NCBI GenBank assembly: GCA_025056175.1
Contig: JANWWK010000065.1
Coordinates: 1 to 40,440, forward strand
Reading direction: 5' to 3'
Length of the DNA: 40,440 nt
DNA from: Anaerolineales bacterium
GTDB lineage: Bacteria > Chloroflexota > Anaerolineae > Anaerolineales > Villigracilaceae
Shown one piece after another: positions 1-40,440 of the stretch (the stretch's first letter is position 1; every line of letters begins with the position of its first letter). The position numbers and the translations under genes are program-made. The notes under the pieces are model-generated. The model searched no databases. It was not told the DNA's origin and saw nothing but the letters and a program-made list of their open reading frames with translations.

Positions 1-101
1 CCTCGTGCGCACTTTTGGCCTTTCTCCTGAAAGGGTCAAACGCTTTTTTGGCACAGAGTGGTATTACAGGGCATTTGAAGCCGGAGCAGCAGGGTGAGCG
101 G

Positions 102-110
102 TGATACAAT
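102..110 (+). promoter_or_regulatory. Extended -10 promoter of rsmI, probably leaderless
   Basis: TGATACAAT is an extended -10 element (TG, one base, then TACAAT at 105-110). The rsmI ATG begins at 117, seven bases after the box, about where transcription would start. There is no Shine-Dalgarno sequence between the box and the ATG. I infer a leaderless transcript. No good -35 hexamer is visible. Confidence 0.6.
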
Positions 111-116
111 CAGCAC

Positions 117-944
117 ATGGGCACGCTCTACCTCGTCGCCACGCCAATCGGCAACCTGGAAGACCTGTCGCCACGCGCTCTGCGCCTGTTGCGCCAGGCA
201 CGCCTGATTGCCGCCGAGGATACCCGCCACACCCGCGCCTTGCTGACGCATTTCGACATCCATACCCCACTCACCAGCTACTTCGAGCATAACAAACTCA
301 GCAAACTCGACCGAATTCTGGACGAACTGTCTCAGGGGGATGTGGTGCTGGTTTCGGATGCCGGCATGCCGGGCATTAACGACCCCGGTTATGAACTGGT
401 AAAAGCGGCGTTGGAAGCCGGCCACGCCGTCAGCCCGGTTCCGGGGCCCTCAGCACCCATTGCGGCGCTGGCAGCCTCTGGCCTGCCAACGGATAAATTC
501 CTGTATCTGGGTTACTTGCCGCGAAAGCCGGGGGAAAGGCAGGAAGCCATCACACAAGTTGCCCATTTGCCCTACACGCTGTTGTTCCTGGAAACGCCGC
601 ACCGCCTGGTGGAGTCGCTCAAGGACCTGGAAACGCTCCTGGGTGACCGGCCTATGTGTGCTGCACGGGAGATTTCCAAACTGCACGAGCAGTTCGTGCG
701 TGGACGAATCAGCCAGGTGCGCGCTCATTTTACGGAAACAGAACCCCGAGGGGAGTTTGTGCTGGTTATCGGCGGTTCATCGTCGGACAGCGAGAACGTT
801 TGGGCGCGGGAAACGCTCCTCGCTACCATTCAAAACGAAAAAAAGGCCGGTAAGAAAGCCCGCGAAATTGCTACCACGCTTGCTGCGCGCTCCGGCTGGT
901 CGAAACGGGAGATTTATGCCCTTACTCTGGAGGCCATCGAATGA
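117..944 (+). CDS. rsmI: 16S rRNA (cytidine-1402-2'-O)-methyltransferase RsmI
   Basis: RsmI methylates the ribose of C1402 in the decoding centre of 16S rRNA, using S-adenosylmethionine. The 275-residue protein has the usual length and starts with the family hallmark LYLVATPIGNLED. AAEDTRHT follows at about residue 33, VSDAGMPGINDPG at about 79 and the glycine-rich VPGPSA at about 107. These are typical of the tetrapyrrole-methylase fold of RsmI. The last residues overlap the start of the following acetyltransferase gene in an ATGA arrangement, so the two are probably translationally coupled. The start is supported by the -10 box just upstream; an internal alternative would remove the conserved N-terminus. 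The identification is secure. Confidence 0.95.
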   Translation: MGTLYLVATPIGNLEDLSPRALRLLRQARLIAAEDTRHTRALLTHFDIHTPLTSYFEHNKLSKLDRILDELSQGDVVLVSDAGMPGINDPGYELVKAALEAGHAVSPVPGPSAPIAALAASGLPTDKFLYLGYLPRKPGERQEAITQVAHLPYTLLFLETPHRLVESLKDLETLLGDRPMCAAREISKLHEQFVRGRISQVRAHFTETEPRGEFVLVIGGSSSDSENVWARETLLATIQNEKKAGKKAREIATTLAARSGWSKREIYALTLEAIE

Positions 945-1381
945 AAATTCGCCGTGTTGAACCTGCAGATTGGGACGAATGGTTGCGGATGCGTTGCGCA
1001 CTGTGGGACGAAGCCACGCCCGAAGAACACGAAGATGAAATGCGTCAAATGCTTTCTGACCCCCTCGCTCCTGTGTTTGTGGCCGTGCGTCCCGGCGGAG
1101 GTCTGGCCGGTTTCCTGGAGGGCGGCCTGCGCAAGTATGCCGAGGGTTGTGATAACAGCCCGGTGGGCTATATCGAAGGATGGTATGTGGATGCCGACGT
1201 GCGGCGTCAGGGAATTGGCGGGGCGCTGGTGCAGGCCATGGAGGCCTGGGCGCGCGAACAAGGACTGACGGAAATCGCTTCGGATACCTGGCTGGAGAAT
1301 GAAACCAGCATTGCAGCGCATCAACGGCTCGGCTACGAAGAGGTCGAACGCATAGTGTGCTTTCGTAAACGGCTCACCTGA
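941..1381 (+). CDS. GNAT family N-acetyltransferase (aminoglycoside 6'-N-acetyltransferase-like)
   Basis: A 146-residue single-domain GNAT acetyltransferase that would move an acetyl group from acetyl-CoA to an amine. The sequence opens with MKIRRVEPADWDEWLRMR and contains the acetyl-CoA pyrophosphate-binding motif VRRQGIGGALV at about residues 87-97. The order WYVDADVRRQGIG followed by EIASDTWLEN and AAHQRLGYEE resembles AAC(6')-Ib/AacA4-like acetyltransferases, but GNAT substrates cannot be read from sequence alone. I do not claim drug resistance. The ATG sits in the rsmI stop region (ATGA overlap), so expression is likely coupled to rsmI. A 100-base gap follows before the next gene. Confidence 0.85.
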   Translation: MKIRRVEPADWDEWLRMRCALWDEATPEEHEDEMRQMLSDPLAPVFVAVRPGGGLAGFLEGGLRKYAEGCDNSPVGYIEGWYVDADVRRQGIGGALVQAMEAWAREQGLTEIASDTWLENETSIAAHQRLGYEEVERIVCFRKRLT

Positions 1382-1450
1382 CGTTACTGAGCCATTCATA
1401 CAACTTTTAGTCTCTGTTAATCGTACATTCAAAAGAAAACCGCATAACGT

Positions 1451-1458
1451 TGTATAAT
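1451..1458 (+). promoter_or_regulatory. -10 promoter box of the nfeD-slipin operon
   Basis: TGTATAAT contains a perfect TATAAT at 1453-1458. It lies 25 bases before the chosen NfeD start and just upstream of a GGAGG ribosome-binding site at 1472-1476. The -35 region is poor. The AT-rich stretch 1382-1450 in front holds no gene. Confidence 0.6.
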
Positions 1459-1482
1459 GATTCTGGCACACGGAGGTTGATG

Positions 1483-2100
1483 ATGGAATTTTTGCTCGAT
1501 GCCAACGTGGCGTATGTTTTACTGGTCGTGGGCATCTTGTTCGTTTTGATGGGGTTGCTCACACCCGGCACCGGGTGGCTCGAGGTTGCGGCGTTGTTTT
1601 CTTTGCTGCTGGCCGGATATGCCATTTACAATTTGGGCATCAACCTGTGGGCGCTGGTGCCCCTGGCGCTGGCGCTCGTCCCGTTTTTGTATGCCATTCG
1701 CCTGGTTCGATGGCGGGTTGCGCTTCTCGCTGCGTCTATCCTGTTGGTGATGGGCGGTTCGATTTTGCTCTTTCCGGGTAAGGACGGCCGTCTGACCGGC
1801 GTCAACCCGTTCCTGGCGGGGTTCGTTTCCCTTACAGTAAGCGGCATTCTGTGGTTTTTTGCCGACCGTACGTTTGCAACCATGACGGCACCTCCTGCGA
1901 TGAGCGACTACCACCTGATTGGGAAAATCGGCGAGGCACGCACCGATATTCAGGAGGAAGGCTCAGTTCAGGTCAACAGCGAACTCTGGTCTGCACGCAG
2001 TACCTCCCTCATCCCGGCTGGCAGTAAGGTACGTGTAGTTGGCAAGGAGGGCCTGGTGTTGCTCGTCGAACAAACACAATCAGTTCATTCCACACAGTAA
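1483..2100 (+). CDS. NfeD-like membrane protein
   Basis: A 205-residue short-type NfeD protein. Several hydrophobic segments lie in residues 8-125 (for example VLLVVGILFVLMGLL and LWALVPLALALVPFLYAI). A soluble C-terminal domain of about 60 residues (IGKIGEARTDIQEEGSVQV onward) has the OB-fold pattern of NfeD. The serine-protease domain of long NfeD proteins is absent. NfeD proteins pair with slipin/stomatin partners in membrane microdomain organisation, and a slipin follows 17 bases downstream. The ATG at 1483 lies six bases after GGAGG; the overlapping ATG at 1480 is a less likely alternative because its spacing is only three bases. Confidence 0.88.
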   Translation: MEFLLDANVAYVLLVVGILFVLMGLLTPGTGWLEVAALFSLLLAGYAIYNLGINLWALVPLALALVPFLYAIRLVRWRVALLAASILLVMGGSILLFPGKDGRLTGVNPFLAGFVSLTVSGILWFFADRTFATMTAPPAMSDYHLIGKIGEARTDIQEEGSVQVNSELWSARSTSLIPAGSKVRVVGKEGLVLLVEQTQSVHSTQ

Positions 2101-2117
2101 AAAGGAGAAAGGTCACT

Positions 2118-3023
2118 ATGGAAGGCACTCTTCTCACAATCGTATGCGCTGCAGGTATTATCGTCTTCTTGCTGATAGTCTTTCTGGCAAATGCCATCCG
2201 CATTGTGCCAGAATACCAGCGCCTGGTCGTCTTCCGGCTGGGGAAGGTGCAGCCCAAACCCAAAGGGCCAGGGATTGTCCTGCTCATTCCGGTTTTAGAC
2301 CGTGCCATCCGCGTTGATTTGCGCGAACAGGTACGTGAAATTCCACATCAGACAGCCATCACCAAAGACAACGCCGGCATCCAGGTGGACTTCATCTGGT
2401 ATTACAAAGTGATTGACCCAACGATGTCGGTCTTGCAGGTGGGCAATTTTGAGCTGGCCGCGCAAGGCATGGCAACCACCACGCTGCGCGCCGTCATCGG
2501 CGGCATCAACCTGGATGATGTGCTTTCGCAGCGCGAACACATCAACATCACCCTGCGCACCAAACTGGATGAGGTGACCGAACGCTGGGGCGTGAAGGTG
2601 ACGAATGTGGAAATCCGCGAAATCATTCCGCCGCGTGAAATCCAGGAATCCATGAACAAGCAGATGTCTGCGGAACGTATCCGCCGCGCGGTGGTGACCG
2701 AATCCGCCGGTACGCGCGAGGCCGCCATCAACGTAGCCGAAGGTGAAAAGCAGGCCGCTATTCTCAAGGCCGAAGGCCAGAAACAGGCTGCCATCCTGCA
2801 GGCCGAAGGCGAAAAGCAGGCGCAGCTGCTCCGCGCAGAAGGCTTCGCCAGCGCCCTCGAGCGCATCTACATCGCCGCGCAAAACGTGGACCAGAAGACC
2901 ATGACCCTGCAATACTTCGAGACTCTCAAAGCAATGGGCATGAGCCCCTCCACCAAGTACATCTTCCCAATGGAATTCACCAGTTTGCTGGAGAATTTCA
3001 CCAAAGGCAACAAACAGGGCTAA
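2118..3023 (+). CDS. Slipin/stomatin (SPFH domain) membrane protein
   Basis: A 301-residue slipin of the stomatin/prohibitin/flotillin superfamily, thought to scaffold membrane microdomains and regulate partner proteins. One N-terminal membrane segment (about residues 7-27) is followed by the SPFH domain, with EYQRLVVFRLGKV at about 33, the PGIVLLIPVLD stretch, and TKDNAGIQVDFIWYYKVIDP. From about residue 205 there is a coiled region with an 11-residue AEGEKQAAIL-type repeat in three to four copies, as in many bacterial slipins. GGAGAAAGG precedes the ATG. It forms the classic pair with NfeD and is closed by a strong terminator. Confidence 0.95.
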   Translation: MEGTLLTIVCAAGIIVFLLIVFLANAIRIVPEYQRLVVFRLGKVQPKPKGPGIVLLIPVLDRAIRVDLREQVREIPHQTAITKDNAGIQVDFIWYYKVIDPTMSVLQVGNFELAAQGMATTTLRAVIGGINLDDVLSQREHINITLRTKLDEVTERWGVKVTNVEIREIIPPREIQESMNKQMSAERIRRAVVTESAGTREAAINVAEGEKQAAILKAEGQKQAAILQAEGEKQAQLLRAEGFASALERIYIAAQNVDQKTMTLQYFETLKAMGMSPSTKYIFPMEFTSLLENFTKGNKQG

Positions 3024-3039
3024 AGTCAGGTAAAATGAG

Positions 3040-3067
3040 AGCCTCCCGCCAAAACGGGAGGCTTTTT
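3040..3067 (+). terminator. Rho-independent terminator after the slipin gene
   Basis: A perfect 9-base-pair GC-rich stem (AGCCTCCCG paired with CGGGAGGCT) encloses a 6-base loop and is followed by five T residues. It lies 17 bases after the slipin stop. A TAAAAT box at 3031-3036 just before the hairpin might serve the next gene. Confidence 0.9.
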
Positions 3068-3074
3068 CTTGTCT

Positions 3075-3506
3075 ATGGAGATTTACCCTGCAAATTTGCT
3101 GGATTTGAATGCGCTGCGGCGGGTGGAGGCGGTGTGTTTTCCGCAAGATGCCTGGCCGCTGCTTGACCTGGTGGCGGTGTTGACGTTTCCGGGTGTGGTG
3201 CGGCTTAAAGCGGTGGTAGCCGGGCAGATGGTCGGTTTTATTGCCGGAGACCCACGCCCCGCAGAAGGATTCTCCTGGATTGCAACGTTGGGCGTCTTGC
3301 CAGAATATCGCGGGCGCGGCTACGGACGCGCACTGCTTGAAGCCTGCGAAGAGCGGCTGCCAACCCGTCGCATTCGCTTGAGTGTGCGTGTCAGCAACGA
3401 AGAAGCCATCCGCATGTACCGACACGCCGGTTACGTCGCGATTGACCGCTGGGGACGATACTATAACGACGGTGAAGACGCACTGGTGATGGAAAAGAGC
3501 CGTTGA
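3075..3506 (+). CDS. GNAT family acetyltransferase (RimI-like)
   Basis: A 143-residue GNAT domain protein. It has the RimI-type opening (YPANLLDLNALRRVEAVCFP), a central strand ending in WIATLGVLPEYRG, and the acetyl-CoA loop RGRGYGRALL at about residues 79-88. LSVRVSNEEAIRMYRHAGY and RYYNDGEDALVME near the end match the RimI peptide N-acetyltransferase pattern, so ribosomal or other protein N-termini are plausible substrates. I leave the symbol empty because GNAT specificities are unreliable. The ATG at 3075 is preferred to an in-frame TTG at 3069. There is no clear ribosome-binding site. It lies between a terminator and the RNase D promoter. Confidence 0.82.
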   Translation: MEIYPANLLDLNALRRVEAVCFPQDAWPLLDLVAVLTFPGVVRLKAVVAGQMVGFIAGDPRPAEGFSWIATLGVLPEYRGRGYGRALLEACEERLPTRRIRLSVRVSNEEAIRMYRHAGYVAIDRWGRYYNDGEDALVMEKSR

Positions 3507-3522
3507 ACGCGCCCGAAACAGT

Positions 3523-3528
3523 TATAAT
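3523..3528 (+). promoter_or_regulatory. -10 box of the RNase D gene, probably leaderless
   Basis: A perfect TATAAT ends eight bases before the ATG at 3536, so transcription should start at or next to the start codon. There is no ribosome-binding site in between. The box lies just after the stop of the preceding acetyltransferase gene. Confidence 0.65.
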
Positions 3529-3535
3529 CCCTCCC

Positions 3536-4669
3536 ATGAATGCCGTTTTACCTGCACCAATCTGGGTAGATACGCCCGATGCTCTCTGGCAGATGCGCGC
3601 GCATTTGCTGGCGCAACCGCGCGTGGCTGTAGATACCGAAGCCAACTCTCTGTATGCCTTCCGGGAACAGGTTTGCCTGATTCAATTCTCCATTCCCGAA
3701 GCCGACTATCTGCTCGACCCCCTGACCCTGCATGACCTGACGCCCCTGGCCGATATTTTTTCTAACGAGACGATCGAAAAGGTCTTTCACGCCGCCGAAT
3801 ATGACCTTCTGGGCTTACAACGCGATTACGGCTTCACCTTTGCCAACATTTTTGATACGATGCTGGCCGCCCGTATCTTGGGGTACAAACAACTGGGATT
3901 GGGTCATTTACTGGCTGAGAAGTTTCAGGTCGAGCTGGATAAACGCTATCAAAAAGCCGATTGGGGCGCACGCCCTCTGCCGCCCGGTCTGATTGATTAT
4001 GCCCGTCTGGATACGCATTATCTGCTGGACTTGCGCGACTGTCTGGAAGCCGAACTGCGCGCACGAGAGCGGCTGGAACTGGCACGAGAAGATTTTCAGC
4101 GTAGTTGTTATGTGACGAACGGAAGTCGGCATCTCAAAGAGCGCTGGGAACGCATCGAAGGACAACAAGACCTGACGCCGCGCGAACAAACGATTCTCAA
4201 CGAACTCTGCCTGTGTCGGGAGAAACTGGCCGAACGGCTAAACCGTCCGCTCTTCAAAGTGTTGGATGACCGCCGGTTGTTGAATCTGGCTCAAACCGCG
4301 CCCCAAAGCCTGGAGGCTCTGCGAGCCGCCGGCCTGAGTGAACGGCAAATTGACCGCTTTGGGCGCGCCCTGCTCGAGGCCATCGAACGCGGGCAGAGCG
4401 CCCCTGTGGTCAGACCCACCGAAATTGAAAAACCTGCGCCGGCCATTCTCGGACGGTTGAATAAGCTGAAAGCCTGGCGCAAGAAAAAAGCCGATGAACT
4501 GGGTGTGGAGTCCGACATCATCCTGCCGCGCGTCTATCTCATGCCGCTGGCTGAACACAATCCGCGCACAGCGGAGGCGCTTGCTGCCGTGATGAGCGAC
4601 TCTCCCTGGCGAGTGAAGCATTTCGGCGCAGAAATTCTCAAAACGCTGGGGGCAAAATCGTCAGGCTAA
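3536..4669 (+). CDS. rnd: Ribonuclease D-like 3'-5' exoribonuclease with HRDC domain
   Basis: RNase D trims the 3' ends of tRNA precursors and other small RNAs using two metal ions. All DEDD-y motifs are visible: DTEANSL (D33, E35), HAAEYDLLGL (D90), and YARLD with Y155 and D159. A helical HRDC region follows (about residues 195-290, with REKLAERLNRPLFKVLDDR), then a basic C-terminal extension with KLKAWRKKKADELGVESDI that continues as a second HRDC-like repeat. The 377-residue length fits the family. The ATG at 3536 is chosen because a TATAAT box ends eight bases upstream; an in-frame TTG at 3503 lies inside the previous gene. A serine tRNA follows directly, a fitting neighbour but not proof of a link. 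Confidence 0.92.
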   Translation: MNAVLPAPIWVDTPDALWQMRAHLLAQPRVAVDTEANSLYAFREQVCLIQFSIPEADYLLDPLTLHDLTPLADIFSNETIEKVFHAAEYDLLGLQRDYGFTFANIFDTMLAARILGYKQLGLGHLLAEKFQVELDKRYQKADWGARPLPPGLIDYARLDTHYLLDLRDCLEAELRARERLELAREDFQRSCYVTNGSRHLKERWERIEGQQDLTPREQTILNELCLCREKLAERLNRPLFKVLDDRRLLNLAQTAPQSLEALRAAGLSERQIDRFGRALLEAIERGQSAPVVRPTEIEKPAPAILGRLNKLKAWRKKKADELGVESDIILPRVYLMPLAEHNPRTAEALAAVMSDSPWRVKHFGAEILKTLGAKSSG

Positions 4670-4693
4670 TCCTTACCATTTCCCCCAAAAGGC

Positions 4694-4701
4694 TGTATAA
4701 T
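4694..4701 (+). promoter_or_regulatory. Promoter -10 box of tRNA-Ser
   Basis: TGTATAAT, with a perfect TATAAT at 4696-4701, lies 21 bases upstream of the mature 5' end of tRNA-Ser. It is outside the RNase D gene, so the tRNA is probably an independent transcription unit closed by its own terminator. Confidence 0.7.
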
Positions 4702-4722
4702 TACGCGCCGCGCCATCCACCC

Positions 4723-4814
4723 GGAGAGATGCCAGAGTGGTTGAATGGGACGGTCTCGAAAACCGTTGTGGGCCTCGTTGTCCACCGTGGGTTCGAATCC
4801 CACTCTCTCCGCCA
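4723..4814 (+). tRNA. tRNA-Ser (CGA)
   Basis: The acceptor stem GGAGAGA pairs with TCTCTCC, followed by discriminator G and an encoded CCA. The anticodon stem ACGGT/ACCGT encloses the loop CTCGAAA, giving anticodon CGA (reads UCG). A long variable arm (about 4770-4790) and the T-loop GGTTCGAATCC are as expected for serine. The 3' CCA is encoded here, unlike in the other four tRNAs of the window. Confidence 0.96.
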
Positions 4815-4819
4815 AACCA

Positions 4820-4857
4820 CACCTCCCATGTCTGTTTACATGGGAGGTGATTCTTTC
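4820..4857 (+). terminator. Terminator after tRNA-Ser
   Basis: A perfect 12-base-pair stem (4820-4831 with 4838-4849) with a 6-base loop begins six bases after the tRNA and is followed by a T-rich stretch (ATTCTTTC). It separates the tRNA from the downstream lipoprotein gene. Confidence 0.85.
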
Positions 4858-4916
4858 TGTGCAGGATATGGATGAGTTTGTTCCGTCATCCATATTTCGT
4901 CTTCAGGAGGTTTATG

Positions 4917-6005
4917 ATGCTGAGACCCTGGCGATTTCTGTGGTTGTTCTGTGTCGTTCTGTATAGCGCCTGTCAGCCTGCGCCTGTTGCGCCTGAAGCG
5001 CCCCCCCTTCCTACCCCAGTTGTGCTGACCCAGACGCTTCCCCCCTCTCCTACCGCCACCGTTCTGCCGCCTTCTCGAACCCCTTCCATCACCCCCAGCC
5101 CAACCGCCATTCCACACCCGATGAGCATTGCCGCTTTGCGCGCAGGCACTTACCCTGGCAGTGAAATCGTCATCGAGCGAGAACTGGAGCGGGGCGCAAA
5201 CTACCGCCGCTATTACGTTTACTATCTCTCCGAAGGATTGAAAATCTACGCACTGTTGACCCTTCCCGATGGTCAGATGCCTTCGGGTGGCTGGCCGGGG
5301 CTTGTCTTCAATCATGGCTACATTCCGCCGCAGGTCTATCGCACCACCGAGCGATACATCGCCTATGTTGACCGGCTGGCGCGCGCCGGGTATGTCGTCT
5401 TTCGGATTGATTATCGCGGTCATGACCGCTCAGAAGGAGAAGCAACCGGCGCCTACGGGCATCCGGGCTATCTGATAGATGTATTGAACGCTGTCTCTGC
5501 TTTACAACAACATCCGCAGGTCAACCCGGAAAAAATCGGCATGTGGGGACACTCCATGGGCGGTTATCTGACGCTGCGGGCAATGGTGGTCTCTCAACAG
5601 GTCAAAGCGGGTGTCATCTGGGCTGGCGTGGTGGCTTCCTACCCGGAAATGCTCTACAACTGGCGGCGCACGGGAGCGTTTACGCCCTCTCCAAGTTCGC
5701 GCGGCGCGGGCTGGCGCGGCACCTGGCTGGAAACCTACGGCACGCCAGAGCAAAACCCGGAATTCTGGGCTTCGATTTCGGCGAATACGTATCTGAGCGA
5801 CCTTTCCGGCCCGTTGCAGTTACATCACGGCACGGCAGATGAGGATGTGCCGGTAGCATTTTCCATCCGCCTGGCAGAGCAAGCGCGCACTGCGGGACAA
5901 ACGGTCGAGTTGTATCTGTACGAGGGCGATAACCACAACATCTCCAGGTTTTTCACCACTGCCATGAACCGCACAATTGCGTTTTTTGACCGCGTACTCA
6001 AGTAG
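4917..6005 (+). CDS. Lipoprotein alpha/beta hydrolase (prolyl oligopeptidase/dienelactone hydrolase-like)
   Basis: A 362-residue exported hydrolase. The N-terminus is a lipoprotein signal ending in LYSAC, followed by a Pro/Thr-rich spacer of about 50 residues that would hold the enzyme off the membrane. The catalytic domain has the oxyanion region FNHGY, the nucleophile elbow GHSMGG, an acid in HGTADEDVP and the histidine in EGDNHN. This set is complete and typical of S9-like peptidases and dienelactone-hydrolase-type esterases. The substrate cannot be inferred. AGGAGG lies six bases before ATG 4917; the adjacent ATG at 4914 is also possible, and an upstream in-frame TTG at 4872 is unlikely. 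No terminator was seen after the gene. Confidence 0.88.
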   Translation: MLRPWRFLWLFCVVLYSACQPAPVAPEAPPLPTPVVLTQTLPPSPTATVLPPSRTPSITPSPTAIPHPMSIAALRAGTYPGSEIVIERELERGANYRRYYVYYLSEGLKIYALLTLPDGQMPSGGWPGLVFNHGYIPPQVYRTTERYIAYVDRLARAGYVVFRIDYRGHDRSEGEATGAYGHPGYLIDVLNAVSALQQHPQVNPEKIGMWGHSMGGYLTLRAMVVSQQVKAGVIWAGVVASYPEMLYNWRRTGAFTPSPSSRGAGWRGTWLETYGTPEQNPEFWASISANTYLSDLSGPLQLHHGTADEDVPVAFSIRLAEQARTAGQTVELYLYEGDNHNISRFFTTAMNRTIAFFDRVLK

Positions 6006-6029
6006 AGCCAGGTTCTCTTGCTCTGCGTA

Positions 6030-6038
6030 TGATACAAT
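6030..6038 (+). promoter_or_regulatory. Extended -10 promoter of the GT4-glycosylphosphotransferase operon
   Basis: TGATACAAT is identical to the element upstream of rsmI. It lies 47 bases before the chosen start at 6086, giving a short leader. The -35 region is not consensus, as expected for extended -10 promoters. Confidence 0.55.
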
Positions 6039-6085
6039 CTGGGCGGGTTGCCCCGGCCACATCTGGCAAAATTCTGAATCTCCCC

Positions 6086-7225
6086 ATGACTCCCAAAATC
6101 GCGCTTGTTCACGACTGGTTCATCACTTATGCGGGCGCGGAACGGGTGGTCGAGCAGATTTTACACGTCTTTCCTGAAGCAGACCTGTTTGCCCTGCTCG
6201 ATTTTATGCCCGCGCCGGAACGAAACATCTTGCAAGGAAAACGGGTAACGACTTCCTTCCTGCAAACGTTTCCACTTCTCAATCGCAAAAATTATCGTAA
6301 CTTCCTCCCGCTCATGCCGCTTGCCATCGAACAGCTGGATTTGAGCGGCTACGATATTGTGCTGACAAATTGTCATGCCGTTTCCAAAGGCGTCATCACC
6401 AGCCCGGAACAACTGCACATCAGTTATGTTCATACTCCCATGCGTTATGCCTGGGATATGCAAAATGACTATCTGGCGGTCAGCGGCATGAAAAACCTGA
6501 AATCGGCACTGGCGCGGCTGATTCTGCACTATATGCGTCTTTGGGATACCGCTGCCGCCAACCGGCCCGACGTCCTGTACGGCAACTCGGCGTTCATCTG
6601 CCGGCGCATTGAGAAAATTTACCGGCGCAAAGCACAAGTCCTGTATCCACCGGTCAATACCGATTACTTTTCGTTTCACCCGCAAAAGGAAGATTTTTAC
6701 CTGACGGCTTCACGCCTGGTGCCTTACAAACGCATTGACCTGGTGGTGGAAGCCTTTGCCGGCCTGCCCGACCGTCAACTGGTTGTGATTGGCGATGGTC
6801 CGGAAAGGCGTAAACTGCAATCGCTCAACCTGCCAAACGTTCGCTGGCTGGGTTTCCAGCCAAACGAAGTCCTGCGCGATTACATGCAGCGCGCTCGCGC
6901 TTTTGTGTTTGCAGCAAAAGAAGATTTCGGCATCATCCCGCTTGAGGCGCAGGCTTGCGGCACGCCGGTGATTGCTTTAGGAGCGGGCGGCGCACGAGAA
7001 ACGGTCATCGGCTTGGCCGAGGAACACCCCACCGGTGTCTTTTTTGCCGAGCAAACCATCGAATCTCTGCGTGCCGCCATTCTGGATTTTGAGCAAAATC
7101 AACACCGCTTCGACCCAGCAGCATGCCGCGCCAACGCTGAACGTTTCTCCAATCAACGTTTTCGGCGGGAAATCCGGCAAATTATCGAAACCAGATGGGA
7201 GGCGTTCTGCTCGCAAAAACGATGA
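6086..7225 (+). CDS. GT4 family glycosyltransferase (GT-B fold)
   Basis: A 379-residue retaining glycosyltransferase, probably adding a hexose such as mannose in cell-surface glycan synthesis. The start KIALVHDWF is the family's usual first strand. The donor-binding C-terminal half contains SRLVPYKRIDLVVEAF, VVIGDGPE and the E-x7-E signature within EDFGIIPLEAQACGTPV. The latter resembles WbaZ-type mannosyltransferases, but sugar specificity is a guess. The ATG at 6086 is preferred over an upstream TTG at 6029 because homologous proteins begin near this residue. The stop overlaps the next start in an ATGA junction, so the pair is one operon. Confidence 0.9.
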   Translation: MTPKIALVHDWFITYAGAERVVEQILHVFPEADLFALLDFMPAPERNILQGKRVTTSFLQTFPLLNRKNYRNFLPLMPLAIEQLDLSGYDIVLTNCHAVSKGVITSPEQLHISYVHTPMRYAWDMQNDYLAVSGMKNLKSALARLILHYMRLWDTAAANRPDVLYGNSAFICRRIEKIYRRKAQVLYPPVNTDYFSFHPQKEDFYLTASRLVPYKRIDLVVEAFAGLPDRQLVVIGDGPERRKLQSLNLPNVRWLGFQPNEVLRDYMQRARAFVFAAKEDFGIIPLEAQACGTPVIALGAGGARETVIGLAEEHPTGVFFAEQTIESLRAAILDFEQNQHRFDPAACRANAERFSNQRFRREIRQIIETRWEAFCSQKR

Positions 7226-8682
7226 AGACGACCATCCTGTACCGCGACGAGCATTTTTTCTCCAATCATGCTGCACGTCCATTCTGGAGAAGCCGCCGCC
7301 GCATGATGACCGCATTCATGCTGGCCAGCGACCTGGTGTGCATTTTGGGGTCGGTGAGCCTGCCGATTCTGTTGTGGCAATTCGTCCGCCCTGAACTGTT
7401 GCCCGAGCTGTATCAGCCGCTCATCTTGCCAGTCACGGCTTTCTTCGTCAGTATTTACCTGATGATGGGGTTGTATCCTGGCATGGGAGTCGGACCGGTG
7501 GAAGAATTGCGCCGCCTTTCTATCGGCACCACCCTGGGCATGCTGGTACTGATGGGGTTGAGTTTCTACCTCAGAAACATCAACCTGTGGTCACGCGCTG
7601 TGCTGGGGCTGACATGGTTTTTTCTGGTCATCAGCGCACCACTGATGCGTAAAATTTTCCGCCGCCTGGCCGTGCTCCTGGGAATGTGGGGCTTACCGGT
7701 GGTGGTGATGGGTGAAACCAGTGGCGTTGGACATATCTACCACAATTTGCGCCGCAATCGACTCACCGGTTTCTGGCCGGTACTGTGCGTGCGTACTACC
7801 TCTATCGGCAAAGTGTTCTCCTCTTCTCCGAATATCAAGAACCCGGAAATGGAAGCGCTTCGCGCCCTGGTGGCAGGCATCGAAATCATCATTCTCGTTC
7901 CGCAAAGAGCGCCGCTGGAGGCCGTCAAACGCGTTCTGCTCGATAAAACCCATTCTTTCAAACGCATCATCGTCATGTTCGATGACGCCCGTATGGGGTC
8001 GGTCTGGTTTACACCCCTGCATCTGGTAGAACATTTGGGGTTAGAAGTCACCCACCAGCTCATCAACCCCACCCAGCGTGTGGTCAAACGGTTTTTGGAT
8101 TTGTTCCTGATTTTCATCTCTCTGCCCCTTCTCCTGCCACTGTGGGCGCTGATTGCCCTGGCGATCAAACTCGACAGCCCAGGCCCAGTGTTTTACACAC
8201 AAAAGCGCGTAGGACATGACGGGAAAGAGATCCTCATCTGGAAATTCCGTTCGATGGTTCAAAACGCCGAAGCCGTGCTGCAAAAATACCTGGCCTCTGA
8301 CCCAAAATTACACGAAGAATGGCAGCACAGTTTCAAACTGAAGAACGACCCGCGCGTTACGCGCGTTGGCCGCCTTTTGCGCCGCACCAGCCTGGATGAA
8401 CTCCCCCAACTATGGAATGTGTTACGAGGCGAAATGAGCCTCATCGGCCCACGCCCGATTGTGACCGAAGAAATTCCCCTGTACGGAGACTACTTCGAGA
8501 TTTACAAGCAAGTCGTTCCTGGCATGACCGGATTGTGGCAAATTTCAGGCCGTAACGACACCACCTACCAGGAACGGGTCAATCTGGACGTGTATTACGT
8601 CCAGAACTGGTCTATCTGGCTTGATATTCACATCCTGATTCACACGGTTCTCACCGCCCTGCAAGGACGCGGCGCGTACTGA
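7222..8682 (+). CDS. Undecaprenyl-phosphate glycosyl-1-phosphate transferase (WbaP/WcaJ-like)
   Basis: A 486-residue initiating enzyme that transfers a sugar-1-phosphate from a nucleotide sugar to undecaprenyl phosphate, the first step of capsule, exopolysaccharide or O-antigen repeat synthesis. Four to five N-terminal membrane segments (about residues 35-160) are followed by a soluble nucleotide-binding-like region and a final membrane hairpin (FLDLFLIFISLPLLLPLWAL). The conserved catalytic domain contains SPGPVFYTQKRVG, KFRSM, RRTSLDELPQLWNVLRGEMS, GPRP and PGMTGLWQISGRN. The start is the ATG in the ATGA overlap with the GT4 gene; an in-frame ATG at 7195 would overlap more. The full polysaccharide cluster is not here. 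Confidence 0.93.
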   Translation: MKTTILYRDEHFFSNHAARPFWRSRRRMMTAFMLASDLVCILGSVSLPILLWQFVRPELLPELYQPLILPVTAFFVSIYLMMGLYPGMGVGPVEELRRLSIGTTLGMLVLMGLSFYLRNINLWSRAVLGLTWFFLVISAPLMRKIFRRLAVLLGMWGLPVVVMGETSGVGHIYHNLRRNRLTGFWPVLCVRTTSIGKVFSSSPNIKNPEMEALRALVAGIEIIILVPQRAPLEAVKRVLLDKTHSFKRIIVMFDDARMGSVWFTPLHLVEHLGLEVTHQLINPTQRVVKRFLDLFLIFISLPLLLPLWALIALAIKLDSPGPVFYTQKRVGHDGKEILIWKFRSMVQNAEAVLQKYLASDPKLHEEWQHSFKLKNDPRVTRVGRLLRRTSLDELPQLWNVLRGEMSLIGPRPIVTEEIPLYGDYFEIYKQVVPGMTGLWQISGRNDTTYQERVNLDVYYVQNWSIWLDIHILIHTVLTALQGRGAY

Positions 8683-8720
8683 CCCGCCGCCAGGAGACTC
8701 TCTGTTTCTTTCATCTGTCT

Positions 8721-10298
8721 ATGGTTACTCTACGACAATTGTTCCTCGACGTTCCGTTCTCGTTTTCTCCCTCTGTCCTGCCCGAAGTACCCGTAACCGG
8801 CATTGCGATTGACAACCGGCAAGTCCAGACGGGCTTCGTGTTCATTGCCCGTCCTGGCGCAGTTGCCGATGGACACGACTTCATCCCCGATGCCATCCGG
8901 CGAGGAGCAGCTGCGGTAGTGGGACAAAAAGACCTGTCTGGCCTGTCCGTCCCTTACATTCAGGTGGCCGATTCCCGCCGCGCCGTCACCCACCTGGCAG
9001 CGGCGTTCTACGGACACCCCGGCCGCAAATTGACCGTCCTCGGCATCACCGGCACCGACGGTAAAACCACCACCAGCAACCTGCTTTACCACATTTTACG
9101 GACGGCTGGCCTGCAAACAGGCATCATTTCCACCGTCAATGCCGTCATCGGAGACGAAGTGCTGGATACCGGCCTGCACGTCACCACGCCCGATGCCCAC
9201 GACGTCCAGCGCTATCTGGCGCGCATGGTCGAGGCCGGCCTGACACATGTCGTCCTGGAAACCACTTCGCATGGTCTGGCGCAACACCGCGTAGACGCTT
9301 GCGAATACGATATTGCTGTGGTCACCAACATCACCCACGAACATCTGGACGAACACGGCTCTTACGAGAACTATCGCGCAGCCAAAGGACGATTATTCGC
9401 GTTGCTCGCCGCCACGCGCACCAAGCCGCAGGGTAATCCCCGTTTGGGCATTCTGAACCTGGATGACCCCCCATCGTACGGCTATCTCTCCGCTCTGCTT
9501 GCGCGAGAGGGGTTACGTCAGATGTCTTATGGGCTTTCCCCGCAAGCAGATGTGTACGCCGAAAACATCGTCTACGACCGCACTGGCCTGACCTTCGACA
9601 TCGTCACAGAAAACGCTCGCGTCTCCGCGCGCACCCATCTGGTCGGCGCGTACAACGTCTCCAACTGCCTGGCAGCTTTCACGGCAGCAGTCTTCGGACT
9701 GGGAATTGCCCCCGAAACGGCTGCACGCGGTATTGCCGCCCTGCCAGGCATTCCAGGGCGAATGGAGTTCATTGATTTGGGACAACCCTTTACCGCCATT
9801 GTGGATTTTGCCCACACCCCTAACGCGCTCAAAGTAGCACTTCAGACTGCCCGACAAATGACTCGTGGAAAAGTCTTATGTGTCTTCGGCTCTGCCGGCC
9901 TGCGTGACCGCGAAAAACGCCGCCTGATGGCCGAAACCGCTGCCGAACTGGCCGATATTTCCATCCTGACTGCCGAAGACCCGCGTACCGAATCGCTGGA
10001 CGACATCCTGACCGAAATGGCGGCCGGAGCGCTCTCGCGCGGTGGACAGGAAGGGAAAACCTTCTATCGCATCCGCGACCGTGGTCAGGCCATCCGCTTT
10101 GCGCTGCAACTGGCGCAGCCTGACGACCTGGTCATCGCCTGCGGCAAAGGCCATGAACAATCCATGTGCTTTGGAACGACCGAATACCCCTGGGATGACC
10201 GGGTTGCTATGCGCGCCGCCCTGGCAGAATATCTCGGCATTGAAGGTCCCGCAATGCCCTACCTTCCCACCCAGGAGCAACAGCCCGGAACGAAGTGA
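8721..10298 (+). CDS. murE: UDP-N-acetylmuramoyl-tripeptide synthetase MurE
   Basis: MurE adds the third amino acid to UDP-MurNAc-L-Ala-D-Glu in the cytoplasm, using ATP. The 525-residue protein has the N-terminal uracil-binding region, the ATP loop GTDGKTT (residues 111-117), HVTTPDAHDVQ, the HEHLDEHGS metal/carbamate region and a C-terminal domain with GKGHEQ. The specificity loop reads EDPR at residues 419-422, where meso-diaminopimelate enzymes usually have DNPR. The final Arg is kept but the added amino acid should be tested. No other mur genes are adjacent. No obvious ribosome-binding site precedes the ATG. The gene ends at a shared bidirectional terminator. Confidence 0.94.
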   Translation: MVTLRQLFLDVPFSFSPSVLPEVPVTGIAIDNRQVQTGFVFIARPGAVADGHDFIPDAIRRGAAAVVGQKDLSGLSVPYIQVADSRRAVTHLAAAFYGHPGRKLTVLGITGTDGKTTTSNLLYHILRTAGLQTGIISTVNAVIGDEVLDTGLHVTTPDAHDVQRYLARMVEAGLTHVVLETTSHGLAQHRVDACEYDIAVVTNITHEHLDEHGSYENYRAAKGRLFALLAATRTKPQGNPRLGILNLDDPPSYGYLSALLAREGLRQMSYGLSPQADVYAENIVYDRTGLTFDIVTENARVSARTHLVGAYNVSNCLAAFTAAVFGLGIAPETAARGIAALPGIPGRMEFIDLGQPFTAIVDFAHTPNALKVALQTARQMTRGKVLCVFGSAGLRDREKRRLMAETAAELADISILTAEDPRTESLDDILTEMAAGALSRGGQEGKTFYRIRDRGQAIRFALQLAQPDDLVIACGKGHEQSMCFGTTEYPWDDRVAMRAALAEYLGIEGPAMPYLPTQEQQPGTK

Positions 10299-10333
10299 AC
10301 GCGGGAAGAGAATGAACCCGCAAAGTCTAAATC

Positions 10334-10363
10334 AAAAGAGCAGGGAATGCTCCCTGCTCTTTT
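10334..10363. terminator. Bidirectional terminator between murE and the tRNA operon
   Basis: A perfect 13-base-pair stem (10334-10346 with 10351-10363) has a 4-base loop, an A-run on its left side and a T-run on its right side. It would therefore terminate both rightward murE transcription and the leftward Phe-Gly-Cys tRNA operon. Confidence 0.9.
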
Positions 10364-10369
10364 GCGTAG

Positions 10370-10441
10370 AGGCGACGATGGGATTCGAACCCATGTATCA
10401 GGCTTTTGCAGAGCCTTGCCTTACCACTTGGCCACGTCGCC
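10370..10441 (-). tRNA. tRNA-Cys (GCA)
   Basis: Read on the minus strand, the acceptor stem GGCGACG pairs with CGTCGCC and the discriminator is U, as expected for cysteine. The anticodon stem AGGCT/AGCCT encloses the loop CTGCAAA, giving anticodon GCA. No CCA is encoded. It is the last gene of the leftward tRNA operon and sits next to the shared terminator. Confidence 0.95.
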
Positions 10442-10521
10442 ATCTTTTCCCGTGATACAAACCTGGCTGGACACGAGCATGGCGCTTTTCAACCATTCCG
10501 TGCCAGCCATTCGATTGCTTG

Positions 10522-10593
<72 letters not shown>

Positions 10594-10609
10594 ATTTCTT
10601 CGGTCATCC

Positions 10610-10627
10610 GCCGAGAGTGCCGAGAGT
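10610..10627. repeat. 9-base tandem duplication at the 3' end of tRNA-Phe
   Basis: GCCGAGAGT occurs twice in direct tandem (10610-10618 and 10619-10627). The second copy is the 3' end of the tRNA-Phe acceptor arm. The first extends into the spacer toward tRNA-Gly. It looks like a small slippage or a footprint of recombination at a tRNA end. Confidence 0.8.
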
Positions 10628-10690
10628 CAGAATCGAACTGACGACACCGCGATTTTCAGTCGCGTGCTCTACCAACTGAGCTATCTCGGC
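10618..10690 (-). tRNA. tRNA-Phe (GAA)
   Basis: Minus strand: the acceptor stem GCCGAGA pairs with TCTCGGC with discriminator A. The anticodon stem CGCGA/TCGCG encloses CTGAAAA, giving anticodon GAA. CCA is not encoded. It is the first gene of the operon, directly behind a near-consensus promoter. Confidence 0.95.
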
Positions 10691-10718
10691 AGAGGCACTC
10701 GTTTGTTGAGCGGACGGT

Positions 10719-10747
10719 ATTTTACACGTACCCATGCAGACTGTCAA
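10719..10747 (-). promoter_or_regulatory. Sigma-70 type promoter of the tRNA Phe-Gly-Cys operon
   Basis: On the minus strand a perfect -35 TTGACA (10747-10742) is separated by exactly 17 bases from -10 TAAAAT (10724-10719). The first tRNA starts at 10690, about 29 bases past the box. This is the best housekeeping promoter in the window. Confidence 0.92.
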
Positions 10748-10839
10748 GAAGTTTTTTGGGCATGTTGGCACTCCACTTTGCTTTTCCAGCGCCGCAGTGC
10801 AGGCTGATAACAGCGTTTATGACAATACTCTCAATTTCC

Positions 10840-10855
10840 TGTGACGTCAATCACT
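10840..10855. promoter_or_regulatory. Possible CRP/FNR-family operator upstream of the sulfur island
   Basis: TGTGA, six bases, then TCACT matches the CRP consensus half-sites in 9 of 10 positions. It overlaps an exact palindrome TGACGTCA (10842-10849). Its centre lies roughly 80 bases before the likely start point of the ArsR-type gene, a spacing used by CRP-type activators. No CRP/FNR gene is in the window, so this is a tentative call. Confidence 0.35.
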
Positions 10856-10893
10856 ATCTACCCCACAAGCAGGAGTGATAAGATGTTTATGTA

Positions 10894-10915
10894 TATATTC
10901 GTTTATTCGCATATA
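10894..10915. promoter_or_regulatory. Probable ArsR-type operator in the promoter of the regulator gene
   Basis: TATATTCG, six bases, then CGCATATA form an inverted repeat matching in 7 of 8 positions. It lies 17 bases before the regulator's ATG and covers the region where the -35/-10 elements should be (TATAAG at 10912-10917 or GATAAA at 10919-10924). This suits autorepression that also controls the genes downstream. Confidence 0.6.
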
Positions 10916-10931
10916 AGGGATAAATGTTGTC

Positions 10932-11270
10932 ATGATTTCCCCAACTCTGGCGCAAGAAGTCTCCCAACTCGAAGCCGATTTGTGCTTTGCCTTGGCCGAC
11001 CCCACCCGCATTCTGATTCTCTACGCCCTGGACGAAGGCCCCCGCAACGTGACAGAACTGACCCAGGAACTCAACATCCCCCAGCCCACCGTATCACGCC
11101 ATCTAAAAATCCTGCGCGAGCGAGGACTGGTTCGCCCGAACCGCCAGGGCGTGGTCATCCAATATGAACTCAATGACCGGCGTCTCATCCAGGCGTTGGA
11201 TTTGCTCCGCAGTGTCTTGCGCGACCGGCTCACCTACCGTGCGAACTTGATGGAAGAAATCGAAGCGTAA
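10932..11270 (+). CDS. ArsR-family winged-helix transcriptional regulator
   Basis: A 112-residue ArsR/SmtB-type repressor. The wHTH core runs from LADPTRILILYALDEGPRNV through LTQELNIPQPTVSRHLKILRERGLVRP to a wing with VVIQYEL. Only one cysteine is present (C17, just before the first core helix), so the two-cysteine persulfide switch of BigR/SqrR and the CxC metal site of ArsR are both missing; the inducer is unknown. It sits upstream of the multiheme and sulfur-transport genes in the same direction, with a 71-base gap and no terminator, and has a palindrome in its promoter. I infer that it controls itself and the island. Confidence 0.88.
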   Translation: MISPTLAQEVSQLEADLCFALADPTRILILYALDEGPRNVTELTQELNIPQPTVSRHLKILRERGLVRPNRQGVVIQYELNDRRLIQALDLLRSVLRDRLTYRANLMEEIEA

Positions 11271-11341
11271 GCCCCCTTCGCCCCATCTTTTGCTGAAGTG
11301 TTTGCAAAAATAGGAGAACGAAGAGTAACGAGGAGAATGCA

Positions 11342-12799
11342 ATGAGCAAAGTAAAACCCTATTGGCTTTTGGGACTGATTGGCATCCTGGCCGTCATGCT
11401 TGTCCCCATCATCGTGTTCTGGCCCAAGAGCGCCCGCGCGCTTGATGACCCCTGGGCTGCCGTTCCCAAACATCCTGTCCATGTACCACACAACGACATC
11501 ATCGCCGCCCGCTTCAAAGAGGTAGACCCCGCAACGGTGACCGGCCCCGACATCACCCGCGCCTGCCTGGAATGTCACCCCAAAGCGGCAGAAGATGTGA
11601 TGATGACCAGCCACTGGACCTGGCAAGGCCCCGAGGTCGAAATCCCCTGGAGGAACGGCGAAAAGGTTGCCATCGGCAAATTCAACCAGATTAACAATTT
11701 CTGCATCAGCGCCGCAGGCAACCAGAGAAGCTGTACCAGTTGTCACATTGGCTACAACTGGACGGAAGACAACTACGGCGCAAACCTGAACGACCCCGCA
11801 AATGTGGATTGTCTGGTTTGTCACGCCCAATCGGGATACGCCAAAGGGAAATACGGCAACCCGAAAGACGGCACGAATCTGATTGCGGCCGCACAAAGCG
11901 TCGGTGCGCCCACCCGCCTGCAATGTGGTAAATGCCACTTCAACGGGGGCGGCGGCAACGGCGTCAAACATGGCGACCTGGACGAGAGCCTGTACTACCC
12001 CTCCGAAAGCCAGGATGTTCACATGGGACGCAACAACTTCGTCTGCACCGATTGCCATGTGACCACCAATCACCAAATCAAAGGCCGTCTGGTGGCTGAT
12101 AACCTGGTGATTGACCCCGCCGAGCAGGTCTCCTGTACGCAATGTCACAACGCCAACCCGCACGAAGATGAACGCATTGGACTGCACATGGATTCGGTGG
12201 CCTGCCAGACCTGTCACATTCCGGCCTTTGCCACCGAAGACCCCACCAAAGTCTCGTGGGATTGGTCTACTTCCGGGCAGGATTTGGGCGATGACCACTA
12301 CAAATATCTGAAAATCAAAGGGTCGTTTGTATATCAAAAGAACGTCCAACCAACCTACCTGTGGTTCAATGGCAGTCTGGCCTACCGCTATTTGATTGGC
12401 GATGTCATTGACCCCTCCCAACCGACCTACATCAACAAACCGGCGGGGAGCATCGAAGACCCCCAAGCAAAAATCTTCCCCTTCAAATTACACGTTGGGA
12501 AACAGCCGTATGATACAGGGTTCAACTATCTGCTGGCGCCCATCACCGCCGGGCCAGATGGCTATTGGACGACGTTTGATTGGGACCGGGCTTTCCGTCT
12601 GGCCGAAGAACGCATTGGCCTGCCCTATAGCGGCAGTTACGGCTTCACCGAAACGTGGATGTACTGGCCGATTACGCACATGGTTCAACCCAAAGAAAAC
12701 GCCCTGCGCTGCAACGATTGTCACGGTGAAAATGGCCGCATGGATTGGCAGGCGCTTGGCTACCCTGGTGACCCCATGCAGTGGGGCGGACGCAAGTAA
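11342..12799 (+). CDS. Octaheme c-type cytochrome, tetrathionate reductase (Otr) family
   Basis: A 485-residue exported cytochrome with eight CXXCH motifs, at residues 75, 131, 157, 195, 235, 265, 288 and 457. A hydrophobic N-terminus (about 8-27) acts as signal or anchor. The stretch NNFCI about ten residues before the second heme motif and CTSCHIGYNW at it match the octaheme tetrathionate reductase family, whose Shewanella member reduces tetrathionate, nitrite and hydroxylamine in vitro. The activity here is therefore probably reductive, but the physiological substrate is open. GAGGAG precedes the ATG. The next gene encodes a likely membrane electron partner 47 bases downstream. Confidence 0.92.
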   Translation: MSKVKPYWLLGLIGILAVMLVPIIVFWPKSARALDDPWAAVPKHPVHVPHNDIIAARFKEVDPATVTGPDITRACLECHPKAAEDVMMTSHWTWQGPEVEIPWRNGEKVAIGKFNQINNFCISAAGNQRSCTSCHIGYNWTEDNYGANLNDPANVDCLVCHAQSGYAKGKYGNPKDGTNLIAAAQSVGAPTRLQCGKCHFNGGGGNGVKHGDLDESLYYPSESQDVHMGRNNFVCTDCHVTTNHQIKGRLVADNLVIDPAEQVSCTQCHNANPHEDERIGLHMDSVACQTCHIPAFATEDPTKVSWDWSTSGQDLGDDHYKYLKIKGSFVYQKNVQPTYLWFNGSLAYRYLIGDVIDPSQPTYINKPAGSIEDPQAKIFPFKLHVGKQPYDTGFNYLLAPITAGPDGYWTTFDWDRAFRLAEERIGLPYSGSYGFTETWMYWPITHMVQPKENALRCNDCHGENGRMDWQALGYPGDPMQWGGRK

Positions 12800-12846
12800 A
12801 GCAGGAACACATCCTGTCCGGCCATCAATCAGCAACGGATGAACCT

Positions 12847-15543
12847 ATGAAAACCACTGTCTTTCATCGCAAAACCCTTCTCGTCACCGGCCTGGCGCTG
12901 CTTGCCCTCACAGCCCTGGCGCTGGGCGTTTCGCAAGCGCTTGCCCATCGGCCTGCGGTGGCGACTCCACAAATCTCGCCTTTGCATCCCCCCTTTGCCC
13001 TGCTCGATTCGGAAGGCCAGAACGTCCTGCAAAGCGGCAGGGCTATCAGCACCATGCAAACCTGCGGACAATGCCATGACACCGCTTTCATCGAATCCCA
13101 CAGTTTCCATGCCGATTTAGGTCTGAAAACCGGCGGCGGTCTCTACGGCAAATGGGACCCGTTGACCTATCGCTATCTCTCTCAACCGGGAGATAAGCGC
13201 CTGGATTTGAGTACTGCCGAATGGCTGATGATAAACGGCGCGCGCATCCCTGGCGGCGGGCCGGCCACCACCTCCCGAAGCGGTCAGCCGCTTTCGGAAA
13301 TAGCCCCCAATCCGACCAATCCCGAAGCTGCTATCCTGAACTCCGCAACCGGCCAGCCTGAAGGCTGGGATTGGTCCAAATCGGGCGTGATGGAGATGAA
13401 CTGCTTCCTGTGCCACCTGCCCCAACCCAACCTCTCGGCCCGCGCCGAAGAAATTCGCGCCGGGCGTTTTGGACAGGCCAACACTGCCACTCTGCTCGGC
13501 ACTGGCTGGGTAGAGCGCACCCCCAGCGGCTTTGCCTACAACCCGGCAGCCTTCGGAGCAGATGGCAAGCTCAAAGCGGAATTCGTGCGCATTCAAGACC
13601 CCACCAACGAAAACTGCGCCGCCTGTCATGGCGAAGTCCATGTCAGCAACCCGGAACCCCTGCTGGTTTCGGCCTGCGACCTGAACTATCACCAGACCGC
13701 CACCACCGGGCAGGTGTTTGCCGGACAGAAAATTTCTCTCTCCGGCGTCAACCTGCAAGGAAAGCAAAACCTGAACCGCGCCTGGGATATTCACGCCGAA
13801 CGTGGACTACAATGCACCGATTGCCATTACTCGCTCAACAATCCCGCCCATGCACTGTCTTTCAGCGCCCCCGGTCATTTAGCATATGACCCGCGCAAAC
13901 TGGAAATCGGCGAATATCTGCTGCGCCCCGACCACAACTTTGCGCGCGGACAAAGCGCTCAATTTACGGTTGCACCCAGCCTGAAAGGCACCATGCGGCG
14001 GTGTGAATCGTGCCACAACGCAGTTTCAACGCATAGCGATTGGCTGCCCTACACCAGCCAGCACATGAGCGTCCTGGCGTGCGAATCCTGCCATATTCCG
14101 CAGATGTACGCTCCAGCCATCCAATCTTACGACTGGACGGTCATCAGCATCGAAGGTTCGCCCACGCGTCTATGCCGCGGACTGACCGGCGACGATACAG
14201 TCAACAATCTGGTGACGGGATACCAGCCCGTCCTGATGCAGCGCACCAACATTGACGGCCAAAAACTGCTCGCCCCTTACAACCTGGTCACCACCTTCTA
14301 CTGGGTGTACGACTCAGCAAACGGGCCACGCCCAGTACGCGAGATAGACCTGAAAGCGGCATATCTGTCGAACGGCCAATATGCCTCAGAGATTGTGGCC
14401 GCCTTTGATACTGACAAAAACGGTCAGATTGACCCTGCTGAACTCCGCACCGACACCATCGAAAAACAGGCCGCTGTTGCCGCACGGCTCGAAGCGCTTG
14501 GACTGGAAAATCCGCGCATCGAAGGGCAGATACAACCCTACAGCATCAACCATAACGTGGCGGGCAAAGGTCACGCCATTCGGGAATGTACCACCTGTCA
14601 TCACGAGAACTCTCGCGTGACCGCGCCACTGCAACTGACGACCTACACACCTGCCGGTGTCATGCCGCAGTTCGTCGGCGATACCAACGTTAACCTGACC
14701 GGCGAGATTGTGAGCGGCGAAAACGGCGCGCTCTTCTACCAGCCAGTAACAATCAAAGACGGCGTGTATGTCTTTGGCCGCGACCGGGTGCCGTGGGTGG
14801 ATTGGTTCGGCGCGCTGGCCTTCGTCGGCACATTGTTTGGCGTGGCCGGACATGGCACGTTGCGTTACCTCTCCTGGCTCAAACGCCCCAAACACCAGCC
14901 CGTGCTGAAGAGCGTTTACATGTACGAAGCCTATGAACGCTTCTGGCATTGGCTGCAGACCTTCTCCATCCTGTTCCTGCTTCTGAGCGGGCTGGTCATT
15001 CACCGACCGGATATGTTTGGCGCCTTCTCCTTCCCACACATGGTCTTGATTCACAACGTGTTGGCGGCCATTCTCATCCTGAACTTCCTCTTCGCGCTCT
15101 TCTGGCATGTGACCACCGGTGAAGTGCGCCAATATATCCCGAACTTCCTCAAGCCGGTCGGCATCATCAACGACATGGTCGTCCAAATCAAGTTCTACAC
15201 AATCGGTATTTTCAAGGGCGAACCGCATCCGTTTGAGAAGCGCCGCGAAAAGAAACTCAACCCGCTTCAACAGTTCACCTACTTCGGCCTGTTGACCGTG
15301 CTACTGCCCCTGCAAATGCTCTCCGGCGCATTGATGTGGGGCGTACAGCAGTGGCCACAAATTGCCAGCTGGTTCGGCGGCCTGCCCTTCCTGGCACCGC
15401 TTCATAGCCTGATTGCGTGGCTATTGGGCGCCTTTATTGTGGGACACGTGTACCTGACCACCACCGGCGCCACCCCGCTCGAAGCCATGCGTGCCATGGT
15501 CACCGGTTGGGAAGAAGTAGAAAGCGAACATCATCATTCGTAA
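12847..15543 (+). CDS. Seven-heme c-type cytochrome fused to a cytochrome b membrane domain
   Basis: An 898-residue fusion. After a signal-like hydrophobic segment (11-33) come seven CXXCH motifs (residues 73, 186, 257, 323, 386, 412, 581). One perfect EF-hand-like calcium loop DTDKNGQIDPAE is at 521-532. About five membrane segments (near 654-668, 703-720, 735-755, 812-832, 855-872) contain candidate heme-b histidines in RFWHW, LFWHVTT and VGHVYL. The membrane part resembles cytochrome b561/formate-dehydrogenase gamma domains. I infer a quinone-linked electron wire for the octaheme protein encoded just upstream. The ATG at 12847 is chosen because the signal segment follows it; an in-frame start at 12781 would overlap the upstream gene and precede the signal. 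The ribosome-binding site is weak. Confidence 0.88.
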   Translation: MKTTVFHRKTLLVTGLALLALTALALGVSQALAHRPAVATPQISPLHPPFALLDSEGQNVLQSGRAISTMQTCGQCHDTAFIESHSFHADLGLKTGGGLYGKWDPLTYRYLSQPGDKRLDLSTAEWLMINGARIPGGGPATTSRSGQPLSEIAPNPTNPEAAILNSATGQPEGWDWSKSGVMEMNCFLCHLPQPNLSARAEEIRAGRFGQANTATLLGTGWVERTPSGFAYNPAAFGADGKLKAEFVRIQDPTNENCAACHGEVHVSNPEPLLVSACDLNYHQTATTGQVFAGQKISLSGVNLQGKQNLNRAWDIHAERGLQCTDCHYSLNNPAHALSFSAPGHLAYDPRKLEIGEYLLRPDHNFARGQSAQFTVAPSLKGTMRRCESCHNAVSTHSDWLPYTSQHMSVLACESCHIPQMYAPAIQSYDWTVISIEGSPTRLCRGLTGDDTVNNLVTGYQPVLMQRTNIDGQKLLAPYNLVTTFYWVYDSANGPRPVREIDLKAAYLSNGQYASEIVAAFDTDKNGQIDPAELRTDTIEKQAAVAARLEALGLENPRIEGQIQPYSINHNVAGKGHAIRECTTCHHENSRVTAPLQLTTYTPAGVMPQFVGDTNVNLTGEIVSGENGALFYQPVTIKDGVYVFGRDRVPWVDWFGALAFVGTLFGVAGHGTLRYLSWLKRPKHQPVLKSVYMYEAYERFWHWLQTFSILFLLLSGLVIHRPDMFGAFSFPHMVLIHNVLAAILILNFLFALFWHVTTGEVRQYIPNFLKPVGIINDMVVQIKFYTIGIFKGEPHPFEKRREKKLNPLQQFTYFGLLTVLLPLQMLSGALMWGVQQWPQIASWFGGLPFLAPLHSLIAWLLGAFIVGHVYLTTTGATPLEAMRAMVTGWEEVESEHHHS

Positions 15544-15632
15544 CGCGTGGCAAAAAATGCGGACTTCGAGGTCGCCCGGTGAAATTGCGCAAATCACCCC
15601 ATGCGCCCTCGAGGCCAGAAAGAGAGAAAACG

Positions 15633-16202
15633 ATGACTGTCTCCTCCAAACCTGCATCAAAATCCTTCGGTTGGAGCGCCCTGTTCAACCGCCCGGCCAA
15701 ACCTTACGTGCATCCCTACCTGGGCGGCCTGATATTGGGCCTCGTCCTGTTCCTGGCATTGTTCCTCACCGGCAACGGGCTTGGCTCTTCGGGCGCAACC
15801 AGCCGCCTGGTGACTTTCGTCCAGGACCAGATTGACCCGGCACACGTAGACCGTACGCCGTACCTGCTCAAAATGGCCGGCGGCGACAAGAACCCGCTCG
15901 ATGACTGGTTGGTGCCGGTCTTCTTCGGCGCGCTGCTCGGTGGGTTCACCTCCGGCCTGATTGGCGGACGCGTGAAACTGGAAACCACCAAAGGCCCGCA
16001 CGTTTCCGACCGGACGCGCTGGCTGTTGGCCTTCCTGGGCGGCGTCTTGTTCCTTTACGGAGCGCGCATGGCGCGCGGCTGCACTTCAGGTCAGGCGCTC
16101 ACCGGCGGCGCTGTGCTTTCTGCCGGGTCGTGGACAGTGATGTTAGCCATCTTCGGCGGCGCGTACGCCCTGGCTTATTTTGTGCGGAAACTGTGGAACT
16201 GA
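15633..16202 (+). CDS. YeeE/YedE-family sulfur transporter, first half
   Basis: A 189-residue membrane protein of the YeeE/YedE (Sulf_transp) family, which includes thiosulfate importers. Hydrophobic segments lie near residues 30-47, 93-112, 130-145 and 165-183. A single cysteine, C150, is in the family motif MARGCTSGQALTGG. In characterised YeeE, conserved cysteines along the pore relay thiosulfate. Classical YeeE is about twice as long and carries both halves; here the second half is a separate gene ten bases downstream. The start is the ATG at 15633 with AGAGAG upstream. A much earlier in-frame start would lie inside the previous gene. Confidence 0.88.
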   Translation: MTVSSKPASKSFGWSALFNRPAKPYVHPYLGGLILGLVLFLALFLTGNGLGSSGATSRLVTFVQDQIDPAHVDRTPYLLKMAGGDKNPLDDWLVPVFFGALLGGFTSGLIGGRVKLETTKGPHVSDRTRWLLAFLGGVLFLYGARMARGCTSGQALTGGAVLSAGSWTVMLAIFGGAYALAYFVRKLWN

Positions 16203-16212
16203 GGAGGCTCGT

Positions 16213-17514
16213 ATGAATTTTCCTCTGCTTGCTTTTCAAAACGTCAGCGCACAAAATCCCTGGACGTATCTCGTCTTCGGATTGATTGGCTTCGCCTTCG
16301 GGTTCGTCCTGGAAATGTCAGGCTTCGGCAACAGCCGCAAACTGGCCGCGCAGTTCTATTTCAAAGACCTGACCGTTCTCAAGGTCATGTTCACCGCCGT
16401 CATCACAGCCATGACCCTGTTATTTCTGGCTGTAGGGCTGGGCATCCTGGATTACAGCCAGGTTTGGGTGAACCCCACCTACCTGTGGCCGGGCATTTTA
16501 GGCGGCTTGATTATGGGCGTGGGCTTCATCATTGGAGGCTTCTGCCCCACCACCTCACTGGCTTCGGCCTCCACCGGCAAAATTGATGGGATGTTCTTCA
16601 TGTTGGGTGGCTTTGTGGGTGCATTCCTGTTCGGCGAAACCGAACGGTTCTTCACCTACTGGCACAACAACGTCAGCTACTATGGCCGCGTCACACTCAT
16701 GGATGTCTTCGGTCTGCCAGCAGGCGTTATCGTTTTGATGGTCGTCCTGATGGCATTGTTCATGTTCTGGGGCGCCGAACAACTGGAGCGGATTATCGGC
16801 AAAAAAGATATGAGCCATGAACCCCGCTGGCGGCTCTACGGAGCAGGCGGAATCATCGCACTGGCGCTGGTTGTCCTGTTCCTCGGCACGCCCACCACCG
16901 AAGCAAAATATCGCAAGGTCACCATTCCGCGCACTGTAACAGAATTACAGGCCGATGGAACGGTCAAAGAGATTCAGGTGCGCTATGCGGCAGAGGAAGC
17001 CCTGCAAAAGCGGCTGGTACAAATCAGCCCGGCAGAACTGTTCAAAGCCCGCTACGACCAGAAACTCAAACTGACCATGATTGACGTGCGTTCCGAAGCG
17101 CAATACAACCTGTTCCATCTGCGCGGGGCGCTCAATCTGCCCCTTGAGACGTTGAAAACACACATCCCCGAATTGCTCGCCACGGCGGCACCCAATGCTG
17201 TCTACGTGGTCATGAGCAACGACGAAACACTTGCCACCGAGGCCTGGCGTCTGCTGGTTGCCGAAGGCGTGCCGAACGTCTATCTGCTCGAAGGTGGACT
17301 GAACGCATGGATAGCCTTCTTCGGCGCAAACGACCCGCAGATTCAGCCGCTGGTTGGTGCGCCCGCTGGAGAGTTGCATTTCACCTTCCCCGCCGCGCTG
17401 GGTGACCGTTACCCAGCCGCCGACCCCGACCCCATCGAATACGAACATCTCGAATTTGAGCCGAAGATTCAATTACAAATCAAACGCGATAAATCCGGCG
17501 GCGGCTGTGGGTAA
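16213..17514 (+). CDS. YeeE/YedE-family transporter half fused to a rhodanese-like domain
   Basis: A 433-residue protein. Residues 17-225 form several membrane segments with the family motif GGFCPTTSLASASTGK (C111). Residues about 270-370 form a rhodanese fold (IDVRSEAQYNLFHLRGALNLP, then NVYLLEGGLNAW). The rhodanese active-site loop reads VVMSNDET: the catalytic cysteine is absent (S335 stands about there). The only other cysteine is C432 in a flexible tail ending GGGCG. A tail of this kind resembles the SoxY swinging arm that carries sulfur. The SD GAGGAGG overlaps the stop of the first half gene, so the two are co-translated and presumably form one transporter. A strong terminator follows. 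Confidence 0.88.
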   Translation: MNFPLLAFQNVSAQNPWTYLVFGLIGFAFGFVLEMSGFGNSRKLAAQFYFKDLTVLKVMFTAVITAMTLLFLAVGLGILDYSQVWVNPTYLWPGILGGLIMGVGFIIGGFCPTTSLASASTGKIDGMFFMLGGFVGAFLFGETERFFTYWHNNVSYYGRVTLMDVFGLPAGVIVLMVVLMALFMFWGAEQLERIIGKKDMSHEPRWRLYGAGGIIALALVVLFLGTPTTEAKYRKVTIPRTVTELQADGTVKEIQVRYAAEEALQKRLVQISPAELFKARYDQKLKLTMIDVRSEAQYNLFHLRGALNLPLETLKTHIPELLATAAPNAVYVVMSNDETLATEAWRLLVAEGVPNVYLLEGGLNAWIAFFGANDPQIQPLVGAPAGELHFTFPAALGDRYPAADPDPIEYEHLEFEPKIQLQIKRDKSGGGCG

Positions 17515-17530
17515 TCTTCCCTAAAAAACG

Positions 17531-17567
17531 AACACAGCGCGAGACTTCCTCTCGCGCTGTGTTTTTC
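17531..17567. terminator. Bidirectional terminator closing the sulfur operon and the TDT gene
   Basis: A perfect 14-base-pair stem (17531-17544 with 17550-17563) with a 5-base loop is flanked by an A-run on the left and a T-run on the right. It separates the rightward cytochrome-YeeE operon from the leftward TDT exporter gene. Confidence 0.92.
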
Positions 17568-17624
17568 GTAACACTGCTTTCAGGCAGTCGGTGATCGCCT
17601 GAATTCTGCGCCACACGCCAATTT

Positions 17625-18746
17625 TTATGCTGTTTTCTCCTTTTGCCCCGCATGCAAGCCGAAGAGCGTTCCATCAAGAACGCCTCGCACAGTGCGAAAC
17701 GTCACAACCGTCCACAACACAATCACCAAAATCAGTGCCGCCAGGCCAACCCCAAGAAACAAAACGCTGGAAACGGACTGATATAACACCCCGCCAGCGG
17801 TCGCAAACGCCCCCAGTGGAAAGATAAACGCCCACCAGCTCAACGCAAACGGGAGGTTCGATTTGCGCCAGACTTCCAGCGTAACCATCAGTGCCAAAAG
17901 CAGCCAGAACAGAGCAAACCCCCATAATACTATCCCCGCTGGACGCGCCAGAAACATTAACCACTGCTCCATTTCCGGCGTAGCCTGAAAGAATTGCACT
18001 GCTGGTTTGACCAGCCGCAGGGACAGGATGGCAAGAATAGACGTAGGAGCAAGGCCAACCCACATCGTGGGTGCAAGGTGCGCCGGCGGCAGAGCATAGA
18101 AGATGTAACGGGTCATCACAACAGCCATGACAAAAATAAACAGAAAACCACCAATTCCCAAAAAGATGAGACTGCCCAACCAGTTCAACTCCCCCCACGT
18201 CGTGCCGTAAAAATGCAGGCTGAGGCTGGCACCCAACAGCGGCACAATCAACGCCGAAACGGGCGGAATCAACCAGCCCAGCGTCGAAGTCTGCCATTCA
18301 ATTTCGGGCTTATGAAAGAAGATATTCAGAATAAGCAGGGCAAACAACAAAATCCCTGTCGCACCCAGCAGCCACAAAGCCTGCAACACTCCCCACAGAA
18401 ACGTTTCGGGCAGGAGCCGATGACCAGTTTTCTCCAACGCAATCCCTATCACCACCAGTGAAATTGGCATCGTCGGGAAAAACGCCGCAGAAACCGGGTG
18501 ATTCAAATCACGCCACGCCGATTGGGGGTAAAGAATCCAGCGCAACAGCCAGGGAAAAAACACAACCACAAAAAAGAAAAGCGTCAGAAACAGAAAAACC
18601 ATTTGCAACACAGATGCAAACGGCACAACGGCCTGCCAGGAAGCCATCGAAATACTGATGACCCCCGTTCCCATCACAGCAGCAAACCAACCGGGCGCAA
18701 AGGCTTGAACAAAAGAAGATTTAGAAGCGGTCAAAGCAATCCTCAC
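17625..18746 (-). CDS. TDT/SLAC1-family anion exporter (TehA/Ssu1-like)
   Basis: A 373-residue membrane protein of the tellurite-resistance/dicarboxylate transporter family, which includes the yeast sulfite exporter Ssu1 and plant SLAC1. The hallmark start FAPGWFAAVMGTGVISI is followed by about ten hydrophobic helices with HPVSAAFFPTMPISLVVIG and PLGAFATAGGVLYQ. Beside a sulfur operon, sulfite is a reasonable guess for the substrate. The start is uncertain: the GTG at 18746 keeps a short leader before the conserved motif, and an in-frame TTG four codons later has a better-spaced GAGG. A longer reading frame up to 19049 has no family similarity in its extra part and is antisense to the next gene. 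Confidence 0.82.
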   Translation of the reverse strand: MRIALTASKSSFVQAFAPGWFAAVMGTGVISISMASWQAVVPFASVLQMVFLFLTLFFFVVVFFPWLLRWILYPQSAWRDLNHPVSAAFFPTMPISLVVIGIALEKTGHRLLPETFLWGVLQALWLLGATGILLFALLILNIFFHKPEIEWQTSTLGWLIPPVSALIVPLLGASLSLHFYGTTWGELNWLGSLIFLGIGGFLFIFVMAVVMTRYIFYALPPAHLAPTMWVGLAPTSILAILSLRLVKPAVQFFQATPEMEQWLMFLARPAGIVLWGFALFWLLLALMVTLEVWRKSNLPFALSWWAFIFPLGAFATAGGVLYQSVSSVLFLGVGLAALILVIVLWTVVTFRTVRGVLDGTLFGLHAGQKEKTA

Positions 18747-18782
18747 AAAAAAGCACCTGTCCGGGCTATGTTGTTTACCTAG

Positions 18783-19475
18783 ATGCCAGAACAGGAAAAA
18801 AGTTACGTTTTTCAAGAACGTTTGACAGCCAAATCGGAAAAATTGTATGTAATTTTGTGTACTGGTTTCTGCACGGTTAGCGCCTGGATATTTTCCACTC
18901 CATTTCCCCAATTTTTCCGCCAGGAAATAGATAAACCGCTGGGGTCGTTGTGGGATTTTGAAATTTTCGGCGATGCGAGCAAAAATAGATACGCTTACCG
19001 GAATGGAGAAGTGCTTTTTTCCATCAGCGAGCCATACGCAGGAATACAATTATATTACCTGCCGTATGAATATGCCGATGTACGCATAGATGCGTCCTTC
19101 GAGAACAAGCCCGAAAGCCGCAACACCATCAACGTCTCCCTGTTGTGCCGCGTTTCGCAGGCAGGGTTCTCTCAGGCACTCATCACGAACGATGGCCGAT
19201 ACCTTCTGCGCGTATATGATAACAAAGCCCAGAAAGAGCAAATCTTATTTCAAGGCAGCTCACTGGCAATCAATCAGGGAAAGGCAAAGAATGAATATGG
19301 CTTCACCTGCAAAGGAAACCGTTATACGCTCTTTATAAACGGAAACGAAGTGAAAAGCATCACCGATGCCCGCGTCGGACTGCAAAGCGGACAGGTCGCC
19401 ATCTACGTTGGCGCATTGGCAGATTTGGTACCAGTGGTGGTCGGCCTGGATTGGATTGAAATCAGCCAGCCCTGA
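18783..19475 (+). CDS. Putative membrane-anchored LamG/DUF1080-like domain protein
   Basis: A 230-residue protein of unknown function. From about residue 54 the sequence has a beta-sandwich character. The pattern NEYGFTCKGNRYTLFINGNEV near residue 175 is typical of concanavalin-like/3-keto-disaccharide-hydrolase (DUF1080, GH16-like) domains that often sit on carbohydrate-binding exported proteins. A hydrophobic segment (about 21-37) may be a signal or anchor. The 5' part is visibly AT-richer than its neighbours and the ATG has no clear ribosome-binding site, so the true start may be further in; the domain itself is better supported than the N-terminus. It is divergent from the TDT gene and ends at a hairpin. 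Confidence 0.6.
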   Translation: MPEQEKSYVFQERLTAKSEKLYVILCTGFCTVSAWIFSTPFPQFFRQEIDKPLGSLWDFEIFGDASKNRYAYRNGEVLFSISEPYAGIQLYYLPYEYADVRIDASFENKPESRNTINVSLLCRVSQAGFSQALITNDGRYLLRVYDNKAQKEQILFQGSSLAINQGKAKNEYGFTCKGNRYTLFINGNEVKSITDARVGLQSGQVAIYVGALADLVPVVVGLDWIEISQP

Positions 19476-19496
19476 CATTTCTTCTCTGAAAAACGC

Positions 19497-19541
19497 TTCG
19501 GGCCTGAGCGCATGACGCGCCTTCGGGCCCGAAATTTGTTT
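19497..19541 (+). terminator. Long hairpin terminator after the LamG-like gene
   Basis: The arms 19497-19511 and 19517-19533 pair over about 15 bases with a small bulge and a 5-base loop, starting TTCGGGCC and ending GGGCCCGAA. ATTTGTTT follows. It lies 21 bases after the stop codon and just before the next promoter. Confidence 0.75.
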
Positions 19542-19549
19542 AAGAGTGT

Positions 19550-19555
19550 TATCAT
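19550..19555 (+). promoter_or_regulatory. -10 box of the GT-C gene, probably leaderless
   Basis: TATCAT ends eight bases before the ATG at 19563, the same geometry as at rsmI and the RNase D gene. No ribosome-binding site is present in between. Confidence 0.5.
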
Positions 19556-19562
19556 TTGCCTG

Positions 19563-21059
19563 ATGTCTCGCACCCTTGTCCACTCTTTTCTCATGCGCTA
19601 TCTGCCGCTGCTCATCGGCATTTTGCTGATGGCGCCAGTCTTCTTCTTTCACGCCTTCCGTTCAGTATTTCCGCCCGGCTACGCAGGGATGTTTACGCAA
19701 ATGGCCGAGCAAATTGCAACCGCAGGTTTCTCCCTGCCGGTGGAAATTCCCCATTACGGGCCAGGCGGCATTCCGTTCGTCTATCCTCCGCTGGCACACT
19801 TCCTCTTCGCGCTGGCGCTCAAACTGGGCATCTCCAAATGGGCTTACCTGCGGCTGATTCCGCCGCTTTTCGGGCTGATAACACTCGTCCCCTTCTATTT
19901 TCTGATGCGCGAACTGGCCGAAACACGCTGGGGCAGCCTGACGGCCATTCTGCTCACCTTCACTGCACCTGCCGTTTTCAGCATTCATCTCTGGGCAGCG
20001 GGAGTGGTGCGCGGCTTGGCCTTAGCGCTGTGCCTGACCGGTCTTTTGTTCTACCTGCGCGCCTTGCGGAAGCCCTGCTGGCACGTCTTTCTGCTGGCGG
20101 GCGTATCGCTTGGCCTGCTCCTGACCACCCACCTGCTCTACACCCTGTTTGCTGCCCTGGTTGGGACAGCCTTCCTGCTGGCCGAAGGAAAGCCACGTGG
20201 TATTCTCACCGCACTGGTCATCCTGCTATTGGCCTTGCTCGTTGCATCCCCCTGGCTGGGGACGGTTCTCCTCTGGCACGGTTTCGAAAGCTTGTGGATA
20301 GCGGCTTCCTCGCACCGAAACGCCGACTTCTTCTCCCTGCTCTTGCAAAATTTTGGCGATGCGCTGGCCTATCTCTGGCAAAATCTCGCCCACGTTACCC
20401 GCAACGGCATTCTGACCGCGCTGGCGCTGCCCGGCTGGTTCCTGCTCGTGGTTCGGAGGCAGTTTCACCTGCCTGCAGCCTTTCTTTTTGTGCTGACAAT
20501 GGGAGAAGCCTGGTTCTTCCTGGTTCTGCTGGCAGGCATGATGGCCGGTATCTTTTCCGCCTGGCTGGTAGCACGCTTTCGAGAGGAAAGCGTTCCTCGC
20601 CGGGCAATCACCCTCTTCCTGGCCGCCTTCATCTTGCTAGGGGCAGGAAAAAACGTCACAGAAATCATCCACGATGAACCAGAAATAGATGCCTATGCGC
20701 TGCAGATGGCAAAGTTCATCCGCCAGGAGACCGACCCCGCGCACACCTATCTCTATGTAGGCAAAATCAACGAAGCCGAGTGGTTTCCTTACCTGCTGGC
20801 GCGCACGCCCGTTTTTTCCCCATGGGGGAGCGAGTGGAAAGGTGACTACGACGAACAACTGCAAGCCCTGATTGCCCTGCGCACCTGCCAGATGAGCAAA
20901 GACTGGATGTGTATCGAAACGCTGCTCGCCGAAAAGGACATCCGCCCTGACTTGCTGATTGCACCCAACCAGCGCTGGCTCTTTGAGCAACTCAAACAAA
21001 CCCGCGCCTGGCAGTTAATTTACGAGAACGAACGCTACCAGGTATGGACACGGCGATAA
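19563..21059 (+). CDS. Polytopic membrane protein, GT-C glycosyltransferase-like
   Basis: A 498-residue integral membrane protein with roughly ten hydrophobic segments in the first 370 residues and a soluble C-terminal domain of about 120 residues. The first segment is followed by a loop with FPPGYAGMFTQMAEQIA and PFVYPPLAHFLFALALKLG, the layout of GT-C enzymes (PMT/ArnT and GT39-like), which use lipid-linked sugars at the outer membrane face. A clear catalytic D/E pair as in PMTs cannot be placed with certainty, so the function is only 'GT-C-like'. The ATG at 19563 fits a -10 box eight bases upstream; another in-frame ATG is at 19593. No glycan gene cluster surrounds it. Confidence 0.7.
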   Translation: MSRTLVHSFLMRYLPLLIGILLMAPVFFFHAFRSVFPPGYAGMFTQMAEQIATAGFSLPVEIPHYGPGGIPFVYPPLAHFLFALALKLGISKWAYLRLIPPLFGLITLVPFYFLMRELAETRWGSLTAILLTFTAPAVFSIHLWAAGVVRGLALALCLTGLLFYLRALRKPCWHVFLLAGVSLGLLLTTHLLYTLFAALVGTAFLLAEGKPRGILTALVILLLALLVASPWLGTVLLWHGFESLWIAASSHRNADFFSLLLQNFGDALAYLWQNLAHVTRNGILTALALPGWFLLVVRRQFHLPAAFLFVLTMGEAWFFLVLLAGMMAGIFSAWLVARFREESVPRRAITLFLAAFILLGAGKNVTEIIHDEPEIDAYALQMAKFIRQETDPAHTYLYVGKINEAEWFPYLLARTPVFSPWGSEWKGDYDEQLQALIALRTCQMSKDWMCIETLLAEKDIRPDLLIAPNQRWLFEQLKQTRAWQLIYENERYQVWTRR

Positions 21060-21102
21060 GCCGCTGCCAGGACAAAACCACAAATTTGCTGCAGTCGGCC
21101 CC

Positions 21103-21131
21103 TTGTCGTTTCACCGCGCTTACGGTATAAT
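21103..21131 (+). promoter_or_regulatory. Sigma-70 type promoter of rpoC
   Basis: -35 TTGTCG (21103-21108), a 17-base spacer and a perfect -10 TATAAT (21126-21131) lie in the gap before rpoC. The predicted start near 21138 gives a leader of about 155 bases. rpoC thus seems to have its own promoter. Confidence 0.82.
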
Positions 21132-21178
21132 CTTTCGATTGATGTCCAATTGTTAAAACCCAGCCCACATATCTGCCG

Positions 21179-21207
21179 GCGCTTGAGACGAAACCAGTCT
21201 CTCGCGC
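21179..21207 (+). promoter_or_regulatory. Hairpin in the rpoC leader, possible attenuator
   Basis: GCGC-TT-GAGAC (21179-21189) pairs with GTCTC-TC-GCGC (21197-21207), two 4-5-base-pair helices separated by a two-base internal loop. It is followed by a pyrimidine-rich run TTCTCTTTCTTTG (21208-21220). It lies inside the long leader of rpoC and could act as a partial terminator or a processing site. The U-run is imperfect. Confidence 0.4.
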
Positions 21208-21293
21208 TTCTCTTTCTTTGTCACAGGCAATTATCCTGTACGTGAAGTTATGAGGGCATACGCGAACCGGATTTTTTACTCCAGGAGGACTCT

Positions 21294-25532
<4,239 letters not shown>

Positions 25533-25560
25533 GCTTCGTCCCAAGGCACACTCTTAAGCA

Positions 25561-25592
25561 AACGACCGCCTCTTCTGGCGGTCGTTGCTGTT
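25561..25592 (+). terminator. Terminator after rpoC
   Basis: AACGACCGCC pairs with GGCGGTCGTT over 10 base pairs with a 6-base loop, starting 28 bases after the rpoC stop. The following stretch GCTGTT is only weakly U-rich. Confidence 0.75.
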
Positions 25593-25667
25593 AACGGTCG
25601 TGTCGGTGATGGGCAAACTTTTTTGCCCAGGAGCATCCATCGTGCTGAACACGCCCGAACCTGGCAC

Positions 25668-25696
25668 TTGCCAGACGTCCAGTTTTTGAGTATCGT
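25668..25696 (+). promoter_or_regulatory. Probable promoter of the SH3-like lipoprotein gene
   Basis: -35 TTGCCA (25668-25673), 17 bases, then -10 TATCGT (25691-25696). The start codon is at 25758, giving a leader of about 55 bases that contains a small CTCTCA/TGAGAG hairpin. Confidence 0.5.
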
Positions 25697-25757
25697 TGTA
25701 ACTGTCTCTCACGGTTGAGAGATGAGGGAAGATTTGTCGTCTTTCGAGGAGGAGAAA

Positions 25758-26603
25758 ATGAAAACTGTCCTGTTTCGTCTTATGGTCATCACGATCCTGC
25801 TGCTGACAGGCTGTAACTTACCAGCGCAGCCTGCGATTCCAACGACCACACCAGCTGCCTCACCCACGCTGGCAACGCTAACCGAGACTCCGCAACCGCC
25901 CACAGATACGCCTGCGCCGCCTACCGAAACGCTCACGCCTTCTTCCACCCCCACCGAAACCGCAACGCCAGAGCCATCGGCCACGCCCACTCCGGCCCCG
26001 CCTACCGCAAAAGTCATCCGCGAGTCGAACTGCCGCATCGGCCCGGCGGGAAACTATGCACTGGTCGCTACCTATCCATCAGGCAAAGTGCTGAACATCA
26101 TCGCACGTGACCTGGGCGGAGGCTTCGTTTTCGTCCAAAACCCGGAAAAGCCCGAAGAACAGTGTTACCTGCTGGAGAAAAACCTGGAAATCAGCGGCGA
26201 CCTGGCACTCTTGCCGCGCATCACCCCGCCGCCAACGCCTACTGCCGCGCCAAACTTCACCGTCACGTTTTGGCGGTTCATGCTGTGCAAAGACCAGTAC
26301 ATTGCACATTTCAAGGTCGTCAATACAGGCGATAGCCAGTTTCGCTCGGCTTACGTTAAGGTGACCGACCAGAAACGCAAAGAAACGCTGGAGCAGTCTT
26401 TGCTGGCGTTCGACCTGTATGAAGGCTGCATCGTTGCCAAAAACATTGCACCGCTCCTGCCTGGCGGAACAGGATATGTCCAAAGTGCGCCTTACAAATG
26501 GGACCCGCGCCCAAACAAGCACACGGCGGTCATCATGCTCTGCTCGGAGCAGGGACTGAAGGGCGTGTGCGTCACCAAAACGCTGGAATTTCAAGACCGG
26601 TGA
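25758..26603 (+). CDS. Lipoprotein with Thr/Pro-rich linker and SH3-like domain
   Basis: A 281-residue predicted lipoprotein. The signal ends in LLTGC. Residues 20-85 are a low-complexity Thr/Pro/Glu linker of the kind that extends exported domains from the membrane. The next part (about 88-150, SNCRIGPAGNYALVATYPSGKV) fits a bacterial SH3-type domain. After a second short Pro/Thr linker, a C-terminal beta-rich region (about 165-281) of unknown type contains four cysteines that could form disulfides. The function is unknown; cell-wall binding is a guess. The ATG at 25758 follows a GAGGAGGAG ribosome-binding site; the in-frame start at 25722 would put it before the signal peptide. Confidence 0.8.
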   Translation: MKTVLFRLMVITILLLTGCNLPAQPAIPTTTPAASPTLATLTETPQPPTDTPAPPTETLTPSSTPTETATPEPSATPTPAPPTAKVIRESNCRIGPAGNYALVATYPSGKVLNIIARDLGGGFVFVQNPEKPEEQCYLLEKNLEISGDLALLPRITPPPTPTAAPNFTVTFWRFMLCKDQYIAHFKVVNTGDSQFRSAYVKVTDQKRKETLEQSLLAFDLYEGCIVAKNIAPLLPGGTGYVQSAPYKWDPRPNKHTAVIMLCSEQGLKGVCVTKTLEFQDR

Positions 26604-26609
26604 GCAGGC

Positions 26610-26638
26610 TTGACGGCTGGAGTCTTTGCCCGTAAGAT
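26610..26638 (+). promoter_or_regulatory. Sigma-70 type promoter of gyrA
   Basis: -35 TTGACG (26610-26615), a 17-base spacer and -10 TAAGAT (26633-26638). It starts seven bases after the lipoprotein stop and lies about 50 bases before the gyrA start. Confidence 0.75.
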
Positions 26639-26687
26639 AGAACAAATTTACCAACTTCATCGCTGACATGGCAGAAGAGGATGACTC

Positions 26688-29288
26688 ATGGAACTTGGCC
26701 TCGTCCGTAAAATTGATATTGACCGGGAAATGCAACAGGCGTATCTCGATTACGCCATGTCCACCATCGTAGCGCGCGCCCTGCCCGACGCGCGCGATGG
26801 GCTAAAGCCCGTCCATCGGCGCATTCTCTACGCCATGTACGACATGGGACTGCGCGCCGACAGCCCCTATAAGAAATCGGCGCGCATTGTGGGCGAGGTG
26901 CTGGGCAAATATCATCCACACGGCGACGCGGCTGTGTACGAAGCCATGGCGCGCATGGCGCAAGATTTTTCGATGCGCACCCTGCTGATAGATGGGCAGG
27001 GCAACTTTGGTTCGATAGACGGCGACCCGCCCGCAGCGATGCGCTACACCGAAGCACGTCTCACGGCAGCCGCGCTCGATATGCTGGCCGATATTCAGAA
27101 AAACACAGTAGATTTCGGACCAAATTTCGACGATACGCTGAGCGAGCCGCTGGTTTTGCCTGCTGCTTTGCCCAACTTGCTGGTAAACGGCGCAACGGGC
27201 ATTGCCGTCGGCATGGCCACCAGCATCCCTCCGCACAATCTGGGGGAGGTGGTGGATGCACTCGTGTACATGCTTCAGCACTGGGAAAAACTGGACGACA
27301 TTGGCCTGGAGCATCTCATGCAGTTCATCCAGGGCCCCGATTTCCCCACCGGCGGCGTGATTTTACAAGAAGCAGGAGAAGAAGGCATCGAGGCGGCGTA
27401 TGGTTCCGGCAAAGGAAAAATCACCCTGCAAGCGCGCGCGCACTACGAAGAAATGGAGCGCGGCAAAAGCCGTATCATCGTCACCGAATTGCCCTATCAG
27501 GTAAACAAGGCCAGTCTCATCGAGCGGATTGCCGAACTGGCGCGTGAAGGGCAACTGGAGGGCCTGGCCGATTTGCGCGATGAATCCGACCGGCAGGGCA
27601 TGCGCATCGTCATCGAACTGAGCAAAAACGCCGAGCCAGAAAACGTGCTGGCTGAATTGTATAAACGTACCCCCATGCGCGTCACCTTCAGCATCATTCT
27701 GCTCGCGCTGGTCGAAGGGGAACCACGCCTGCTCACACTCAAACAGGCCTTGCGGGTCTATCTGGAACACCGGCTGACGGTCATCAAACGCCGCGCAGAA
27801 TATGACCTGGATAAAGCGCGTGCGCGCGCACACATCCTGGAAGGCTATTTGATTGCGCTCAAAAACCTGGATGAAATCATCGAACTTATCAAGAAATCGC
27901 CAGATGCCGAAACCGCCCGCGAACGGCTGATAAAACGCTACGCGCTGACAGAGATTCAGGCCAACGCCATCCTCGAAATGCAGTTACGCCGCCTGGCTGC
28001 CCTCGAACGCAAAAAAATTGAAACCGAGTACAAAGAAGTCACGGCGCTCATCAAAGAACTGGAAACCCTGCTCAAATCGCCTGCCAAAATGCGCGCACTG
28101 GCCGCCGAAGAGTTGCTCAAAGTCAAAGCCGCATATGGCGACAAGCGCCGTACGCAGGTCGTCAACCTGAAGGCTGGCAAAGAAAAGAAAAGCGCGCTCA
28201 CTGCCATTCAACTTCTGCCGGAACAGATAGTTTGGGTCGCCATCAACGCCGAAGGCATGGTGGCGCGCACCCGCGATGAAAAACCACCGCGCCTGAGCGG
28301 AAGTGATGCCCCCCAATTGCTGGTCAAAAGCCATTCCACAGACACACTCTACCTGGTTTCCGAACGCGGGCTGGCTGCAGCGGTGGCCGTCCATACCCTG
28401 CCGGAGGCCGAAAAACTGGCGGAGGGTGTCCCCTTTTACAAAGTCTGCGCATTGAAAGCCGAAGAGCGCCCCGTTGCGGCTTTTGCGTTGCCCGCCAAAC
28501 GCGCCAAACTACCCGCCGAAACCTGCGTCCTGACCGTGACACGCGGCGGAATGCTCAAGAAATCGCTCATTTCCGAACTGCCCGGCCCCTCCGCACAGAC
28601 GTTTACGCTGTGCAAAGTCAACGAGGGGGATGCGCTCGGCTGGGTGTTGCTCACGGACGGCAAGCGTGAGCTTTTGCTGGTCACCGCGCTGGGGTTTGGC
28701 ATTCGTTTTTCCGAAGAAGACATCCGCCCGATGGGACTGACCGCAGCGGGTGTAAACGGCATCAAATTGGCCGCAGGCGACCAGGTGATTGGTGCAGAAG
28801 CCCTGACCGTGCAGGACAAAGCCGAAGTGTTCCTGGCCGCTGCGGATGGAAAGGCCAAGCGCGTGCCACTCGAAGAATTTCCGCTTCAAGGCCGTTATGG
28901 CAAGGGGGTGATTGCATGGGAATTGCCGCCAGGCATCACGCTGGTCGGGCTGGCATTTGGCAAGCCCACGCAGGTCATCACCCTGCATTTACGAAAAGCC
29001 GCCGCCAGGCAAATCCGTCTGGACGAAGCCGGCCTCAAAAAGCGCGCCTCTACACGTGGTGATGTGGTGGTCGAAATCAAACCCGGAGATGCCGTAACCG
29101 GGCTGACTGATGCCTGGATGGTCGAAAAATATCTGCCCGCTGCAAAAGGCGCAATCCCACAGCCAAACGGCAGAAAGAAAGAACCAGCGAACCAGCTGCC
29201 ACTTTTGAAAGAAGCGCCCCAAAACGGCAAACAGGCTGCCCAGAGGGGCGAATCTCCCGCATCGAAGCCACGCACCAAAAGCAGATAG
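26688..29288 (+). CDS. gyrA: DNA gyrase/topoisomerase IV subunit A
   Basis: An 866-residue type IIA topoisomerase A subunit, which cuts and rejoins both DNA strands. The breakage-reunion domain shows [24 protein letters not shown], then [13 protein letters not shown] and the catalytic tyrosine Y120 in [11 protein letters not shown] coiled tower region (about 360-500) and a beta-pinwheel C-terminal domain follow. The GyrA box, which marks gyrase rather than topoisomerase IV, appears as QGRYGKG at 734-740, a degenerate match to QRRGGKG. I therefore name it gyrA with some reserve; parC is the alternative. The tail after residue 815 is Lys/Gln-rich and unstructured. GAGG precedes the ATG. gyrB is not in the window. 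Confidence 0.9.
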
Positions 29289-29298
29289 GCAACACAAA

Positions 29299-29325
29299 CG
29301 GCGGAGAGGGGTTTCCTCTCCGCCG
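29299..29325. terminator. Hairpin between convergent gyrA and ettA
   Basis: An 11-base-pair GC-rich stem (29299-29309 with 29315-29325) has a 5-base loop. On the minus strand it is followed by TTTGTGTT, so it suits ettA termination; rightward it lacks a good U-run. It lies 10 bases after the gyrA stop. Confidence 0.7.
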
Positions 29326-29376
29326 AAACATCGTTGTGCGCGCAGTGGCAGCAAAAGCCTGCCCAAAAACAACAGA

Positions 29377-31050
29377 TTATCCACGCTTTAAGGTGCGATA
29401 TTTGACGCGCGTAGGACGCACATCTTTGCCATAGCGGGCTTTATAGTCGGCTTCGTAATCGCTCCAGTTACCCAGGAACAGGCGCGCACGGCTCTCGCCC
29501 TCAAAGGCCAGAATGTGTGTGCAAATGCGGTCCAGGAACCAGCGGTCGTGGCTGACCACAATGGCGCACCCAGCAAAATCCTCCAGCGCATCTTCGAGCG
29601 CGCGCAGGGTGTTCACGTCCAGGTCATTGGTGGGTTCATCCAGCAGCAAGACGTTATTACCTTCTTTCAGCATTTTTGCCAGATGAACGCGGTTGCGCTC
29701 CCCACCCGAAAGCACACCCACCTTTTTCTGCTGGTCTGCACCCTGAAAATTGAACGCAGCACAATAAGCGCGGGCATTAATTTTGCGGCTGCCAAAATCC
29801 AGAATCTCCTGACCGCCGGAAATTTCCTCGTACACGGTCTTTTCGGGGTCGAGGGTGCGGCTCTGGTCGGCATATCCGAGTTTGACCGTTTCGCCAATCA
29901 CGATTTGTCCACTATCGGGGTGTTCCTGTCCCACAATCATCTTGAGGAGGGTGGTTTTGCCTGCACCATTCGGCCCGATAACGCCGACAATGGAGCCAGG
30001 TTCAATCACAGCAGAAAAATCGTCCAGAATCAACCGCTCTCCATACGATTTGGTAACGTTGTGGAACTCGATGACGGTCTTGCCCAGTTTCGGACCGGGG
30101 GGAATGTAAATTTCACGCTCCCCCCGATATTGTTCCACTTCCTGAGAAAGGAGGCGCTCATAGGCTGTCACGCGCGCCCGTCCTTTGGCCTGCCGTGCCT
30201 TGGGAGACATGCGAATCCACTCCAACTCACGCTGCAGGGTCTTCTGACGCTTCGATTCAGCCTTCTCTTCGCGACGCAACTGCTCTTGTTTTTGCTCTAG
30301 CCAGGAGGAATAGTTTCCCTTCCAGGGGATGCCATAACCGCGGTCAAGTTCCAGAATCCAGCCAGCCACGTTATCCAAAAAGTAGCGGTCATGCGTGACG
30401 GCAATCACCGTGCCTTTGTATTGTTGCAGGTGATGTTCCAGCCAGGCAACAGATTCGGCATCCAGGTGGTTGGTTGGTTCATCGAGCAGCAGAATATCCG
30501 GCTCGGTGAGCAATAAGCGGGTCAGCGCAACGCGCCGCTTTTCGCCGCCGGAGAGGACAGCGATGGGAGTGTCAGGCGGCGGGCAGCGCAAAGCGTCCAT
30601 TGCCACTTCCAGATGCGAGTCGAGATTCCAGGCATCCACCTTGTCGAGGGCTTCCTGAAGTCTGGCCTGCTCAGCAATCAGGGCGTCGAAATCGGCATCG
30701 GGGTCAGCGAATCTGGCGTTCACTTCTTCGTAGCGAGCGAGCAGGTCCACAATCGGCTGAACGGCCTCCCGAATCACTTCAATCACGGTTTTGTGGGGGT
30801 CAAGTTCTGGCTCCTGAGGCAAATAGCCGACTGTATAGCCTTTGCTCATCGCAATTTCACCGATGTAGTCTTTATCTACACCGGCCATGATGCGGAGCAG
30901 GGTGCTTTTTCCAGCGCCATTCAGGCCCAGCACACCAATTTTAGCGCCGTAGTAAAAGCCAAGCGAAATATCGCGCAAGACTTGTTTGTTGGGAGGATGA
31001 ACGCGCCCAACGCGCATCATCGAATAAATGACTTGAGTATCCGAGGGCAT
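29377..31050 (-). CDS. ettA: Energy-dependent translational throttle protein EttA (ABC-F)
   Basis: A 557-residue ABC-F ATPase that binds the ribosomal E site and regulates the first steps of elongation according to ATP/ADP levels. The two ABC domains are complete: Walker [10 protein letters not shown] and GPNGAGKTT, signatures LSGGEKRR and LSGGERNR, and Walker B motifs [13 protein letters not shown] and [11 protein letters not shown]. The opening ([21 protein letters not shown]) and the arm and linker regions ([15 protein letters not shown]) match EttA rather than other ABC-F paralogues. It has no membrane domains. The ATG at 31050 has AGGA at proper spacing. It follows the VIT1 fusion gene by 21 bases, so both may be co-transcribed. 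Confidence 0.95.
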
Positions 31051-31071
31051 AGCAGTCCTGAAGTTGCGTTG

Positions 31072-31944
31072 CTAAATCTCCACCCCCAGCCACAGGCGGA
31101 TGAAGTAACCGATGACGAAACTAAACCCGGCCACGCTCAGGCTCAAACCGGCCATTTCGGTAAAGCGGCGGCGAAAATTTTCGCCTTTGGCAACCGAAAT
31201 GTAGTAATTGAAGGCAGCAATAATCAGGACGGCTGTGGTGAGCGAAATTGCCAGGCACACGTACTCATTATGAAGCAAGAGATAGGGCAAAATCAACAGG
31301 GTGACCGTAATAATATACGCAATCCCCGTATATACCGCCGCGCGCACAGGGTGCTTATCGGTGGCTTCTGAGCGAGTGGAAAGATATTCCGAAGCAGCCA
31401 TCGAGAGCGAGGCGGCAATGCCGGTAATCAGGCCAGAGAGCGCAATCAGCTGAACGTTCTGCAAAGCCAGCGTCAATCCGGCCAGCGCACCGGTCAATTC
31501 CACCAGTGCATCGTTCAGACCCAACACCACCGAGCCGGCGTAACGCAAACGTTCCTCATCCAGCATATCGAGCAGACGGTCTTCATGCTCTTCCTCTTCG
31601 CGGTGAATGCGCACAGCATCAGGAATAGATTTGGCGATTTCGGCATAGTTGGCCTGGGCGCTTTCTTCGCCCTGCTCCATCAACTTGACGCCGAACGTGA
31701 ACCCGAACAGGCGTGCCACCAGCACATAGAACCAGACCAGCAACCATTTGGGGCTGACCTCTTGCTTCGTGTACGACTTCCACTCGTTGTAGTGGCGTAA
31801 CTCGTCGGCAGCAATTTGTTCGAGAATTTTACGGTTCTCTTCGCGCGGCAAAGTGGCCGCAATGCGGGTATAGATGTTGTATTCGGTAATTTCATTGGCC
31901 TGAGCAGCTAAAAGCCGCTGGCGCAGAGAGTCAGTGAGTTCCAT
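31072..31944 (-). CDS. Ferritin-like (rubrerythrin) domain fused to VIT1/CCC1 metal transporter
   Basis: A 290-residue fusion like the membrane-bound ferritin MbfA. Residues 1-130 are a ferritin-like four-helix bundle with metal ligands in NEITEYNIYTRIA, ADELRHYNEW and REEEEHEDRLLD. The second half is a VIT1/CCC1 domain with GSVVLGLNDALVELTGALAGL and AASLSMAASEYLSTRSE, and four to five membrane segments. The family exports iron or manganese, with the ferritin-like domain probably sensing or delivering metal. The ATG at 31944 is chosen over an in-frame TTG at 31950 because of the AGAGGA ribosome-binding site and its spacing. A TATAAT box lies about 40 bases upstream. Confidence 0.9.
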   Translation of the reverse strand: MELTDSLRQRLLAAQANEITEYNIYTRIAATLPREENRKILEQIAADELRHYNEWKSYTKQEVSPKWLLVWFYVLVARLFGFTFGVKLMEQGEESAQANYAEIAKSIPDAVRIHREEEEHEDRLLDMLDEERLRYAGSVVLGLNDALVELTGALAGLTLALQNVQLIALSGLITGIAASLSMAASEYLSTRSEATDKHPVRAAVYTGIAYIITVTLLILPYLLLHNEYVCLAISLTTAVLIIAAFNYYISVAKGENFRRRFTEMAGLSLSVAGFSFVIGYFIRLWLGVEI

Positions 31945-31982
31945 AAGCAAATCCTCTTTAAGAAAAATTGACAGATGCGGTG

Positions 31983-31988
31983 ATTATA
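31983..31988 (-). promoter_or_regulatory. -10 box of the VIT1 fusion gene
   Basis: On the minus strand a perfect TATAAT (31988-31983) lies about 40 bases before the ATG at 31944. A small GCCCC/GGGGC hairpin (about 31998-32010) just upstream may end the preceding leftward transcription of the CapA-like gene. The -35 is poor. Confidence 0.6.
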
Positions 31989-32055
31989 CCGTTCTACGCC
32001 CCGCAGGGGCATTTTTCAACAACCAGGCGCGAACAAAACACATACACCTGCGGCG

Positions 32056-33744
32056 TCACCACCCGCTCGCACGGAAATACTCTTCCAGAAACGTCTGACG
32101 CTCTTCCGGCGTCATCGGACGCGGACGGGCATAATCTTCGAGCATGGTGGTCAACAGCTCAACGCCAAGGTGCCGCCCTTCATAAAAAACATGCCGGACG
32201 ATGAAGGCGCGACGGGTGTTGGTGGTGCGCTGACCACTGGAGGGGTTGTCATACCCCATCTGGTCGAAAAACAAATTACCCAGGCCATAATGAATAAACG
32301 CATTGCCGTAGAACTCCATCGCCTGTGAATAGTGTGCCTGCGAACCGCTGACAACCACTGCGCCGGCATCCGCCATGCGGCGAAAATCGGCCTGTTGCCA
32401 GGGGCGCGGGTCGGGGCTGTAATACTCAAAATACTGAAACGTAGCAATAACAATGTAGCCTTCGGCCTTCAGGCGGGCAATTTCATCCACCATCCACTCA
32501 TAACCACTACCGCCTTTGGGTTTGCCGGGCCATGCGCTTCCGCAAGGAGCGGCGCCGGGCCAGCCGTCTTCGCGCGCCCAGGCAAACTGCGGCCCAACCG
32601 GGTTACAACCGATGAAGGCAAACTTCATACCGCCGCGCTCCACAATGGCGGGTTTTTGGGCATCTGCCAGGTCGGCACCACCGCCAAAATACGGCCAGCC
32701 GCGCTGCCTGTACATCTCCAGGGTATAGAGCGTGGCCTGTTTGCCCCAATCCTGAAAGTGATTGCCGGTCAATTCCACCACATCCGTGCCGATAGCCTCG
32801 AGTAATTCGATGTATCGGGGGTCAGAGCAAAAAATCAGCCGCCGCTGATTTGGATTGGGATAGGGACATCCAACGGCAAAGGGAATTTCGTTGGAAATGT
32901 GGGTAATATCGGCTTCCAACAACCAGTCCCGAACATCCTGCGCCGGATAGAGGATGCCTTTTTCTTCCATTTTGAGCGCCGTCGCGCGCACCAATGCGGT
33001 CACGCCCGTCATCACCACCGTAACAAGTTTCTGCGGGCTACGGTTGGTGCGCGGCAGAGATACCGCTGACCCCGATGGTGTCACCGAAAAGGTCACTTTG
33101 AGCGGATACCGTGCCGCATCGAAATCCTTGCGGAGCGGCGAAAGACCATCGAGTTCGAGAACTTTCAGTTTGGGATTAAGCTGCTCGAACGGAACAATCG
33201 CCCAGGTGGCGCGATTCTGCCAGAGAGCATCGGTCAACCCTTCGGCAGAGACAAATTGCACCCCCGAAGCGGTCGCGCCATCAAAAATCGTTTTCATCGC
33301 CTCGAAGGTCTCCGGCGTCATCAGCACACTGGCAGGCGCACCGCTCCAGGCCGCTTTCAACTCCTCAAACGTAACGCTGTCACGGACGGTGGGAAACGCG
33401 GCCACCAGCGCATAAATCCATTCGGATTTTGGGCCTTCGGTTTGTGATTTTGAACTGACCTCCAACCATACGTTCGCTTCCTGCTGATTTTCAACGACAG
33501 AGATACCACTCAACCGGGCGGCTATGCGCAGTTTTTCGGGGACGGCGGGGGAAATCCACAGGGCAGGAGACCGTGTTGCAGTCGGCGTGAGAGTTGGGGC
33601 AGGCAAAGGGGAGAGCGTGGGGGATGCCGAAACAGGCTGTGTGACGGGAGCAGGCACCTGTGCGCTCTGCGGGGAGACGGAACAGGCCGATAGCACAGTC
33701 ACAAGCAGGAAAATCCAGAGAAGAAAGCGGGAACGCAGGGTCAT
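32056..33744 (-). CDS. CapA-family lipoprotein with an N-terminal substrate-binding-like region
   Basis: A 562-residue predicted lipoprotein (lipobox VLSAC), then a Pro/Thr/Ser linker. Residues about 75-235 resemble a phosphate- or solute-binding fold (SVTFEELKAAWSG, ATWAIVPFEQL). From about 250 a CapA/PgsA-type metallophosphatase-like domain follows, with ELTGNHFQDWG, FIGCNPVG, SGSQAHYSQAMEF and HYGLGNLFFD. The usual first metal-binding Asp (motif GD near the domain start) appears replaced in TGVTALVRA, so the metal site looks altered. CapA proteins take part in poly-gamma-glutamate or cell-wall processes; no PgsB/C genes are nearby. It lies 20 bases after the racemase-like gene, so the two form an operon. 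Confidence 0.82.
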   Translation of the reverse strand: MTLRSRFLLWIFLLVTVLSACSVSPQSAQVPAPVTQPVSASPTLSPLPAPTLTPTATRSPALWISPAVPEKLRIAARLSGISVVENQQEANVWLEVSSKSQTEGPKSEWIYALVAAFPTVRDSVTFEELKAAWSGAPASVLMTPETFEAMKTIFDGATASGVQFVSAEGLTDALWQNRATWAIVPFEQLNPKLKVLELDGLSPLRKDFDAARYPLKVTFSVTPSGSAVSLPRTNRSPQKLVTVVMTGVTALVRATALKMEEKGILYPAQDVRDWLLEADITHISNEIPFAVGCPYPNPNQRRLIFCSDPRYIELLEAIGTDVVELTGNHFQDWGKQATLYTLEMYRQRGWPYFGGGADLADAQKPAIVERGGMKFAFIGCNPVGPQFAWAREDGWPGAAPCGSAWPGKPKGGSGYEWMVDEIARLKAEGYIVIATFQYFEYYSPDPRPWQQADFRRMADAGAVVVSGSQAHYSQAMEFYGNAFIHYGLGNLFFDQMGYDNPSSGQRTTNTRRAFIVRHVFYEGRHLGVELLTTMLEDYARPRPMTPEERQTFLEEYFRASGW

Positions 33745-33764
33745 TGGTCTCTCGATGGCAGGAA

Positions 33765-34877
33765 TCAGGAGTCAGGCATTACGACTTTTCCGAGCGCAAA
33801 TTCTTTCACCCGTGTTTCGTTTACTGTCACACCCAGACCAGGCGCGTTGGGAACGGTGATGGTGCTGTCGGGATTGAGGGTGAAGGTTTCGTCAGTCACA
33901 TCTTGACGATAGTAGCGCGCGGAGGCAGAGATGTCGCCGGGCAGGGTGAAGCCAGGCAAAGAAGCCAGCGCCAGGTTGGAAGCACGTCCAATGTTGGTTT
34001 CGAGCATGCCGCCACACCAGACCGGCATGTTGATTTCGTGGCACATCCGATGAATTTCGAGTGCCTGGCTCAGGCCACCCACCCGTCCTGGTTTGATGTT
34101 GATGACACGACAGGCTTCCATTTCGATGGCATAGCGGGCATGACGCGGGCTGATAACACTTTCATCCAGGCAAAGGGGCGTGCGCAGTTTTTTCTGCAGC
34201 AGGCGATGGTCCCAGAGGTCGTCTTCGTAGAGCGGTTGTTCGATGAGCAAGAGGTCAAGGTCATCCAGCGGATGGAGGGCTTCTGCCGTTTGCAGGCTAT
34301 AAGCAGAGTTGGCATCTACTTGAAGCTTCAACGAGGGATAAGCACGGCGGACAGCCTGGGTTTCGCTGACATCGCGCCCGGGTTTGATTTTGAGTTTGAC
34401 ACGCCGGTATCCTTCGCTAACGTACCGCTCAACCGTGCGCAAAAGGTCGGCAGTGGTATCCTGAATACCAACCGAAACGCCGACTTCAACACGCTCTCTT
34501 TGTCCGCCGAACAATTCGCGGAGTGATTTGCCCTGCCGCTGGCCGAGCAAGTCCCAAATTGCCATTTCAACACCGGCTTTCGCCAGGTGATGCCCACGAA
34601 TGGGGGCAACGCGGCGCTGGAAATCGGCAGCATCAGCGACCTGTTGTCCTGCCAGGAGCGGAAGAACAAAGTCTTTGAGGATGTGCATGACGGTGCCGGT
34701 GGTTTCGTAACTGTAACCGGGGTCGCGGTCGGCAGCGCATTCGCCCCAGCCAGTTAATCCTTCGGATTCGACTTTGACCAGGACGCATTCACGTTCGTAA
34801 ATCCGGCCAAAGGAGGTCTCAAAATGGGAGACGAGTGGCATTTTGAGAGGATACAGCGTGATTCGTTCGAGTTTCAT
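33765..34877 (-). CDS. Enolase-superfamily o-succinylbenzoate synthase / N-succinylamino acid racemase
   Basis: A 370-residue muconate-lactonizing subgroup enzyme. Catalytic residues are clear: the KxK pair in KLKIKPGRD, metal ligands in DANSAY, IEQPL and DES, and the second catalytic lysine in NIKPGRVGGL. The sequence WCGGMLETNIGRA near residue 293 is typical of the MenC/NSAR (N-acylamino-acid racemase) branch. Members either make o-succinylbenzoate for menaquinone or racemise N-succinyl amino acids, and many do both. No other menaquinone genes are nearby, so I leave the symbol empty. GGAG lies six bases before the ATG, and the CapA-like gene follows closely. Confidence 0.9.
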   Translation of the reverse strand: MKLERITLYPLKMPLVSHFETSFGRIYERECVLVKVESEGLTGWGECAADRDPGYSYETTGTVMHILKDFVLPLLAGQQVADAADFQRRVAPIRGHHLAKAGVEMAIWDLLGQRQGKSLRELFGGQRERVEVGVSVGIQDTTADLLRTVERYVSEGYRRVKLKIKPGRDVSETQAVRRAYPSLKLQVDANSAYSLQTAEALHPLDDLDLLLIEQPLYEDDLWDHRLLQKKLRTPLCLDESVISPRHARYAIEMEACRVINIKPGRVGGLSQALEIHRMCHEINMPVWCGGMLETNIGRASNLALASLPGFTLPGDISASARYYRQDVTDETFTLNPDSTITVPNAPGLGVTVNETRVKEFALGKVVMPDS

Positions 34878-34966
34878 AGGGTCTCCAGGTATTTTTGCAA
34901 ATCGGAGAGTGGCACAACGTAGCGCAAGTCGCTGATTTGCCCACGCACATCAGAGATTTGCGCCAC
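34874..34966 (-). CDS. Possible small ORF translationally coupled to the racemase gene
   Basis: A 30-codon reading frame (GTG start at 34966) ends in TGA overlapping the next ATG as ATGA. It would encode a short peptide with the repeated element QISD. It has no visible family. The frame is open further upstream into rplS, so the overlap may be chance. This is only a candidate. Confidence 0.2.
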   Translation of the reverse strand: MAQISDVRGQISDLRYVVPLSDLQKYLETL

Positions 34967-35002
34967 CGCACTTGCTGACCTGTCCGCGCCACAAGTCTTG
35001 AT

Positions 35003-35034
35003 TAAAACACAAAAGGACGCAGGGCGTGCGTCCT
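35003..35034 (-). terminator. Terminator of rplS
   Basis: On the minus strand an 8-base-pair stem (AGGACGCA with TGCGTCCT, 35034-35014) with a 5-base loop is followed by TTTTGTGTTTT. It lies 21 bases after the rplS stop, so the downstream racemase gene needs its own promoter, which I cannot identify. Confidence 0.88.
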
Positions 35035-35054
35035 GTTTGTGCCGCCAAAGGGGG

Positions 35055-35405
35055 TTAGTTGAACTTTTGCTTGAGGCGGGTCTTCTTACCGGTGAGTTCG
35101 CGCATGAAATAAAGCTGCGCGCGGCGGGTTTTGGAGTGGCGCTCGACCACGACCTTGTCCACGCGCGGGGAGCGAAGCAGGAAGGTGCGCTCGACGCCAA
35201 CACCGTTGCTGGCAATGCGGCGAACGGTAAAGTTAGCATCTTGCCCACCTTTGCGCAGGCGGATGACGGTGCCTTTGAATTCCTGAATGCGCTCACGGTT
35301 GCCTTCTTTGATACGCACATGCACGGAGACGACATCACCCGCGCGGAGTTCGGGGATGTTGGGATTGGCAGGAGCGGCGAGGGATTGAAGAATCTGGTCG
35401 GTCAT
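35055..35405 (-). CDS. rplS: 50S ribosomal protein L19
   Basis: A 116-residue L19, which lies at the interface of the 30S and 50S subunits. The conserved core reads PELRAGDVVSVHVRIKEGNRERIQEFKGTVI, then NFTVRRIASNGVGVERTF and SPRVDKVVVERHSKTRRAQLYFMREL. The basic C-terminus (GKKTRLKQKF) is as usual. The ATG at 35405 is preferred over a GTG-type start at 35423, with AAGGA upstream. rplS often stands with trmD and rimM, but here it is alone behind an extended -10 promoter and has its own terminator. Confidence 0.96.
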   Translation of the reverse strand: MTDQILQSLAAPANPNIPELRAGDVVSVHVRIKEGNRERIQEFKGTVIRLRKGGQDANFTVRRIASNGVGVERTFLLRSPRVDKVVVERHSKTRRAQLYFMRELTGKKTRLKQKFN

Positions 35406-35470
35406 TTCGTTATTCCTTACCAAATGGATGAATACTGCTTCACAGCAGGCCGGTTCAAACGCGAGTGCGG

Positions 35471-35479
35471 ATTATATCA
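35471..35479 (-). promoter_or_regulatory. Extended -10 promoter of rplS
   Basis: On the minus strand TGATATAAT (35479-35471) is a perfect extended -10 element. It gives a leader of about 60 bases before the start at 35405. The -35 is not consensus. Confidence 0.75.
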
Positions 35480-35553
35480 CGGATTTTATAAAGAGGAAGG
35501 ATGGATTTTATGCGCCTGGCAACCAGATTCCGATTGAGTGTGCAAACAAACTC

Positions 35554-35582
35554 TTGCCAAAGCAGACAGGCTGGGCTATAAT
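35554..35582 (+). promoter_or_regulatory. Promoter of tRNA-Val
   Basis: -35 TTGCCA (35554-35559), 17 bases, then a perfect -10 TATAAT (35577-35582). The tRNA 5' end lies 14 bases beyond the box. Confidence 0.88.
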
Positions 35583-35595
35583 CCCGCCTCGCTAC

Positions 35596-35669
35596 GGGCG
35601 CGTAGCTCAGTTGGTTAGAGCGCATGTATCACACACATGAGGTCAGGGGTTCGAGTCCCTTCGCGCCCA
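35596..35669 (+). tRNA. tRNA-Val (CAC)
   Basis: The acceptor stem GGGCGCG pairs with CGCGCCC with discriminator A. The anticodon stem CATGT/ACATG encloses the loop ATCACAC, giving anticodon CAC (reads GUG). CCA is not encoded. It has its own promoter and terminator. Confidence 0.94.
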
Positions 35670-35678
35670 CACTCCCCG

Positions 35679-35712
35679 AAAGACCGAGGCGTACGCCGCG
35701 CCCGGTCTTTTT
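35679..35712 (+). terminator. Terminator after tRNA-Val
   Basis: AAAGACCG (35679-35686) pairs with CGGTCTTT (35703-35710). The loop contains a GGCGTACGCC palindrome that can form an inner stem. A T-run follows. It begins about ten bases after the tRNA. Confidence 0.8.
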
Positions 35713-35734
35713 CTTTACACGCTCTTGACTTCCT

Positions 35735-35743
35735 TGATAAAAT
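35735..35743 (+). promoter_or_regulatory. Extended -10 promoter of the MFS transporter gene
   Basis: TGATAAAAT matches the extended -10 form seen elsewhere in the window. It lies about 32 bases before the ATG at 35775, with GAGG between. Confidence 0.6.
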
Positions 35744-35774
35744 CGGGCAATTCTTCTTTACTCACGAGGCCCGT

Positions 35775-37097
35775 ATGACTACACTTTCACAAAACCGAAG
35801 CCGCGCACAGTGGGGATGGTATTGGTTCGACTTCGGCAACTCAGCCTACGCCGCCGTCATTCTGCTGGCAGTGTATTCGGCATATTTTCAGGGCAAAGTG
35901 GTCGGTGGCGCCGAAGGCTCAAGGTTATGGGGGCTTTCGCTGGGAATTGCCATGATTTTCGTGGCGTTGCTGACCCCGATTTTGGGGACAATTGCCGACT
36001 ATGCCGCTTCCAAAAAACGTTTTTTGCTTTTCTTTTCCGCACTTTCATGGATTTCGACCGGCCTGCTGTTTTTTGTCCAGGCCGGCGATGTTTTTTTGGG
36101 AATGTTGTTCTTTATTCTGGCTGAAATTGGTTACCGCGGCGGTCAGGTGTTCTACAATGCGCTCTTGCTGGAGGTTGCTGCGCCGGAGGAGATGGGGCGA
36201 GTCTCTGGCAACGGATGGGCATTTGGCTCGGTGGGCGGAATCGTGTGCCTGCTGCTCATTCTGCCGCCAATTGTTTTGAGCAAAAGCGACCCGCTGGTGG
36301 TGCGCGGTTCGTTCGTGTTTACCGCGTTGTTCTTTGCACTCTCAAGTCTACCGCTGTTTTTGTGGGTGCGAGAACATCAGTCACCGCGCCCGCTTCCACG
36401 TGGCGATAACTACCTTTCGCTAGCCCTACGCCGTTTGCGCGCGACCTTTCTGGCGGTGCGGCAATTTCGAGGCTTTTTGCAATTCATCATTGCCTTCCTG
36501 ATTTACAACGATGGGATTCTCATGGCGCTGAACTTTGCAGCAATTATCGGCGCCGTATTGTTTGGCATGAATCAGACACAACTGATTTTGTTCATGATAC
36601 TCGTCCAGGTAACAAGCGCGCTCGGCGCGTATGTTTTCGGGTTGTGGGGCGCAAAATACGGCTTCAAGCAAACGCTGATGGTTTCGATTTTGATGATGAC
36701 CGGTGCAGTGGTCTGGATGATTTTCAACCAGACGCTGACCGGCTATTTCATCATCGGTGCAGTGGCCGGTTTTGCACTGACGGGGGTGCAATCGCTCAGC
36801 CGCACAATGGCCGGTTTGTTCGCGCCAGAAAGTAAAAGTGCTGAGTTCTTTTCTTTCTTTGCAATTGCCGGCAAATCCACCTCCTTTATCGGCCCAACAC
36901 TGTTCGGAGCGTTGGCGTTTCGGCTGGCGAACTGGTTCGAGGGACAGGGGTTTTCTGCCGCCACTGCCGAACAATTGGGGCTACGCGCCAGTATCGTTTC
37001 GATGGCCGTCTTTTTGGTGGCCGGCCTGCTGGTGCTGACGGCGGTCAACGAACAGCGCGCCCGGCAAGCCGCGCTGGAATACGTTGGGGCAGATTGA
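35775..37097 (+). CDS. MFS transporter of the UMF1/Atg22-like family
   Basis: A 440-residue major facilitator protein with about twelve membrane segments. The family mark WYWFDFGNSAYAAVI opens the first helix (about residues 14-28). TPILGTIADYAASKKRFLLFF follows in the loop after helix 3, and FNDGI-type residues (LIYNDGILMALNFAAIIG) occur in the middle. The UMF1 family includes vacuolar amino-acid effluxers (Atg22) and poorly known bacterial permeases, so the substrate is unknown. The ATG at 35775 is preceded by GAGG; an earlier in-frame start would lie inside the tRNA-Val region. The PlsC-like gene starts five bases after its stop, so the two form an operon. Confidence 0.88.
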   Translation: MTTLSQNRSRAQWGWYWFDFGNSAYAAVILLAVYSAYFQGKVVGGAEGSRLWGLSLGIAMIFVALLTPILGTIADYAASKKRFLLFFSALSWISTGLLFFVQAGDVFLGMLFFILAEIGYRGGQVFYNALLLEVAAPEEMGRVSGNGWAFGSVGGIVCLLLILPPIVLSKSDPLVVRGSFVFTALFFALSSLPLFLWVREHQSPRPLPRGDNYLSLALRRLRATFLAVRQFRGFLQFIIAFLIYNDGILMALNFAAIIGAVLFGMNQTQLILFMILVQVTSALGAYVFGLWGAKYGFKQTLMVSILMMTGAVVWMIFNQTLTGYFIIGAVAGFALTGVQSLSRTMAGLFAPESKSAEFFSFFAIAGKSTSFIGPTLFGALAFRLANWFEGQGFSAATAEQLGLRASIVSMAVFLVAGLLVLTAVNEQRARQAALEYVGAD

Positions 37098-37101
37098 GCG
37101 T

Positions 37102-37860
37102 ATGACCACAGCAAATGCATACACCACGCCCGGACGACAACTCATCCGTCGGCTCTTGAAGGCGCTTTCAGTGCCAGCCTTTGCGCTGTTAACCGATTTA
37201 GAGATAACGGGACAGGAAAATTTGCCTCCCACCGGCCCACTCATCATGGTCGGTAACCATTTCAGTTTTATTGACCCCGTGTGTTTCGTGCGCCTGGCAC
37301 CCTGGCCGATGGAATTCCTGGGCGGCGCACACATGCCCCATGCTCCAGGTTGGGCAAAAATCATCCCCTTGCTCTGGGGGTATCACCCGCTCTACCGCGG
37401 CACAGGCGCAACGGATTCACTCAAAACGGCAGTCGAAATTCTCAAACGCGGCGGCGTGCTGGGCGTCTTTCCCGAAGCGGGGAACTGGGCTTCCGTTTTA
37501 CGCCCGGCGCGGCCCGGCACTGCGCTGATTGCCACGCTGAGCGGCGCACCGCTTCTGCCAGTTGGCCTGGTGGGTCTGAATGATGTCTTTCCCTGCCTGG
37601 TTCGTGGACGTCGCGCCCGCATCCGCTTTCAGATTGGCAAGCCGTTCGGCCCATTCCGTGCCAGCGGGCGTGGACGAGAACGCCGGGAACAACTGGAGGA
37701 AATCGGTCACGAAATCATGCGTCGCATCGCCGAGCTCATCCCCCCCGAACGGCGCGGATATTATTCTGACGACCCGCTGCTGAGCGCGGCAGCACGCAAC
37801 AGCGGACAGTATCCTTGGTCCGATAAAATCGAGGGACAGGTGGAAGGCAGCATCCGTTAA
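37102..37860 (+). CDS. Lysophospholipid acyltransferase (PlsC-like)
   Basis: A 252-residue acyltransferase that probably adds a fatty acid to lysophosphatidic acid or a related acceptor at the inner membrane. The catalytic motif NHFSFIDP (H and D of HX4D) is at about residues 52-59. The substrate motif appears as FPEAGNW at about 118, a variant of the usual FPEGTR. A later stretch LLPVGLVG is also typical. The C-terminus has a charged helix and a tail (YYSDDPLLSAA) that resembles other Chloroflexota members. The ATG at 37102 is preferred; an in-frame TTG at 37084 would overlap the preceding gene. Confidence 0.87.
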   Translation: MTTANAYTTPGRQLIRRLLKALSVPAFALLTDLEITGQENLPPTGPLIMVGNHFSFIDPVCFVRLAPWPMEFLGGAHMPHAPGWAKIIPLLWGYHPLYRGTGATDSLKTAVEILKRGGVLGVFPEAGNWASVLRPARPGTALIATLSGAPLLPVGLVGLNDVFPCLVRGRRARIRFQIGKPFGPFRASGRGRERREQLEEIGHEIMRRIAELIPPERRGYYSDDPLLSAAARNSGQYPWSDKIEGQVEGSIR

Positions 37861-37937
37861 GCCTGACCGCGACAAGGAGCACAAGATTTCTGACAGGTGG
37901 GAGAAAAGATGCTCACGCATTCTCTGCCTGATTCGTA

Positions 37938-37946
37938 TGATAAAAT
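37938..37946 (+). promoter_or_regulatory. Extended -10 promoter of the PqqD-HprK operon
   Basis: TGATAAAAT is identical to the element upstream of the MFS gene. It would start transcription near 37953, about 62 bases before the Tat protein gene. The rest of the gap 37861-38014 contains nothing else recognisable. Confidence 0.65.
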
Positions 37947-38014
37947 TACTTGCCTTTTGGTTCTAAATTTCATCGTTTTAGGCCAATATCACAACATCAA
38001 CAAGGACCACGACT

Positions 38015-38521
38015 ATGCCTGCCTCCAAGCTCTCTCGCCGCGATGCGCTGAAAGTGCTGGCCGCCGCCAGCGGCGCTGTTGCGCTCTCTCACCTGCCCAC
38101 CTCCTGGGGTAAACCTGAATTACAGGCAGGCGTGTTGCCAGCACATGCGCAGACTTCGATGACCCATGTGTTAAGCGCCCCGTTTCCGCCCGAAGAAATA
38201 GATTTGGGACAAAGTTATTGCTACGATGGAATCGTTATCCGCTTTACTGCGGTGATTACGCCACCAACGGCTGGAATTTCTTTGCAATATAGCCTGAATT
38301 ACACCGCGTCAGGCGCACCAGGTTCGATTACTGTCCCAAGCCCCACCATCGGGACGGTCAACACGAATGGAAGCGGTCAAGCTACAGTGGATGTCACCGT
38401 CTTACCAGATAGTCCTTTCTTCGGAACAACCGGCACTCTGACGGTCGTGTGGAGCTTCGTCAACCCCGCCGATGGCACAAACACCGTTTCGCAATCTTAC
38501 GATATCGAAATTGGTTGTTGA
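38015..38521 (+). CDS. Tat-exported small Ig-like protein, candidate substrate of the operon
   Basis: A 168-residue protein of unknown function. The N-terminus carries a twin-arginine signal (SRRDALKVL at residues 7-15, then a hydrophobic stretch and an A-H-A site near 43-45), so it is exported folded. The mature part of about 120 residues is Thr/Ser/Gly-rich with beta strands (IRFTAVITPPTAGISLQY, SGQATVDVTVL), like an Ig-type domain. Two cysteines are present, C69 and the very last residue C168. AAGGA precedes the ATG. Its stop overlaps the PqqD-like start (TGATG), which argues for a common function with the next genes. Confidence 0.72.
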   Translation: MPASKLSRRDALKVLAAASGAVALSHLPTSWGKPELQAGVLPAHAQTSMTHVLSAPFPPEEIDLGQSYCYDGIVIRFTAVITPPTAGISLQYSLNYTASGAPGSITVPSPTIGTVNTNGSGQATVDVTVLPDSPFFGTTGTLTVVWSFVNPADGTNTVSQSYDIEIGC

Positions 38522-38796
38522 TGACCATTCTGACGCTCATCCCTCGCCCGACCGCAGGATTTCAGGCACAAACCCTGGAGAACGAGGTCGTCCTGCTTCA
38601 TCCGATTCAAAATGTGATTATCTATCTCAACACCAGCGGCGCGCTGGTTTGGAGTCTGTGCAATGGAAAGCGTTCGGTGGCCGAAATCATCGAACTGCTG
38701 GTCGCAGTCTATCCCGAATCGGAAAAAGACATTCGCGCTGATGTTCAGCATATCGTTCAAGAATTGATGGGGCGTGGCGCCTTGACGGCAGCGTGA
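38521..38796 (+). CDS. PqqD-family small protein
   Basis: A 91-residue winged-helix-like PqqD domain protein. The pattern YLNTSGALVWSLCNGKRSVAEI (about residues 37-58) followed by DVQHIVQELMGRGAL is typical. PqqD-type proteins bind precursor peptides and present them to modifying enzymes; lasso-peptide and HPr-kinase-linked systems use such carriers. The ATG at 38521 forms a TGATG overlap with the stop of the Tat protein gene. Its own stop overlaps the next start (GTGA). An upstream in-frame start at 38449 would lie in the preceding gene. A PQQ pathway is unlikely, as no pqqA, C or E homologue is nearby. Confidence 0.85.
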   Translation: MTILTLIPRPTAGFQAQTLENEVVLLHPIQNVIIYLNTSGALVWSLCNGKRSVAEIIELLVAVYPESEKDIRADVQHIVQELMGRGALTAA

Positions 38797-39635
38797 ACAC
38801 GGCAATTTTCGTTTCTTTTGGCGGAAACGTTATCCGCTTTTCTGCCGAGCATCCGGCTTTGCTTGCCCCTCTTGCCGTTCATCTTCGGCACTGCCAGTCC
38901 CAAACAACAGCCTCTCCTTTGAGCGCATTTCATCTCACTGCCATTTCTGAGACATGGGTGCAAATCTCCGAAAATGGCAGTGTTTTGTTGCCACGCTTGG
39001 AGCGCGAAAGCGCCTGGCAGATTCTGATGCAGGAAAGCCTGACCCGCCTGAACGGGGCATGCACCTTGGGACCGGTTTTCCACGCTGCGGCGGTACAGGG
39101 CGAGCAGGGTGGGGTCATTCTTTGCGGGCCGAGCGGATGCGGCAAATCTACCTTAACAGCATGGCTGGTTTTGCATGGTTTTTGCTATCTCAGTGACGAG
39201 GTTATCCTCTATACAGGAGAAGGATACATCAGCGGTTTTGCGCGCTCCCTGGTGCTGAAAAACGGTTCAGCATTCATTCTGAAGTGCCTGACGGAAAACA
39301 TTCAGAGAGAAGGTCATCAACGCTTCTCCGATGGGAGCCTGTGGCTGGCCCCCCTTCTGCTCCAATCTATCGCCCCGTGCGTCCAAACGCTTCCCCGCTT
39401 GCTTTTGTTTCCACAATATCAGCCAGACGCCCCTCTGCGCGTAAGACCGCTCTCCTCTGCCGAAAGCCTGTTTCGACTGTTGCAAAACCTGGTTAACGCC
39501 CGTAATCTTGCACACAACGGCCTGGAAGCCGCGGCGCGTCTGGCGCACCAGACAAAAGCATACGCCGTCGTCTATTCTGACCTGAATGCTATCACCGCAT
39601 GGATTCGACAAACCATCAACAAGCCTATCGCCTGA
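38793..39635 (+). CDS. HPr kinase-like (HprK-related) P-loop protein
   Basis: A 280-residue protein resembling the catalytic domain of HPr kinase/phosphorylase. The P-loop is GPSGCGKST (112-120). H98 in FHAAAV and D135 in LSDEV align with the catalytic His and Asp region of HprK. The N-terminal 90 residues are not the HprK regulatory domain. HprK-related proteins of this size accompany PqqD-like proteins and nucleotidyltransferases, and one such kinase (paeninodin cluster) phosphorylates a lasso peptide. Here the target is unknown; phosphorylation of the Tat protein or of a peptide is a hypothesis. The GTG start is in a GTGA overlap with the PqqD gene. Its stop overlaps the next ATG (TGATG). 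Confidence 0.82.
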   Translation: MNTAIFVSFGGNVIRFSAEHPALLAPLAVHLRHCQSQTTASPLSAFHLTAISETWVQISENGSVLLPRLERESAWQILMQESLTRLNGACTLGPVFHAAAVQGEQGGVILCGPSGCGKSTLTAWLVLHGFCYLSDEVILYTGEGYISGFARSLVLKNGSAFILKCLTENIQREGHQRFSDGSLWLAPLLLQSIAPCVQTLPRLLLFPQYQPDAPLRVRPLSSAESLFRLLQNLVNARNLAHNGLEAAARLAHQTKAYAVVYSDLNAITAWIRQTINKPIA

Positions 39636-40440
39636 TGACGTTGTGCGCGCGCACCGGACAGCCCGAGGGATTTCAGGATTCCTTACGCGCCGTGTTGCAC
39701 ACATTTTCGGGATGGGACACGCTGCCAGCACAGGCCGAACAACACGGCATGGGGCCTTTGCTATGGTATCACCTGCGCGAGGAAAAAATTCCCTCCGAAA
39801 CCCGGCGCGCTTTGCAGGGACTATACTTACGTAACCGCGCCCTCAACCAGATTCACGCCGAAACGCTGCGGGATTTGCTGGAAACACTTGAGCGCCATGA
39901 CATTCGCCCTCTGTTGCTCAAAGGGTTGGCTCTGGCCTGGCAAATTTACCCCGACCCGGCGCTGCGTCCCGTCAGCGATATTGATTTGTTCGTGAATAAA
40001 GAACAGCTTCTGCCAACCATAGAGGCCCTGCGCCGCGCGGGCTATCAGTTTGAACCAATCCCGCCAAGCCTTCCCAAAGCCATCAACGCATACGCGCCGC
40101 CGCGCGCCGGCATCACCATACATCTGGAACTTCATCACTACGACCCGGCACACCGCCTGGAGAGCGAACCTTCTCCTGATGATGAGTTCCGCGACCTGCA
40201 CGAACCACCACAACAGATTCGCATCCTCGACCGCCAGGTGTTGACTTCGTCTCCGCTGGATACGTTGCTTTACCTGATGCGCCACCTGGTCATCCACCTG
40301 TTTCTTGCACGCACCGACCGCCCGATTGCCTTGAAATGGATGGCCGACATTATCAGCCTGGTCGAAGCGCAGGTGGATGCAGTGGATTGGAGCGCCCTCG
40401 ACCGGCGTGACCCGCTCTTTCGACGGCGGCTCGCCGTTCT
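39635..40440 (+). CDS. Nucleotidyltransferase family protein (NTP_transf_5-like), runs off the right edge
   Basis: An open reading frame of at least 268 codons, truncated by the window end. It has the Pol-beta-like nucleotidyltransferase layout of the 'uncharacterised nucleotidyltransferase' family: a helical N-terminus, then LLLKGLALAWQIYPDPALRPVSDIDLFV with K96-G97 and the catalytic D115-x-D117 pair, and a histidine-rich helix region (LLYLMRHLVIHLFLA) further on. The family transfers nucleotides to unknown targets. The ATG at 39635 overlaps the HprK-like stop as TGATG, the same junction as at 38519-38523. An alternative ATG at 39599 would overlap by 37 bases. The remainder lies outside the window. 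Confidence 0.82.
   Translation, partial: MTLCARTGQPEGFQDSLRAVLHTFSGWDTLPAQAEQHGMGPLLWYHLREEKIPSETRRALQGLYLRNRALNQIHAETLRDLLETLERHDIRPLLLKGLALAWQIYPDPALRPVSDIDLFVNKEQLLPTIEALRRAGYQFEPIPPSLPKAINAYAPPRAGITIHLELHHYDPAHRLESEPSPDDEFRDLHEPPQQIRILDRQVLTSSPLDTLLYLMRHLVIHLFLARTDRPIALKWMADIISLVEAQVDAVDWSALDRRDPLFRRRLAV

Follow-up and report, generated by a model that had tools for sequence, protein, structure and literature searches.

The + strand of the window (the whole 40,440-nucleotide stretch analysed) ends in an overlapping gene run at 38015–40440 encoding a Tat protein, a PqqD-family protein, an HprK-like kinase and a PF14907 nucleotidyltransferase (NTase), which probably form, judging from sequence, a leader-guided modification system for Tat-exported proteins. 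The Tat protein is very likely the substrate. For the modification itself we infer, with reasonable confidence, a phosphate and/or a sugar and, more tentatively, mature residue 3 as the acceptor. The suggestion in the first-pass annotation that the Tat protein is a substrate or partner of the enzymes is strengthened by a leader that is conserved on diverse mature parts and co-occurs with an HprK clade.

The four-gene block and its products

The 168-amino acid protein encoded at 38015–38521 carries a predicted twin-arginine signal for Tat export, scoring above the cut-off for the TIGR01409 TAT signal (19.0 bits versus 16.7) and below that for PF10518 (18.4 bits versus 22.7); the TIGR01409 match and the relatives of the protein mark it as the likely substrate. 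In alignment A1 the leader comprises residues 1–45 (38015–38149), with the arginine pair at residues 8–9 and probable cleavage after AHA, and the conserved block W-x-K-P-x6-L-P-A-H-A-Q, the proposed PqqD recognition element, lies at 38105–38152. Ser48 (38156–38158), which would become mature residue 3, is the proposed acceptor on the basis of the Ser/Thr counts at that position.

The 91-residue PqqD-family protein (38521–38796; PF05402, 3.8e-17, 62.8 bits versus a cut-off of 23.4) is the proposed leader-binding adaptor. The HprK-like kinase (280 residues, GTG start, 38793–39635) matches HprK_rel_A, TIGR04352 (9.6e-29, 100.4 bits versus a cut-off of 200), and its AF2 model (pLDDT 92.0) has the PEPCK/HprK fold. 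Residues His97, Lys118 and Asp135 are invariant and Glu136 is nearly so in a 20-row alignment, giving a kinase signature of H-K-D-E. The NTP_transf_5 protein (39635–40440; PF14907, 2.5e-44) has a nucleotidyltransferase fold and is truncated by the contig end; its model resembles MenT1 and ANT(2'')-Ia and, more weakly, FKRP (E 0.018, rank 31).

Positions read from the sequence confirmed the gene overlaps listed in the first-pass annotation, namely TGATG at 38519–38523 (Tat-protein stop and PqqD start), GTGA at 38793–38796 (HprK start and PqqD stop) and TGATG at 39633–39637 (HprK stop and NTase start). Its single extended -10 promoter fared less well: the putative TG-A-TAAAAT string is present at 37938–37946, but a -35/-10 scan of 37700–40440 returned no site.

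The contig stops at 40440 within the NTase gene, which is completed on another contig of the same genome (C85; L003:1-599) matching the final 295 bases at 97%. By reading, the next two genes there encode a small protein of 91 residues and a large one of cyclase/AAA/TPR-like type, and neither a domain search of the window genes nor a reading of C85 turned up a carbohydrate enzyme next to the cassette. The same genes recur together, in varying order, in other Anaerolineae families and in other phyla; L065 (G130) carries the full set. Chance neighbourhood does not account for the block, because in the 21 Anaerolineae loci where PqqD and HprK both occur the commonest flanking family is present in four, all from the window's own family.

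The Tat leader and its association with the kinase

The leader consensus, RR...W.KP......LPAHA↓Q-x-S/T, is carried on unrelated mature parts and was found in Chloroflexota, Gammaproteobacteria, Desulfobulbaceae, Verrucomicrobia and Lentisphaerae, with up to 20 per genome. In Thiohalocapsa marina DSM 19078 (L297) a leader gene sits between the NTase gene and an HprK-PqqD pair, and Desulforhopalus singaporensis DSM 12130 (L204) yielded a leader-pattern match in the RR-bearing set. Searching plasmids with a typed consensus leader returned nothing, and searching them with the NTase returned only 31% matches, in Rhizobium, with uninformative neighbours.

Within the leader block, W, P, L, P and A are invariant in the 42 rows of A1, an invariance preset by the search pattern for pattern-derived rows and free for the remainder. 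The pattern fixes W, P, L/F, P, A, H, A and Q and no position past Q; the count of Ser/Thr at mature residue 3, found in 103 of 110 pattern matches with RR, RK or KR upstream, is therefore independent of it. Six of the seven exceptions are unlike Tat proteins. Matches with no such pair upstream have Ser/Thr at this position in 4 of 14 cases, three of which resemble leaders whose RR is absent from the available stretch. A profile-based count gave Ser/Thr in 110 of 111 leader proteins (those kept from 138 leader ORFs after merging copies and dropping four without the motif), a figure that is not independent since the profile includes the residue-3 columns. For ordinary Tat proteins, located with a rough regular expression, the corresponding count was 1 of 21, the control set of 30 loci comprising 21 usable sites (several in the wrong frame), seven loci with none and two leader proteins. 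The terminal Cys highlighted in the first-pass annotation is present in only 11 of 111 leader proteins and was rejected as a general attachment point; what these proteins share is the leader, together with Ser/Thr at mature residue 3.

With the HprK line drawn post hoc at 200 bits, where the scores show a gap (219 then 134 bits in Anaerolineae, 217 then 163 in Gammaproteobacteria), the leader was found in 20 of 298 Anaerolineae and HprK of at least 200 bits in 16, with both in 15 (Fisher 3.5e-20; 8.6e-8 when counted by family). Among 229 Gammaproteobacteria, five have the leader and four have HprK of at least 200 bits, the leader being present in all four of the latter. Alignments A1 and A2 both contain Anaerolineae rows as well as rows from genomes searched afterwards (G298, G306 and G500 in A1; G298 and G430 in A2), and with the A2 contributors removed the gammaproteobacterial result is 2 of 2 (p 1.2e-4).

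In the HprK tree, which left out kinase stretches shorter than 150 residues and exact copies, 32 rows fall on a single branch (98/92 support, with midpoint rooting), and 24 of these have a leader in the locus. Seven of the remaining eight come from genomes with leaders elsewhere, G205 being the exception. The tree also lacks two leader-locus kinases of insufficient length (L090 and L078), and the fusion kinase L298, from a leader genome (G305), falls outside the leader-linked clade. By sequence, the leader tracks one HprK clade. One genome (G386) has a leader and no PqqD or HprK match. PqqD alone is common, in 24 of 25 leader genomes versus 29 of 55 others, and was rejected as a lone marker of the system for being too widespread. 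A Methylosinus kinase locus was uninformative for the system.

Many leader genes are orphans, distant from the enzymes. A PqqD, HprK or NTase ORF lies within 5 kb of 17 of 29 leader genes in loci L065–L092, 24 of 73 in L103–L182 (loci of at most 8 kb) and 10 of 35 in L287–L321 (regions partly chosen for PqqD). The first-pass annotation had held that finding the Tat gene and the PqqD-HprK pair apart in related genomes would speak against their connection; the connection largely stood, with the leader accompanying 15 of the 16 kinase-bearing Anaerolineae, although many extra leader genes are orphans.

Carbohydrate-enzyme fusions and the proposed route

The fusion partners of PqqD in genomes that carry the leader are GT2, GT4, GT7C, GT10, GT25, GT90 and pyruvyltransferase and, adjoining a leader gene, a polysaccharide deacetylase; the PqqD assignment in two fusions (L170 and L309:2012-3130) is below the Pfam cut-off. 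HprK is fused to GT2 and GT25 (L309) and to a fucose pyrophosphorylase and GHMP kinase (L301), and an O-FucT adjoins a leader gene in L163, with a similar gene in L133.

As a serious but tentative possibility, we propose an undescribed bacterial glycosylation route. Acting as an RRE (RiPP recognition element) in the cytosol, PqqD would bind the leader of the precursor at its W..P......LPAHA stretch, which lies between the hydrophobic core of the Tat signal and the site cut by signal peptidase, and would hold the precursor for the kinase. The kinase would phosphorylate a residue with a hydroxyl group, the near-invariant Ser/Thr at mature position 3 being the likeliest, and so prime it for the nucleotidyltransferase-fold enzyme, which would then add a sugar or sugar-phosphate, as PsmN reportedly does on the phosphoserine of the lasso peptide pseudomycoidin. 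In Gammaproteobacteria, Desulfobulbaceae and Verrucomicrobia, PqqD- or HprK-fused glycosyltransferases and a sugar-activating enzyme would build a longer glycan in the cytosol. The folded, modified protein would leave via Tat, and signal peptidase would cut off the leader together with the recognition element, one leader thus serving up to 20 proteins per genome. The Ser/Thr by the cleavage site could instead be a processing signal.

A literature search, largely without full texts, found no published description of such a system. If correct, the proposal would supply a substrate class for HprK-related kinase cassettes that now bear just a family name, take RRE-guided modification beyond peptides to entire exported proteins, and define a leader that marks proteins for cytosolic glycosylation ahead of Tat export.

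Known systems and alternative readings

The closest named cassette, HPr-rel-A (NCBIfam TIGR04352 HprK-related kinase A, TIGR04353 PqqD and a PF14907 neighbour), has the same gene set as the window, and a Tat-like protein adjoins it at 16 of 21 loci read. However, the window kinase, at 100.4 bits, falls below the TIGR04352 cut-off of 200 and occupies a separate tree branch, the window PqqD has no TIGR04353 match at E 1 (the PqqD of L414 matches at 67.2 bits), and the HPr-rel-A Tat proteins differ from the window type in both leader and mature parts. The window system is a sister variant of this named but unexplained cassette, which in the proposed route would have its own Tat substrate.

Serine-rich adhesins are glycosylated in the cytosol and then exported by the accessory Sec system. 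They resemble the proposal as surface proteins glycosylated before export, but with other enzymes, no RRE, and Sec rather than Tat. The dystroglycan pathway combines a kinase and an FKRP-type phospho-sugar transferase of nucleotidyltransferase fold in one glycan pathway, an analogy only, given the weak FKRP fold match (E 0.018, rank 31). RRE surveys describe PqqD-like domains fused to glycosyltransferases and, in their accessible text, tie these to neither Tat leaders nor HprK cassettes (PMC7470986; PMC12710340).

It is possible, if rather unlikely, that the enzymes stop at phosphorylation or nucleotidylation, for example in export quality control or regulation, and that the glycosyltransferase fusions elsewhere are later additions. 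This would suit the window cassette, with just a kinase and an NTase whose model is nearest to true nucleotidyltransferases; against it, the same adaptor or kinase is joined to carbohydrate enzymes in several phyla, and PsmN is tied to hexose addition in a review whose available text leaves nucleotidylation open (PMC9266682). Less probable still is that PqqD, HprK and NTase act on a small molecule or envelope polymer, the Tat protein being a functional neighbour such as an exported product binder. The carbohydrate enzymes could make a polymer, and many leader proteins are encoded apart from the enzymes, but one conserved leader is found on otherwise unrelated mature parts and follows the kinase clade, and PqqD/RRE proteins are described as binding leader peptides (PMC7470986).

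Modification of the Tat protein is also preferred over a lasso cluster of the paeninodin/pseudomycoidin type with cyclase and peptidase located elsewhere. Paeninodin and pseudomycoidin tailoring (PadeK/PsmK kinase, PsmN) likewise pairs an HprK-like kinase with a nucleotidyltransferase, PsmN being likened by its reported activity; in the available text of PMC9266682 such enzymes occur in lasso clusters, PsmK and PsmN are reported to give phospho-Ser and hexose-Ser, and lasso kinases have an H-K-D-D signature, which the window kinase shares in the form H-K-D-E. The lasso reading is already largely refuted and highly improbable: the asparagine-synthetase-like cyclase that the first-pass annotation thought might lie beyond the right edge was not seen in a reading of C85, PF13471 (lasso leader peptidase) is absent from all 16 Anaerolineae genomes searched, including the window's own (G000), and from G430, G300 and G302, and the putative substrate is a 168-residue Tat-exported protein, not a short precursor, and its leader is shared by several phyla. 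Thiohalocapsa (G298), the only PF13471-bearing genome (C22, and more weakly C55), has its Tat cassette on a separate contig, C44; a PqqD match and weak matches to HprK lie no more than about 21 kb from the PF13471 gene on C22.

Architecture and recurrence of the cassette

The window represents the entire contig C77 of the Anaerolineales genome G000, and its final four genes (38015-40440) overlap by 1, 4 and 1 bases, as the first-pass annotation had read them. These genes encode, in order, a Tat protein (168 aa), a PqqD protein (91 aa), an HprK-like kinase (280 aa) and a nucleotidyltransferase (NTase) of family PF14907 that is interrupted by the contig end. Contig C85 of the same genome shares 295 bases with this edge at 97% identity (window 40146-40440 = L003:1-295) and is perhaps a strain variant; the assembly may thus hold strain variation at contig ends. 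Reading past 40440 on C85 completed the NTase gene, which is very likely the last of the cassette, followed by genes for a small protein of 91 aa and a large one of cyclase/AAA/TPR-like type, both named by reading.

In other Anaerolineae these genes are again found together as a block, variously ordered (Tat-PqqD-HprK-NT, NT-PqqD-HprK-Tat, Tat-NT-PqqD-HprK and others), and flanking families are common to at most 4 of the 21 loci with PqqD and HprK, those four belonging to the window's own family. The genes consequently constitute a cassette and not a chance neighborhood. Outside Chloroflexota the block was found in Desulfobulbaceae, Verrucomicrobia, Lentisphaerae and Gammaproteobacteria. Natural PqqD-HprK fusions are present in loci L298, L386 and L395.

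A lasso-type cluster, with further genes past the right edge, had been raised as a possibility for this locus. None of the 16 Anaerolineae genomes examined has the lasso leader peptidase family PF13471, nor do G430, G300 and G302; among the genomes examined it was found only in Thiohalocapsa marina (G298), on C22 and more weakly on C55, apart from the Tat cassette on C44. With no PF13471 in the Anaerolineae genomes examined, the window cassette is very probably not a lasso cluster. The separate lasso-like region of T. marina (C22:214604-235425) contains PF13471, two PqqD and two weak HprK matches within ∼21 kb.

A conserved leader on divergent proteins

The Tat proteins share a conserved stretch of the first ∼47 residues, RR..LK......W.KP......LPAHA followed by Q-x-S/T, whereas their mature parts are hardly alignable (mean column identity of 6% over 98 mature sequences). 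When genome contigs of 84,980 species were searched with a DNA pattern for the W..P......LPAHAQ block, at least 118 stretches matched. Among the matches listed, those with a Tat signal came from Gammaproteobacteria, Desulfobulbaceae, Chloroflexota and 'Marine bacterium B5-7', with one each from Verrucomicrobia and Lentisphaerae, and those lacking one were mostly chance matches. Ten leader-bearing genomes held between 1 and 20 copies.

If cleavage falls after AHA, as is likely, the third residue of the mature protein is Ser or Thr in 110 of 111 leader proteins. The DNA pattern leaves this residue free, and in the matches listed it is Ser/Thr in 103 of 110 with RR, RK or KR upstream; of the seven misses, six have no Tat-like context on inspection, and in the other, L165, the Ser is shifted by one position toward the C-terminus. 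The corresponding figure without RR/RK/KR is 4 of the 14 listed, three of which (L141, L175 and L200) resemble leaders. Among ordinary Tat proteins collected from ten genomes (nine leader-bearing, G130 included) by a rough regex, which produced some misreadings, 1 of 21 has Ser/Thr at mature position 3. Ser and Thr make up 23% of the mature parts versus 11% of other ORFs >150 aa in the fetched loci, a crude background that takes in mechanical ORFs, and S/T/P runs of at least eight occur in 9/111 leader proteins versus 9/1581 other ORFs.

Domain matches of the mature parts (E 0.001, n = 98) comprised Fasciclin (three), endosialidase chaperone, glycine-rich, bacterial Ig, cadherin-like and NOMO-like β-sandwich (two each), and NHL, CarboxypepD_reg and ALK/LTK glycine-rich domain (one each), with no match in at least 82; these domains suggest that the leader proteins are a set of extracellular proteins. 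Three leader genes lie in tandem on a Desulfobulbaceae contig (L129:1282-2646), and the mature part of one (L129:1282-1575), like that of L110:1860-2150, consists mostly of a Thr run. Four Arenicella bins and a further gammaproteobacterial genome (L114:828-5912, L119, L160, L168 and L180) encode a large related protein immediately upstream of the leader gene, as though both belonged to a single surface structure; the one scanned, from L114, has Calx-beta and TSP3 domains. Large related proteins also adjoin leader genes in L182:776-7780, L140 and L174, the one scanned (L182) having SdrD_B and peptidase C25 domains.

Co-occurrence of leader and kinase

Among 298 Anaerolineae genomes the leader profile matched 20, HprK at ≥200 bits 16, and both 15 (Fisher 3.5e-20; by family 8/8 versus 3/50, 8.6e-8), no match scoring between 219 and 134 bits, the interval that contains the 200-bit line. 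Weaker relatives are common (125/298 at E 1e-8). The comparison across Chloroflexota proposed in the first-pass annotation placed the leader in 15 of 16 strong-kinase Anaerolineae genomes, the exception, G205, being 77% complete. Five genomes have a leader without a strong kinase: G091 has a PqqD-deacetylase gene directly upstream of the leader gene, the kinase match at the leader locus of G097 and G200 is weaker or fragmented, the G143 contig stops after the Tat gene, and in G285 one of four leader genes is grouped with PqqD and NTase where a contig ends. In G091 and G115 the match covers only the first three quarters of the leader profile. Of 229 Gammaproteobacteria, five carry the leader, including all four with HprK at ≥200 bits; in G386 the leader is present and neither HprK nor PqqD was matched. 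PqqD is present in 24/25 leader genomes versus 29/55 others. In the kinase tree 24 leader-linked and eight other rows share one branch (support 98/92, midpoint root), seven of the eight coming from leader-bearing genomes.

In three sets of leader genes, 17/29, 24/73 and 10/35 have an ORF for PqqD, HprK or NTase no more than 5 kb away; the remaining leader genes are solitary, which would require the enzymes to modify many substrates in trans. Taken together, leader conservation and leader-kinase co-occurrence support, at the level of sequence, the earlier proposal that the Tat protein may be a substrate or partner.

Candidate chemistry and related systems

The best account is that PqqD, a putative leader-binding adaptor, would guide phosphorylation or glycosylation of Tat precursors ahead of export. 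The phosphate and sugar chemistry is suggested by analogy and the acceptor residue is a prediction. For pseudomycoidin, a review (PMC9266682) reports that a Ser is phosphorylated by PsmK and that one or two hexoses on that Ser require PsmN, with nucleotidylation plus a host glycosyltransferase left as an alternative. No paper describing a system such as the present one was found in the open-licence literature searched.

In the kinase, His97, Lys118 and Asp135 are invariant over 20 aligned rows and Glu136 nearly so; the closest folds to its AF2 model (pLDDT 92.0) are PEPCK and then HprK. In the NTase, Lys105, Gly106, Arg120, Asp124 and Asp126 (L065 numbering) are invariant over 17 rows, and the fold neighbors of its model (pLDDT 89.8) are MenT1 (2.2e-4), ANT(2'')-Ia and FKRP (0.018).

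A further 38 Gammaproteobacteria have weaker HprK relatives and no leader; 20 of these and a Vibrio alfacsensis plasmid were read as 21 loci (L397-L414 and L392 among them). In 16 of them the kinase locus has a Tat-like protein next to it (13 by script, with L401, L408 and L412 by reading; another three script flags, from L400 (one) and L403 (two), were dropped as non-Tat), and none was found in L395, L396, L403, L404 and L410. An NCBIfam scan of two loci identified the HPr-rel-A families, with TIGR04352 at 379 bits and TIGR04353 at 67 bits in L414, and TIGR04352 at 324 bits for the Vibrio kinase, whose small PqqD-like ORF had no match; the other loci were grouped by profile and tree. Eleven of the 16 Tat partners have a Ser-rich motif near the mature start by regex (e.g. 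C-S/T-x-S-G-x-x-S-G-N-x-S), two in shorter form, and the five scanned matched no NCBIfam family. These neighbors carry a different leader from that of the window system, and the window cassette, which falls below the HPr-rel-A cut-offs, looks like a sister of that system.

Links to carbohydrate enzymes are found in leader-bearing genomes, where PqqD is fused to glycosyltransferases GT2, GT4, GT7C, GT10, GT25 and GT90, and to polysaccharide pyruvyltransferase, 2OG oxygenase and polysaccharide deacetylase (PqqD being below the Pfam cut-off in L170 and L309:2012-3130). HprK, as recognized by a profile built here, is fused to GT2 and GT25 in L309, to fucose pyrophosphorylase and GHMP kinase in L301 and, weakly, to GT2 in L110; in L307 the fucose pyrophosphorylase-GHMP kinase pair is encoded by its own gene next to the cassette. 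A GDP-fucose O-fucosyltransferase gene adjoins the leader gene in L163, L133 has a gene from the same cluster, and in L291 the leader gene and PqqD are separated by a sulfotransferase gene; other scanned neighbors were unrelated or without a match. Two of the RRE fusions are unusual: PqqD with a 2OG-Fe(II) oxygenase (L299:3249-5003), and PqqD with PhyH and GT7C with ankyrin repeats (L287:2884-5151).
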